Positions 1 to 46,026 of a DNA stretch of 46,026 bases are shown in pieces. Under the pieces are notes generated by a model. It saw only the letters and a program-made list of their open reading frames with translations. It made no database searches and was not told where the DNA came from. Positions within the stretch are counted from its first letter, which is position 1. Each line of letters starts with the position of its first letter. Made by a program: the position numbers and the translations under genes. The stretch is from Paracholeplasma morum. GTDB lineage: Bacteria; Bacillota_I; Bacilli_A; Acholeplasmatales; UBA5453. The stretch is taken from contig NZ_JAFBBG010000011.1 in assembly GCF_016907055.1 (NCBI RefSeq), positions 1 to 46,026 of the forward strand, in the 5' to 3' direction.

Positions 1-134
1 CTTTTATCCTTTGAAATGTAGGATGCGACACAAAGTATAATCTTTCTACTTCGATAATTAATGTTGATACCGATGATACGGTGATAACTAACATCTACCC
101 CTACCCTTGATTGTAAGTTTTTAATTATTGCCAT
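1..134 (-). CDS. Small phage tail-region protein, 3' end outside window
   Basis: An open frame starts at ATG 132-134 (minus) behind a strong AGAGGAGG ribosome site and runs off the left edge. About 44 residues are visible, beginning MAIIKNLQSRVGVDVSYHRI. This opening resembles small uncharacterised proteins encoded after the tail-fibre genes of Gram-positive siphoviruses; that resemblance is from memory, not a search. It follows the 153-575 gene by 18 bases and is surely in the same late operon. No function can be assigned from this fragment. Confidence 0.7.
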   Translation of the reverse strand, partial: MAIIKNLQSRVGVDVSYHRIIGININYRSRKIILCVASYISKDK

Positions 135-152
135 TTTATATTCCTCCTCTTA

Positions 153-575
153 TTAAGAGCCATATACTTTGGCTCCATTAACTGTTTCATTTGTAATTTG
201 ACTCCCATTTAGCGAGTTTGATGTGACTTTACTACCATTTAGTGTAATGAGTTCAGTAGCACTCGATGAACCTGTAATCGTGATGGCTCTTCTTGTTGAT
301 CCTGGTGCTTTAAAAAATACTTCAATATAATAGGTTCCTGGGCTAACTCCAGAAAATGAAACACTATATGCCATACCACTTTGTAAATCATTAGTGTCAT
401 CATAATATAGAGACTTTACATAGGTACCACCGGTTAGTGCATCATACAGACTTAAAGAAAAACCAGGAAGTGAAAACCCACTACCTGATAATGTGAAATT
501 AATCACTAAACCAATGTTTCCTGTATTTGATGCAGTTGTAGGACTTATACTATGGATCGTTAAAGTATATGCCAT
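153..575 (-). CDS. Tail-fibre region protein with beta-rich Ig-like fold
   Basis: A 140-residue protein. The first ~100 residues are rich in Ser/Thr/Gly and alternate hydrophobic strands (HSISPTTASNTG..., then a YYIEVFF strand), as in Ig or IPT/TIG-like domains found on phage tail tips. The last ~30 residues hold a short imperfect repeat of the pattern L/V-N-G-S/A-K/Q-V/I-T (LNGSKVT, LNGSQIT, VNGAKVY), which looks like a trimerising or fibre-like tail. It sits one base from the next fibre gene in the late operon. A role in host-surface contact is inference from position and composition. Confidence 0.65.
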   Translation of the reverse strand: MAYTLTIHSISPTTASNTGNIGLVINFTLSGSGFSLPGFSLSLYDALTGGTYVKSLYYDDTNDLQSGMAYSVSFSGVSPGTYYIEVFFKAPGSTRRAITITGSSSATELITLNGSKVTSNSLNGSQITNETVNGAKVYGS

Positions 576-576
576 C

Positions 577-1122
577 CTAGTTAACCAACCAAATACGTTC
601 TAAGTAAACAGTTGTTGATGTGTTCGTAGTCCATGCGATTGATGTGCCACTAAAGTTTCCAATCAAATGTCTTAAATATCCAATCGTCATCGTATTTGAG
701 ATTGAGTTTGAAACATATGCTTTGAATGAATGTGTTTTGAAATATTGGCCATCGAAGGTAGTCCATGAATAAAGTCTATCGTATGTTGGACTTGCTGATG
801 TTGTGCTATTCGTACCCATCCTACCGTAAACAATATGTGTTTCATAAGAATCTGTGGCTGTAACTGCTCTAACCTCAAACGCTAGGATCTTATCATATAG
901 ATTAATCGATCTATTGAGCGTAATGTTATTAGCTGTAATGGTCGTAGGTATCGAAAGATTGCCCTCATATAGCAATGAGAATCCACCACCTATTTTAATA
1001 ACACTACTGTTACCTCTAATATATAATTCATTATTTGTTGTATCGAAACCCAGCTCACCAACTTGAGTCAAATGGCTTGTGGTTGGAACCGATGTGCCTC
1101 TTTTAACTCTGATGATAGCCAT
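577..1122 (-). CDS. Tail-fibre / receptor-binding protein with Mtd-like N-terminus
   Basis: A 181-residue protein. Its first ~45 residues (MAIIRVKRGTS, then VGELGFDTTNNELYI) follow the plan of the small N-terminal domain seen in many phage fibre proteins (major-tropism-determinant N-terminal type: K-R-G-T-S, G-E-L, then an L-Y-I strand). The rest is beta-rich with several Trp/Tyr residues near the C-terminus, compatible with a carbohydrate- or surface-binding head. The neighbouring 1122-1808 product has a similar N-terminus, so the two probably attach to the tail in the same way. The stop-start junction with that gene overlaps by one base. Function as receptor-binding protein is inferred. Confidence 0.65.
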   Translation of the reverse strand: MAIIRVKRGTSVPTTSHLTQVGELGFDTTNNELYIRGNSSVIKIGGGFSLLYEGNLSIPTTITANNITLNRSINLYDKILAFEVRAVTATDSYETHIVYGRMGTNSTTSASPTYDRLYSWTTFDGQYFKTHSFKAYVSNSISNTMTIGYLRHLIGNFSGTSIAWTTNTSTTVYLERIWLVN

Positions 1123-1808
1123 TAGTATGTTCCACCATCAATAACCGATGTTGGTGTGAGTACTTTTGTTTTATCAATACCAATGTAATAAAAAGTTTTA
1201 ACTGGATTATAGTTTGTATCCTGAATACTATGGAGTACTAATCCATTATCAAGAACTGATGCATCGAATGATGCCTTTGTCGTATCGAACTTAGCACCTA
1301 CACCTTGCATCAAGGCAACATTTTTCACATTAGCAATCTTTGTTCTTTGGTCATCAGTTAAGTGAAGATTACTTGATACGTGTGCATTATAAGTAGATGT
1401 TGCAACTCCACCTAGTTCTGATAATGTGATAACTACAGCACCAGTTTTACTATTAACGCTTGTTACAGGGCTCACTGCTGGAATGATTGAGGTTGGAAGT
1501 TTTCCATCTGCACCAATTAAAGGCACCGTACCATTTGTTGTACCTGTATTCTTTTTGGATGCTGTTCCAAGTCCAAGTGCACTAATCTTTGAATCCATCG
1601 TAGCTTCAGCATTAGCTTTACTTGCAAATTCGATATAATCATTACTTGTTAATGGATTCGCACTAGAACCTGTTTTATCTGCTTTTGAGATATATAAATT
1701 CGTGCCGTTTAAGTCAACTAATGGTTCACCGGCTTTAATTGTGCCTGCTGTGCCTACAATGGGTCCTGTACCAGCAGACGTTCTTCTTTTAATTTGTATA
1801 ACTGCCAT
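1122..1808 (-). CDS. Tail-fibre protein
   Basis: A 228-residue protein beginning MAVIQIKRRTSAGTG with AGEPLVDLNGTNLYISK at ~residues 27-43, the same N-terminal attachment plan as the 577-1122 product. Residues ~100-155 contain a TSVNSKTGAVVITLSELGG stretch, a motif frequent in phage fibre shafts, followed by HVSSNLHLTDDQRTKI, also common in fibre proteins. The C-terminal ~60 residues are likely beta. It has a good SD (AGGAGG upstream of ATG 1808) and sits in the late operon. Probably a structural fibre subunit at the tail tip; the ligand is unknown. Confidence 0.7.
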   Translation of the reverse strand: MAVIQIKRRTSAGTGPIVGTAGTIKAGEPLVDLNGTNLYISKADKTGSSANPLTSNDYIEFASKANAEATMDSKISALGLGTASKKNTGTTNGTVPLIGADGKLPTSIIPAVSPVTSVNSKTGAVVITLSELGGVATSTYNAHVSSNLHLTDDQRTKIANVKNVALMQGVGAKFDTTKASFDASVLDNGLVLHSIQDTNYNPVKTFYYIGIDKTKVLTPTSVIDGGTY

Positions 1809-1822
1809 GTTTTATTTCCTCC

Positions 1823-2602
1823 TTAGAAACGATATATAACAACTCGACTAATTGTATGTGTAGTCGAACCACATGTAAATGTTGTATTGCCATTTTGATA
1901 TGAAACAAACATCGAATATGAAATACCGTTGTAAGTGTAACCTACAGAAGTACTAGAACCCAGCACTTCAAAAATCAAAGGTCCTGGTAAATTCACAACC
2001 GTTCCATTGCTTAATACAATCATGATGAATGCTCTCATTAGGTCATTCGAATAATAATTACTTATCCTATAAACACCTTGAGAAATAAATGTCGGAGTAA
2101 GAACAGTTGGTGACGTTTGATTCCTAATCTTCTGCTCAAGATTATAGACAAGACTATCAGCATTCAATAAAGTTTGTCTATTAAACGGATTATTTAAAGT
2201 GACAGATGTGGTTGTCTTAGAATAGGCACATAATGCAAACTCATACTGACCTTGACCACTACTTAAATCATTCTGAACTAAATTAGGATAAGTCGATGCT
2301 TGTTCTTTCACATAAATTGAAACTTCATTATTGGTTAAATCCACATTCAAAACCACATAACCTAAGCGATTAGCATTTGGTGTAACAATGACTTGCGTAT
2401 TATTTTCAATATAAATTAACCTACCCTGAACCATGACATAACCATCCTCAAATGTAATGGTGTTATTAGCAAGAGTATAAAACACACTACCCCTACTACC
2501 TAAAAGCACACCAGTTCCAACTGAAAATATAAAGTCATTTAAATCTGCATCATGTTTTGATGTGACGCTTGAACCATCAAAGGTTATTTTTTGTATTCCC
2601 AT
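1823..2602 (-). CDS. Baseplate / tail-tip protein
   Basis: A 259-residue protein between the hub-like gene and the fibre genes. The start, MGIQKITFDGSSVTSKHDAD, is of a type common in Gram-positive phage baseplate proteins, where the N-terminal ~140 residues form a compact beta domain that docks on the tail. Residues ~150-260 are Gly/Ser/Tyr-rich beta strands, possibly a second domain. It shares one base with the upstream gene end (2602), indicating translational coupling. A baseplate or upper-fibre role is inferred from position; no catalytic motif is visible. Confidence 0.6.
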   Translation of the reverse strand: MGIQKITFDGSSVTSKHDADLNDFIFSVGTGVLLGSRGSVFYTLANNTITFEDGYVMVQGRLIYIENNTQVIVTPNANRLGYVVLNVDLTNNEVSIYVKEQASTYPNLVQNDLSSGQGQYEFALCAYSKTTTSVTLNNPFNRQTLLNADSLVYNLEQKIRNQTSPTVLTPTFISQGVYRISNYYSNDLMRAFIMIVLSNGTVVNLPGPLIFEVLGSSTSVGYTYNGISYSMFVSYQNGNTTFTCGSTTHTISRVVIYRF

Positions 2603-3720
2603 TAAAACTCTCCTCCATCTAAATCAGAATAACCACTATTATTCACTGTGACATTCCCGACCTTACTATTTACGTTTTTACTTAAAATTTGAATCTTCTC
2701 AGTGAGTTTTAAACGATACTCACCAAGTGTAATGGTTGCTACTTCAAAAGTGCTCACATACTTAATACCGGTAACCAATGAATCATACCGTTTGCCCTTA
2801 TGAATGAATTCAACAAAATCACCAATCTCTAATGTTCTTAAGATATCTAATGAGTGATTCTTTTTTTGGATCATAAAACTAATTTGATGATCTGTTTTAT
2901 CAATACTGAGAACTGAGCGAACTTTTGTATCCAAATCTAAGTAATCATTATCTGAATATGTTTCAACTTTTGATATGACTTTTGGATATCTTAGATTACT
3001 TGTATTATCTTTTGTTATCGTGCCATCTGTTAATAGGTAATAAATAACTGTATCCTTAAAGAATAAGTTACTTGTCTTTGGATAATATATCGCCTTATTC
3101 GTGCTTTCTTTACTTGAATCATTAATGATTAAGTCTTCTAAGATGAGGCTATCTGCTTTTATTTTTAAGCCTCGTGTCACATTAACGATTCTGATTAATA
3201 TTCCACTAAAACTACCGGCATTAAATATCACTTCATGTTTGATATAAACACCATACATCCGGTTAGCAAGCTCCAAAAGTTCATAAATTGTCATGACCTT
3301 ATCCGCATCAAAAACAAAACTACCCAGCTTCGATGTTTCCACACTGATGCTAAGGTAGTTTAAGTTTTGTTTGGTGTCACTGTTTTGAAGATACGTTTTT
3401 CTAATGATTTCTTCTATATAGGTTGCCACATTACCGTTGAAACTTTCAACTAACACTTCAACTTTTAATAGCTCTTTGAAATCAACACTTGCAATAACAA
3501 GATGCGTTTTTTCATCTTCGATATTTTCTACGATACCGAAGTAAGCCCCATCTTCTTTTACATAAACATAATCACCAACTGCAACATTCAGTTTGCTTTT
3601 GTTTATCTTGAAATGTGATTTTTGCGCAATGACAATGTCATGTATAATTTCGAAATCATCACCAATATAAGCATGATCTTTATACGTGAAATTCAAGTGA
3701 TCTAATATAATCAAGTCCAT
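2602..3720 (-). CDS. Tail hub / baseplate (Tal-like) protein
   Basis: A protein of ~372 residues directly after Dit, the place normally held by the tail hub (Tal, gp27-like). The frame is open back to a GTG at 3729, but ATG 3718-3720 has the better spaced SD (GGGGTGA, 6 bases upstream), so that start is chosen. The fold looks like the hub: an N-terminal beta domain containing a short SH3-like stretch (VGDYVYVKEDGAYFGIVENI at ~45-65), a helical region ~105-165 and C-terminal beta strands (VGNVTVNNSG near the end). No lysozyme or peptidase domain is visible, so this hub lacks a fused wall-degrading enzyme. Confidence 0.65.
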   Translation of the reverse strand: MDLIILDHLNFTYKDHAYIGDDFEIIHDIVIAQKSHFKINKSKLNVAVGDYVYVKEDGAYFGIVENIEDEKTHLVIASVDFKELLKVEVLVESFNGNVATYIEEIIRKTYLQNSDTKQNLNYLSISVETSKLGSFVFDADKVMTIYELLELANRMYGVYIKHEVIFNAGSFSGILIRIVNVTRGLKIKADSLILEDLIINDSSKESTNKAIYYPKTSNLFFKDTVIYYLLTDGTITKDNTSNLRYPKVISKVETYSDNDYLDLDTKVRSVLSIDKTDHQISFMIQKKNHSLDILRTLEIGDFVEFIHKGKRYDSLVTGIKYVSTFEVATITLGEYRLKLTEKIQILSKNVNSKVGNVTVNNSGYSDLDGGEF

Positions 3721-3725
3721 AGTAA

Positions 3726-4550
3726 TCACCCCAAATGGTATTCAAAGATATGAACTTTACAAAACGTATCTTCCATCACGCCAGATTTAAACTCTAATGT
3801 ATTTCTACCTGGTTTTAATTCGATAAAATTATCTTTCTCAAAATCCTGATATGCATAGATATCTGTTTCAATGTCATTCTTAATCATCTTTAAATACTTA
3901 TTGTCAGCTACTGATGATATTCGTATTTTGACATCATCCTCAACTAAGTTTAATCGTAGACTTGAGACCAATATCCCATTTTGGATCACATTGATCTCTG
4001 GATGATCGACTGACCCTTCCATTTCAATAATCACATTTGCATTAAATGAACCACCCACATCAATCGTAGTTCGTCCTTCTTGTGTAATCTGATACGTGTA
4101 ATCATATGGGTAAGGATAAACTTTGCCATCAAGCACTTCAGTTATGTCAATGATGATTTGTCTTTCTTTAATCCAATAACTCTTTTTATTTAATGTGATT
4201 TCACAGCTTAGTAATCCAGCTTTTATCTCTGCTTTGCTTAATGAAACCACATCAACGTGAACATACTTTATGTCATTGGAAACATAGTATAGTTTCAAAT
4301 TATCTCGACCTTGATTTAAGTAGTCGATAAATCGTTGATAACCTTGATACCCATCCATGAAATTGAGCAACCCACTGATTTCTGATAAAGGCGTTTCTCT
4401 TTTAACTGTTTTATGGATATGGCCATATTTCAAGTACGTCATATTGAGTTGAAAACCTAATCCTATAACATTCGAAAGTAAGACACCACTGTGATACTTA
4501 AAATGGAATTGTTGGCCATGTTCATTCTCTAAGTAAAATCTTCTTGTCAT
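3726..4550 (-). CDS. Distal tail protein (Dit)
   Basis: A 274-residue protein with the N-terminal arrangement of siphovirus distal tail proteins: MTRRFYLENEHGQQF, a hydrophobic strand with GLGFQL near residue 30, then a region containing YQGYQRFIDYLN (~85-100), typical of the Dit N-terminal ring domain. The C-terminal half ends GRNTLEFKSG, a strand shared by the family galectin-like domain. It follows the tape measure and precedes the hub, which is the canonical order. It overlaps the tape-measure gene by four bases, so the two are translationally coupled. Confidence 0.8.
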   Translation of the reverse strand: MTRRFYLENEHGQQFHFKYHSGVLLSNVIGLGFQLNMTYLKYGHIHKTVKRETPLSEISGLLNFMDGYQGYQRFIDYLNQGRDNLKLYYVSNDIKYVHVDVVSLSKAEIKAGLLSCEITLNKKSYWIKERQIIIDITEVLDGKVYPYPYDYTYQITQEGRTTIDVGGSFNANVIIEMEGSVDHPEINVIQNGILVSSLRLNLVEDDVKIRISSVADNKYLKMIKNDIETDIYAYQDFEKDNFIELKPGRNTLEFKSGVMEDTFCKVHIFEYHLG

Positions 4551-6688
4551 ATAAACTTACCACCTAACGCTCTGTTGATTGAATCAATATCGAATGTGGA
4601 TGATGATGTATTGATGGTGATTGCATTATTGGTTGTGCTCTTATTAGACGTTTGGTTACTCGTATTAGAAGTTTTTTTCAGATTAAATGTATCACTGAAC
4701 CAACCGCCAACCTTACCGAATATGCCACCGACCTTTTCTTTGGTGTTATTAGCAAAGTTAGAAACGCCATCGACGATATTGTTTGCAACATCTGTTACAC
4801 CTTTAACTGCACCACCAGCAAAGTTCGATACCGTATCAACCACATTTGAAGCAATACCAGTGACTTTATCAGCTACACCGCCAACAAAATCGCCAACTTT
4901 ACCTGCAACATCTCCGATAAAATTACCAATACCACCGACAACATTTCCAATCGTATCACCAATACCGCCTAATGCACCACCAACCACATCACCAACACTA
5001 CCAGCAAAATCAAATATCTTTGTAAAGAAACCAATAATCGTTTCTAATATGTCCAAAATCGGATTTAAAATGAACTCTAATGCCTGAAACGCAGGAACTA
5101 AAATAGCTTGTAAAACATTACCAACCATCTCAATCAAGGGTGAAATCATCTCAAAAATATCACCTAAAAACTCGAGTTGCTTAATCAATGGAGCTAAGAT
5201 CATATCGATGATCGGAACTAATATATCAATTAGTCTTGTGAATATATTGATAACTATCTCAACAATAGGCATTAATGCATCCATTAAAACTTCAACAATC
5301 TTCATGATAGGTTCTAGGAGTCTCATAAAAGTCTCCATGAGTTTTTCTAATAATTCTTTGAACTTTTCGCTACGCATTAAAGCCATAACCACAATCGCAA
5401 TCAAAGCACCAATCCCTAAGGTTGCAGCATTAATACCAATACCAGCAATAGCACCAGCAGCACCGACACCTTTTAAAGCAACTGCTACTACCTTTAATAT
5501 AGGACCAACTTTACCGATGATAGTTAATACGGGTCCAACAGCAGCTGCAAGTCCAACTAAGAAACCTATCAGTTGCTGTGTGCCACTACTAAGATTCGTC
5601 CACCATGAAATCATGTTACTTACTGCAGGAATGAGTTTATTGGTGATTGCTTCAACAACAGACTGCATAGCTGGAACAAGCGCCACAGCAAGTTCGACTG
5701 AAAGTGCTGTTGTTGATACTTTTAATCTATCCAGCGAATCATTAAATGCACCAGTTGTTTCAGCTTGTTCACTCGTAATGATACCAAGTGCCCTTGCTTG
5801 TTCTCTTAATTCGTTGATAGCTTCTGATTCCATATTAAGCATTGGAAGCAACTCAGAACCTAACTTATCACCAAATAAATGATTAGCAAGTGCAGTCTTT
5901 AAAGATTGATCCTCAACTTTAGATAAGGCATCTCTCATAATCTCAAAAGCTTCACTCGTGTCTTTACCTTCTAAGTCTTCCATCGAAATACCAAGTGCAT
6001 GAAGCGGACCAGCAATATTCTTAACATCACCTAAGGCAATATCAGCAAGAATTGAATTAACCTTAACAAAAGCACGCTCCAAACTACCGGTTTCTGTTCC
6101 GGCAATAGTTGCGACATGATTCCATTCTTGTAATGCTTCGATGGACATCCCTATTTTTTGAGCAGTATCATTAAAGGCATCAGCAGTATCAGCACCTTTT
6201 TTAGCAAGTGCACCTAAAGCAGTAACAGCACCTAGAATAGGAACCGTCAGACTCTTGGTTAAGGTACCACCAACCTTAGCGATATTATCAAACTTAGCAT
6301 TACCTAAATCTTTAATCTTAGATTTTGTTTTATCAAATTCGTTATTAAGTCGTTTTACTTCAGATTCACTGTATGAAACATTGCGTTGTACTTTTCTAAA
6401 CTCAGCGTCTGAAGTTGTACCAAGTTTAAGACCTTGTTTAGCCTTTTCTAACGCCTTATTTTGCGTATCTAAGCGTTTTTTAGTCGTCTCAAGCATCTCA
6501 TTCAATTGGGTTTGTTTCTTACGCCAAAGCTCAACGTTTGAACTATCATACTTTAGGTTTGTATTAATGGCACGCAAGTCTTTTTGCTGTTCTTTAAGTT
6601 CTTTGTTAATCTCTTTTAACTCATTATCAAGATCCTTGCCATCAAGACTCAACTTAATATTAATGCCTTTAATTGTCTCTGCCATCAT
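4547..6688 (-). CDS. Tail tape measure protein
   Basis: A protein of ~713 residues. The N-terminal ~150 residues are a charged coiled coil (ELKEINKELKEQQKDLRAIN), followed by a conserved globular part (ADTADAFNDTAQKIGMSIEA), several long hydrophobic helices (~residues 370-600) and a Gly/Val-rich C-terminus with repeated GDxxGxVxGG units. This is the standard tape-measure layout. The reading frame is open from a GTG at 6694, but tandem ATGs at 6686-6688 and 6683-6685, behind AGGTGAGT, are more likely. It lies directly after the frameshifted chaperone gene. By the usual rule of thumb of ~0.15 nm per residue, the tail should be about 100 nm long (inference). Confidence 0.9.
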   Translation of the reverse strand: MMAETIKGINIKLSLDGKDLDNELKEINKELKEQQKDLRAINTNLKYDSSNVELWRKKQTQLNEMLETTKKRLDTQNKALEKAKQGLKLGTTSDAEFRKVQRNVSYSESEVKRLNNEFDKTKSKIKDLGNAKFDNIAKVGGTLTKSLTVPILGAVTALGALAKKGADTADAFNDTAQKIGMSIEALQEWNHVATIAGTETGSLERAFVKVNSILADIALGDVKNIAGPLHALGISMEDLEGKDTSEAFEIMRDALSKVEDQSLKTALANHLFGDKLGSELLPMLNMESEAINELREQARALGIITSEQAETTGAFNDSLDRLKVSTTALSVELAVALVPAMQSVVEAITNKLIPAVSNMISWWTNLSSGTQQLIGFLVGLAAAVGPVLTIIGKVGPILKVVAVALKGVGAAGAIAGIGINAATLGIGALIAIVVMALMRSEKFKELLEKLMETFMRLLEPIMKIVEVLMDALMPIVEIVINIFTRLIDILVPIIDMILAPLIKQLEFLGDIFEMISPLIEMVGNVLQAILVPAFQALEFILNPILDILETIIGFFTKIFDFAGSVGDVVGGALGGIGDTIGNVVGGIGNFIGDVAGKVGDFVGGVADKVTGIASNVVDTVSNFAGGAVKGVTDVANNIVDGVSNFANNTKEKVGGIFGKVGGWFSDTFNLKKTSNTSNQTSNKSTTNNAITINTSSSTFDIDSINRALGGKFI

Positions 6689-6700
6689 ACTCACCTACCT

Positions 6701-6900
6701 TTATAATAAGAATAAATCTATGTCTCTTTGGGTCGCTCTTTTTGCTTGTGGTTCATTGGATAGTGTTTTAACCTCGAGTTCAATCAGCATTGCATATACA
6801 TCAATATCAAAATACTCTGTATCCTTAATTGAGATGCCAAGATGAGCAAGATTATAAATGATATTGGCTGTTGTGTTTTGCTCATCTTGTATATCTACTT
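6701..6900 (-). CDS. Frameshift extension (GT-like) of tail assembly chaperone
   Basis: No separate start is needed. In the -1 frame relative to the chaperone gene, translation continues from the CCCAAAG heptamer (6898-6904) for about 65 codons to a TAA at 6701-6703. The extension reads PKVDIQDEQNTTANIIYNL, later YFDIDVYAMLIELE, and ends LFLL. The whole fusion, from ATG 7230, would be ~176 residues. This is the arrangement of the lambda G/GT pair and of many Gram-positive siphoviruses, where the fusion loads tail-tube subunits onto the tape measure. The extension fills what would otherwise be a ~200-base gap before the tape-measure gene. Confidence 0.8.
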
Positions 6901-7230
6901 TGGGTCTTGTGCACCTTCATTACCACCTAACATTAAGGTAATTGTATTTGAAATGTTTTCAAGTTCCTTCACATCAGATAAGACACTAAAATCCAAATCC
7001 ATCAAGAACTCATCATAGCTCTTTTTTGTGTATGGTTTGTGCAGAATGTAGATAATTCTAAAAAGAATATCAATAACTAATGCTGCATCCGTTTCATCTT
7101 TATTCAAATTTTCAAGTTTCTTAATGTCACTGAATAACTCAGTTCCAAATACACTACGATAAGAGATAATAGTAAAAAGTGAAGACCTTAGTTTAAGATC
7201 CTCACCTCTTAGATTAATTGTTTTTTCCAT
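6895..7230 (-). CDS. Tail assembly chaperone (G-like)
   Basis: A protein of ~111 residues, mostly helical, beginning MEKTINLRGEDLKLRSS and ending NEGAQDPK. The frame is open from a GTG at 7239, but ATG 7228-7230 lies 6 bases after AGGTG and is preferred. It sits between the major tail protein and the tape measure, where the tail chaperone is always found. Its last two sense codons form part of a CCCAAAG slippery heptamer followed at once by TAG, so a fraction of ribosomes should shift -1 and make the longer fusion listed separately. It is required for tail assembly but usually absent from the virion. Confidence 0.8.
   Translation of the reverse strand: MEKTINLRGEDLKLRSSLFTIISYRSVFGTELFSDIKKLENLNKDETDAALVIDILFRIIYILHKPYTKKSYDEFLMDLDFSVLSDVKELENISNTITLMLGGNEGAQDPK
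6898..6904 (-). promoter_or_regulatory. -1 ribosomal frameshift slippery site CCCAAAG
   Basis: On the minus strand the zero-frame codons CCA AAG are preceded by a C, giving the X XXY YYZ heptamer C CCA AAG, with the zero-frame TAG stop at 6895-6897 immediately after. Slippage to CCC AAA enters an open frame of ~65 codons. A stop codon just after the site and the position at the end of the tail chaperone gene are both typical. No downstream pseudoknot was worked out by eye. Confidence 0.8.
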
Positions 7231-7231
7231 A

Positions 7232-7801
7232 CTATACACCTATGACAGGTAATGTTGGAACTTGTGCAAAGAACTGTTGATAATTTGTGTCACCAAATTT
7301 CGCAATCGTTCTAATCACCGATACATTACCAACCTCGATAGGTCTTGCTGTAATTGTAATACTAACCGCATTCGGTTCAATTGATTCTGCTTTTGTTTTA
7401 GTCGCATCACTAACTGGACTTGCAGTACACAAGAAATACCAAATACGTCTTGATTTCACATCACCTTGAATCTCATATCCAAGTGCGAATGTTTTAGTTC
7501 TATGATTAACAATCTCTACAAGGTTGCCATTAGAATCTCTTGCAAACCCTAAAATATCCACTTTGAAATCATCGTCAAGTTCGGTTAACTTTAAGGTGAT
7601 ATTGGATCCACTACTTGATGCTAGGGTTGCAACAATTTTATCATCAGCATAAACATCCGTTTTACCTGCGATGACTTCTGCACTGAGTTCTTGAGCTCCA
7701 AGTAGTTTCTTAGGTGTGCCAAAATCCCATGTATCATCTTCGGTTGGTGTTGCAATTGCATAATGGACGTTCTTAAGTCCAAATGTTACTTTATTGCTCA
7801 T
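7232..7801 (-). CDS. Major tail (tube) protein, phi13 type
   Basis: A 189-residue protein beginning MSNKVTFGLKNVHYAIATPT, with LLGAQELSAEVIAGKTDVYADDK at ~33-56. This is the typical opening of the phi13/TP901-type major tail protein that polymerises into the tail tube of siphoviruses. The rest is beta-rich with a RRIWYFLCTASPVSDATK stretch (~117-134) seen in the family. It lies between the tail-completion gene and the tail chaperone, as expected, and is one of the most abundant virion proteins by analogy. The start overlaps the upstream gene by 11 bases. Confidence 0.85.
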   Translation of the reverse strand: MSNKVTFGLKNVHYAIATPTEDDTWDFGTPKKLLGAQELSAEVIAGKTDVYADDKIVATLASSSGSNITLKLTELDDDFKVDILGFARDSNGNLVEIVNHRTKTFALGYEIQGDVKSRRIWYFLCTASPVSDATKTKAESIEPNAVSITITARPIEVGNVSVIRTIAKFGDTNYQQFFAQVPTLPVIGV

Positions 7802-8144
7802 TTTTATATTCCTCCATCTTTATTTCATAAATTCGATAAATGCCAGTATCAACTAGTGAATACTCGCTAATCATTCTAAAATCAATACCTGCATTTTGTA
7901 ATACTTCTTCTAAACTAGATTCAATCGTTGTATCTTTTGTTTTGGTAACAAGTGTGATTTGAATCGTCACTTGCCTAATTAAATACGAATCATCCGCATA
8001 GACCTTTGGATTTTTATTCAATTCCTGGTAGACAATAAAAGGTGGTTCGGCGTTATCAGTTACATAAAGTGCATAATGAACATTACCAGGTAGTACGTCA
8101 TTAAGGAGTCCATAAAAGTATGTTAATCTTTCTTTAGTTCCCAC
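7791..8144 (-). CDS. Tail terminator / tail completion protein
   Basis: A protein of ~117 residues. The frame is open back to 8192, but a GTG at 8142-8144 lies 7 bases after a perfect AGGAGG, so the likely product begins MGTKERLTYFYGLLNDVLPG. Mid-protein features such as PFIVYQELNKNPKVYADDS and a VTIQITLVTK strand match the gp17/tail-terminator class of siphovirus proteins (DUF3168-like). It lies between the gp10-like connector and the major tail protein, the usual place. The SD lies inside the end of the upstream gene, an 11-base overlap. Assignment rests on position plus general pattern. Confidence 0.7.
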   Translation of the reverse strand: MGTKERLTYFYGLLNDVLPGNVHYALYVTDNAEPPFIVYQELNKNPKVYADDSYLIRQVTIQITLVTKTKDTTIESSLEEVLQNAGIDFRMISEYSLVDTGIYRIYEIKMEEYKNEQ

Positions 8145-8511
8145 GTATAATCCTCCTAATATCATCCAGCATTTTGGGTGTAAAGTAGTCAAATGCAGGT
8201 CTCATGAAAGGTCTTGCAGCGACATACTTTCCATTCTTATGTTGAAACCCAAATTCAATCAAGTGAATCAATCTACCCTTTTCTTTTGCATGGATAACAA
8301 TGGTTTTCGTATGACCTTCACCAATGTCAGTCTTTATAAACTCATCTGCCATCGCACCTTTTCTACCACTTCTTGGTGTATTTGCTATGACATACTCTAA
8401 TATCAATGTTGCAGTTTCATCAAGTTTTTGTTCAAGTTCTTTTTTAACTGATTCTGCATATTCTGATATTTCATGATTAATTTCATCAACAAAATCATTC
8501 AATGTAGCCAT
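8134..8511 (-). CDS. HK97 gp10-family head-tail protein
   Basis: A protein of ~125 residues beginning MATLNDFVDEINHEISEY. ATG 8509-8511, ~9 bases after GGTGA, is preferred to the GTG at 8520. It contains VIANTPRSGRKGAMADEF (~45-62), GEGHTKTIVIHAKEKGRLIHL and FGFQHKNGKYVAARPFMRPAF, a set of motifs highly typical of the HK97 gp10 / minor head-tail component family. In siphoviruses this protein acts at the neck, where head and tail join. It is overlapped by its neighbours on both sides in the late operon. Confidence 0.85.
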   Translation of the reverse strand: MATLNDFVDEINHEISEYAESVKKELEQKLDETATLILEYVIANTPRSGRKGAMADEFIKTDIGEGHTKTIVIHAKEKGRLIHLIEFGFQHKNGKYVAARPFMRPAFDYFTPKMLDDIRRIIRGN

Positions 8512-8833
8512 GAATATCACTCACCTTCATTTTTGTTTCCATCAAGTAGAGTTCTAAAAACTGTCCTTGTAGATATGTTCGTTCAATTTGATAAATCAAG
8601 TCATCAATGATTGCATACTTGCTACCGTCATACAAGAAGCTTTGAATCTTAAGTGCCATGTCTACTTTGTATTCATTCTTTTTACTTTCATAATACTCTT
8701 TAGAAGTTACTGATTTTGAAATGCCAATGACTTCTTTTTTGGAAATGAAACCATAACCTTGATTACCGATCTCATCTTTCATTAATGTGATCTTTAATAA
8801 AATCAGTCGAATATTAGGACTACTCGGAAACAT
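8495..8833 (-). CDS. Head-closure (stopper) protein
   Basis: A protein of ~112 residues beginning MFPSSPNIRLILLKITLMKD. ATG 8831-8833, behind GTGGTGA, is preferred to the open GTG at 8845. It is beta-rich with a VTSKEYYESKKNEYKVDMALKI stretch, as in the small head-tail adaptor/head-closure family (SPP1 gp16-like). It is placed between the gp6-like connector and the gp10-like protein, in canonical order. Its start overlaps the connector gene end (8820) and its end overlaps the next gene, which indicates coupled translation. The call is mainly positional. Confidence 0.65.
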   Translation of the reverse strand: MFPSSPNIRLILLKITLMKDEIGNQGYGFISKKEVIGISKSVTSKEYYESKKNEYKVDMALKIQSFLYDGSKYAIIDDLIYQIERTYLQGQFLELYLMETKMKVSDIHGYIE

Positions 8834-9110
8834 GATAATCACCACTTGTTAATGCTAATTGATTCAAGAGCATGTCAAAACTCTTTGGTAAATCTTTAAC
8901 AGAACCATCTGCTTTAAAACCAAAGAAGGTCTTGCAGTAAATAACCACTAGCGAATGAGCTAATGGATGGCTCTCGACAACTGCTGGTGTAATCCCTGTC
9001 GATACGAGTAAGTTTTTACATGCACTGATATGATTATTTAATTCATCGTCAGCATAGGTTTCACTGATAGGAATTAATAATGATTTCTTTACTGTTTCAA
9101 GTAGTCCCAT
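8820..9110 (-). CDS. Head-tail connector (gp6-like adaptor)
   Basis: A 96-residue, mostly helical protein: MGLLETVKKSLLIPISETYADDELNNHISACK..., then HSLVVIYCKTFFGFKADGSV. Short helical proteins of this pattern immediately after the capsid gene are gp6/gp15-type connectors, which form a dodecameric ring under the portal. ATG 9108-9110 has a GAGG SD. It starts 26 bases after the capsid stop, the only clear gap in the head operon. Function from position and general pattern. Confidence 0.75.
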   Translation of the reverse strand: MGLLETVKKSLLIPISETYADDELNNHISACKNLLVSTGITPAVVESHPLAHSLVVIYCKTFFGFKADGSVKDLPKSFDMLLNQLALTSGDYHVSE

Positions 9111-9135
9111 ATTCTAACCTCAATTCTATTCTTGC

Positions 9136-10263
9136 TTAGGCTTTCTTTTTAACTCTTAGGAAGCCTTTATACCCTACAACGTTACCGCCTGTAAATACGG
9201 ATGCTTTGTAGCAAATGATGCCATCTTTAAACTTGTAATCATTAGACTTACTAATCTCAACAGGTGAGAAAACAGGCACTTCATAATTGAGTAAGGATCC
9301 ATAAGCTATACCATATTCTCCAGCTGCAGTGTTTGTGTCCGAAATAGCCTTACAATGAGAATTAATGATGTATGGAATACCATCAATCGTGTTGTTGATG
9401 TAGTCAATCGTGTGGACTTTTCTACCTTCTGCAGTACGTAAGCCAGCAAATGCTCTTAAATCATTCTTGTTCAAAATTAAGTATGCTCCACCCTCTACTT
9501 CTTCATCACCACCATAAGCAAAGATGATATCATCTAAGGTTGAGTCTGTAATTGAGGTGATTTCTAAATCTGCAGTATCAGATAAAGCGATTGCCTTATC
9601 ACTAAAGATTCCTGTGAATGTATTGGATGTACCTGGACCTCTTAGGATTTGTTCACTAATCTTCTTTTTAAGGGATAGATTAATATTCTTTAAAACCTCA
9701 GCTTGATATGGTAAGTTAGGTAATTTTTCTAACTCCTCAGTGATTTCTGTATAAGCAGTCACCTTAACTTTAGTGATTGTTAAATAACCATACTCTGGTT
9801 CAGTTTCTGAATAAGGTTCACCCTCTCCAGTTAAACCAGCAATACCACTACCTTTAACAAATGACTTTTTATAGGTTTCCCCACCATTTAAGTTCACAAC
9901 TTTGACCTTATCTACTAAGGCAGATACTTGTGCAAATGGATGCGGTGCAATGCCATCGGCAATGTGTTCAGGTAATAGAATCTCTTCACTTGAAACTTGA
10001 ATAATTCTACTTTCTCTTAGGTTCTTACCACGTGTTTCTAATTGATCTTTATCTACTTGATTCGATCTTTCAACAACGACTGGATTGATTTTCGTCTTGT
10101 TTTGAATAGCAAGTTTTCTTTCAATCGTGTCCTTTTCTTTATTGAGTTCATCAACTTCAGCTTCCAATTGTTCTAACACTTCAAGTGTTACTTCCGCACC
10201 AATCAAACCTTTGATTTCAGTGATACGTGCTTTAATTTCATTACTTCTTTTTTCTAAATTCAT
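9136..10263 (-). CDS. Major capsid protein, HK97 fold
   Basis: A 375-residue protein. Residues 1-~90 are a charged coiled coil (MNLEKRSNEIKARITEIKGL, EVDELNKEKDTIERKLAIQN), the delta/scaffolding domain normally removed by the prohead protease. The remaining ~285 residues are the capsid domain, with VKVNLNGGETYKKSFVKG (~133-150) and, near the C-terminus, a FKDGIICYKASVFTGGNV stretch, both typical of HK97-family Gram-positive phage capsids. Head genes upstream are portal, a 64-residue protein and the protease. It forms the icosahedral shell. No frameshift or truncation is seen. Confidence 0.93.
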   Translation of the reverse strand: MNLEKRSNEIKARITEIKGLIGAEVTLEVLEQLEAEVDELNKEKDTIERKLAIQNKTKINPVVVERSNQVDKDQLETRGKNLRESRIIQVSSEEILLPEHIADGIAPHPFAQVSALVDKVKVVNLNGGETYKKSFVKGSGIAGLTGEGEPYSETEPEYGYLTITKVKVTAYTEITEELEKLPNLPYQAEVLKNINLSLKKKISEQILRGPGTSNTFTGIFSDKAIALSDTADLEITSITDSTLDDIIFAYGGDEEVEGGAYLILNKNDLRAFAGLRTAEGRKVHTIDYINNTIDGIPYIINSHCKAISDTNTAAGEYGIAYGSLLNYEVPVFSPVEISKSNDYKFKDGIICYKASVFTGGNVVGYKGFLRVKKKA

Positions 10264-10267
10264 CTGA

Positions 10268-10864
10268 TTATTCTCCTATTTTTATTTTCAAATTTAGTTT
10301 TCTTCTTATAAGCTCAGCCTTCATATTTTTCTCTGCTAAATCCATAGTCTTTAGTTCTAAGTCCATAGCCTCTAAAGAACGAGCATAAATCGAAGTCTTA
10401 TCATAAGCAGGTGTATCAACGATTGAAACATCATATAAACGTTCAATCTTTCTGATAGTTCTTTTTGGAATATCACCATCACGATTCCATTCCTGTTCAC
10501 TCACTACAAATGCAAAGCTCATTTTATCCAATAAGCCTGATTTGACCATCTTAAATATATCTTGATTGCTTTGTGTATCAAGCAACTCTGCTCTAACCTT
10601 TAATCCGACATCATCACTTGTTAAAGTAAGTGAGCCGTTTTTAGTTCGAGCGATGATTAAAAATGAGTCCATGTGGTTATACTTCATTGGCACATCTTTG
10701 ATGGCTGCATCCGTGATTGCACTTCTACTAATACTTTCAATAAATCCATACGATTCATCACCAATTAAAGTGGGCTCATCATAAACGATTGCATATCCTT
10801 CTAAGATCATCTTGTCATCAGTTTCTTCTAGCCTAACTTCTGCTATTCTGGTTTCTTTCTTCAT
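10268..10864 (-). CDS. Prohead protease (HK97 family)
   Basis: A 198-residue serine protease. Family landmarks are an N-terminal LEGYAIVYDEPTLIGDESYG, then VPMKYNHMDSFLIIARTKNGSLTL, in which the H of 'YNH' is the expected catalytic histidine, and LLDKMSFAFVVSEQEW, in which the S of 'MSF' is the expected nucleophile (~residues 62 and 115). It matures the capsid by cutting off the N-terminal delta domain. It sits just upstream of the capsid gene (4-base gap) and overlaps the previous small gene by four bases. Confidence 0.9.
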   Translation of the reverse strand: MKKETRIAEVRLEETDDKMILEGYAIVYDEPTLIGDESYGFIESISRSAITDAAIKDVPMKYNHMDSFLIIARTKNGSLTLTSDDVGLKVRAELLDTQSNQDIFKMVKSGLLDKMSFAFVVSEQEWNRDGDIPKRTIRKIERLYDVSIVDTPAYDKTSIYARSLEAMDLELKTMDLAEKNMKAELIRRKLNLKIKIGE

Positions 10865-11055
10865 CGTTTCTCAACCTCCTTAGGTTTTGCAGCTTGTTTT
10901 TCATACACAAATTCAAGTTCATTGTCCTTGTATGAAAACTCACTAATTTTGTGTGTCTTACAAAAGGTTTCGATTGTATTAATCTTTTCTTTTTGTTCTT
11001 CTAAAACAGTATTTAATACATCTTTTGAAACCTTACCGTTAATTGTTACCTTCAT
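10861..11055 (-). CDS. Small head-region protein
   Basis: A 64-residue charged protein (MKVTINGKVSKDVLNTVLEE, ending AAKPKEVEKR) between portal and prohead protease. The middle is predicted helical. It overlaps the portal gene by 17 bases and the protease gene by four, so it is embedded in the head operon and is likely real. No domain is recognised. Small accessory proteins in this slot occur in many HK97-like phages; whether it assists portal or prohead assembly is not known. Confidence 0.6.
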   Translation of the reverse strand: MKVTINGKVSKDVLNTVLEEQKEKINTIETFCKTHKISEFSYKDNELEFVYEKQAAKPKEVEKR

Positions 11056-12250
11056 TTAAATCATCCTTCCCTACTTGATATTCGTTTGCTTTTGTCGCAT
11101 CGACGTAATTGAGTGATTGTAATCTTCTATCACCGTTTTCTACTGGTTCAAGTCCCAACAACCCTCTTGATTCATTCAGTGACATGATGCCTAAACCCAT
11201 GAGCTTTTCAATCGCTGTAACCTTTGTGTTCCAAGATGCGTATTGAAGTCTTTCGCTATAAAAGATAATCTCTTCACCACGCATGATTTCATTTTGAGTA
11301 AGCAAGCCTAAAGAAAAAGCCTCAGACATTTGAATGGCTAAAGGCTCGATGGTTTGTTCATAAAATGAGTTAAACTCATCTTCTGTATATTTGGAATGAA
11401 AGATTGGAACAGATACACCAAAGTAATCTAGGATTTTTGATTGTAAAAACTCTAAGGTATCCTTATCTATTAGCTTTGGATCTGTTGTTAAAGGTACATA
11501 ATCACCTTTTAAATCCACAGGAATAATTGAACTGCCTTTATTTCTAATGGACTCTTTGAGTATCTCATTAAATGAATCAAGTTGTTTTTTCTTATCTGTT
11601 TCACTTAACATCGCACTCATTTTAAGAAGTCCCTTAATCTGCATGGAACTCTTAAGAGCATTATCAATACCTTGAAGTACATTCTCATTGATTTGTATTG
11701 TTTTTAGCAGTGCTTCTTGGTCACCTTTAGAACTCGATCCACCAAAGATCTGATTCGTGTGGTAAAACCTTTTAATATGAATAATGTTCTCATATGGAAT
11801 CGTGAAGGAATCCGTACTGTCAAAGCTAAACTTTAAATAGTAACTACCACCTGAATCTATGATTGGTTCAACAATGGATGGTTTAAGCGGATAAAGAGCT
11901 TTAATTTCACCGGTTGAACCATCAAACATTGGATAGATAAATGCATTGTCGTTCATGAGTAGTGTCGTAATCACCATATAGATAAATTGGTATGGAGTCA
12001 TAACCTCATTTGGTTGATGCTTTAAAATAAAAGACAGTTTGCCAGATTTCTCCTTAACTGTCTTATCATTCGCTTTCTTTATGTATCTTGGTTTTAGTTT
12101 TGCACACTGACTTGCTATCCGATCAATCGCAATCTTTACAACATCACTCTTTGATATATTGTTTCCAAAAGGTGTGAAGAACGTATTGTTTTGATTTAAT
12201 AACTGGAAGGTGCTTGTTGAACCTTCCTTTTTTTTTCTAAATAATGGCAT
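11039..12250 (-). CDS. Portal protein (HK97 family)
   Basis: A 403-residue protein. It begins MPLFRKKKEGS, a basic start common in portals, and contains VVKIAIDRIASQCAKLKPRY (~35-54), LLMNDNAFIYPMFDGSTGEI (~92-111), DYFGVSVPIFHSKYTEDEF and a C-terminal MGLGIMSLNESRGLLGLEPV, all characteristic of HK97-type portals. It forms the dodecameric channel at one capsid vertex through which DNA is packaged. Unusually, it is separated from terL by an oppositely oriented two-gene cassette (12351-13012) instead of following directly. Confidence 0.92.
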   Translation of the reverse strand: MPLFRKKKEGSTSTFQLLNQNNTFFTPFGNNISKSDVVKIAIDRIASQCAKLKPRYIKKANDKTVKEKSGKLSFILKHQPNEVMTPYQFIYMVITTLLMNDNAFIYPMFDGSTGEIKALYPLKPSIVEPIIDSGGSYYLKFSFDSTDSFTIPYENIIHIKRFYHTNQIFGGSSSKGDQEALLKTIQINENVLQGIDNALKSSMQIKGLLKMSAMLSETDKKKQLDSFNEILKESIRNKGSSIIPVDLKGDYVPLTTDPKLIDKDTLEFLQSKILDYFGVSVPIFHSKYTEDEFNSFYEQTIEPLAIQMSEAFSLGLLTQNEIMRGEEIIFYSERLQYASWNTKVTAIEKLMGLGIMSLNESRGLLGLEPVENGDRRLQSLNYVDATKANEYQVGKDDLNEGNN

Positions 12251-12285
12251 TTTTCTTAAACTCCTTATACTTCTCCATCTATGTA

Positions 12286-12314
12286 TTGTAAGTCATGAAA
12301 TAATATGATATACT
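12286..12314 (+). promoter_or_regulatory. Promoter of the opposite-strand cassette
   Basis: TTGTAA (12286-12291), a 17-base spacer and TATACT (12309-12314) form a near-consensus sigma-70-type promoter about 36 bases before the start codon at 12351. It faces away from the portal gene and would drive the 12351 and 12752 genes independently of the phage late programme, as expected of a gene cassette expressed in the lysogen. Confidence 0.75.
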
Positions 12315-12350
12315 TTACATAATAGGCTGTGGCTGTGGAAGTGAATAACT

Positions 12351-12716
12351 ATGAATGTTGTATCAGATAAATCTCGAATTTTAGAATTTCTAGATGAGAT
12401 TAGTAAACCATCTATGTTAAGATTCGATGAATCCTATTATAAAAACTTAGACTTCATTCATTGTATTATTTATATCGACAAATTAAATATTTATAAGTTA
12501 GATGAGCTTATTAATATTGATGAATCACTTATTAAGCACTCAAATAGAGTTCTAATTAATATTAACTCTGGACTTGGATTAAAAGTGTCCGAAATTGAAG
12601 CAATAACTAATATCATATCCAACAAAACTAATTTTAAAGATTATCATATTAATCTGCAATTTGATCTCGAAACTGACATTAATCGCATCGATCTTATGAT
12701 AATTTTTGTTGAATAA
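12351..12716 (+). CDS. Small protein resembling the FtsZ C-terminal domain
   Basis: A 121-residue protein on the opposite strand to all its phage neighbours, with its own promoter and a GGAAGTGA SD. By eye, residues ~63-121 can be laid over the C-terminal domain of FtsZ: RVLININSGLGLKVSEIEAI lines up with the FtsZ strand-loop-helix 'GVLMNITGG..L.L.EV..A', followed by NIISNK (FtsZ 'DIV/I') and a terminal strand IDLMIIFVE in the place of FtsZ 'eIvVTVIAtG'. The GTP-binding N-terminal domain is absent; the first ~60 residues are not recognised. If homologous it could bind or mimic FtsZ without GTPase activity. This is a pattern match only and needs a profile or structure search. Confidence 0.6.
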   Translation: MNVVSDKSRILEFLDEISKPSMLRFDESYYKNLDFIHCIIYIDKLNIYKLDELINIDESLIKHSNRVLININSGLGLKVSEIEAITNIISNKTNFKDYHINLQFDLETDINRIDLMIIFVE

Positions 12717-12751
12717 ATAAAGCTAAAACGAAATAGATGGAGAAATTTATA

Positions 12752-13012
12752 ATGGCAATTTACAGAATAATAATTGAAGAAATAGAGGATAAGGATACAT
12801 TAGCTGGGCAGATACTTCTATGGGTATTATTTGGTTGGTGGTTAGTTCCATTTCTTTTTTTCATGAAATACACATTTTACTTTATATTCGTTTTTCCATT
12901 CAAACTACTTATTAATGGTGTTCAAGAACGTAGTGTTCTTAAGATTTTATTTGGACTTATATTATGTGGCCTTTTGGGTTTGGCAATATATTATGGAAAT
13001 ACAAATCCATAA
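12752..13012 (+). CDS. Small integral membrane protein
   Basis: A protein of ~86 residues, second gene of the cassette. ATG 12752 (MAIYRIIIEEIEDKD) has a GGAG at 12739-12742; an in-frame ATG at 12737 lacks a good SD. After a charged N-terminal ~20 residues come hydrophobic stretches WVLFGWWLVPFLFFM and YTFYFIFVFPFKLLI, then a short amphipathic turn with Arg, and a last segment ILFGLILCGLLGLAIYY, giving two or three membrane spans. No family is recognised. Co-transcribed with the FtsZ-like gene 35 bases upstream, it may act with it at the membrane or may be an exclusion protein; both are guesses from context. Confidence 0.65.
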   Translation: MAIYRIIIEEIEDKDTLAGQILLWVLFGWWLVPFLFFMKYTFYFIFVFPFKLLINGVQERSVLKILFGLILCGLLGLAIYYGNTNP

Positions 13013-13043
13013 AGCTAATAAAATCAATAGCACCTCACAAAAG

Positions 13044-13065
13044 ACTCTTATGTTAAGAGTTTTTT
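13044..13065 (+). terminator. Intrinsic terminator of the opposite-strand cassette
   Basis: A perfect 7-bp stem ACTCTTA/TAAGAGT (13044-13050 and 13054-13060) with a TGT loop is followed by TTTTT. It ends the + strand cassette just before the terL stop codon. Read on the minus strand the hairpin is followed by CTTTTG, so some termination of the terL transcript is also possible. Confidence 0.8.
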
Positions 13066-14701
13066 ATATCATATTCTTATAATCCAACTTATATCTGTTC
13101 AAAACTGCATACGCAATGATAAGTGCTACAGCCCCATCAATCCTTTTATACTTGCTTCCAAGTTTTGATGGCTGAATGTTACCGTTAATATCAATCTTGG
13201 CCTGAGTGTTTGATAAATTCCACTTCATTATTGGATTATTGTTATAGATTACATTTCCATTTTTCAAATCAGCTTCGAGTTGTTTCATGGGCTCAGATAA
13301 AGAGTATATACCTTGTCTGACCTTTTCCATTTCAAAACCTAAGTCTTCCATTTCTTTAATCCAGTACTGACTATTCCATGGATCATAACCTACCCATAGA
13401 GGTCTAATTTCGTAAGTTCGAATCATCATCAAAAACCACTGAGTAACCAATGTAAAGTCATTTTGATTACCTTCAGTTACTGTAATTAAACCTCGTTGAA
13501 CCCAGATGTCATAAGGTACGTTATCTTCTTCTTTCCTACGTTTAATAACTTCACTCGGCATAAAAAATTGTGGGATAACATACTTCTTACCATCTTTGAT
13601 TACTAATAAGAGTACAACTGTAAGGTCGGTGGTTGATGATAAGTCAACACCTCCAATGGCGTAACTATTTCTTAGCTCATTGATATCATACGTTGCTTCA
13701 TTGTTTAGATCATTATAAGTTAACCATGATCCTTGTTCTAATTGTTTAACGTTGAAGTCTTTACAAAGCATCGTAACTCGTGTTGCTAAGTCATGCCTAG
13801 ATTTATTCATCAAGTCATCTAAGTATGAATATGTCTTAACAGTCCCGATGCTCGGATTACTTTTTTGCCATGTACTTTTATCTTCATATATTTCATTAAT
13901 TGAGTCTTGAGTATATAACCAGGGTAGTACTCGTTCATCGTGGACCTCCCCTTTGATCATTTTTCTAACATAATCAAGTTTACTATCTAGGAACCCACCT
14001 ACAGTATTACCTTCTGTTGTAATAATAAAAATCAGCGGTTCCTCTTTAGTTGATTGACTTTGCTTGATAGCATCATAGACTTTTGAATCAGTCATTTCAT
14101 GAACCTCATCAATACAACCAACCTCTATATTGTATCCATCCTTATTTCTTGATTGTGCTGACAGTTTTTTTATCTTATTCTTAGTTTTTGGTGAGTAAAT
14201 GTGAAAGATATTCTTCTTGCTTCTCTTTTCATTCGATAGAGCTTTTGAGCCTTCTCTCATATTGTTAATTTCTTCAAATAGGATATTCGCTTGTTCAGAT
14301 GTGTTTGATGCACATACGATATCAACTCCGCCTTTTGATAAGAAGAACTCCGCCAGATCTATACCTGCGATAAAGGTTGTCTTACCATTCTTTCTGGCAA
14401 TCAATAATAAAACTTCATTAAACCTTCTTAAATTAGTATCCGCCATTTTAAATCCATAAGCGGTTTGAAGTACTGCCTTCTCCCATAATTCTAGTATGAA
14501 TGGTTCTCCATTAAATGGACTTTTAGTATGTTTGCAGAAAGTTTCTATAAACTCGATTCGTATATTTCCAGGACGTTCATCAAAAGTGTATCTAGGATTA
14601 TCCATATCTTTAATAAGTGATTCAAGGACTGTTAGTAATTCTTTACCAACTTTTATTTTGCCCTTTTGAATCTCATCGTAATACATTAATAAATAGTTCA
14701 T
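13064..14701 (-). CDS. terL: Terminase large subunit
   Basis: A 545-residue DNA-packaging motor. The ATPase part has a Walker A-type LLIARKNGKTTF (A102-T108) and Walker B with acidic residues at ~196-200 (CIDEV), followed by a TEGN coupling-like motif (~228-231). The C-terminal nuclease part shows IGGVDLSSTTDLTVVLL (first metal-binding Asp) and a final DGAVALIIAY segment (last Asp). It cuts and translocates phage DNA into proheads together with the small subunit, which it overlaps by four bases (14698). Intact and of usual length. Confidence 0.93.
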   Translation of the reverse strand: MNYLLMYYDEIQKGKIKVGKELLTVLESLIKDMDNPRYTFDERPGNIRIEFIETFCKHTKSPFNGEPFILELWEKAVLQTAYGFKMADTNLRRFNEVLLLIARKNGKTTFIAGIDLAEFFLSKGGVDIVCASNTSEQANILFEEINNMREGSKALSNEKRSKKNIFHIYSPKTKNKIKKLSAQSRNKDGYNIEVGCIDEVHEMTDSKVYDAIKQSQSTKEEPLIFIITTEGNTVGGFLDSKLDYVRKMIKGEVHDERVLPWLYTQDSINEIYEDKSTWQKSNPSIGTVKTYSYLDDLMNKSRHDLATRVTMLCKDFNVKQLEQGSWLTYNDLNNEATYDINELRNSYAIGGVDLSSTTDLTVVLLLVIKDGKKYVIPQFFMPSEVIKRRKEEDNVPYDIWVQRGLITVTEGNQNDFTLVTQWFLMMIRTYEIRPLWVGYDPWNSQYWIKEMEDLGFEMEKVRQGIYSLSEPMKQLEADLKNGNVIYNNNPIMKWNLSNTQAKIDINGNIQPSKLGSKYKRIDGAVALIIAYAVLNRYKLDYKNMI

Positions 14702-15033
14702 TCTGACATTCTGCCTATGAACTTCTCAAATTCATCATCTTCATCAATTATGTTTTTACCCATAATGGAATTAAGTGTTTTGATGACTGTTCCATATGCA
14801 TTCACGAGTTTCGTGTAATACTTGGCTGCTTCAGTTTGACGTTGTGCACCTTTTTTGGAAATTTGAACAGCACCATATTTTCTAATTTGGTTTTGAAGTG
14901 ATTCTAATTGAACTCTCATAAAAGCTGCTTCATTGATTAAATTATCCACAAGTTCGCTCTTTGATTGTTCAACTGATAAAAAGAGCGTCTTTAATCTTTC
15001 ATATTCAATTTGTACTTTATCAATCACTGCCAT
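14698..15033 (-). CDS. Terminase small subunit, P27 family
   Basis: A protein of ~111 residues beginning MAVIDKVQIEYERLKTLF. ATG 15031-15033, after GAAAGTGAGTGA, is preferred to the GTG at 15042. It is almost wholly helical, with AKYYTKLVNAYGTVIKTLNS in the second half and an acidic C-terminus, as in P27-type small terminases. It lies immediately upstream of terL, with a four-base overlap, and downstream of an HNH gene, the standard packaging block of cos-type HK97-like phages. It recognises the packaging start site by analogy. Confidence 0.75.
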   Translation of the reverse strand: MAVIDKVQIEYERLKTLFLSVEQSKSELVDNLINEAAFMRVQLESLQNQIRKYGAVQISKKGAQRQTEAAKYYTKLVNAYGTVIKTLNSIMGKNIIDEDDEFEKFIGRMSE

Positions 15034-15153
15034 AATATTCACTCACTTTCAATAAAATAAAAAGCCACCGTAGTGACTTAATCTAATTTCTGGATTTTCA
15101 AAATTTTTGCCTTGCGTTTTTTAAGAGCCCACCCATGCGGTACCCTTAAGTAG

Positions 15154-15579
15154 TTAATTATCACTTGATAGGGGGGCTATTTTATTAATGATTATTTCTG
15201 CTTCTGAATCATTTATCTTTACATCATTAAACTTTGGACCTTTTTTGTTTATTGCAAGTCTTTCTATTTGATTAAGTTCTCTATTGGTTAAGTCTTGAAA
15301 TGATTTAAACTTGCATTTCACAATTTCTTTCCACCAGTACTCAACCTTATGAGAACCGCTTCCATGTCCAGTCAATCTACTATATAACGAAGTACTTTTA
15401 CCATTACCTACTTTACCAATGTATACTACTTGTTCATCTTTATCATATAAAAAATAAATCCCGTTCTTATATTCTGAATTCACTCCATATTTTCCGCTGA
15501 TAATATCGATTTTTTGAATAAATGGTTCAGCTTCAATTAAGTTAATTAATGTTTCTTTTAAACACTCTATTTTTGACAT
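15154..15579 (-). CDS. GIY-YIG family nuclease
   Basis: A 141-residue protein with GIYFLYDKDEQVVYIGKVG at 40-58, in which GIY at 40-42 and YIG at 53-55 are the family signature, followed by LYSRLTGH containing the usual catalytic Arg, and ELNQIERLAI holding the conserved Glu. The C-terminal part (GPKFNDVKIND) is short, so there is no separate DNA-recognition domain as in many homing enzymes. It sits between the HNH gene and terS. It may be a free-standing homing endonuclease or a packaging-associated nuclease; the sequence does not decide. Confidence 0.85.
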   Translation of the reverse strand: MSKIECLKETLINLIEAEPFIQKIDIISGKYGVNSEYKNGIYFLYDKDEQVVYIGKVGNGKSTSLYSRLTGHGSGSHKVEYWWKEIVKCKFKSFQDLTNRELNQIERLAINKKGPKFNDVKINDSEAEIIINKIAPLSSDN

Positions 15580-15617
15580 ATAAAAACCTATCCTATACTT
15601 TTATTTAATTTTATCAT

Positions 15618-15902
15618 TTACCCTACGTAATTACCATCCTTATCAAACATTAATTCTTTTTTCTTAAATCTTCCATGTTCGTCATTGTGACAGTTCTTAC
15701 AAAGCAGTTCCAAGTTATCTTGATTAAGGCTAATTGACGAATCATTCACATTCTCAACGGTGAGTCTTTTTTTGTGATGTACCTCTTCACCTACGGCACC
15801 ACATCGCTCACACTTGCCCTGTGTGGCGTTTGTTTTGATATTGCGAGCAATGAACCAAGCCTTCGATTTATAGAACCTGTGAAGCTCTTTTGGTTTCTTC
15901 AT
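15618..15902 (-). CDS. HNH endonuclease
   Basis: A 94-residue protein. Cys31-x2-Cys34, HH at 42-43, Asn63 and C68-x2-CH (71-72) with His76 form a complete HNH zinc/metal core. Small HNH proteins next to terS-terL are required for cos cleavage and packaging in many HK97-like phages; that is the likely role here. ATG 15900-15902 has an AAGGA SD inside the metK gene, so the two genes overlap by 35 bases, an unusually long overlap that suggests a tightly coupled or recently compacted junction. Confidence 0.9.
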   Translation of the reverse strand: MKKPKELHRFYKSKAWFIARNIKTNATQGKCERCGAVGEEVHHKKRLTVENVNDSSISLNQDNLELLCKNCHNDEHGRFKKKELMFDKDGNYVG

Positions 15903-17019
15903 ATAATTTCCTTAACTGCTTAGCTTTTAAGTCTACTGATTCCCAAGCAACATTTAAATCTTCTCTTCCACAGTGACCATACTTAGCTAAGTCTTGATAC
16001 TTAACTTCATCAAGTAATAATTCTTTTCTAATCATTGAAGGTCTAAAATCAAATATCTTACTTACAAGTCCTTGAATTGCTTCATCACTAATAACACCTG
16101 TATTGAACGTATTTATATGAATACTTACAGGATTAGAAATACCAATCACATACCCTAGCTGAACTTCGCACCTGTCCGCTAAATTTGCCCTTACAACGGC
16201 TTTTGCAACGTACCTAGCATAATAAGCCCCACTGCGATCAACCTTGCTCACGTCTTTGCCAGAAAAAGCTCCACCGCCATGTTTAGCGTATCCACCATAA
16301 GTGTCGACGATTATCTTTCTACCAGTTAAACCTGAATCTGCATAAGGTCCACCAATAACAAACTCACCTGTTGGATTGATAAGAATCTCAGCTTCTCGAA
16401 TCGCTTTGTCATCTAAGACTTTAGTTAATACTTCATTGATAATTATGTCCTCATATAGTTCTCTATTAATCCATGACTTTGTTTGGGCTGAAACAACAAT
16501 TGTTTTTACCTTCTTTGGTTTACCCTTTTCATATTCAACTGAAACCTGACATTTACCATCAGGACCAAAGATGTGTGAATACTTTTCTTTTCTAGCATTA
16601 TCCATTTCTTTTGAGATTTGATTTGCTAGCATAATTGGTAGTGGCATTAACTCTTTTGTTTCATTACATGCATAACCAAACATAATCCCTTGATCACCAG
16701 CACCTTGTTCATGTGATTCAGTTGAATCAACACCAAGTGCAATATCAGGTGATTGTTTACTAATCTTTTCTAAGACATTAAATGGTTCATCGTATCCTAT
16801 TTCTTTAAGTTTGTTAATTGCTACTTCTTTATAATCAACTTTCGCAGTTGTTGTAACCTCACCAAAGATAAATACGAAATCATCCTTGATGGCTGTTTCA
16901 ACTGCTACTCTTGCTTTTTTATCTTGTTCTAAAATGGCATCTAGTATTGTATCGCTGATTTGGTCACAGACCTTATCTGGATGTCCACTAAACACCGATT
17001 CACTTGTTATGACTTGCAT
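15868..17019 (-). CDS. metK: S-adenosylmethionine synthetase (MetK)
   Basis: A 383-residue, full-length methionine adenosyltransferase that makes S-adenosylmethionine from methionine and ATP. The family signatures are all present: GHPDK at 12-16, EQGAGDQG at ~104-111, GGGAFSGKD at ~248-256 and the C-terminal YGHCGRED. It has a strong GGAGG SD. It is embedded in the prophage between small unknown genes and the HNH gene, on the phage coding strand, so it is phage cargo and not a host gene. The nearby phage DNA methyltransferase (18276) uses its product, suggesting that the phage boosts SAM supply for DNA modification. A host copy is expected elsewhere. Confidence 0.95.
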   Translation of the reverse strand: MQVITSESVFSGHPDKVCDQISDTILDAILEQDKKARVAVETAIKDDFVFIFGEVTTTAKVDYKEVAINKLKEIGYDEPFNVLEKISKQSPDIALGVDSTESHEQGAGDQGIMFGYACNETKELMPLPIMLANQISKEMDNARKEKYSHIFGPDGKCQVSVEYEKGKPKKVKTIVVSAQTKSWINRELYEDIIINEVLTKVLDDKAIREAEILINPTGEFVIGGPYADSGLTGRKIIVDTYGGYAKHGGGAFSGKDVSKVDRSGAYYARYVAKAVVRANLADRCEVQLGYVIGISNPVSIHINTFNTGVISDEAIQGLVSKIFDFRPSMIRKELLLDEVKYQDLAKYGHCGREDLNVAWESVDLKAKQLRKLYEETKRASQVL

Positions 17020-17055
17020 GCTTCAACTTCCTCCATTAACGAGTAAAAAAGGAGC

Positions 17056-17448
17056 TTAACGCTCCCAATTACTATTTTTTATTTCCCATGCGGTATAGAC
17101 TGAACGATATGAACAATCCCAAGTATCTAAAATCACTCCATCGATGCACGCTGCGACATGGCCAGCCATCTTTAAGATATAAGTTCCCTTTGGATGTAGT
17201 TCACAAAAGTCGCTACCTTTAATTCTCGGTTCACCTTTAACAGCTTTGAATATTAGTCTAGGTTTACCTTCAAAATATTTATATAAGAACTCAGTATCTT
17301 TATAACTTGTGAAATTCCATTCTCGTTTCTTTTGATTGAGTTCTCTTCTGCATTCCACGTAATCTTTATCCATTGCAGTGCTGATGGCTCTCACGACACA
17401 ATCAGTTGTTTTGATTCCTTTTGGATGCGCGTTGTATTCTTTAAACAT
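17056..17448 (-). CDS. Phage protein with possible papain-like Cys-His core
   Basis: A 130-residue protein: NAHPKGIKTTDCVVRAIS (Cys17 at the start of a helix), later GTYILKMAGHVAACIDGVIL with a His at ~94, then DTWDCSYR. A Cys starting a helix, then G-H-V-x-A on a strand, then D-T-W-D is the order of catalytic residues in papain/NlpC-like and peptidase C39-like folds. Similar unnamed proteins occur in Gram-positive siphoviruses. It may be a cysteine peptidase/amidase or a catalytically inert relative; no experiment is implied by the sequence. It shares one base with the upstream gene. Confidence 0.6.
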   Translation of the reverse strand: MFKEYNAHPKGIKTTDCVVRAISTAMDKDYVECRRELNQKKREWNFTSYKDTEFLYKYFEGKPRLIFKAVKGEPRIKGSDFCELHPKGTYILKMAGHVAACIDGVILDTWDCSYRSVYTAWEIKNSNWER

Positions 17449-17876
17449 TACTTATTCCATCCTTTATTCAACCATTTGACTAGGTCTCTTGATGAGTTGG
17501 TTTTAAGCACTGGTTTATCAAATCCGTCTAATCGTTCATACACAGTATATTTTGTATCGTTCCAAACACAATCAATTTGAACTAGGATTAAGGTATTGTT
17601 TGTTTCGATATCTGCAATTCTAAAATCATCATAGAGTGGACCGTTTAGTGGACAGTTATTCTTGAACCATACATAGCTTGTTTCTAAATCAACTTTTCCA
17701 CCTGGTTTAATTTGTTTGATGATGTTACCCATCTTCTTCGTTTTATTAGTTAGACTTGAATCTTTGCAAAACCAATCATACCATCCAGCTTCTATTTGAA
17801 CTTTTGTGTCCTTTGAATCAAACTTTCCTTCATTATACGCTTTGATCCAATAACTAAGAGGTTGTTGCTTATCCAT
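17448..17876 (-). CDS. Phage protein of unknown function
   Basis: A 142-residue soluble protein, rich in Trp and Lys (SYWIKAYNEGKFDSKDTKVQ, WYDWFCKD, KWLNKGWNK at the end), with no recognised domain and no signal peptide or membrane span. The middle (RIADIETNNTLILVQIDCVW) is beta-like. It overlaps the gene before it by 8 bases and the one after by one base, so the three genes 17056-18180 form a tight unit between the methyltransferase and metK. That context hints at accessory roles in modification or takeover, but nothing direct supports one. Confidence 0.6.
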   Translation of the reverse strand: MDKQQPLSYWIKAYNEGKFDSKDTKVQIEAGWYDWFCKDSSLTNKTKKMGNIIKQIKPGGKVDLETSYVWFKNNCPLNGPLYDDFRIADIETNNTLILVQIDCVWNDTKYTVYERLDGFDKPVLKTNSSRDLVKWLNKGWNK

Positions 17877-18180
17877 TGCTTGAACCTCCTATTTCATCTT
17901 TTCTAATATAGGCTGAGTATCTTGCATAACTGTAACCTTCTGATTGAACAAGGATTCCAAAGTCTACTTCCTTAGTTGTAACTAAAATTGAATGCCATAC
18001 GTTATTGTTATCGATATACATCAAATCCTTATGTTCTTCTATGAATTTGTAATCCCCAAGCATGTCGTCTAAGAACTTATTAAACTGCTTGATTGGAATC
18101 TCTACTACTTTCTCAATCACAAATTCATCTTGTGGTATGATTTGTTCCTTGAATGCTTTTCTTTCAAATAAAACCTTCAT
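17869..18180 (-). CDS. Phage protein of unknown function (DUF6329-like)
   Basis: A 103-residue protein beginning MKVLFERKAFKEQIIPQDEF, with KDLMYIDNNNVWHSILVTTKEVDFGILVQSEGYSYARYSAYI in its second half given here only as landmarks: VWHSILV and YARYSAYI. The pattern recalls DUF6329, a small domain seen in Firmicute mobile elements; this is recollection, not a search. It is the first gene of a three-gene overlapping set. The 95-base gap upstream (18181-18275) may hold its own promoter. Confidence 0.55.
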   Translation of the reverse strand: MKVLFERKAFKEQIIPQDEFVIEKVVEIPIKQFNKFLDDMLGDYKFIEEHKDLMYIDNNNVWHSILVTTKEVDFGILVQSEGYSYARYSAYIRKDEIGGSSNG

Positions 18181-18275
18181 TTGCTATGCCTCTTTTCTAA
18201 CCACTTTTATTTGGTTACTACTATATATCAATAAAAAACAACTTATAGCAAGTCAATTTTTCACTATAGTGACTA

Positions 18276-19508
18276 TTAGTTCGAGACTTCTTCAATATCG
18301 GTTAATACATTCTTGAACTCATCAATTGAACTGAGTTCTATTTTTTTGCCATCTCGTATTAAGTAGCATTCTGCAATAGAACCTTTATGTTTTAGATATC
18401 TTTTTACAATAACATCAACAAATCTTTCATCAAGTTCCATTAGGTATGATTTTCTTTGAAGCTGATCTGATGCGATCATAGTTGATCCAGAGCCTCCAAA
18501 TAAGTCTAAAATAACTTCACCAACTCTTGATGAGTTAGAGATTGCTCTTCCACAAAGTTCTAATGGTTTCATCGTTGGATGTTCTTCATTTCGTTTAGGT
18601 TTGTTGTATTCCCATATCGTATCTTGCGTGCGGTCATCAATAAAGTAATGAGCAGCACCTTCTTTCCATCCATAAAGAATTGGTTCATGCCGCCAATGAT
18701 AATCTTGTCTACCAAGCACTAATGCATTCTTTACCCAAATAAGACACTCCGCTAACTTAAAGCCTGCATTCTTATAAGCATTTCTAAAATTCAAACCTTC
18801 TGTATCAGCGTGACATACATAGATTGCACCACCCGGTTTGGTGTTGTCAAAGATATTCTTGAATGCATTAAAAAGAAAAAGATAGAAGCTTTCGTCTCCC
18901 ATCTTGTCATTCTTAATCTTTCCAGCAGTTCCTTCATAATCCACATTATAAGGCGGATCGGTAAACGTCATGTCTACTTTTTGTCCGTCAAGTAGTTTCT
19001 CAACACTTTCTTTATCCGTTGAATCACCACACATGATTCTATGTGTTCCAAGTTGAAATATATCACCTAACTTAGCGTATGGTGTTTCACTGAGTTCGTC
19101 TGTAGGATCGAAATCATCATCTGTTGCATTATCAGGGACTTCCCCCTCTAATGATTCAAATCCAAATACACTCATATCCATTTCAATATTAGCAAGTTCA
19201 TCCTCTAATTTAGAAAAGTCCCATGAAGCGAGTTCTGCAGTCTTGTTATCTGCCAAACGAAAGGCCTTAATTTGCCCTTCTGTGAGGTCATCAGCAACAA
19301 TACAAGGAACAGTTGCCAATCCAAGTTTTAAGCTCGCTTTTAGCCTTGTGTGTCCAGCAATAATCACATTATCACTCGTAATCACAATAGGAACCTTAAA
19401 TCCAAATTCCTCGATACTTTTAGCAACTGCATCAATTGCCGCTTCATTATTTCTTGGATTGTTTTCGTACGCTTTGAGTTCTGATACTTGTTTCATCACT
19501 ATATTCAT
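18276..19508 (-). CDS. ParB-like domain fused to DNA adenine/cytosine-N4 methyltransferase
   Basis: A 410-residue protein. Residues 1-~95 are a ParB/sulfiredoxin-type domain (VSELKAYENNPRNNEAAIDA, AGHTRLKA at 51-58). Residues ~140-400 are an amino-methyltransferase of the DNA_methylase/N4-N6 class: DPPY at 184-187 (catalytic motif IV) comes before LDLFGGSGST (SAM-binding motif I, ~340-350), the beta-class order. HPTMKP before motif I is also typical. Such fusions are frequent in Gram-positive phages and protect phage DNA from host restriction. The start lies 62 bases inside the upstream HTH gene. No partner nuclease is adjacent, so it is an orphan. Confidence 0.92.
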   Translation of the reverse strand: MNIVMKQVSELKAYENNPRNNEAAIDAVAKSIEEFGFKVPIVITSDNVIIAGHTRLKASLKLGLATVPCIVADDLTEGQIKAFRLADNKTAELASWDFSKLEDELANIEMDMSVFGFESLEGEVPDNATDDDFDPTDELSETPYAKLGDIFQLGTHRIMCGDSTDKESVEKLLDGQKVDMTFTDPPYNVDYEGTAGKIKNDKMGDESFYLFLFNAFKNIFDNTKPGGAIYVCHADTEGLNFRNAYKNAGFKLAECLIWVKNALVLGRQDYHWRHEPILYGWKEGAAHYFIDDRTQDTIWEYNKPKRNEEHPTMKPLELCGRAISNSSRVGEVILDLFGGSGSTMIASDQLQRKSYLMELDERFVDVIVKRYLKHKGSIAECYLIRDGKKIELSSIDEFKNVLTDIEEVSN

Positions 19509-19968
19509 TTACCCATTCCTCCTCATCTTTTTCTAGGCGTTTTGCCATTAGATCAATTTCCGCCTTTTTCTCGTTATACTCAATACCAAACTTCGTAATG
19601 AGTAAATATTTAATTGCAGCAATGTCTGGTAGCGACTGTTTCTTAAACTTAGTGATTCGTTTCTTAGTCCCAGTCTTTGTTTCTTCAATTACTGTTTGTG
19701 TTTCTTCATATTCAAAACCTATAGCTCTTTGATAAACAGCATCAAGTAGTTTGTGTTTTAACTCTTCATCCCCATACTGAAATGCATCATTCAGCTTTGG
19801 ATGTACTTTTCTCAGTTTGATAATCGTTTTCTCAGTGACACCTAAATATTCAGCAACTTGTCGCTGTGTCGCTCGTTTAGATACCATCTCAGCAATTGAT
19901 TTCAACTTACTTTCTAGATGCCCTGACTTTTCCCATCGTTCATATAGGTCTAGCAATTTTCCTTTCAT
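19447..19968 (-). CDS. HTH DNA-binding protein, small-terminase-like
   Basis: A 173-residue protein. An N-terminal helix-turn-helix is visible (MVSKRATQRQVAEYLGVTEK, then TIIKLRKVHP), followed by ELKHKLLDAVYQRAIGFEYEE and KKRITKFKKQSLPDIAAIKYLL, a layout shared with one class of phage small-terminase-like proteins that ends with '...D..A..yWL...'. Because a P27-type small terminase already lies next to terL, this could be a second DNA-binding factor acting in packaging or late regulation. It is the first gene after the 20041-20068 terminator; its SD lies in a hairpin described separately. Confidence 0.65.
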   Translation of the reverse strand: MKGKLLDLYERWEKSGHLESKLKSIAEMVSKRATQRQVAEYLGVTEKTIIKLRKVHPKLNDAFQYGDEELKHKLLDAVYQRAIGFEYEETQTVIEETKTGTKKRITKFKKQSLPDIAAIKYLLITKFGIEYNEKKAEIDLMAKRLEKDEEEWVNEYSDETSIRTQSVRKQSKK

Positions 19969-19976
19969 ATAATCAC

Positions 19977-20017
19977 TCCAACTGTAGGTAAATAACTGTA
20001 ATAGTTCACCAGTTGGA
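19977..20017 (-). promoter_or_regulatory. Hairpin covering the SD of the first late gene
   Basis: Inverted 8-mers TCCAACTG (19977-19984) and CAGTTGGA (20010-20017) flank 25 bases. In the minus-strand RNA the 3' arm CAGTTGGA runs straight into GTGATTATATG, so the GGAG Shine-Dalgarno of the 19968 gene is partly inside the stem. An inner AACT/AGTT pair may extend it. Such a hairpin could limit translation or serve as an operator for the ArpU-like regulator. Confidence 0.5.
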
Positions 20018-20040
20018 ATACTACAAGTATCTCTGCAAAA

Positions 20041-20068
20041 ACAAAAAAGAACTCATTTCTGAATTCTT
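20041..20068 (-). terminator. Intrinsic terminator ending the early/middle operon
   Basis: On the minus strand AAGAATTCA and TGAGTTCTT (one U-G pair) form a 9-bp stem closed by a GAAA loop, followed by a U-rich run (TTTTTTG TTTTT). It lies after the ArpU-like gene (ends 20184) and before the late block starting at 19968, so it probably separates early/middle from late transcription. Confidence 0.7.
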
Positions 20069-20183
20069 TCATTAGTTTCTAGGCTGGTTTATAAAGCCAG
20101 TATTCCATAAATTCTAGTAGCCACCTTTTGCTACATCTTTGTACATTTTAATCTTATCACACACTTGACATGTTCACAATGGT

Positions 20184-20612
20184 TCACGATGGTCCATCAT
20201 GGTCCAATATAATTATTTTGCTTAATGCATCACTGTGCCATCTTTTTAAAGTTGAAGATGATACAAACAATTTCTCGGCTATGTCCTTCCAACTGAGACA
20301 ATCTATGTAGCGAAAGATTAATAGTTTTCTTTCTTCTTCAACATCTAAACAATCTATTGACGCCAAAATTTCACATTTGATTTTTGGTAGATCCTTTTTT
20401 AATGATTCGATAAGTATTTCGTCATCAAGTGCTCTTAGAATCCACTTTTCAAACGGTGCTTGTAAACTTTTAGTTCCATCAATGCGTACTTGATCAAAAT
20501 TAATCCCAGGTATGGTGTTAGCAAGACGTATGTATTCAGCAACTATTTGTTCTAGTTTTTCGATTTTATCTTTGGTTTCTTGATATCGACTTAAGTATTC
20601 TTTTACATTCAT
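20184..20612 (-). CDS. ArpU/sigma-like late transcription regulator
   Basis: A 142-residue protein with a helical N-terminus (YLSRYQETKDKIEKLEQIVA) and a C-terminal sigma-70 region-4-like helix-turn-helix (DCLSWKDIAEKLFVSSSTLK, then RWHSDALSKI). This is the layout of ArpU/DUF1492 proteins, which sit at the end of the early operon of Gram-positive phages and switch on late genes. Its position after rusA, with a four-base overlap, and just before the terminator and the packaging genes fits that role exactly. The late promoter it would use has not been identified with confidence. Confidence 0.8.
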   Translation of the reverse strand: MNVKEYLSRYQETKDKIEKLEQIVAEYIRLANTIPGINFDQVRIDGTKSLQAPFEKWILRALDDEILIESLKKDLPKIKCEILASIDCLDVEEERKLLIFRYIDCLSWKDIAEKLFVSSSTLKRWHSDALSKIIILDHDGPS

Positions 20613-21025
20613 CCTGCTTCCTCCTTAATTTTACTAAGTACTTCAATTTCAATCGAAATACCAGTTGGATCATCTGACCATAGCTTTTCAACATGCTCAA
20701 CGACCACTTGTGCATCATCTATCCAAAACCCTACTTCAGTCATACAGTCCTTGAGCATCTTTTCCAAATTATCAGTGTCTGGTCTAGTTGCTCTCCATTC
20801 CAAATGTTTATGTCTTTTACCTCTAGGGAATCTCCATATGACTTGAAGTTTAATCGGACCTTCGATTGGTTTAAGTGGTTTAAAAGGTTTAAGGTGTTTG
20901 ATGATAGTGCTTCTAGCTTGCTTAAGTTTCTCAGGTTTATAGAACACAGGTTTCTTATTTACTAGGGTAACTTTGTTTTGTTGAGCTGTGATTGTTGGTG
21001 GGTCAAATAACAGAAATATTTTCAT
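20609..21025 (-). CDS. rusA: RusA-family Holliday junction resolvase
   Basis: A 138-residue endonuclease. The RusA signature RPDTDNLEKMLKDCM (81-95) supplies Asp83 and Asp85, and FWIDDAQV (100-107) supplies the third catalytic Asp (103 or 104). A basic stretch WRFPRGKRHKHLEWR precedes it. It resolves branched DNA made during phage replication and recombination and prepares DNA for packaging. It has a perfect AGGAGG SD. A 206-base structured gap separates it from the 21232 gene upstream. Confidence 0.9.
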   Translation of the reverse strand: MKIFLLFDPPTITAQQNKVTLVNKKPVFYKPEKLKQARSTIIKHLKPFKPLKPIEGPIKLQVIWRFPRGKRHKHLEWRATRPDTDNLEKMLKDCMTEVGFWIDDAQVVVEHVEKLWSDDPTGISIEIEVLSKIKEEAG

Positions 21026-21067
21026 CGTTACCTCCTTTTTTTAATTTTTTAGTGAAGATAGGCAAGT

Positions 21068-21136
21068 GCTGACGTTGATGCATATGTTTGGGATAGGGCA
21101 AGGCTATAAGCCCTATCCTACAAACGATGCGTCAGC
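21068..21136. ncRNA. Long structured hairpin element in replication module
   Basis: Four stacked helices fold the segment on itself: 68-73 with 131-136, 80-83 with 127-130, 86-90 with 121-125, and 91-99 with 110-118 (add 21000), about 24 base pairs with small bulges and a 10-base loop. No U-run follows on either strand, so it is not a plain terminator. A 12-mer TATAAGCCCTAT in the inner stem (21105-21116) recurs at 21159-21170, offering a competing partner. It may be an RNA switch ahead of rusA, or part of the phage replication origin. Confidence 0.55.
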
Positions 21137-21231
21137 GTGTTGGAAACAACAACATATATATAAGCCCTATTTTCCATTTTTATTTCCATTTTGAAGAAAG
21201 GGTTAAACTTCCTATTTTCCAAAATTCAATA

Positions 21232-21552
21232 TTAATATATTTTTCGTTTAACAATCGGTGATTTTTGACTAATTTTGTAATACCAATTCAAGTCATTTGG
21301 ATTCACTGGATTGAACCCACAAATCATCATTGCATCTTTAAATTGATTGTTGGTTAGATAGATTCCTGTATCATCTTGAAGCACATGTTTTAATCCATAT
21401 GAAGAATGATTTCCATTAACTGTTTTTCTTTTTATGAATCCGTCTTTAATCCATAAATATACTTTTTGCTGAGTCTCAAAAGACAAATCCGACATTAATT
21501 CATCATCAATATGTCCATTTTCATTTGTATATGGTTTTCCATTAGTTATCAT
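21232..21552 (-). CDS. Conserved-type phage protein of unknown function
   Basis: A 106-residue protein: MITNGKPYTNENGHIDDELM, then FETQQKVYLWIKDGFIKRKT, SSYGLKHVLQDDTGIYLTNN and QFKDAMMICGFNPVNPNDLN. The last part is of a kind that recurs in small proteins encoded beside phage primase-helicases in Firmicutes; the function is unknown. The central helices could bind nucleic acid. It overlaps the primase-helicase gene by 11 bases, so it is translated with it and probably works in replication. Confidence 0.7.
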   Translation of the reverse strand: MITNGKPYTNENGHIDDELMSDLSFETQQKVYLWIKDGFIKRKTVNGNHSSYGLKHVLQDDTGIYLTNNQFKDAMMICGFNPVNPNDLNWYYKISQKSPIVKRKIY

Positions 21553-23566
21553 CTTTATTCTCCCTTTTTATAGGCAGCCTTTTAACTATGCCTTTTTTAA
21601 ATTCATATGAATCATTAAATTCAGTTACTCTTGCTCTTATAGTCCGTTCAGTGACATCCAAATACTCAGCGAGAGTTTTTATTTCACATTCACCATTGTC
21701 ATCAATATTTATGTCAAAGGCCTTATCAAATTCATCTTTTCTTGACTCAGGTGTTTGATTTCTTTTACCACTCTTTTCAAGATTCCCTTTAGGATCTCCT
21801 TCCGCATAGTTTTTAGCTAAGATACCTTTATCATCAATTCTATGAATAGGATATTCAAACCAAAAGTTTACAGGTTTAAAGTTTCTAAATTCACGCAAAC
21901 TACTTTCTAATCTCCAAGCAGTTGACGTTGTGTCATCTGCATTTTGTGCCATGAATTCATCACTTGTTTCAAGTTGAATCATATCTAGCTGTGCATCTGG
22001 ATCACGAGCGAAAACGCCTGATCCTGAAGCTCTATCCATCGCTTTTTTGAAACCTTGAGAACCTTTAGAGTGATGATGACAATAGATTGCAGCACATCCT
22101 GTTTCATTACATATTTTGTCAAATTGATTTGAGAAAGCACCCATATCAGACGCATTATTCTCATCACCTGTAATAACTTTATAAATAGGATCTATGATGA
22201 TTGCATCAAAGCCTTGATTAGCAACTTTTCTTATTAGTTTTGGTACTAATTTATCTAATGGCATTGCACGTCCTCTAAGGTTCCAAACCTTGATATTTCC
22301 ACTGTTTTTAGGTGATATCTTTAAAGCTTTATAAATCTTATCAAAGCGATGTAAACAACTCGCTCTATCTATCTCTAAATTCACATATAAAACCTTTGAT
22401 TTTTTACACTGAAATCCTAACCATTTACCACCTTCGGATAATGCAATAGCAAGCTGCATTAATAAGAAACTTTTACCTGCTTTTGAAGAACCAGAAATAA
22501 GCATCTTATGTCCAACTCTAACTACACCCTGAATGAGTTCAGGTGCTAAAGTAGGTAAATGTGCTAACTCTTTATCTAGTGATTCGAGTGAAGGCATTTC
22601 ATCGATTAAACCTTCCGTAAAATCAAGCCATTCATCGTAGGTTCGTCTACCAATATTCGTGTCTACTAAGGTTTGAACAACACCATTTCTTGTCACACCA
22701 GGTATACGGGATAGTCGTGATGGATTTCTATTTGCCTTGTCGACTTTTAGTCCGTTTTTATCAAGGAAATCATATAGATAATCAACTCTCTTGCGATAAT
22801 CTTCCGCATCACTAGCATCGACTCTTACAATTGCATGTAAGCTTCTACCTCCACTGTGAACTAAACATGCTATCGGTAGTTCTAGTTTTCTGTAAATTGC
22901 ATCTTGCTCATGAATAGGTATTTCATCTGATTCAACTAGTGCATATGTAAATCGAGTTACGTTCTCATTTTTTACACCATGCCCATCAACCGGATTAAAT
23001 CTAATCCATGCACCACAATCACTTTTCCAATCTCCAATGACTGCACCAATATCATCTGGATATTTTTTTAATAGTTTAATAAGTTCTTTAGCTGTACGGT
23101 CAAAGTGACCCTTTCCAGGCATCCATTTATCATCAGCATTTTTCCGTACATCATTTGTTACATAGGCTACTAATTCATCATCTTTATATAACGTTTCTAA
23201 ATATTTAATCAGCTGTTCTGTTGGTTTCATGGATGTTGTTGGATCATAGATCATACCTTCACCATCGTATTCTATGATGTCATCCCATTCGATTAAACCG
23301 CCATTAACTTTTGTTGGCGGTATCCAACCATAATCTTTCGCAAGTTTAATAATCGTGCCACCAGATACGGGATTAGAGGAGCCATTAAAGCCCCTCCATT
23401 TTTTATCACATTCCCCATCCTTGTAGCGTTTATCGTTCTTACTCCAGTTATCCCATATATAACATTCATAGCCCTCAGCCTTGAGTGCCATACCGACATT
23501 AATCCAATCTTGATAAGAAACGTTTGATACATCTATTTGATTCAAGGCTTCAAGTAAATTGTCCAT
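21542..23566 (-). CDS. Phage primase-helicase (PriCT / prim-pol / RepA-like ATPase)
   Basis: A 674-residue replication protein with three parts. Residues ~1-85 look like a PriCT-2 domain (DWINVGMALKAEGYECYIWD). Residues ~165-310 look like an archaeo-eukaryotic-type primase core (YALVESDEIPIHEQ, LVHSGGRSLHAIVRVD with the conserved His, NPSRLSRIPGVTRNG). Residues ~340-600 are a RecA/RepA-like hexameric helicase with Walker A GSSKAGKS at 359-366 and Walker B FDAIIIDPIY. A C-terminal HTH-like segment (LAEYLDVTERTIRARV) may recognise the origin. It is probably the main replication initiator/helicase of the phage. Confidence 0.85.
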   Translation of the reverse strand: MDNLLEALNQIDVSNVSYQDWINVGMALKAEGYECYIWDNWSKNDKRYKDGECDKKWRGFNGSSNPVSGGTIIKLAKDYGWIPPTKVNGGLIEWDDIIEYDGEGMIYDPTTSMKPTEQLIKYLETLYKDDELVAYVTNDVRKNADDKWMPGKGHFDRTAKELIKLLKKYPDDIGAVIGDWKSDCGAWIRFNPVDGHGVKNENVTRFTYALVESDEIPIHEQDAIYRKLELPIACLVHSGGRSLHAIVRVDASDAEDYRKRVDYLYDFLDKNGLKVDKANRNPSRLSRIPGVTRNGVVQTLVDTNIGRRTYDEWLDFTEGLIDEMPSLESLDKELAHLPTLAPELIQGVVRVGHKMLISGSSKAGKSFLLMQLAIALSEGGKWLGFQCKKSKVLYVNLEIDRASCLHRFDKIYKALKISPKNSGNIKVWNLRGRAMPLDKLVPKLIRKVANQGFDAIIIDPIYKVITGDENNASDMGAFSNQFDKICNETGCAAIYCHHHSKGSQGFKKAMDRASGSGVFARDPDAQLDMIQLETSDEFMAQNADDTTSTAWRLESSLREFRNFKPVNFWFEYPIHRIDDKGILAKNYAEGDPKGNLEKSGKRNQTPESRKDEFDKAFDINIDDNGECEIKTLAEYLDVTERTIRARVTEFNDSYEFKKGIVKRLPIKRENKDDN

Positions 23567-23576
23567 GTAAATCCTC

Positions 23577-25154
23577 CTACGGTTGATAACTTGATACGTT
23601 TATGCCTTTAGGTAATTGCCATCTGTTCTCAGCTAGTCTTGACACCATTTTGCTAGCTGAATCAAAAGGCCACATACCTACATGATTAAATCCATATCGT
23701 TCAAGTAATCTTATTTGTTTAGGTGTAGCTAATCCTTCAACTTGTCTACTCTTCAATTTATCAATTAGCATACTCGCCATACCAAAGCATGATACTGCTT
23801 CTATATGTATACCTTGTTTTTCTAAGTAGCTTAATTGTCTTTCAGTCGCAGGTCCCATTTCCCATGTAAAAGTTGGTTCATAGTTTGCTAAATCTTCTGC
23901 AGCGATTGAGAATGCATACTGTATTGGATCAACAAGTTTGGATTTGCGTTTCTTCATGGCAGCAAGTTCTCTAGCAAGTGCTTCTTCACGTTCTTTAATT
24001 ACATCGCTTTCAGCATCTTTTTCTGCTTCAAGTAAATCTATGCCACTTTCTTTATCCATCATCTTTTTATTAATTCGTTTCGCAATTTCTGCGTCTTTAG
24101 AAAGGAGAGCTGATGGTTTACATAAATCATGTCTTTCTGTCATCCAAAGAAAATCGAGTAATAATAATTCTTTCTTGTTTGGTGCTAGACGCATACCGCG
24201 CCCTACCATTTGTTGATATAAACTTCTAATCTTTGTAGGTCTTAAAACGATTATGCAATCGACTGCCGGAGAATCCCAGCCTTCTGTTAATAACATTGAG
24301 TTACACAATACGTCGTACTCACCAGCTTCAAAATCTGCTAGAATTTCATCTCTATCTTTGCTATAGCCATTTACTTCAGCTGCCTTGATTCCATGTAGAT
24401 TTAGCAGTTCACAGAACTTTTGAGATGTCTTAACAAGAGGTAAGAAAACGACTGTTTTTCGACCTTTACAGTATTTCAACATTTCTAATACAATCTGATT
24501 TAAGTAAGGCTCTAAAGCAGTACCTAAATCTCCTACAGCATAGTCACCGTTTGAAACACTGACATTATGAATATCCAATTCAAGAGGTATCATTTGTGCT
24601 TTTACTGGGCTAAGATAACCATCTTTGATTGCTTGATGTAATGTGTATTCATAGGCTTTTGAATCAAAATATTTACCTAAACTTTTCTGATCAGAGCGAT
24701 CAGGTGTTGCAGTTACACCTAGTATGTTTGCACCATCAAAATAATTCAGTATTCGTTGATACGTATCACTCATTGAGTGGTGTGCTTCATCCACTACGAT
24801 AGTCTTAAAATAATCTTTAGGGAAGTTTGTAAGTCTTTTCTCTTGAGCTAATGTTTGAACAGACGCAATCGTTACTTTTTTCTTTGAGCCAATGGCTGTA
24901 GACTCAGCCTTCTCTAAAGCTGAATCTAGTCCACTGGTTTCCATTAATTTAACGGCCGCTTGGTCAAGTAGCTCACCACGATGTGCAAGTATTAAAGCAT
25001 TACTACCATCTTTTATTTCTTCTTCTACGACTTTAGAAAAGACTACAGTTTTACCTGTCCCTGTAGGAAGAACTAATAATGTTTTTTTATAATCGAGTTT
25101 CCACTGATTTCTTATTGCTTCAACTGCAGCATTTTGATAAGGTCTTAGTACCAT
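23577..25154 (-). CDS. DEAD/DEAH-box SF2 helicase
   Basis: A 525-residue superfamily 2 helicase: Q-like RPYQNAA (4-10), Walker A PTGTGKT (30-36), DEAH at 122-125 followed by H, TATPDRSD (motif III region), and QQMVGRGMRLAP (motif VI). The C-terminal ~130 residues carry ATERQLSYLEKQGI and TPKQIRLLERYGF, two copies of a short motif common in phage helicases of this type. Found in many Gram-positive phage replication modules; likely remodels recombination or replication intermediates. AGGAGG SD at the start. Confidence 0.92.
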   Translation of the reverse strand: MVLRPYQNAAVEAIRNQWKLDYKKTLLVLPTGTGKTVVFSKVVEEEIKDGSNALILAHRGELLDQAAVKLMETSGLDSALEKAESTAIGSKKKVTIASVQTLAQEKRLTNFPKDYFKTIVVDEAHHSMSDTYQRILNYFDGANILGVTATPDRSDQKSLGKYFDSKAYEYTLHQAIKDGYLSPVKAQMIPLELDIHNVSVSNGDYAVGDLGTALEPYLNQIVLEMLKYCKGRKTVVFLPLVKTSQKFCELLNLHGIKAAEVNGYSKDRDEILADFEAGEYDVLCNSMLLTEGWDSPAVDCIIVLRPTKIRSLYQQMVGRGMRLAPNKKELLLLDFLWMTERHDLCKPSALLSKDAEIAKRINKKMMDKESGIDLLEAEKDAESDVIKEREEALARELAAMKKRKSKLVDPIQYAFSIAAEDLANYEPTFTWEMGPATERQLSYLEKQGIHIEAVSCFGMASMLIDKLKSRQVEGLATPKQIRLLERYGFNHVGMWPFDSASKMVSRLAENRWQLPKGINVSSYQP

Positions 25155-25165
25155 AGTTGACCCTC

Positions 25166-25621
25166 CTAGAAAGGAAGATCATCAAAGAAGTCTTCATTAT
25201 AATCAATGAAACGGTCAACGTCATTTACAAACTTCTCTTCACCATTTTGATTTACGTATGAACGTTGTTTAAAATGAGCTCTACCTTTTGATCCGACTAC
25301 TTTAGACCAATCCATTACGAGTTTTTCACCATGTTTCTTCTGTCCTATACTTCTAAAGAATCCAGAAAGTCTCCACTCTAAAGAACGATATAAGATTAAA
25401 TCAAACTTGATAGTTGAAATACCTTCTTTTGATTCGACTTGCACTGTGATAATTGCTTTGTTACATTCTGGAATTTTTGCACTACCATTAAATCTTCCAC
25501 GTTCAAAATCTATAACCGTGAAATTGTAATCACCTTCAGGTAATAAGATATACTCTTGTCCATCGTTCTCAATGGAATCATTCCATTCAAGAACCAAATT
25601 ATTGTTGTTAATTTCTGACAT
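25166..25621 (-). CDS. DUF669 protein, SSB-like
   Basis: A 151-residue protein with LLPEGDYNFTVIDFERGRF (28-46), NKAIITVQVE and KFDLILYRSLEWRLSGFFRSIG, the pattern of DUF669. These beta-rich proteins accompany Sak4-like ATPases and helicases in phage genomes. The very acidic, aromatic C-terminal end DYNEDFFDDLPF closely resembles the tail with which bacterial SSB recruits partners, supporting a single-stranded-DNA-binding role. It sits between the Sak4-like and helicase genes, with gaps of 2 and 11 bases. Confidence 0.85.
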   Translation of the reverse strand: MSEINNNNLVLEWNDSIENDGQEYILLPEGDYNFTVIDFERGRFNGSAKIPECNKAIITVQVESKEGISTIKFDLILYRSLEWRLSGFFRSIGQKKHGEKLVMDWSKVVGSKGRAHFKQRSYVNQNGEEKFVNDVDRFIDYNEDFFDDLPF

Positions 25622-25623
25622 TT

Positions 25624-26592
25624 TTATTTTCCTCCGTTAGTTTTTGAAATTGCTTGAGTGATTTTTGACCAGTTCGGAAAAATCCATCTGGTAATAAAAT
25701 CATCTGAATAAGTTGATATATCATCTTCTAAAGAATAATGACCTTTTGTAGCGACAACGACCTTAAGTGAATTTTCTGTAATCCCTGCTTCTGCAATCAT
25801 GCTTTTAAGTTTCATAAGATTTGTGGGTTTTTCTTCAGTTTTAATTTCTTCAATCTGATTTTGCACTTCAACTTCATTAGTAAATAAATGTGCAATTGGT
25901 TTAAAACCAAGCTCTAATTCATCTGGTAAATTGAATCTATTTTTCGCATCCCAACAAGCATGATGCGTTGTATACATAACACGCTTGCCACCTTGTGCTT
26001 TTTTAGTGTTGTTATCTGTAGTTACCACGTATGTCTTGTAATTGCAGAACAGCAAAATATCACACCACTCTTTAAAAAGAGGTCCTACTTGTCTTGTTAG
26101 CTTTAATTCCCATCTATCATAAGCTGAGGTCGCCTCCGGTAATTCGAATTTCCTTGGCTTAGCATGAGCAATAACAACCACATGAATTCCAATTTCAATT
26201 ACCTTGTTTAGTAATTCAAATAATCGATTTACTTCATCTTGTAAGATGGTGTAACCACGCCCATAACCCCAGTCTTCGATATTAGCTTTTCTAAATTTTT
26301 GGCATAAGTAATCGATACAAAAACTTTCAGCTTTATCTAGCGTATCGACAACCAGTGTTTTACAAATAGTTGGATTATCTATGATGGATTTAACAATGGC
26401 GGTTAAATTCTCCCAACTCGATGTTTTGATTCTTCTACAATTTATTCGTGTACTACCGTTTTCAGTGTCAATGAATAATGGATCGGGCAGCTCGTTTGCT
26501 AGACTTGTTTTGCCGATACCTTCAGCTCCATAAATACCTAACTTGATAGGTAGTTTTTCTTCCCCTTGAATAATTTCAAATGCGAAACTCAT
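25624..26592 (-). CDS. Sak4-like phage RecA-fold ATPase (AAA_24)
   Basis: A 322-residue ATPase. Walker A GAEGIGKTS at 22-30 follows a short strand (IKLGIYG); a Walker B-type strand KTLVVDTLD (~79-87) and VHVVVIAHAKPRKFE (~139-153) follow. This is the AAA_24/Sak4 pattern: phage annealing or recombination proteins with a bare RecA core, normally next to DUF669 or SSB, as here. Residues ~255-322 form a separate, charged region (EEIKTEEKPTNLMKLKSMIA). It probably mediates single-strand annealing in phage recombination. Confidence 0.85.
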   Translation of the reverse strand: MSFAFEIIQGEEKLPIKLGIYGAEGIGKTSLANELPDPLFIDTENGSTRINCRRIKTSSWENLTAIVKSIIDNPTICKTLVVDTLDKAESFCIDYLCQKFRKANIEDWGYGRGYTILQDEVNRLFELLNKVIEIGIHVVVIAHAKPRKFELPEATSAYDRWELKLTRQVGPLFKEWCDILLFCNYKTYVVTTDNNTKKAQGGKRVMYTTHHACWDAKNRFNLPDELELGFKPIAHLFTNEVEVQNQIEEIKTEEKPTNLMKLKSMIAEAGITENSLKVVVATKGHYSLEDDISTYSDDFITRWIFPNWSKITQAISKTNGGK

Positions 26593-27779
26593 ATGTCTTT
26601 GTCCTCCTTATATTTTTCTATATTCACTTCTTCTCTCTCATCATCTAGAGATGCAACTGAGATTGAACTTTTAGCAATTGTGATGTAATCACCAAGTAGT
26701 TCATTTAGCTTTGGTTTACCTAACTGTTTTTGAATTTCAGTAATTCCTAGTAACTTAGGTTTGCTATAAGCTTCATAACCGTTATCAACTAATATCTTTG
26801 CGACACTATCGTTGTCAGTAAATGTGCGTGTCACTCTTGAATAAACTAATTTATGCTTTTTGTATTTATGGCCATCAAGTAATCTTTTCAACGCATACGC
26901 CTTTATGTCTTCAGCAAACTTGATGAGCTCATCCATTTTAGGTAGCAACTCCTCAATATCATCATCAGTGAGTAATAGGATCTCCTTTGGAGTTTCTTCA
27001 TACAATGCAAGATTAGTGTTTTTTCTAGCCACACAAACATGTTTTCCAGGACACCATTTACATCCCTTATTTGGAACTGCTATTGGATATGGTTCAAGTG
27101 TTTTTTTGATAGATGGAACAACTACATCTTTTTCCCATGCCAGCAACTCTTCAAGTAATAGCTCATACTCGGAAATATTACTAATTCTTTCTTGTAAAAT
27201 GATTAGTCTTACCTTCTTAATTGGATATAGTTTTCCTATGTTGTTGTAAAGTCCTAAAGCATATAAACCAATTTGTGAGTTTGGTTCTTTGTTACCTTCT
27301 TCTTTCATAACCCATGAATCAACCCTTGACCGACCAGTTTTTAAATCAACTACTGTCATGACATCATCAGCAATGATTCCTAAATCTAGAGTTCCAATCA
27401 TATCTTTAACCAACCATTCCATGTTTAAGGTTTCTTCAATAAATACAATAGGATCTTCACTGATTCTTTTTCGTTCTGATTCAATCAAACTCAGCACTTT
27501 GTTAGAATATCCTTCAGCAAGTCTTTGCATCTCTTCATCGTATTGCGTCAAATCTTTTATGACTTCATTAGCTGATTTAATTTCATTATTTTCAAAATCA
27601 GATATACGAAGGGATTGTCTTAGAAGTGTTTCACCTAATGTGTGTGTTTCTGTACCATATATAGCTTCAGGCCCTGGTTCATCTTGAAACATCTCAAAAA
27701 ACTTTGTACTTGCTGGACATGCGAAATATATAGATGATTTACTTGGTGAATGAGTCCTTGAATGTAATTTATCTACCAC
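26589..27779 (-). CDS. DUF2800 (Cas4/AddB-like PD-(D/E)xK) nuclease
   Basis: A protein of ~396 residues. Landmarks are SPSKSSIYFACPASTKFFEM near the start, YGTETHTLGE with the conserved His/Glu, a nuclease core (LDLGIIADDVMTVVDLKTGR with the D...D-x-K triad) and a cysteine cluster CKWCPGKHVC, as in Fe-S nucleases of the Cas4/AddB type. It is a typical partner of Sak4/DUF669 in phages. A GTG at 27777-27779, 5 bases after GGAAGGTGG, is preferred; an ATG at 27822-27824 would add 15 residues. It overlaps the upstream gene by 11 bases. Confidence 0.87.
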   Translation of the reverse strand: MVDKLHSRTHSPSKSSIYFACPASTKFFEMFQDEPGPEAIYGTETHTLGETLLRQSLRISDFENNEIKSANEVIKDLTQYDEEMQRLAEGYSNKVLSLIESERKRISEDPIVFIEETLNMEWLVKDMIGTLDLGIIADDVMTVVDLKTGRSRVDSWVMKEEGNKEPNSQIGLYALGLYNNIGKLYPIKKVRLIILQERISNISEYELLLEELLAWEKDVVVPSIKKTLEPYPIAVPNKGCKWCPGKHVCVARKNTNLALYEETPKEILLLTDDDIEELLPKMDELIKFAEDIKAYALKRLLDGHKYKKHKLVYSRVTRTFTDNDSVAKILVDNGYEAYSKPKLLGITEIQKQLGKPKLNELLGDYITIAKSSISVASLDDEREEVNIEKYKEDKDI

Positions 27780-27978
27780 AGCATCCACCTTCCGTCTTCT
27801 CTTTGATTTCACTAATAGTGACATCGCTCACTGAATCACCTGGAATAATGATTGTTACCTTTTGTGAGCTTCCAAAGAGTTTTTCAAACATACTCTTTTT
27901 TACCTTCACCTTTTTACAAGTCATAACACCTTTAGATTCCTCTTCCTTTGAAACATTGATATTCATTTTGTGTTTCAT
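27769..27978 (-). CDS. Small Lys/Glu-rich phage protein
   Basis: A 69-residue protein starting at ATG 27976-27978 behind a strong AGAAAGGAG SD (MKHKMNINVSKEEESKGV). A longer frame, open to 28110, has no SD. It is highly charged, with MTCKKVKVKKSMFEKLFGSS and a C-terminal GGCCGR. The three cysteines could bind metal, but no known finger pattern is formed. It lies between the sigma-like gene and the DUF2800 nuclease in the early operon. Function unknown. Confidence 0.6.
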   Translation of the reverse strand: MKHKMNINVSKEEESKGVMTCKKVKVKKSMFEKLFGSSQKVTIIIPGDSVSDVTISEIKEKTEGGCCGR

Positions 27979-28048
27979 CTTGTTTCTCCTTTCTGGGGAT
28001 ATTCTTTGTCCCTCACTGTATGGAGATTTAGACCACCTTTTGACCACC

Positions 28049-28459
28049 CTATTTGTCAAAAAAAGTTTTATGTTTTTTTCTAATCTGTTCGATGGACTTT
28101 TGAACTGCATTCAAGTTGACCTCTTCTTTTTTAGCTATTTCTCTTTGTGTCATACCTTTTTCGAGCATTTCTAATCTTTTTAATTGAGTATGCGTTAAAG
28201 TCTTCTTGAATGCTTGTACTTCCTTTTTTGATTCCTCATATTCCAAATCAATCAACATTTGTTCATGTGGATTAGGTTTCGTATCTTGAAACCATTCACC
28301 TTCATAATCACAATCATCAAGGGATGCCTTAACGTGATAACGCCATCTACGATTATCATTTTCAAGCTTTCGATCAGCTTCAATATGTAGTCTTCCATAC
28401 TCTTCATCAACTTCTACTTCGCTAATTGTACCGTCTGCAAAAACATACTTAATCTTCAT
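28049..28459 (-). CDS. Sigma-70 region-4-like HTH early phage protein
   Basis: A 136-residue protein. ATG 28457-28459 follows ACGGAGG, so it is preferred to an upstream TTG at 28531. The N-terminal ~70 residues are a charged beta region (MKIKYVFADGTISEVEVDEE). The C-terminal part is a sigma region-4-like helix-turn-helix: THTQLKRLEMLEKGMTQREI, then AKKEEVNLNAVQKSIEQIRK. Proteins of this build are common at the start of Gram-positive phage early operons and may help to control them. It is the first well-supported gene of the prophage early transcript. Confidence 0.75.
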   Translation of the reverse strand: MKIKYVFADGTISEVEVDEEYGRLHIEADRKLENDNRRWRYHVKASLDDCDYEGEWFQDTKPNPHEQMLIDLEYEESKKEVQAFKKTLTHTQLKRLEMLEKGMTQREIAKKEEVNLNAVQKSIEQIRKKHKTFFDK

Positions 28460-28604
28460 ATAAAAAACCTCCGTTTGATTTCTCGAGACGGAAGTTCTTG
28501 GAATTTGGGCATGCTGAAAAAACGTACACAAAACCTCGATATTTTGGATTCATCCATCTCGAATTGTTTTTGTAGTACGCTCTTTCCTTAGGAGAGCATT
28601 CCAC
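28449..28604 (-). CDS. Possible 51-residue leader protein
   Basis: A GTG at 28602-28604 opens a 51-codon frame ending at TAA 28449-28451 (ECSPKERAYYKNNSRWMNPK, then YRGFVYVFSACPNSKNFRLE). The frame stays open a further ~34 codons upstream without a start codon, which is long for such AT-rich DNA. It overlaps the 28459 gene start by 11 bases. There is no clear SD. It may be a real small early protein, or a chance frame lying in a structured RNA leader. Confidence 0.3.
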   Translation of the reverse strand: MECSPKERAYYKNNSRWMNPKYRGFVYVFSACPNSKNFRLEKSNGGFLYED

Positions 28605-28706
28605 TATTATTTTGTTACTACTTAATGAAATTAAGGAACTGCTTGATGGGTGATCGTCCCATCGCAGAAGTGAATAAGTAGTAAAATAATGTAAGTTTTA
28701 CCTTAC
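28579..28706. ncRNA. Three-hairpin structured leader
   Basis: Three consecutive foldbacks: GCTCT..CC TTA GG AGAGC (28579-28597); a 16-bp helix (28606-28611 with 28685-28690, then 28615-28624 with 28675-28684) enclosing a second stem CTGC (28639-28642) + GATGGG (28645-28650) paired with CCCATC + GCAG (28658-28667); and GTAAG/CTTAC (28691-28706). It lies between the putative early promoter and the first early gene, so it would form the 5' leader of the phage early transcript. It could be an antitermination or translation-control RNA. Confidence 0.5.
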
Positions 28707-28723
28707 ACAAAGTAGTCTACTCT

Positions 28724-28751
28724 ATTGAATTAAATAATTGAATATGGTCAA
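28724..28751 (-). promoter_or_regulatory. Putative phage early promoter
   Basis: On the minus strand TTGACC (28746-28751), a 16-base spacer and TTCAAT (28724-28729) resemble a sigma-70-type promoter directed into the structured leader and early operon. The -10 is weak. The -35 lies within a palindrome, as expected for a repressed early promoter. Confidence 0.4.
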
Positions 28752-28760
28752 ATTTACCAT
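28744..28760. promoter_or_regulatory. Operator-like palindrome over early -35
   Basis: ATGGTCAAATTTACCAT (17 bases) is an imperfect palindrome: arms ATGGT/ACCAT around an AT-rich centre. It covers the -35 of the putative early promoter and lies ~50 bases from the divergent + strand promoter, the place where a lysogeny repressor would bind. No repressor gene is visible next to it. Confidence 0.45.
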
Positions 28761-28810
28761 TATTTTTATATATGTGTTACTTAATAAATATATAGTTTTT
28801 GCGAGTTATT

Positions 28811-28819
28811 TGATATAAT
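28811..28819 (+). promoter_or_regulatory. Extended -10 promoter for the CGNR gene
   Basis: TGATATAAT is a perfect extended -10 element about 108 bases before the 28927 start codon. The -35 is poor (ATAGTT-like). The ~100-base leader holds a CCATTA/TAATGG inverted pair and ends in a TGGAGGTAA SD. The rest of the 28707-28926 gap shows only AT-rich DNA. Confidence 0.5.
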
Positions 28820-28926
28820 ATATAAGATGAGTTATTTTTATTGTTATTTTATTATGACAAAATGAAAAACCATTACTAAACACATGATTTATGCATCTAC
28901 TAATGGCTTTGTTATGGAGGTAATTT

Positions 28927-30111
28927 ATGAAAAATAATTTGAATTTGGTCGAAAATTTCTATCAAAATAGCCTTTTTACATTTGATAGTTATGAATCTTT
29001 CTGTAGAATTGACACAATATACGAAAGTCCCAAAGATGTTAGAAATGTAATTAAGATTTTTAGTGAAAATAACAAACCTATTAAATTTGCTTTTGAACCT
29101 AAGAATGGACTAGTTCGTATATCACTGAAAACAGGTGCAGTTGAAGAAAGTGACATATTAAGTTCTCTATTATCAATAAATGCAAATAAAGTTGAAGGAT
29201 ATCAAAAATTCTTCGAAAAAAATGGCTTCTTCTTTCCAATATTTTCTGATAAATTTGTAGAGATTGAAGCTGAACCTTTATTAGCAGTTATTTCAAGAAT
29301 GAGGGCAACTGTTGAGCTAATGAGTCAAATAAGTGAAATTCAACGGAAAAACTATGAGAAAATATTAACAGTTACTTTGGCTTTATTACTATCTTCAAAA
29401 AACTCGATTGCAATTGGATCCAATAAATATGAATCATGTGAACATAATACACTTTACAATGAATTAGATACAGCAAGCCAAATCAATGACAATGAAAGTA
29501 GTTTAAGAATGGACAATCAATATAATTTTATTATTACTGATTCTATCTTTGGAGAATATAAGGTTAGTTTAGATGAGTATAGATCTTACAAAGCGGATTA
29601 TGATGTTTTGAATCCTTTTTGGAGAAGAGTTTTTCACTCATATTTTCATCATCAAGATGCGAGCAAGAATGAGAGATTAATAATTGAAGTTTTATTTCAC
29701 TCATTTAAAGATATTGGAAGGTTTGAGTTTGTTACATTTAATAGCATTAATTTTATGGAAGAACCAAGATGGGAAAATTACATCGATAGATTTAAAAAAG
29801 CTGTTCTTGATGTTGCAAGAATTGTAGTTGCAGAGGAAATCAACTCAAATATTACAGGTGTCTATCCTGAATATGATAGCACTATTATGGAACCGAGATG
29901 GCGTGTTGAATCGTTGATGAGTGCACTATATTTCTCAATATTTTACATGAAGCCTAATTTAGAACTAACTAGACTATGCGAGAACCCCAAGTGTGGTCGT
30001 TACTTTAAAGTAAGTCGCACTTCTTTAAAGAAAAAATACTGTTGCACTGAATGTGCAAATCGAGCTAATCAAAATAGATATAGAGCAAGAAAAAAAGAAG
30101 TTACTATATAA
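28927..30111 (+). CDS. CGNR-type zinc-finger protein (DUF6076-like)
   Basis: A 394-residue protein. The last ~45 residues carry LCENPKCGRYFKVSRTSLKK, then KYCCTECANRANQNRYRARK: two Cys pairs, an 'A/G-N-R' motif and a basic end, matching the CGNR zinc finger thought to bind DNA. The N-terminal ~340 residues are helical and unlike the common ABATE partner domain; they resemble DUF6076 from memory. It has a TGGAGG SD and its own promoter. It faces the restriction-modification operon across a shared terminator, so it may belong to the defence island or be a regulator at the prophage border. Function unproven. Confidence 0.7.
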   Translation: MKNNLNLVENFYQNSLFTFDSYESFCRIDTIYESPKDVRNVIKIFSENNKPIKFAFEPKNGLVRISLKTGAVEESDILSSLLSINANKVEGYQKFFEKNGFFFPIFSDKFVEIEAEPLLAVISRMRATVELMSQISEIQRKNYEKILTVTLALLLSSKNSIAIGSNKYESCEHNTLYNELDTASQINDNESSLRMDNQYNFIITDSIFGEYKVSLDEYRSYKADYDVLNPFWRRVFHSYFHHQDASKNERLIIEVLFHSFKDIGRFEFVTFNSINFMEEPRWENYIDRFKKAVLDVARIVVAEEINSNITGVYPEYDSTIMEPRWRVESLMSALYFSIFYMKPNLELTRLCENPKCGRYFKVSRTSLKKKYCCTECANRANQNRYRARKKEVTI

Positions 30112-30115
30112 CAAA

Positions 30116-30142
30116 AAAAGAGAGACTGAATATCTCTCTTTT
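30116..30142. terminator. Bidirectional terminator between CGNR gene and R-M operon
   Basis: A perfect 10-bp stem AAAAGAGAGA/TCTCTCTTTT (30116-30125 and 30133-30142) with a 7-base loop, followed by T-rich sequence on the + strand and preceded by an A-run that gives U's on the minus strand. It serves both converging genes, which end at 30111 and 30148. Confidence 0.85.
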
Positions 30143-30147
30143 GATTT

Positions 30148-31401
30148 TTAATCGGTCAACACTTTTTCTATTTCAATACTTAGAAGTTCTTTATCATAAT
30201 CATGATTTCCATCATAATTTTTTAGTAGGTATCGTGTATCGACAACAATACCTTGGATTCGTTCATAAACCTGATGGGTACTAATCCAATCGCCAATGGC
30301 TTCTGCAACATTACCATACCATCCAGTAATCTTAAAATCATTATTTGATTTGTTAAAAGGCATAATGAAAGCATTAAACACTTCTAAACCAACTGGTGCT
30401 TTATTATTCTTTACATACTGACCATAAGTGATTTGCTTATTAATGTCAGATGACTGTGGTAATGCATTGATACCTAATCTAGGCAATATACCGTAGCGAT
30501 AGTATTTTGCATCTAGGACATAATATTTATCTCTATAAATCATGATTGTATCTGGTTCAAGAGCCGATGTAGGTCTACCTTTAGCTGGTCCGTATTTCTC
30601 AGTCCATTTTGCATGTGGGAAATAATCATGTTTATTAGGTTCCCCAAAGTACTTATCAATAAGTTTTTCCCAAACTGTTTCAAATCTATCTGTTCCAAAG
30701 TAAAATTGCTTATCAATTGTTTTATCATCCATAAACTCAATCATGGCAATCATTGATCTAAATAATTTCTTATCATTGTCATTATTAGTATTAGACAATT
30801 TATCGTTTAAGGTCGCAATAAATTTTGTCTTATCAAAAACAATATCTGGTTGTTCAGGCTTATTCGTAGTATAAAGCCAACCAATTTTCTCAAAACTTTC
30901 ATAAACACAATACTTATGTATTCGTGTAATTAGCCGATTTGAATTTTGGGAAGAAACTCTGACCACCTGATTAAAGTATAAAAGTGATTTACCTTGAATC
31001 ATTGGAGTTTGAGTTTTAATTGTTCTGCTCCAATCAGTCTTTCCTCGCTTATCCACTTTGTAAGTTGATTCTGTTTCTGTATAATAATTTCCATTATGAT
31101 CTAAGTAGTAATTAATAACATTTAGGTAGGCTTGTATAGGGAACTCAACTGAATGTGGAGCGGTAAACCTATCCATATGAAGAATTCTATCTGTTTTATC
31201 TGTAAAAGTAGCTAAAACATTAAATAGATTTTTTATATCCCTTTTTAGTTCATCCTCGCTTGTAGGTAATTCATACCCCATTGGAAAATAGATTACAACA
31301 TTATCACTATCAGCCTTTACTCCGACAAATCTATCTCCATCTTCGTTACTATTTACGTGACAGTGTTCACGCAAATTAAAATGATCACGATCTATTGGCA
31401 T
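30148..31401 (-). CDS. LlaJI-family restriction endonuclease subunit
   Basis: A 417-residue nuclease subunit. The catalytic PD-(D/E)xK core is plain: SALEPDTIMIYRDKYYVLDAKYY, with Asp284 and D297-A-K299. RPTSALEPD and the following 'YGILPRLGINALPQSSDINK' agree with the LlaJI endonuclease family, McrC-like partners of an McrB-type motor. It is the last gene of the operon, 17 bases after the AAA+ gene. In LlaJI systems (known from a Lactococcus plasmid) this subunit cuts unmodified DNA once the motor has engaged the site. Confidence 0.88.
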   Translation of the reverse strand: MPIDRDHFNLREHCHVNSNEDGDRFVGVKADSDNVVIYFPMGYELPTSEDELKRDIKNLFNVLATFTDKTDRILHMDRFTAPHSVEFPIQAYLNVINYYLDHNGNYYTETESTYKVDKRGKTDWSRTIKTQTPMIQGKSLLYFNQVVRVSSQNSNRLITRIHKYCVYESFEKIGWLYTTNKPEQPDIVFDKTKFIATLNDKLSNTNNDNDKKLFRSMIAMIEFMDDKTIDKQFYFGTDRFETVWEKLIDKYFGEPNKHDYFPHAKWTEKYGPAKGRPTSALEPDTIMIYRDKYYVLDAKYYRYGILPRLGINALPQSSDINKQITYGQYVKNNKAPVGLEVFNAFIMPFNKSNNDFKITGWYGNVAEAIGDWISTHQVYERIQGIVVDTRYLLKNYDGNHDYDKELLSIEIEKVLTD

Positions 31402-31418
31402 GTAATATACTCACCCCA

Positions 31419-33950
31419 TTAATTTCTTACTAGAGTGTTGTATATATTCTCTTTAAAGACTTCGAATCGTTCATCACCTTTTGCACTCAAAAAATGTTCA
31501 ATTACGTCTTCTAGACTTCTAACATTATCTAAATCGAAGATATCTTCTTTTGTGAATTTAAAAGCATCGTCCCATAAATATTTGAGAACCTTTTCTGGAA
31601 ATCTACTATTTTGTTTTTCATCACCTTGAATATATTTTAGATCCTCTATTGAAACAAAATGTGTTCCTAATCGTTTATCCTCTGAAGAGGTCATTCTAAT
31701 ATTTTTTTGCAGTATGATATTATTTATTTCTGAAAAGAATTTTTCCCAAGTAACTGTAGTATCCAGTATTCTCGCATTAGCCAATTCACTTTCTTTTCCT
31801 TCTTTAAACTTATTTTTGATAAGTCTCATACTCCATCTTCTTTGGAATGCAGTGTCAAGGGTAAAAACATTTTGGTCGCTTGTATTCATTGTACATAATA
31901 TTGACATATTTGATGGGATTGATACTTTATAGTTTTCATTACCATATACAATTTTGGCTATGTCACTATTAGTTATTTTATATTCACTACTTCCATCTTT
32001 ATTTCGATCTAATAATTGGAAAATATCACCAAAAATAGCAGGTGCATTACCTCTATTGACCTCTTCAATAATTAGATAGAACATCTTATTAGGGTTAATA
32101 TAGGATTTTCTTAATAGTTTCGTAAATGGACCCGGAGTAAACTTATAGCTTACAGATCCATCGTCATCTAGTCTAGGTAATATTTGACCAACAAAATCAG
32201 AATAAGTATAGTCAGGATGGAATACTAAACGTTCAATTCTATCATCATCATCGCAATACTCGTTTTTTATAGTCCATGATTTACCTGCACCAGGAACACC
32301 ATAGAGTATGATATTAGTACCTCCAGTTAATTTGTCTACTTCAACATCATCAAATATCACATCTTGATCTTCATCAAAAATCGTATTTTTACAATACTTA
32401 TGGAAAACTTTTGAAAAAACAACATTTGATATTTCACATCTTCTAACAAACTCATTAATTTGTCCTAATCTTCCGTATGATGTTTCTGATGGTGTAATAT
32501 TTAACAGTGAAAGAACCTTTAATTGCCAATCTCTATTATAGAAGACAGGAAATAAATCTGGAAAAATCATGTGGAAATACTTAGTAACCCACAAACTATC
32601 AACATATTCAGGAATAATAGTGAATAGTTTGGAGTACAAAGAAAGGTATTGTTCTACTGATTCTAATGGAAGTGATTCTTTGATGGCTTTAACAGCATTC
32701 ACTAGACCATCTCTAACTTTAACTCCAATAATTATAGTTTCATCAAGTTGAAGTTCTTTTGGATTACGTGCGGTTCCAGTCATCCAAGTTCCATTTCTTT
32801 TAAATAAAGGATACTTAAATGCATTCCCGTTTTTTATACTTCCAAATAAATCTGTATTCCTCTTCACATATTCAAGTTCATGACATAGATTATCAGAGTT
32901 ACCTCCTAAAAATAAAGCATTTAATAACTCTTCGCCGGAGTAAGTTGATAATTTGTCGATACCATAATTTTCGTTAAAGCTAACATAGATTCTTTGTGCT
33001 TCTAAATCATCCCCAGTAAACTCCTCGCCTTTTTCTTTAAACCATTCTGGAGTAAGAATCTTAGATGTTTTTTTAGTGTCATCACTAAATAATGATTTGG
33101 TAGAGCATAGAAAATCGATGTATTCAGAATCGCTGAAATTATAATTTTTACTTTCAAATTCATATACCTTCTTTGATATTAAAGGTATATACTCTTCTTT
33201 CAATGTTAATTTATCATTTGAACTCTCTATGTATTCTAGAAGTTCAATTGCTTTGTTCATTCTATTATCAAACTTACCTCTCAATGTTTTAAACTCTTCG
33301 ATTACGGAAATGCCACTGTTATACGTTTGATCTCCTTCTTCCCTTAACAATTTGATGTATAGCATTGTTTCCAAAAAGTCTGAATATTTTTTAGTAGTGG
33401 CAACAAGATATCTATACTCATTCATTGTAATAGAATATGATCCAGTTGCTTTTCCCAATTCTAATAATATCTTATTTAGAAACATTATCGGGAAAATGGC
33501 ATACTCTCCTCTAACGTTTGCTTTACCTTCATCAATCGATGAAGAAATATACATTTTTTCAATTTGTCTTGTAATAATATCTTGATATAATTCTGTTTTT
33601 TCAAAATCACCAGAACATCTATTTAATATTTCATAATATGTATCTGTAAAAATACATTCATCGTACTTAGATGATGTCATTTTAATTAATCCAAAAAAAG
33701 CAGCAACCCTTAATGCTCTATAATTATCTGACAATCTTAAATTGGGTTTGACTGAATTAATCAAACTCACTTTTTTACTTATATGCTCTTCTAAATTGAC
33801 TGAAACTCCAGGATTATCTTTATAATCTTTTAAAAATGTGACTAAATAACAAAGATGAGCAAAATTAGTTGAATGTTTTACTAAATACCAACATTCATAA
33901 TCTTGTGCAGACTTAAGTTCGTTCAATTTTCTTTCTAACAATGGATTCAT
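31419..33950 (-). CDS. McrB-like AAA+ motor subunit of LlaJI-type system
   Basis: An 843-residue protein. The C-terminal ~300 residues are an McrB-type AAA+ NTPase: Walker A GVPGAGKS (551-558), Walker B YLIIEEVNRGN (625-635), sensor CTMNTSDQN (686-694) and the RRW arginine pair (704-706). McrB-type proteins normally hydrolyse GTP. The N-terminal ~520 residues are unique to this kind of protein and are the likely DNA-recognition region (LlaJI R1). It overlaps the cytosine methyltransferase gene by four bases (33947-33950). It would translocate DNA or signal to the nuclease encoded next. Confidence 0.9.
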   Translation of the reverse strand: MNPLLERKLNELKSAQDYECWYLVKHSTNFAHLCYLVTFLKDYKDNPGVSVNLEEHISKKVSLINSVKPNLRLSDNYRALRVAAFFGLIKMTSSKYDECIFTDTYYEILNRCSGDFEKTELYQDIITRQIEKMYISSSIDEGKANVRGEYAIFPIMFLNKILLELGKATGSYSITMNEYRYLVATTKKYSDFLETMLYIKLLREEGDQTYNSGISVIEEFKTLRGKFDNRMNKAIELLEYIESSNDKLTLKEEYIPLISKKVYEFESKNYNFSDSEYIDFLCSTKSLFSDDTKKTSKILTPEWFKEKGEEFTGDDLEAQRIYVSFNENYGIDKLSTYSGEELLNALFLGGNSDNLCHELEYVKRNTDLFGSIKNGNAFKYPLFKRNGTWMTGTARNPKELQLDETIIIGVKVRDGLVNAVKAIKESLPLESVEQYLSLYSKLFTIIPEYVDSLWVTKYFHMIFPDLFPVFYNRDWQLKVLSLLNITPSETSYGRLGQINEFVRRCEISNVVFSKVFHKYCKNTIFDEDQDVIFDDVEVDKLTGGTNIILYGVPGAGKSWTIKNEYCDDDDRIERLVFHPDYTYSDFVGQILPRLDDDGSVSYKFTPGPFTKLLRKSYINPNKMFYLIIEEVNRGNAPAIFGDIFQLLDRNKDGSSEYKITNSDIAKIVYGNENYKVSIPSNMSILCTMNTSDQNVFTLDTAFQRRWSMRLIKNKFKEGKESELANARILDTTVTWEKFFSEINNIILQKNIRMTSSEDKRLGTHFVSIEDLKYIQGDEKQNSRFPEKVLKYLWDDAFKFTKEDIFDLDNVRSLEDVIEHFLSAKGDERFEVFKENIYNTLVRN

Positions 33951-35056
33951 TTATTTCCCCCCTTTAGTAGATTATCTAAAAATCTTGCCAAAAAATATGA
34001 GATCTTTGGCGGAACTGCATTACCGATTTGTTTGCAAATTGATGTTCTTTTTCCATAAAAAACAAAATCATCTGGAAAACTTTGTATTCTGGCAGCTTCT
34101 CTAGGAGTTAATGTTCTATTTTCAATAGGATGTGTAAACATTCCCCCAGCTGGAGTATCAAATCTTGTAGTAATTGTTGGAGATTGAATGTCCCAACTCA
34201 AACGACCGTATGCTCCGCTGTGCACTGATTTAATTTTCTCATTCAAAACTGTAAAATTCTCTCCACTTTTTATTATCTTCATTCTTTCAATTGCCACTTT
34301 AGAATGTTTAGTCATATTATGATTTTGAATCTGACTACTTTTTTTAGAATTTGACAAGTAATTTTGATAATTAGTTACAGGTAATAAATTGAACACCATA
34401 CCATTTTCTGAAGGAGTTGGTAAGTTACCTATTGCATCCCATACGGTTACTGGTTCAAAATAATCAGGGTTCTCTTTCTTAATAGCATTAATGGTTTCAT
34501 TCCAGATTTTTTCAAAATCAACATTATCTTTTCTTACACCAATTATTATCATTCTTTCCCTTTTTTGTGGGATTCCGAATTCAACAGCATTAACAACTCT
34601 ATAATATAAATTAAAAGGTTCTCCATCAAGAAGTTCAGCAGATGAAAAATGTCTAAGAATCTCATTAAATACTTCTCCATTTTTCATACTTCTAATACCT
34701 TTAACATTTTCAAACACAAATGCTTTTGGTTTAACCAACTTCACTATATTAAAATAATGTTTAAATAAATAATTTCTCGGATCATCAATAAAACCATTTC
34801 TGATACGTGCACCAGCCATTGAGAACCCTTGACAAGGTGGTCCACCAATAATTATATCAGTTTCTCCACTTTGGAAAAAATCACTAGTATCTACATTTTG
34901 AATATCATCAACTATCATTTTAACATTTGGGTGATTCATTTTGTACGTATTGGCAATTTCTTTATCATATTCAAGTGCTTTAATGACAGTATAACCTGCT
35001 TTAATAAAACCCAATGACAAGCCACCACACCCAGAGAATAAATCAATTACTTTCAT
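33947..35056 (-). CDS. DNA (cytosine-5) methyltransferase
   Basis: A complete 369-residue C5-cytosine methyltransferase. Motif I DLFSGCGGLSLGF (5-17), motif IV GGPPCQGFS with catalytic Cys75, motif VI FENVKG (115-120), motif VIII PQKRERM (163-169) and motif X CKQIGNAVPP near the C-terminus are all present. The target-recognition region lies at ~175-290. It protects one strand of the recognition site of the adjacent LlaJI-type nuclease. It overlaps the adenine methyltransferase gene by 14 bases and the motor gene by four. Confidence 0.95.
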   Translation of the reverse strand: MKVIDLFSGCGGLSLGFIKAGYTVIKALEYDKEIANTYKMNHPNVKMIVDDIQNVDTSDFFQSGETDIIIGGPPCQGFSMAGARIRNGFIDDPRNYLFKHYFNIVKLVKPKAFVFENVKGIRSMKNGEVFNEILRHFSSAELLDGEPFNLYYRVVNAVEFGIPQKRERMIIIGVRKDNVDFEKIWNETINAIKKENPDYFEPVTVWDAIGNLPTPSENGMVFNLLPVTNYQNYLSNSKKSSQIQNHNMTKHSKVAIERMKIIKSGENFTVLNEKIKSVHSGAYGRLSWDIQSPTITTRFDTPAGGMFTHPIENRTLTPREAARIQSFPDDFVFYGKRTSICKQIGNAVPPKISYFLARFLDNLLKGGNK

Positions 35057-36695
35057 TTATAGCACCTCCACCTACACGATATCTAAATGCGAAGTTTTTT
35101 ATATGTATTTTTTCTTCTTCTGTAAGACCATATAACTCACAAATTAGATCGTCAATTTCATGTATCTCATCTATGCAATCTTTGTGTTTATATTCATATT
35201 CAGTTTGCTTCGTTCCAACATACAGTTTTGTTTTTTCAAGTTTATTTTCCAATTTTTTCGCAAGTGCATTTACTTTTTGATAACTATCCATATTTGGAAC
35301 AGTAAATCCTTTTAGCTCTTTATTAGTTATATGCCAACAATCGGACACAGATATCCAATACCACCAAAACAACGAAGAGTTCAGTATACAGAAACATAGA
35401 TTTGCCATTTCTTTTGAAGAACAACCATACTTTTTATACTCACCAGAATTGTGTTCTTCACGAAATGCTTTTATCCAAAAAGCTGCTCTCATATTTAAGT
35501 AAACTGGAACATCTCCTTCTGTTAAAAGTGTAAATAAAGATTTTTGATTCTCAGTTACTTTTTCATAAACAATTTGATCATATAATGACCCTAATTTTGG
35601 AATATACTCTTCTTTTACAAATCTATTATGAATTGTTGGTACATTTTCAAATAGATTCTCTCGTTCCTCTTTGTACCAAAATTGATAATTGCCTGTATAA
35701 ATTCTTGATTCTTCTTTATTAACTCTATGTTTACCTATTAAAATACTTAATTTCTGATGGACTGCAGGAAATAAGCAATCAGGTCTATCACAATAACTTA
35801 ATATATATTGCTCACTTAATTTGCTTATAAGTATGTTTCTTATTTTTTTCATCCTTGGGGTAGAAATATATGAGAGTGGTATAATAAATCCCATAGCTCC
35901 ATCACTAGCAAGACAATTTGAAGAGTTTTCTAAAACATTTGCATAAACATTACCATACTTTTTTAATGGAATAGTGTCGCTTTTGTTATCCTCTACATAT
36001 GGGGGATTCCCAATTATAATGTCAAATTTTTCATTAAATTTCTTATCCAAATTAATGAAATCAATATAAGTGAAATTATTATTAAGTTCTTCTGAAACTC
36101 CAAGTACTTTATCTGCTCCATATCTATTTAATAGATAAACAAATAATCTAAGCTTCGTTATGGTTATTGAATCATGGTTAATGTCATTGCCATGAATAGT
36201 ACGGACTATTCTACATAAATCTTTATTGCTGACAATTGTTTGGTGTAAATCTACCAAGTCTAGTTTCGTTGCTAATGCAACAAGTAAGAATTCTCCAGCT
36301 CCACACGTAGGATCAAAAACACTTTTTTCATAACAAAATGATCTATATGGAACACCATTCAAATCTTGCACATGTAAATTGCTTTTTTTAATAATTCCAT
36401 ATAAGGATTTTACTGTGTTTGAAAATATAAAGTTTACTACATCATTTGGAGTATAATAAACACCTTTGCTTTTTCTGTTTAATCCTTTTTCATTGATTGT
36501 AGAAAGAATAATTTGTAACTCTTGATATGAGTATTTTCCAAGAATGTGAGAATAATCTTGTGGATTAAACTCTATAAAGTTAGTAAGTTCACTGCTAATA
36601 ACATCAACTTCTTGTTTACTGAAATTGTGATTTAGATATTTATAAATTTCCTGTAACGTTTTTTCAATTATATTATTAATTACTTGCATTCTCAT
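35043..36695 (-). CDS. Eco57I-like DNA (adenine-N6) methyltransferase
   Basis: A 550-residue methyltransferase with motif I FDPTCGAGEFL (127-137) and motif IV IIGNPPYVED (NPPY at 230-233), the gamma-class N6-adenine signature. KSKGVYYTPNDVVNFI (75-90), before motif I, is typical of Eco57I/type I M proteins. No nuclease domain is fused. The C-terminal ~250 residues probably recognise the target (TVPNMDSYQKVNALAKKLEN near ~490). Together with the C5 methyltransferase it would cover the two strands of a non-palindromic site. Known LlaJI has two C5 enzymes, so an N6A enzyme here is unusual. Confidence 0.92.
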   Translation of the reverse strand: MRMQVINNIIEKTLQEIYKYLNHNFSKQEVDVISSELTNFIEFNPQDYSHILGKYSYQELQIILSTINEKGLNRKSKGVYYTPNDVVNFIFSNTVKSLYGIIKKSNLHVQDLNGVPYRSFCYEKSVFDPTCGAGEFLLVALATKLDLVDLHQTIVSNKDLCRIVRTIHGNDINHDSITITKLRLFVYLLNRYGADKVLGVSEELNNNFTYIDFINLDKKFNEKFDIIIGNPPYVEDNKSDTIPLKKYGNVYANVLENSSNCLASDGAMGFIIPLSYISTPRMKKIRNILISKLSEQYILSYCDRPDCLFPAVHQKLSILIGKHRVNKEESRIYTGNYQFWYKEERENLFENVPTIHNRFVKEEYIPKLGSLYDQIVYEKVTENQKSLFTLLTEGDVPVYLNMRAAFWIKAFREEHNSGEYKKYGCSSKEMANLCFCILNSSLFWWYWISVSDCWHITNKELKGFTVPNMDSYQKVNALAKKLENKLEKTKLYVGTKQTEYEYKHKDCIDEIHEIDDLICELYGLTEEEKIHIKNFAFRYRVGGGAINESN

Positions 36696-36895
36696 TTAAT
36701 TGCACTCTTTCCACTTTTTATCCACTCATCTAATTCGGATCGTTTGAATTTCCACTGTTTACCAATTTTGTGTGCAGGTATATCACTGAACTTTTTTATC
36801 CATTCCCTTATTGTAATAACCTTGACACCTAAATATTCAGCAGCCTCTTCTAAACTTATCCATTTGTCATTTGTTAAAGAATGATTATCATACAT
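36692..36895 (-). CDS. MerR/excisionase-type HTH protein, R-M controller
   Basis: A 67-residue winged-helix protein: SLEEAAEYLGVKVITIREWI (19-38), then IGKQWKFKRSELDEW (48-62), the standard 'helix-turn-helix 17' excisionase-like fold. It is the first gene of the five-gene R-M operon and overlaps the adenine methyltransferase by four bases (ATGA). The SD is GAGGTGA. Such a protein at this place is expected either to control the operon, with the repeats at 37007-37062 as candidate sites, or to help target the methyltransferase. Its small size excludes other enzymatic roles. Confidence 0.85.
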   Translation of the reverse strand: MYDNHSLTNDKWISLEEAAEYLGVKVITIREWIKKFSDIPAHKIGKQWKFKRSELDEWIKSGKSAIK

Positions 36896-36923
36896 AGAAT
36901 CACCTCAAATATAGTTCTAAATA

Positions 36924-36952
36924 ATTATATCACAACTTACCAAATCTAACAA
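36924..36952 (-). promoter_or_regulatory. Promoter of the R-M operon
   Basis: On the minus strand TTGTTA (36947-36952), a 17-base spacer and a perfect TATAAT (36924-36929) with an extended TG form a strong promoter, placing the RNA start near 36917 and a ~22-base leader before ATG 36895. Confidence 0.8.
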
Positions 36953-37006
36953 TCGGTTTGATGATATTTAATACATGTTTTTTGATATTTTTTCTTATAA
37001 ACTAAT

Positions 37007-37062
37007 CCTTTGTGTTTTTATTAACCTTTCGTGTTTTTATAGACCTTTTGTGTTTTTATTGA
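37007..37062. repeat. Three tandem 18-19 bp repeats upstream of R-M promoter
   Basis: Three copies of CCTTTnGTGTTTTTATnnA lie head to tail: 37007-37024, 37025-37043 and 37044-37062, differing at 1-4 positions each. They lie 55-110 bases upstream of the R-M -35. Helically phased direct repeats like these are typical binding sites for a small regulator or replication/partition protein. No spacers, so not CRISPR. Confidence 0.8.
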
Positions 37063-37126
37063 GTATAAAAATAAAAAAGTCTACAAACCACTTGATTTAT
37101 GTGATTCATAGACTCGTATTTTGGAA

Positions 37127-37148
37127 AGAAAAAAGGGATATTCTCCCT
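37127..37148 (-). terminator. Terminator downstream of tRNA-Ser
   Basis: On the minus strand AGGGA/TCCCT with a GAATA loop (37134-37148) is followed by TTTTTTCTTTCC. It would end the tRNA-Ser transcript ~55 bases past the CCA end. Confidence 0.65.
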
Positions 37149-37167
37149 ATTTTCCTATTCTATAAGG

Positions 37168-37195
37168 TCAACACTATTGTATCAACACTGTTGTG
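37168..37195. repeat. Tandem 14-bp direct repeat beside the tRNA 3' end
   Basis: TCAACACTATTGTA (37168-37181) is followed directly by TCAACACTGTTGTG (37182-37195), 6 bases short of the tRNA CCA end. Short direct repeats at this location are typical arm-type integrase or excisionase sites at tRNA-targeted insertions. The other attachment end would lie outside the window. Confidence 0.6.
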
Positions 37196-37201
37196 CTAAT
37201 A

Positions 37202-37292
37202 TGGCGGAGAAAAGGGGATTTGAACCCCTGCGCCGGGTTAACGACCTACGAGCTTTCCAAGCCCGCCCCTTCAACCACTTGGGTATTTCTCC
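37202..37292 (-). tRNA. tRNA-Ser (GGA)
   Basis: A 91-base class II tRNA with the 7-bp acceptor GGAGAAA/TTTCTCC, discriminator G, encoded CCA, anticodon loop CTTGGAAAG (anticodon GGA, reading UCC/UCU), a long variable arm with the TCGTAGGTCGTTAACCCGGC region, and a GGGGTTCAAATCCCC T-arm. Its 3' end faces the defence island and prophage, the usual orientation for an element integrated into a tRNA gene. Confidence 0.97.
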
Positions 37293-37303
37293 AAAGCCAT
37301 TTT

Positions 37304-37332
37304 ATTATAGCGTACTATGAGTGACTTTTCAA
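37304..37332 (-). promoter_or_regulatory. Promoter of tRNA-Ser
   Basis: On the minus strand TTGAAA (37327-37332), a 17-base spacer and TATAAT (37304-37309) form a near-perfect promoter, with transcription expected to start a few bases before the tRNA 5' end at 37292. Confidence 0.85.
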
Positions 37333-37348
37333 GTGAAAACTACAAGTT

Positions 37349-38359
37349 TTATATTTTCAAGTCTCCTGGTTGAATTAGACCCTTTTTTCTAAATATAACA
37401 TCGACAACATATACTAAGATAATTGGCAATGCAATTTGAAGAATCAAAATGGCCAAGAATGCTTCTGGCGTTTGTCCCATAGCATCTAATGTTCCAAATT
37501 GACCTACTAGACCAGATGTACCCATACCGGAACCTGAAGGTGTGGTTTGTGTTTTAAATACTAAAGTAGAGATTGGTCCAAGTATCGCACTAATGATGAT
37601 TGTTGGCAACCAGATAATTGGTTTCTTTAAGATGTTTTTAAATTGTAACATCGAAGTTCCGATGGCTACTGATATGACTGTCCCAATATTATTGTCTTTT
37701 CTTGACATAACTGCAAATCCAAGCATTTGAACTGAACAGCCTACTACTGCTGCACCTCCTGCAATTCCACCAAGAGAAATAGATATTGCGATGGCTGCAC
37801 TTGAGATTGGAGCTGTAAGTGCCATTCCCATTACAACCGCAATCACAATCCCCATAATAAACGGTTGAAGGTCTGTTGCGTATTGAATAAAGTCACCTAA
37901 TGCGTTCATCCCTGTTTGTACAGGAGATCCGATTAAATTCGCTACCAAAAAGGCTACTAATACACCGAATAAAGGAACAATAATGATATCCACTGGTGTT
38001 TTACGGCTCAAACCGTATTTGAATAAGAAATATACTGAGATGGTACTAAAGTATGCGACCATAGGATCGTTATATAACTTAGTGGCAATACCACCCGCAA
38101 TTCCCGCTACTACAAGTTTAATGCCATCAAGCTTTAGGGCAATCGCAATCCCAAATCCAATACCAATACCCATCATCGGTTTGATGATGTTAGATAAGTC
38201 TAATAAGCTCTCGCTAAAAAACTCTGCCCCAGGGATATTACCAATCAGTTTTGCTAACTGGCCTAAAATAACCCCAATGATTAGTGTTGAGAATAGCCCA
38301 ATAGCCATCCCATTAAAACTCACAATGAAAAACTGTAAAATACTCTTTCTTTTAGTCAT
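37349..38359 (-). CDS. EIIC_2-type membrane permease
   Basis: A protein of ~336 residues with about 9-10 hydrophobic membrane segments rich in Gly and Ile (MAIGLFSTLIIGVILGQLAK, IGIGFGIAIALKLDGIK, FIMGIVIAVVMGMALTAPIS). TAPISSAAIAI and the C-terminal LPIILVYVVDVIFRKKGLI agree with the PTS_EIIC_2 family of putative sugar-specific EIIC permeases. No EIIA or EIIB domain is fused or adjacent, so substrate and phosphorylation partner are unknown. ATG 38357-38359 after GGGGGA is preferred to the ATG at 38371. First clear host gene right of the tRNA. Confidence 0.8.
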   Translation of the reverse strand: MTKRKSILQFFIVSFNGMAIGLFSTLIIGVILGQLAKLIGNIPGAEFFSESLLDLSNIIKPMMGIGIGFGIAIALKLDGIKLVVAGIAGGIATKLYNDPMVAYFSTISVYFLFKYGLSRKTPVDIIIVPLFGVLVAFLVANLIGSPVQTGMNALGDFIQYATDLQPFIMGIVIAVVMGMALTAPISSAAIAISISLGGIAGGAAVVGCSVQMLGFAVMSRKDNNIGTVISVAIGTSMLQFKNILKKPIIWLPTIIISAILGPISTLVFKTQTTPSGSGMGTSGLVGQFGTLDAMGQTPEAFLAILILQIALPIILVYVVDVIFRKKGLIQPGDLKI

Positions 38360-38375
38360 GTTGTCCCCCAACTAT

Positions 38376-39164
38376 CTATGCTTGGTTCTTAATGAACGTC
38401 AAGAAATGTTCATGGAACGTTCTTGACTGATCTAAGAACACTAGACTTCTTGCTTTATTATAGCCTTCTAAAATCGTCTTTTGTCTTTTTTGTTCAAGTA
38501 ACAAACACGCATCTTTGATCACATCATCATCGTGTTCTCCGCATACTAAATATAGTGGATAAAATCCATTAGGCTTACCGAGTTTATAAAAACGTTTAAT
38601 CCCACTTAATGAGAATACACTCTTTCTTGTAAAACCTTTAGAGGACTTCATAAAGCGCTCTTTACCTGTATCAGTTTGAGAAGCTTTAGAAGCGTAATAG
38701 GCTTTAAACTTATTGAAACTAAAGAGCCAAAAGAACCCTAACTTAAACTTCCTAATAAAGCGTTCTTTCTCAATCTTTTTATAGTCATTATCATAGATTG
38801 AATAACTGCCAATCGCTGTTAAGCTTTTTAATCTAGCAGGATATATATGTCCAAACGCTTGAGCAATTAATGCCCCTTCTTGAGAACCTATGAAGTGCAC
38901 ATCTTTTATATTATGAGAATCAAAGATTGTCTTTAGTATCTCAGGCATATCTTTTAAACCCACGTTTTTGGATGATTCACTTTTCCCATGACCGGGTAGA
39001 TCAATTAATATAAGCGAAAAATCCTTTTTTAAGGTAATCACTAATTGGTCATAGATACTCATACTTGATGAAAACGAGTGTAGTAAAACTAGATTCGGTT
39101 TCAAATCGTTTTTGTGTATCACATAATAGATTTCACAATCTTTAAATCTAATTGAATAATCCAT
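38376..39164 (-). CDS. Alpha/beta-hydrolase homologue lacking catalytic residues
   Basis: A 262-residue alpha/beta-hydrolase fold protein: LVLLHSFSSSMSIYDQL (25-41, oxyanion strand), LILIDLPGHGKSESS (51-65) and VHFIGSQEGALIAQAFG (89-105). In active relatives the third motif is G-x-S-x-G; here the nucleophile position is Gln95 (GSQEG). The acidic position survives (VCGEHDDD), but the usual C-terminal His region reads ARSLVFLDQ, with no His. So it is probably a non-enzymatic relative, perhaps ligand-binding or decaying. It lies 16 bases upstream of the permease gene on the same strand, likely one operon. Confidence 0.85.
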   Translation of the reverse strand: MDYSIRFKDCEIYYVIHKNDLKPNLVLLHSFSSSMSIYDQLVITLKKDFSLILIDLPGHGKSESSKNVGLKDMPEILKTIFDSHNIKDVHFIGSQEGALIAQAFGHIYPARLKSLTAIGSYSIYDNDYKKIEKERFIRKFKLGFFWLFSFNKFKAYYASKASQTDTGKERFMKSSKGFTRKSVFSLSGIKRFYKLGKPNGFYPLYLVCGEHDDDVIKDACLLLEQKRQKTILEGYNKARSLVFLDQSRTFHEHFLTFIKNQA

Positions 39165-39258
39165 ACTTTAACACCTCATTTTAAGTATACCAAATCATAT
39201 TATTTTTGACACATAAAACTGTGAGAAAACGCTTTAAATGAAGATTTTATAATTACTA

Positions 39259-39760
39259 CTAAAAATCTTTAATTGCTAAAGACTCATAAAATGTTTCATA
39301 AAAACTTATACGTTCATTCACCCTTCTAGAAGATTCAGAAGCATCTTTATCAAATAGAACACTTAAGTCATGAAGCAGTAAGCCTATCACATGACTTTTT
39401 ACATGAACTACTGATAATCCTTATCCGATGGCGTGAAAATATAACTGTAAAGGTCTGATTGAGGTTTGTTTTGCATACCCACGAATCCTTAAAAATTGTC
39501 TTTTTGAATATAGGCATTTTGATGTTTTTGTTTATCGTCTCATCAAACTCCAAGAGCGCCTGCTTTTGTTCATCTTCATAACCTTCTAATAAGGGAATAA
39601 GTGTTTCAATCACTTTGATGGAGAATAAACCTATTTCTTTTTTTTCTACGGAAAGATAGCGGTTAATTAAGTTAAGTAAAAAAGGTTCATCCTTATCGAA
39701 TAAAGTGAAGCATTTCTTCTTTTTGTTTGATGCTATTGTCGAAACAATCGTCTTTTCCAT
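39259..39760 (-). pseudogene. Frameshifted hypothetical gene
   Basis: ATG 39758-39760 (GAGG SD) opens MEKTIVSTIASNKKKKCFTL and reads sensibly to about FKDSWV, then becomes protein-unlike and stops at 39368. A second frame continues as NKPQSDLYSYIFTPSDKDYQ and stops at TAG; a third continues as HVKSHVIGLLLHDLSVLFDK and later RVNERISFYETFYESLAIKD to TAG 39259-39261. Two frameshifts therefore break a single ancestral gene of ~165 codons. Helical, charged product; no family recognised. Sequencing error is possible but needs two separate indels. Confidence 0.65.
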
Positions 39761-39787
39761 AAATAACCTCACTTGAAATTATATCAC

Positions 39788-39927
39788 TTATATTATGTTT
39801 CGTAAGAAAACTATGACAGATGTGCCGTTGTTTGCGGCACTTTTGTAGAGTAAAATAAATTGAATTAACAAAGGAGCCTTACTATGATTCAATTTTGTGT
39901 TTACAAGAACATCAAAGAAATTACCCC
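39788..39927 (+). repeat. Duplicated promoter and gene-start segment, copy 1
   Basis: This segment, from TTATATTATG to ATTACCC, is nearly identical to 43106-43243 (one single-base indel and one substitution seen). It contains a GTGCCG/CGGCAC hairpin (39822-39840), a promoter TTGTTT-17-TAAAAT (39828-39856), an AAGGAG SD and the first 14 codons of the 43201 gene. Confidence 0.85.
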
Positions 39928-39967
39928 TGACTTTAACACTTTCAATAGTGTAAAACCGACTAAATAG
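39884..39967 (+). pseudogene. Truncated copy of the 43201 gene, read into the MITE
   Basis: The first 14 codons match the intact gene at 43201 (MIQFCVYKNIKEIT). The frame then enters the repeat element and ends after 27 residues (PDFNTFNSVKPTK). Promoter and SD are intact, so a junk peptide might be made. The gene body has been lost. Confidence 0.75.
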
Positions 39968-40048
39968 CTCAATATAGCCAAATGATCGGTTTTTGATTTA
40001 TTGTCTATAGTTTTAGTTTAAGTTGTTAACTGTAAAAGTCAGGTTATA
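39926..40048. mobile_element. MITE-like element, copy 1
   Basis: About 123 bases matching 42983-43110 at roughly 90-95 percent by eye. The ends are inverted repeats (CCTGACTTT.ACA and its complement). An internal foldback CCGA...TCGG followed by TTTTT is partly decayed here compared with copy 2. The left end lacks the outer TATAA seen in copy 2, as if joined by recombination at ATTACC/CCTGAC. No coding capacity. Confidence 0.75.
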
Positions 40049-40057
40049 TCATCAAAC

Positions 40058-40085
40058 AAAGGTAATCCTAGGATTGCCTTTTTTG
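40058..40085 (+). terminator. Intrinsic terminator
   Basis: AAAGGTAATCC and GGATTGCCTTT (one G-U pair) form a strong stem followed by TTTT. It isolates the repeat region from the DUF1858 operon promoter at 40126. Confidence 0.75.
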
Positions 40086-40125
40086 ACGCCTATTTATAAT
40101 AAAGCGCTTTTACAAGGGATATCAT

Positions 40126-40154
40126 TTGTACTACATACCCTTATTTGATAAAAT
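40126..40154 (+). promoter_or_regulatory. Promoter of the DUF1858-DUF438 operon
   Basis: TTGTAC (40126-40131), a 17-base spacer ending in TGA and TAAAAT (40149-40154) form a good extended -10 promoter, ~26 bases upstream of the first start codon. Confidence 0.75.
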
Positions 40155-40179
40155 CAAACTGTAAAAAGAGGGTGTTATT

Positions 40180-40404
40180 TTGACTATCAACGTTAACGAT
40201 ACGATTTTATCGATTATCACACAAGATGAAAAACTAAAAGACATTTTATTTGAACTTGGGTTTAAAGAAATTACCAAACCAGGTATGCTGCAAACCGTTG
40301 GCAGGTTTATGACACTAAAGGCAGGTTCAAGTATGAGGAAAATAGATTTGAACAAGATTAAAGAAAGACTTGAAGCACTAGGCCATCAAATAGAGGGGGT
40401 ATAA
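40180..40404 (+). CDS. DUF1858 domain protein
   Basis: A 74-residue protein made of one DUF1858 domain (NVNDTILSIITQDEKLKDIL, FELGFKEI, MLQTVGRFMTLKAGSSM). The start codon is TTG (40180), 6 bases after GAGGGTG. DUF1858 domains sit next to or are fused with DUF438 and ScdA/RIC-like di-iron proteins involved in repair of nitric-oxide or oxidative damage to iron centres; here the DUF438 gene follows at once. The role is inferred from that partnership. Confidence 0.85.
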   Translation: MTINVNDTILSIITQDEKLKDILFELGFKEITKPGMLQTVGRFMTLKAGSSMRKIDLNKIKERLEALGHQIEGV

Positions 40405-40405
40405 G

Positions 40406-41623
40406 ATGAGCGAATTCATCAACAATGTGTCTCAAAAAAGACAAGAAAAACTAAAAGAGATTATCTTAAGTTTACATAATGGCGCGACCCTAGAGGAAGC
40501 TAAAAAAGCATTTAAAGAACACTTCGAAGATGTGACGACAAAAGAAATCACCGAGATGGAACAAAGCCTAATGAAAGAAGGCATGCAGGTCGGAGAAGTC
40601 CAACGACTATGTGACGTCCATGCTGCGGTATTTGAAGGGTCTATTTCAGATATCCACAGCCTATCTGATCATAACTCAATTCCTGGTCACCCAGTTAGAG
40701 TATTCAAACAAGAAAATGAAAGAATCGTTGAGCTGATTGAAAAAGAAATCGAGCCATTTTTAACAGAAAGCGGCAAATCTGCAGATTTGATGTTAAGAGT
40801 AGGGTATGATAGATTAAAAGAAATACACAATCACTACGCAAGAAAAGAATACCTTTTCTTCCCTAAACTTGAAAAAGTTGGTATCACTGCACCACCAAAA
40901 GTCATGTGGGGTGTAGACGATGAAATCAGAGCTGAAATCAAAGACATCTTAAATGATTTGGGTTCTATTGATCAAGATGAAACCAAAACCAGAGAAAAGA
41001 TCAAGCTGAATATTGCGAAAATCAAAGATATGGTATTCAAAGAAGATAATATCCTAATGCCAATGTTATTAGAACACATGACATTCTTTGACTGGGTTTT
41101 AGTTGACTCATCCTCAGAAGAAATGGGATATTTCTTAGAAAAACCAACTGAATCTTGGAAACAAGAAACCAAATCTGAACCAGAAACCATCCAACCATTC
41201 ACACCTAAAACAGAAGGCGAAGTGCCATTTGATGCGGGTTCATTGACATTTGAACAAGTGAATCAAATGCTTAACACTTTACCATTTGACATGACGTTTG
41301 TTGACCATGAAGGCCATGTAAAATATTTTACACAAGGTAAAGAACGTATTTTTGACAGACCTAAAACGATTGTTGGCAGACACGTATCCATGTGTCATCC
41401 ACCTCAAAGTGTCCATGTAGTTGAAGAGATTGTGGAATCCTTTAGAAGTGGCAAAAAAGACAACGAAGACTTCTGGATTAAACTGAAAGATATGTTTGTT
41501 TATATTAGATACTTTGCAGTCCGTTCAAAAGATGGCAAGTTCTTAGGCACGTTAGAAATCACACAAAACATTAAACCAATCAGAGAACTTGTTGGCGAAA
41601 AACGCTTGGTATCGAAGGACTAA
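40406..41623 (+). CDS. DUF438 / hemerythrin-like / PAS protein
   Basis: A 405-residue three-part protein. Residues ~10-90 are DUF438 (KLKEIILSLHNGATLEEAKK). Residues ~95-245 are a hemerythrin-like HHE helical bundle, with His/Glu ligands in SDHNSIPGHPVRVFKQENE and IHNHYARKEYLFFPKLE. Residues ~275-395 are a PAS domain (MLNTLPFDMTFVDHEGHVKY, MCHPPQSVHVV). The combination suggests a di-iron sensor or repair protein reacting to O2, NO or iron; it has no output kinase. Start has a GAGGGGG SD, two bases after the DUF1858 gene. Confidence 0.9.
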   Translation: MSEFINNVSQKRQEKLKEIILSLHNGATLEEAKKAFKEHFEDVTTKEITEMEQSLMKEGMQVGEVQRLCDVHAAVFEGSISDIHSLSDHNSIPGHPVRVFKQENERIVELIEKEIEPFLTESGKSADLMLRVGYDRLKEIHNHYARKEYLFFPKLEKVGITAPPKVMWGVDDEIRAEIKDILNDLGSIDQDETKTREKIKLNIAKIKDMVFKEDNILMPMLLEHMTFFDWVLVDSSSEEMGYFLEKPTESWKQETKSEPETIQPFTPKTEGEVPFDAGSLTFEQVNQMLNTLPFDMTFVDHEGHVKYFTQGKERIFDRPKTIVGRHVSMCHPPQSVHVVEEIVESFRSGKKDNEDFWIKLKDMFVYIRYFAVRSKDGKFLGTLEITQNIKPIRELVGEKRLVSKD

Positions 41624-41991
41624 TGAAAGTCATATACATTATATTAGGATTTCTAAGCCTCGGTTTAGGGTTAATCGGTATTATTTTACCGATTCTACCG
41701 ACAACCCCGTTTTTATTGTTGACCTTATTCTTTTTTGCGAAAGGTTCAACAAGATTTCACACTTGGTTCATTCAAACTAAGATTTACCATAAGTATCTGA
41801 AAACTTTTGCAGAAGAAAGAAGTATGACTAGAAAACAAAAATGGCGTTTGATGATTTTTGTTGATTTAATACTATTATCATCCATGATTATCATCAACCA
41901 ATGGCTTGTAACGGTTTTATTATTCGTTGTTGGTATCCTCAAATATCTATATTTTTTCACCCAAGTTAAAACCATTAAGGACACGATATGA
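41623..41991 (+). CDS. DUF454 (YbaN-like) membrane protein
   Basis: A 122-residue membrane protein: three to four spans (YIILGFLSLGLGLIGIILPI, FLLLTLFFFAKG, LMIFVDLILLSSMIIINQWL, VLLFVVGILKYLYFF) and the family motif LPILPTTPFLLLTLFFFAKG with STRFHTWF after it. This is DUF454, YbaN type; function unknown in general. It shares one base with the DUF438 gene (TAATG) and overlaps the next gene by four (ATGA), so it is firmly in this operon. Confidence 0.88.
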   Translation: MKVIYIILGFLSLGLGLIGIILPILPTTPFLLLTLFFFAKGSTRFHTWFIQTKIYHKYLKTFAEERSMTRKQKWRLMIFVDLILLSSMIIINQWLVTVLLFVVGILKYLYFFTQVKTIKDTI

Positions 41992-42599
41992 GTTTAAATG
42001 AAAAAAGAAAGTTCGGTTTAATCGAACACATCGGCATCACATATAGAGCGTCATTAAGCTTTTTATATAACAAACTATATAAAAAACAAAATGGCATGAA
42101 TTTTAAATTTAAAGAACGCATCATGCTTGCAGTCACAGAAGTCAATGGCTGTATCATGTGTTCATATGTCCATACAAAGTTATCGCTAAAAGCAGGATTA
42201 TCCAATGAAGACATCAAAGAAATCCTCGCAGGTGATTTAGACGGTATTCCAGCAAATGAATCCTTAGCGGTTTTATTTGCGAAGGATTATGCCTATAACA
42301 AAGAAACTATTGACCCAGCATTTTATGATAAATTAGAAAAGACCTATGGCATCAGAAAAGCAAGGGCTATATTAGGGGCAGTTGAGTTTATTACCATGAC
42401 CAATAGTATGGGTATTTCTTTAGCACTGCTTAAGAATACATTAAGCTTTAAACACGTCAAAGGCTCAAATTTCTTAAATGAATTATTGATTCCAATCGCG
42501 ACTATGGTGTTACTTCCAATGTTCATATTCATCAATTTGTTTGTCATACCGTTTCATAATGGTAAGATTAACAAAAAGATAAATAAACCGGTAAAATAA
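41988..42599 (+). CDS. Carboxymuconolactone decarboxylase / AhpD-like protein
   Basis: A 203-residue protein. Residues ~40-150 are a CMD/AhpD-type helical domain with the redox motif VNGCIMCSYVHTKLSLKAGL: Cys-x2-Cys then His, the active pattern of AhpD-like thiol peroxidase partners. A C-terminal hydrophobic segment (LLIPIATMVLLPMFIFINLF) anchors it to the membrane, and the end is basic. Likely a membrane-tethered thiol oxidoreductase in an iron/oxidative-stress operon. Ends just before a terminator. Confidence 0.85.
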   Translation: MSLNEKRKFGLIEHIGITYRASLSFLYNKLYKKQNGMNFKFKERIMLAVTEVNGCIMCSYVHTKLSLKAGLSNEDIKEILAGDLDGIPANESLAVLFAKDYAYNKETIDPAFYDKLEKTYGIRKARAILGAVEFITMTNSMGISLALLKNTLSFKHVKGSNFLNELLIPIATMVLLPMFIFINLFVIPFHNGKINKKINKPVK

Positions 42600-42615
42600 T
42601 AAAAATAGTTTTTTG

Positions 42616-42641
42616 AAAAGCGGATATTTTGCCGCTTTTTT
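42616..42641 (+). terminator. Terminator of the DUF1858 operon
   Basis: AAAAGCGG/CCGCTTTT (42616-42623, 42632-42639), an 8-base loop and a following T-run form a classic intrinsic terminator 16 bases after the AhpD-like gene. Confidence 0.88.
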
Positions 42642-42681
42642 CGTTTTATTAAGTGAAGACTAATTTATCGGCGGATACTTT

Positions 42682-42921
42682 ATGAGAATCGTAAAAATGG
42701 AATATGAAAATGTCGTCATTGATGGAGATTTTGTAGAACTACACGATATCACAACTGAATTGCTTGATCAAATTGTAAAACAAGCGATGCAAGATGAAGC
42801 GTTATTTGATATCAACCCATCTAATATAAGTCCTTTGGCTGAGTTCTTTAGAATGGTAGAGAATGGTTCAAGACCAAACTCACCATTTAGACAACATTAT
42901 CTAGAATTAAGTTCTAAGTAA
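42682..42921 (+). CDS. Small hypothetical protein
   Basis: A 79-residue acidic protein (MRIVKMEYENVVIDGDFVEL, DQIVKQAMQDEALFDINPSN, MVENGSRPNSPFRQHY). No domain, signal or membrane span is recognised. The SD is weak and the nearest sequence upstream is the terminator at 42616, so a separate promoter must lie within ~40 bases; none is convincing. A weak AGCC/GGCT hairpin with a T-run at 42927-42950 ends it. Probably real by length and codon use. Confidence 0.55.
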   Translation: MRIVKMEYENVVIDGDFVELHDITTELLDQIVKQAMQDEALFDINPSNISPLAEFFRMVENGSRPNSPFRQHYLELSSK

Positions 42922-42982
42922 CAAATAGCCCTTCATTTAGGCTTTTTATTTTTTCTTGTTTATTTTTGGTTTGTAAAACTGT

Positions 42983-43110
42983 TATAACCTGACTTTAACA
43001 CTTTCAATATTGTAAAACCGACTAAATGGCTCAATATAGCCAAATGGTCGGTTTTTGATTTGTTGTCTATAGTTTTAGTTTTAGTTGTTAACTGTAAAAG
43101 TCAGGTTATA
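42983..43110. mobile_element. MITE-like element, copy 2
   Basis: A 128-base element with perfect terminal inverted repeats TATAACCTGACTTT and its complement, allowing for one mismatch further in. Internally CCGAC...GTCGG and GGCT...AGCC nest into a hairpin followed by TTTTT. No coding frame. It lies right before the promoter of the 43201 gene. Together with copy 1 at 39926 it is best explained as a small non-autonomous mobile element; no related transposase is in the window. Confidence 0.8.
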
Positions 43111-43243
43111 TTATGTTTCGTAAGAAAACTATGACAGATGTGCCGTTGTTTGCGGCACTTTTGTAGAGTAAAATAAATTGAATAACAAAGGAGTCTTACT
43201 ATGATTCAATTTTGTGTTTACAAGAACATCAAAGAAATTACCC
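43106..43243 (+). repeat. Duplicated promoter and gene-start segment, copy 2
   Basis: The partner of 39788-39927. Here the segment leads into an intact gene. Its first bases TTATA are shared with the MITE terminus, so the MITE abuts this copy on the left but copy 1 on the right, the geometry expected from recombination or transposition events around the element. Confidence 0.85.
43146..43174 (+). promoter_or_regulatory. Promoter of the 43201 gene, -35 in a hairpin loop
   Basis: TTGTTT (43146-43151), a 17-base spacer and TAAAAT (43169-43174). The -35 is the loop of the GTGCCG/CGGCAC stem (43140-43158), which itself has a short T-run and could end any transcript reading in from the left. The duplicate at 39828-39856 is identical. 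Confidence 0.65.
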
Positions 43244-43425
43244 AAGAAGCTACCACTCTAAATGCCTATTTGGATAAGTGCTTCCCAACTTTTAAAGAAG
43301 CAAACGACTATTTATCCAAGATGAATGAAGCGTTTGCTTATATGAGAACCGAAAAAATCAACAACGCTAAAGTCCACTACCACACTTTTTATACCATAAA
43401 AGAGGAAAGACTTGGTCGCTATTAA
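43201..43425 (+). CDS. Small hypothetical protein (duplicated start)
   Basis: A 74-residue protein (MIQFCVYKNIKEITQEATTL, FPTFKEANDYLSKMNEAFAY). The helical middle and charged nature give no family. It has a good promoter and AAGGAG SD. Its promoter, leader and first 14 codons are duplicated ~3.3 kb upstream in truncated form. The copies are nearly identical, so the duplication is recent; its cause is probably linked to the adjoining MITE copies. Confidence 0.65.
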   Translation: MIQFCVYKNIKEITQEATTLNAYLDKCFPTFKEANDYLSKMNEAFAYMRTEKINNAKVHYHTFYTIKEERLGRY

Positions 43426-43473
43426 TGGTATGGACTAAAAAGTGATACCAATCAACCTTAAGGAGAAAACGAT

Positions 43474-43749
43474 ATGAAGAAATTATTAATCCTAGTATTA
43501 GTACTTGGACTTTTTGGATGCAATAAAACAGAAATTTAAATAGAGGATATCCCTGCGGAAACTGAGACACTAAATTATAGTGATTATTCTATAACCTTTA
43601 ATCAAACGGGGGGCGTGGATCTCTATGATTCCATTATGATTAGTGATCTATCTAACTTTAGGGTGTATGCTAGAAAAACTTCTCAATTCAGTAAATACAA
43701 TCTTAATAAAGACGAAAACGCCAATTTGATGGCGTTTTTCTTATTTTAA
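43474..43749 (+). pseudogene. Lipoprotein gene interrupted by an in-frame stop
   Basis: ATG 43474 with an AAGGAG SD opens a clear lipoprotein signal peptide, MKKLLILVLVLGLFGCNKTE (lipobox LFGC), but a TAA at 43537-43539 stops it after 21 residues. The same frame then stays open for ~69 codons (EDIPAETETLNYSDYSITFN, GGVDLYDSIMISDLSNFRVY), running into the terminator. This looks like a short secreted lipoprotein that has acquired a stop; the 3' end is probably also altered. As it stands only a 6-residue mature lipopeptide could be made. Confidence 0.7.
43715..43740. terminator. Bidirectional terminator
   Basis: A perfect 9-bp stem AAAACGCCA/TGGCGTTTT (43715-43723 and 43730-43738) with a 6-base loop, T-rich on the right and A-rich on the left. 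It ends both the lipoprotein remnant and the converging phosphotransferase gene (ends 43741). Confidence 0.85.
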
Positions 43750-44448
43750 GAGCTCAATGATTCTAAGACTTTTGGTGTTATATCCTATTTCTATAAATCT
43801 TAAGGCTGCCATGATAAAGATCGCTTTATCCAATGATTCTAATCCCATCGATTTCAATTTCTTGAGATAGTTAATGCTCAATCTGTACGCATGTTCCCTT
43901 AAGATGACATAACTCCTAGCCAAATCCAATACGGGATTTCCCTGTTTTGCGTTTACCCAGTCAATGATGAAATGTGAAGACCCATCGAATAGGATATTTT
44001 CAAAATGTAAATCTAGATGGAGGAGATTATCCATGTGTTTAATCGATGCTAAATAGTCTAAAGCTTTATCTTTGATATTTTCATCTAATGAGGATTTACT
44101 AAGTGTCTCAAAAAATCTATCATGGGCATTTTCTAACCCTTTTACATGATAGCTATGGATTTCATCTCCTAGACGGATTAAATCCTCAATGCCATTTTTA
44201 TAATGATGTTTTATAGAGTGCACTGCAAGCGTTTCTCCACTGAAATAAGTCATTTTAAGTTCATGATCATTATTGGTGTCATAAAAGAATGGCATGTTCA
44301 GTGAGGTTTCTTCTTTAATGAGGTTCGTTAGTCTTTTTTCATACTCTATGGCATGGATATCATGAGAAGGCTTATAGATTTTATAGGCAAACCCCTCTTC
44401 AAAATAGACACTTGCGGTCATACCTGACCCGATTAAGTTCTTAGCCAT
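43741..44448 (-). CDS. Aminoglycoside-phosphotransferase-like small-molecule kinase
   Basis: A protein of ~235 residues. It has a Gly-rich loop (LIGSGMTASVYFEEGFAYKI, 5-24), the catalytic loop HLDLHFENIL (H144-x-D146...N151) and the metal-binding IIDWVNA (Asp163), the set found in APH/choline-kinase-type phosphotransferases. The substrate is unknown; its length is short for antibiotic kinases. ATG 44446-44448 after AGGTGA is preferred to the GTG at 44457. It overlaps the M48 protease gene by 8 bases, so the two are co-translated. Confidence 0.85.
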   Translation of the reverse strand: MAKNLIGSGMTASVYFEEGFAYKIYKPSHDIHAIEYEKRLTNLIKEETSLNMPFFYDTNNDHELKMTYFSGETLAVHSIKHHYKNGIEDLIRLGDEIHSYHVKGLENAHDRFFETLSKSSLDENIKDKALDYLASIKHMDNLLHLDLHFENILFDGSSHFIIDWVNAKQGNPVLDLARSYVILREHAYRLSINYLKKLKSMGLESLDKAIFIMAALRFIEIGYNTKSLRIIELLK

Positions 44449-45661
44449 GATTCTCACCTATGTGATCGATGCGTTGAAATAAGGTTGGATGGTCATATAG
44501 TAGTGTGACAATCAATGGGTGTGGGTTCAAATCCGTTAAGTTAATCTTTGAGAGTTTAATTAACGCACTGGTGAAAGATGCTTTATCATGAACCGTTACG
44601 GCATATTGATCCGCTTTATATTCCATGGACCTAATCCATTTGTTTTGTGGGACTTTAATCAAAATCATCATGATCTCAAACAATTCAAACAAAATGATAA
44701 ATGAAAATACAAAATTAGAATCACTAAACCCAAAGGCAGTAGATAATGGTTTAAAGCCTGCAAATACCCCAAGAAGAATAATGATTAATCCGATAGATAA
44801 AAAGCTTAAGGGCAGCATTTTAACGATGTCCTTGTGCTTGGCATGCCCAAGTTCATGAGCCAAAACCGCAACAATCTCAGATTCTTCTAATCCTTCAATC
44901 GTTGTATCATATAATACGATTCTTCTTCTTTTGCCAATCCCTGTAAAATACGCATTCATTTTCTTTGAACGTTTGCTAGCATTCATCACAAGCACTTTGG
45001 ACACTTTAGAGTTTGTACTTTTAAGTAAGTCATGGATTGATGCTTTAAGTGATCCTTCTTCAAGGGGTGAAAACTTGTTATAGAGTTTGCTCATTATTGG
45101 AAATATAATGAGGGTCAAAGTCATAAATAGGAAAGCTACTATTAACCCAAACAATACAAATAACCCCTCTGTCTCCTCGTAGATGGAATAAAGACCAATA
45201 ACGATGCCAGTTTCTAAAACTAACCAAGTTATTGTCTCGATTAGCTTATCTTTGATAAATAGTTTTTTGGTTTGAGTGTTAAACCCATATTTCTCTTCAA
45301 TCTTAAAAATACGGATGTAATCAAACGTAATCACAATTGGTAACGGAATAATCGTTACAATCAAAAAGAAATAGGCATTTTGGGTATAGGTATCATAAGA
45401 AAAACCCTCAAGCCAGTGATAAATCTCAAAGTGTAAATTGAGGATAAGCATGGTGATGAGGATTAGAAAAAGAATCCCTTTATTGATCACTGATAACTTA
45501 CTTTTCTCTTTATTGTAGGCATCCCACTTTTGATAAGTTTTTTTATCATATACCTCATAAGTTCTTTGATCGATATGCTTGGGTTTTTTAGTCAATAAAT
45601 AATGAATAAACCCGTCTATACCTGCAAGTAACACCACTAACGTAATCACAACTATTTTCAT
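44441..45661 (-). CDS. M48 family membrane metallopeptidase (Ste24/HtpX-like)
   Basis: A 406-residue zinc protease with an N-terminal transmembrane segment and several further spans (~60-75, 95-112, 150-190, 280-335). The zinc motif HELGH is at 269-273 within VAVLAHELGHAKHKD, and the third ligand Glu347 lies in RSMEYKADQYAV. The long multi-span N-terminal half resembles Ste24/CAAX protease 1 type more than short HtpX. It probably clears misfolded membrane proteins or processes peptides at the membrane. Operon with the phosphotransferase gene. Confidence 0.92.
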   Translation of the reverse strand: MKIVVITLVVLLAGIDGFIHYLLTKKPKHIDQRTYEVYDKKTYQKWDAYNKEKSKLSVINKGILFLILITMLILNLHFEIYHWLEGFSYDTYTQNAYFFLIVTIIPLPIVITFDYIRIFKIEEKYGFNTQTKKLFIKDKLIETITWLVLETGIVIGLYSIYEETEGLFVLFGLIVAFLFMTLTLIIFPIMSKLYNKFSPLEEGSLKASIHDLLKSTNSKVSKVLVMNASKRSKKMNAYFTGIGKRRRIVLYDTTIEGLEESEIVAVLAHELGHAKHKDIVKMLPLSFLSIGLIIILLGVFAGFKPLSTAFGFSDSNFVFSFIILFELFEIMMILIKVPQNKWIRSMEYKADQYAVTVHDKASFTSALIKLSKINLTDLNPHPLIVTLLYDHPTLFQRIDHIGENHG

Positions 45662-45763
45662 ATAAACACGACCTTTTACTTAATCATACAAAATAAAAAA
45701 ATGAAAGACAACCTCAAAAGGTGAACAGCCTCTTGTCAAGTAGACACGGTAAATAATATAAAA

Positions 45764-46026
45764 TTAGATGGCCATATACCTATATTCTAAAGGTGTATGG
45801 CTTTTTAATTTACGTTGTATTCTTTCATGATTATAGAACTTAATGTAATCTTTAATTGCTTTTGTGAGTTTTTCTGATGAATCAAACGTTTCTAAATAAT
45901 ACATTTCAGATTTGATGATGCCCCATAAGTTCTCGATTGGTCCATTATCAATACACTTACCTACTCTAGACATACTTTGCACCATATTGTGTTTATCTAA
46001 TAGATTTTTAAATGATCTGCTCGTGT
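45764..46026 (-). CDS. IS3-family transposase C-terminal end (partial)
   Basis: The frame is open from the right edge to the stop at 45764 (about 87 codons visible). KCIDNGPIENLWGIIKSEMY contains the IS3-type integrase-core motif with the catalytic Glu (ENLWG...KSEMY), and FYNHERIQRKLKSHTPLEYR is the typical end of IS3/IS150 OrfB. The piece is cut by the window edge, so whether the element is whole is unknown. An IS end probably lies near 45725-45740, where CTTGTCAAGTAGACAC follows the unrelated host sequence. Confidence 0.88.
   Translation of the reverse strand, partial: TSRSFKNLLDKHNMVQSMSRVGKCIDNGPIENLWGIIKSEMYYLETFDSSEKLTKAIKDYIKFYNHERIQRKLKSHTPLEYRYMAI

Follow-up and report, generated by a model that had tools for sequence, protein, structure and literature searches.

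Small phage-encoded proteins tied to the division protein FtsZ include Gp0.4 of phage T7, Hdi of T5 and Kil of lambda. These are short two-helix proteins that bind the face of FtsZ which the protein described here resembles; besides Gp0.4, Hdi also targets FtsZ (PMC10714956). Gp0.4 binds the surface formed by the synergy loop and the C-terminal domain (C-domain) of FtsZ, and the resulting FtsZ–Gp0.4 complex activates the defence protein CapRel, so that in CapRel-Ebc this surface is read in anti-phage defence (PMC13423816). Together with the T7 loop, the C-domain makes up the face that completes the GTPase site of the neighbouring subunit (PMC8936486). Prophages also possess antiviral hotspots, in which variable cargo including defence genes is inserted between conserved phage genes.

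Here we analysed a prophage on contig C11 of an Acholeplasmatales assembly, in a window of 46,026 bases comprising the whole stretch of DNA under study; the identical region is present in the IMG/VR virus contig IMGVR_UViG_2596583628_000002. Between terL and the portal gene it carries a cassette encoding FzC (P0001), a stand-alone FtsZ C-domain-like protein, and a small membrane protein. In contrast to Gp0.4, Hdi and Kil, FzC is very probably a distant relative of FtsZ itself, is carried as variable cargo and is predicted to adopt a mixed alpha/beta rather than a two-helix fold. Compared with CapRel-Ebc, in which the host's own FtsZ is read and a fused toxin-antitoxin acts as effector, a dedicated FtsZ fragment would here lie beside a membrane protein. 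The setting differs from the described prophage antiviral hotspots in phage group and junction (terL–portal, Acholeplasmatales). We know of no phage FtsZ inhibitor described for this bacterial order, and to our knowledge few defence systems have been studied so far in this bacterial group.

Table 1. Features of the terL–portal junction and its cassette (positions in the window)
Feature	Coordinates	Strand	Basis
terL	13064–14701	−	ORF list, annotation
portal	11039–12250	−	ORF list, annotation
terL–portal junction, variable cargo slot	12251–13063		Related loci: 32/88 empty, 56/88 loaded
Gene 1, stand-alone FtsZ C-domain-like protein FzC (P0001), 121 aa	12351–12716	+	ORF, homologues, family profile, dN/dS
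Putative T7-loop-like motif of FzC, residues 19–30 (KPSMLRFDESYY)	12405–12440	+	hhalign, hmmsearch
FzC segment matching Pfam FtsZ_C, residues 61–94	12531–12632	+	PF12327, 14.9 bits, below cutoff
Gene 2, small membrane protein, 91 aa (86 aa from start 12752)	12737–13012	+	ORF, two hydrophobic segments
Candidate cassette promoter, TTGTAA-17-TATACT, TG before −10	12286–12314	+	9/12 match
Terminator-like hairpin with T run	13039–13065	+	−10.0 kcal/mol, z = −4.0

A first-pass annotation of this DNA had described two genes lying antisense to the flanking terL and portal genes, with a promoter and a terminator of their own. Both ORFs were found in this arrangement (Table 1). The candidate promoter has an extended −10 element; its match to the consensus is not above chance for the region, in which 13 promoter-like sites occur against 10.1 ± 3.0 in shuffled sequences; taken alone, it is weak. 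At the equivalent place of the homologous cassette in phage L172 there is an 11/12 extended −10 site (TTTACA-17-TATAAT). The terminator, which had been placed near 13044, was recovered as a hairpin with a T run at its end, and an automatic terminator scan had passed it over owing to its AT-rich stem. Gene 2 may be the shorter of its two versions (Table 1), since the clearer ribosome-binding site, GGAG at 12739–12742, precedes the ATG at 12752 rather than the start at 12737.

Several other genes were recorded in the window. A small gene (14698–15042) precedes terL, and genes for a GIY-YIG-like and an HNH endonuclease stand side by side just upstream of it (15154–15902). An ORF within the phage (15868–17019) resembles by eye S-adenosylmethionine synthetase (metK) and is situated near a DNA methylase gene (18276–19508) with a ParB-like N-terminus. 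Type II restriction genes for two REase_II-type subunits, a cytosine methyltransferase and a second methyltransferase (30148–36695) are found near a tRNA gene (37205–37292), towards one prophage end.

The terL–portal junction had been regarded as normally one of the most invariant in phages. We collected TerL relatives from viral contigs and genomes and obtained 88 loci with both flanks; these include near-duplicates, so that the counts are of loci and not of independent events. The gap between the two genes measures 11–41 bp in 32 loci and 243–1695 bp in the other 56, where it is loaded with variable cargo. For this phage group, this overturned the supposed invariance, and the cassette as a breach of an invariant junction was rejected. 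The annotated cargo includes HEPN_AbiV (8e-24), HEPN_AbiU2 (2e-4, below its cutoff), RES, DUF2971/PDC-S31 (3.5e-33), UzuA (2e-60), an RNase III-like protein and an SDH-type protease. Most cargo is oriented as terL; in a few loci, that of the FzC cassette among them, it runs antisense. The cassette is almost certainly accessory prophage cargo. Across this phage group (L109–L199) the slot holds about two dozen different genes, many of them unannotated, and candidates for new defence systems are found, for example, at L125, L139, L152, L159 and L181. The same assembly contains a second related prophage (L209, G000:C13:18000-37900; TerL 95%), the slot of which is taken up by one long gene, co-oriented and with a nuclease-like motif, IFIEAKL, as judged by eye.

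Homologues of FzC were found in G022, G118/UBA6181, L172 and L211. A search with P0001 matched G022 (E = 1.8e-12), the G022 sequence matched G118 (7.9e-17), and a profile of these three matched G394 (1.9e-5). A scan of genome contigs with P0001 alone gave no match; with the three-sequence alignment as query it found UBA6181, an Acholeplasmataceae metagenome-assembled genome with a chromosomal homologue 55% identical to FzC. Against the L172 and UBA6181 homologues, the dN/dS ratio of gene 1 is about 0.20–0.29, and the gene is under purifying selection. Other stand-alone members of the family have 116–130 residues. No FzC was matched in named phages and plasmids, and neither cassette product had a usable match in PHROGs, NCBIfam or PADLOC. 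In a tree of stand-alone members and FtsZ, the group of P0001, L172, G118 and G022 is firm (99/100); a single origin of all stand-alone members does not gain firm support from this tree. A nine-member profile had matches in 324 of 395 genomes of the class; among the matches listed were eight stand-alone or fused members, all previously known, followed by FtsZ, to which the other listed matches correspond in length and in the profile positions covered. In these 395 genomes, stand-alone FtsZ C-domain-like members are rare and scattered. Membrane genes adjoin several FzC loci; as their baseline frequency was not established, this is not counted as support.

Some further family members and FtsZ-like sequences were noted. 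In G022 a second FzC domain follows a hydrophobic stretch within a single polypeptide (L039:6621-7208), which adjoins a MerR-like regulator gene (by eye) and lies about 2 kb from the stand-alone FzC. G013 has a 116-aa, weakly FtsZ_C-like ORF of uncertain membership directly upstream of ftsZ (L044:10116-10463), and G053 encodes divergent FtsZ-like paralogues (L047:8878-9891; G053:C29:47725-48012) besides a normal FtsZ.

The first-pass annotation had laid the second half of the first product over the FtsZ C-domain and found no GTP-binding domain. The latter is also lacking from the other stand-alone members, and P0001 ends at the last C-domain strand, having neither the C-terminal linker nor the conserved peptide of FtsZ. 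The likeness was borne out by profile methods, only through intermediate family members; the earlier pairing of VLININSG and EIEAI is also the one given by hhalign. Against Pfam FtsZ_C (PF12327), P0001 scores E = 0.035 and stays below the curated cutoff of 27 bits (Table 1), whereas the family member G018 passes it (29.5). An FtsZ_C search of 61 relatives showed FtsZ in 54 genomes, besides several small ORFs of 119–157 aa with scores from weak to passing; G049:C3 (L046) was dropped as a further member, its translation looking unlike one. Using a profile of members of the chain that leads from P0001 to G394, chosen without FtsZ_C, FtsZ proteins come next among 1,242 ORFs, and with a profile of G394 and G022b only they come next among 3,669 ORFs. 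Profile–profile scores were judged against 200 column shuffles. The P0001 subfamily scores 37.0 against the other stand-alone members (shuffle maximum 18.5), and these score 60.8 against FtsZ (21.1), whereas the direct comparison of the P0001 subfamily with FtsZ gave 17.0, which is noise level given a shuffle maximum of 20.5. A claim of direct FtsZ homology for P0001 or its three- or four-member subfamily was accordingly dropped. As the direct comparison is at shuffle level and both linking steps are above it, the relationship is transitive; by this route P0001 is very probably a distant homologue of the FtsZ C-domain.

The FtsZ C-domain fold was not confirmed by structure prediction. AlphaFold models of FzC from two and three input sequences reached a pLDDT of only 52 and 55. 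The low-confidence model shows a helix, a T7-like loop and a short helix followed by a beta-alpha-beta-alpha-beta-beta order, an element order that would fit the FtsZ C-domain. Foldseek searches for an FtsZ/tubulin fold with these models returned no FtsZ among the matches listed, none of which was significant; those of the weak model were of the IF3-C and Alba type. These matches, together with the shuffle-level direct comparison, could mean that FzC is unrelated to FtsZ and resembles it through an alpha/beta sandwich pattern of a general type, which IF3-C, Alba and SepF also show. We regard this as very improbable, given that the transitive chain lies far above shuffles and that the FtsZ-blind chain reaches FtsZ next.

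Alignment by hhalign and hmmsearch extends P0001 over both the T7 loop and the C-domain of FtsZ, with the motif KPSMLRFDESYY laid on the FtsZ T7 loop VPGLINVDFADV. Thus the T7 loop, absent from the earlier proposal, is probably kept in FzC. Within the P0001 subfamily, conservation is strongest in this motif, with KPS, R24, D26, S28, Y29 and Y30 invariant among P0001, L172 and UBA6181. In the favoured register, R, D26 and Y29 stand for N, D and D of NxDxxD; MAFFT shifts the motif by three residues, so that claims on single residues of the loop are provisional. Several other stand-alone members keep both aspartates. With Tyr in place of the second catalytic Asp, the surface of FzC would not be a faithful copy of that of FtsZ. 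By eye, VIQKAIQGIVE of G394 resembles VLRQGVQGIAE of FtsZ, which belongs to the end of helix H7.

The part retained in FzC is the half of FtsZ that contacts the nucleotide pocket of the neighbour (hhalign, hmmsearch; T7-loop roles in PMC8936486). FzC might therefore cap or sequester the host FtsZ, its T7 loop docking in the GTP pocket on the top face, like that of the next subunit of a filament, without a pocket of its own to offer, so that division would be slowed and the membrane protein would serve as anchor, regulator or antitoxin. The invariant D26 combined with Tyr at the second position would suit docking without completing hydrolysis, and the fused G022 protein, with its FzC domain behind a hydrophobic stretch, would place membrane segment and domain in one chain. 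However, a constitutive division block would burden the lysogen, mutations in the top interface are reported to be less toxic than those in the bottom one (PMC8936486), the T7-loop Asn is replaced by Arg in P0001 and the first Asp by Ala in G022, and the company of defence cargo points to an anti-phage role. Overall, capping appears rather doubtful, although it is the chief rival of the model proposed below.

The product of gene 2 has two hydrophobic segments (residues 22–45 and 64–89). Searches of 61 relative genomes and viral contigs found only gene 2 itself, and named phages gave no match. Recurrence of FzC with a small membrane protein in other prophages, which the first-pass annotation had proposed to check, was observed in part. 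In phage L172, the TerL of which is 81% identical, an FzC homologue (49% identical) occupies the same slot in antisense orientation, followed by a protein of 187 aa that has two hydrophobic segments near its N-terminus, a 63-aa Cys-rich protein and an intrinsic terminator; L211, from a different metagenome, carries the same cassette. The combination thus recurs at the same junction in a second lineage, but the membrane partner of L172 bears no resemblance to gene 2. Such exchange of the partner, the distance of the FzC sequence from FtsZ and the form of a two-gene cassette with its own signals in a defence slot would also fit a toxin-antitoxin or exclusion module off the division machinery, in which the membrane protein is active and FzC controls it. 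On the other hand, the strong conservation of the T7-like motif, unmatched elsewhere in the subfamily sequences, suggests that FzC still makes a contact of the FtsZ type, and the FzC of G022 has no obvious membrane partner gene; we consider this alternative unlikely.

An anti-phage or exclusion function, the latter as had been suggested, is favoured by the AbiV, AbiU2, RES, UzuA and PDC-S31 company in the slot, and by the UBA6181 homologue, which lies within about 4 kb of genes for PDC-S26 (5.6e-101) and a NERD helicase. Against the reading as defence cargo we counted several chromosomal FzC members in ordinary surroundings, and one candidate member that adjoins ftsZ. On balance, a role in defence or exclusion is the likelier one for the cassette. 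As such it would be prophage cargo of a known kind with a new composition; in a literature search covering few subscription papers, no free-standing FtsZ C-domain protein was seen to have been described.

The gene content enables us to propose a putative model. The cassette would be expressed in the lysogen from its own promoter, and its products would act against competing phages. FzC would correspond to the T7 loop and C-domain of FtsZ together with the last part of helix H7, and it has neither the GTPase domain nor the C-terminal tail. In contact with FtsZ or with FtsZ inhibitors, it might lure away, as decoy or bait, the proteins that an incoming phage directs at FtsZ, or act as a sensor of disturbed FtsZ, and the membrane protein of gene 2 would be the effector, causing membrane damage or exclusion. 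Cooperation of the two genes is suggested by their position only, as the membrane partners are mutually unrelated and gene 2 has no relatives. We put this decoy or sensor mechanism forward tentatively, and favour it over capping of FtsZ because of the defence cargo in the slot and because the cassette has to be tolerated by the lysogen. Tyr at the second catalytic position, the low-confidence structure model and the want of any phage FtsZ inhibitor known to us from this bacterial order speak against it. A more doubtful generalization would be that temperate phages have recruited free-standing FtsZ C-domain modules, scattered over Acholeplasmatales and relatives, as bait that mimics the FtsZ surface under attack by rival phages, with binding triggering a membrane effector.

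In summary, the locus suggests a means, not described so far, by which a resident virus would control or protect the division machinery of its host. If this is right, phages carry FtsZ as a broken-off, reusable module, which would offer nature's own tool for the study of FtsZ assembly, and the finding that phage-hit FtsZ can be read by bacterial immunity would be extended. Should the bait reading be true, it would represent immunity by a molecular decoy of the division machinery. Whatever the mechanism, the terL–portal slot of these phages concentrates candidate defence genes in a small space.
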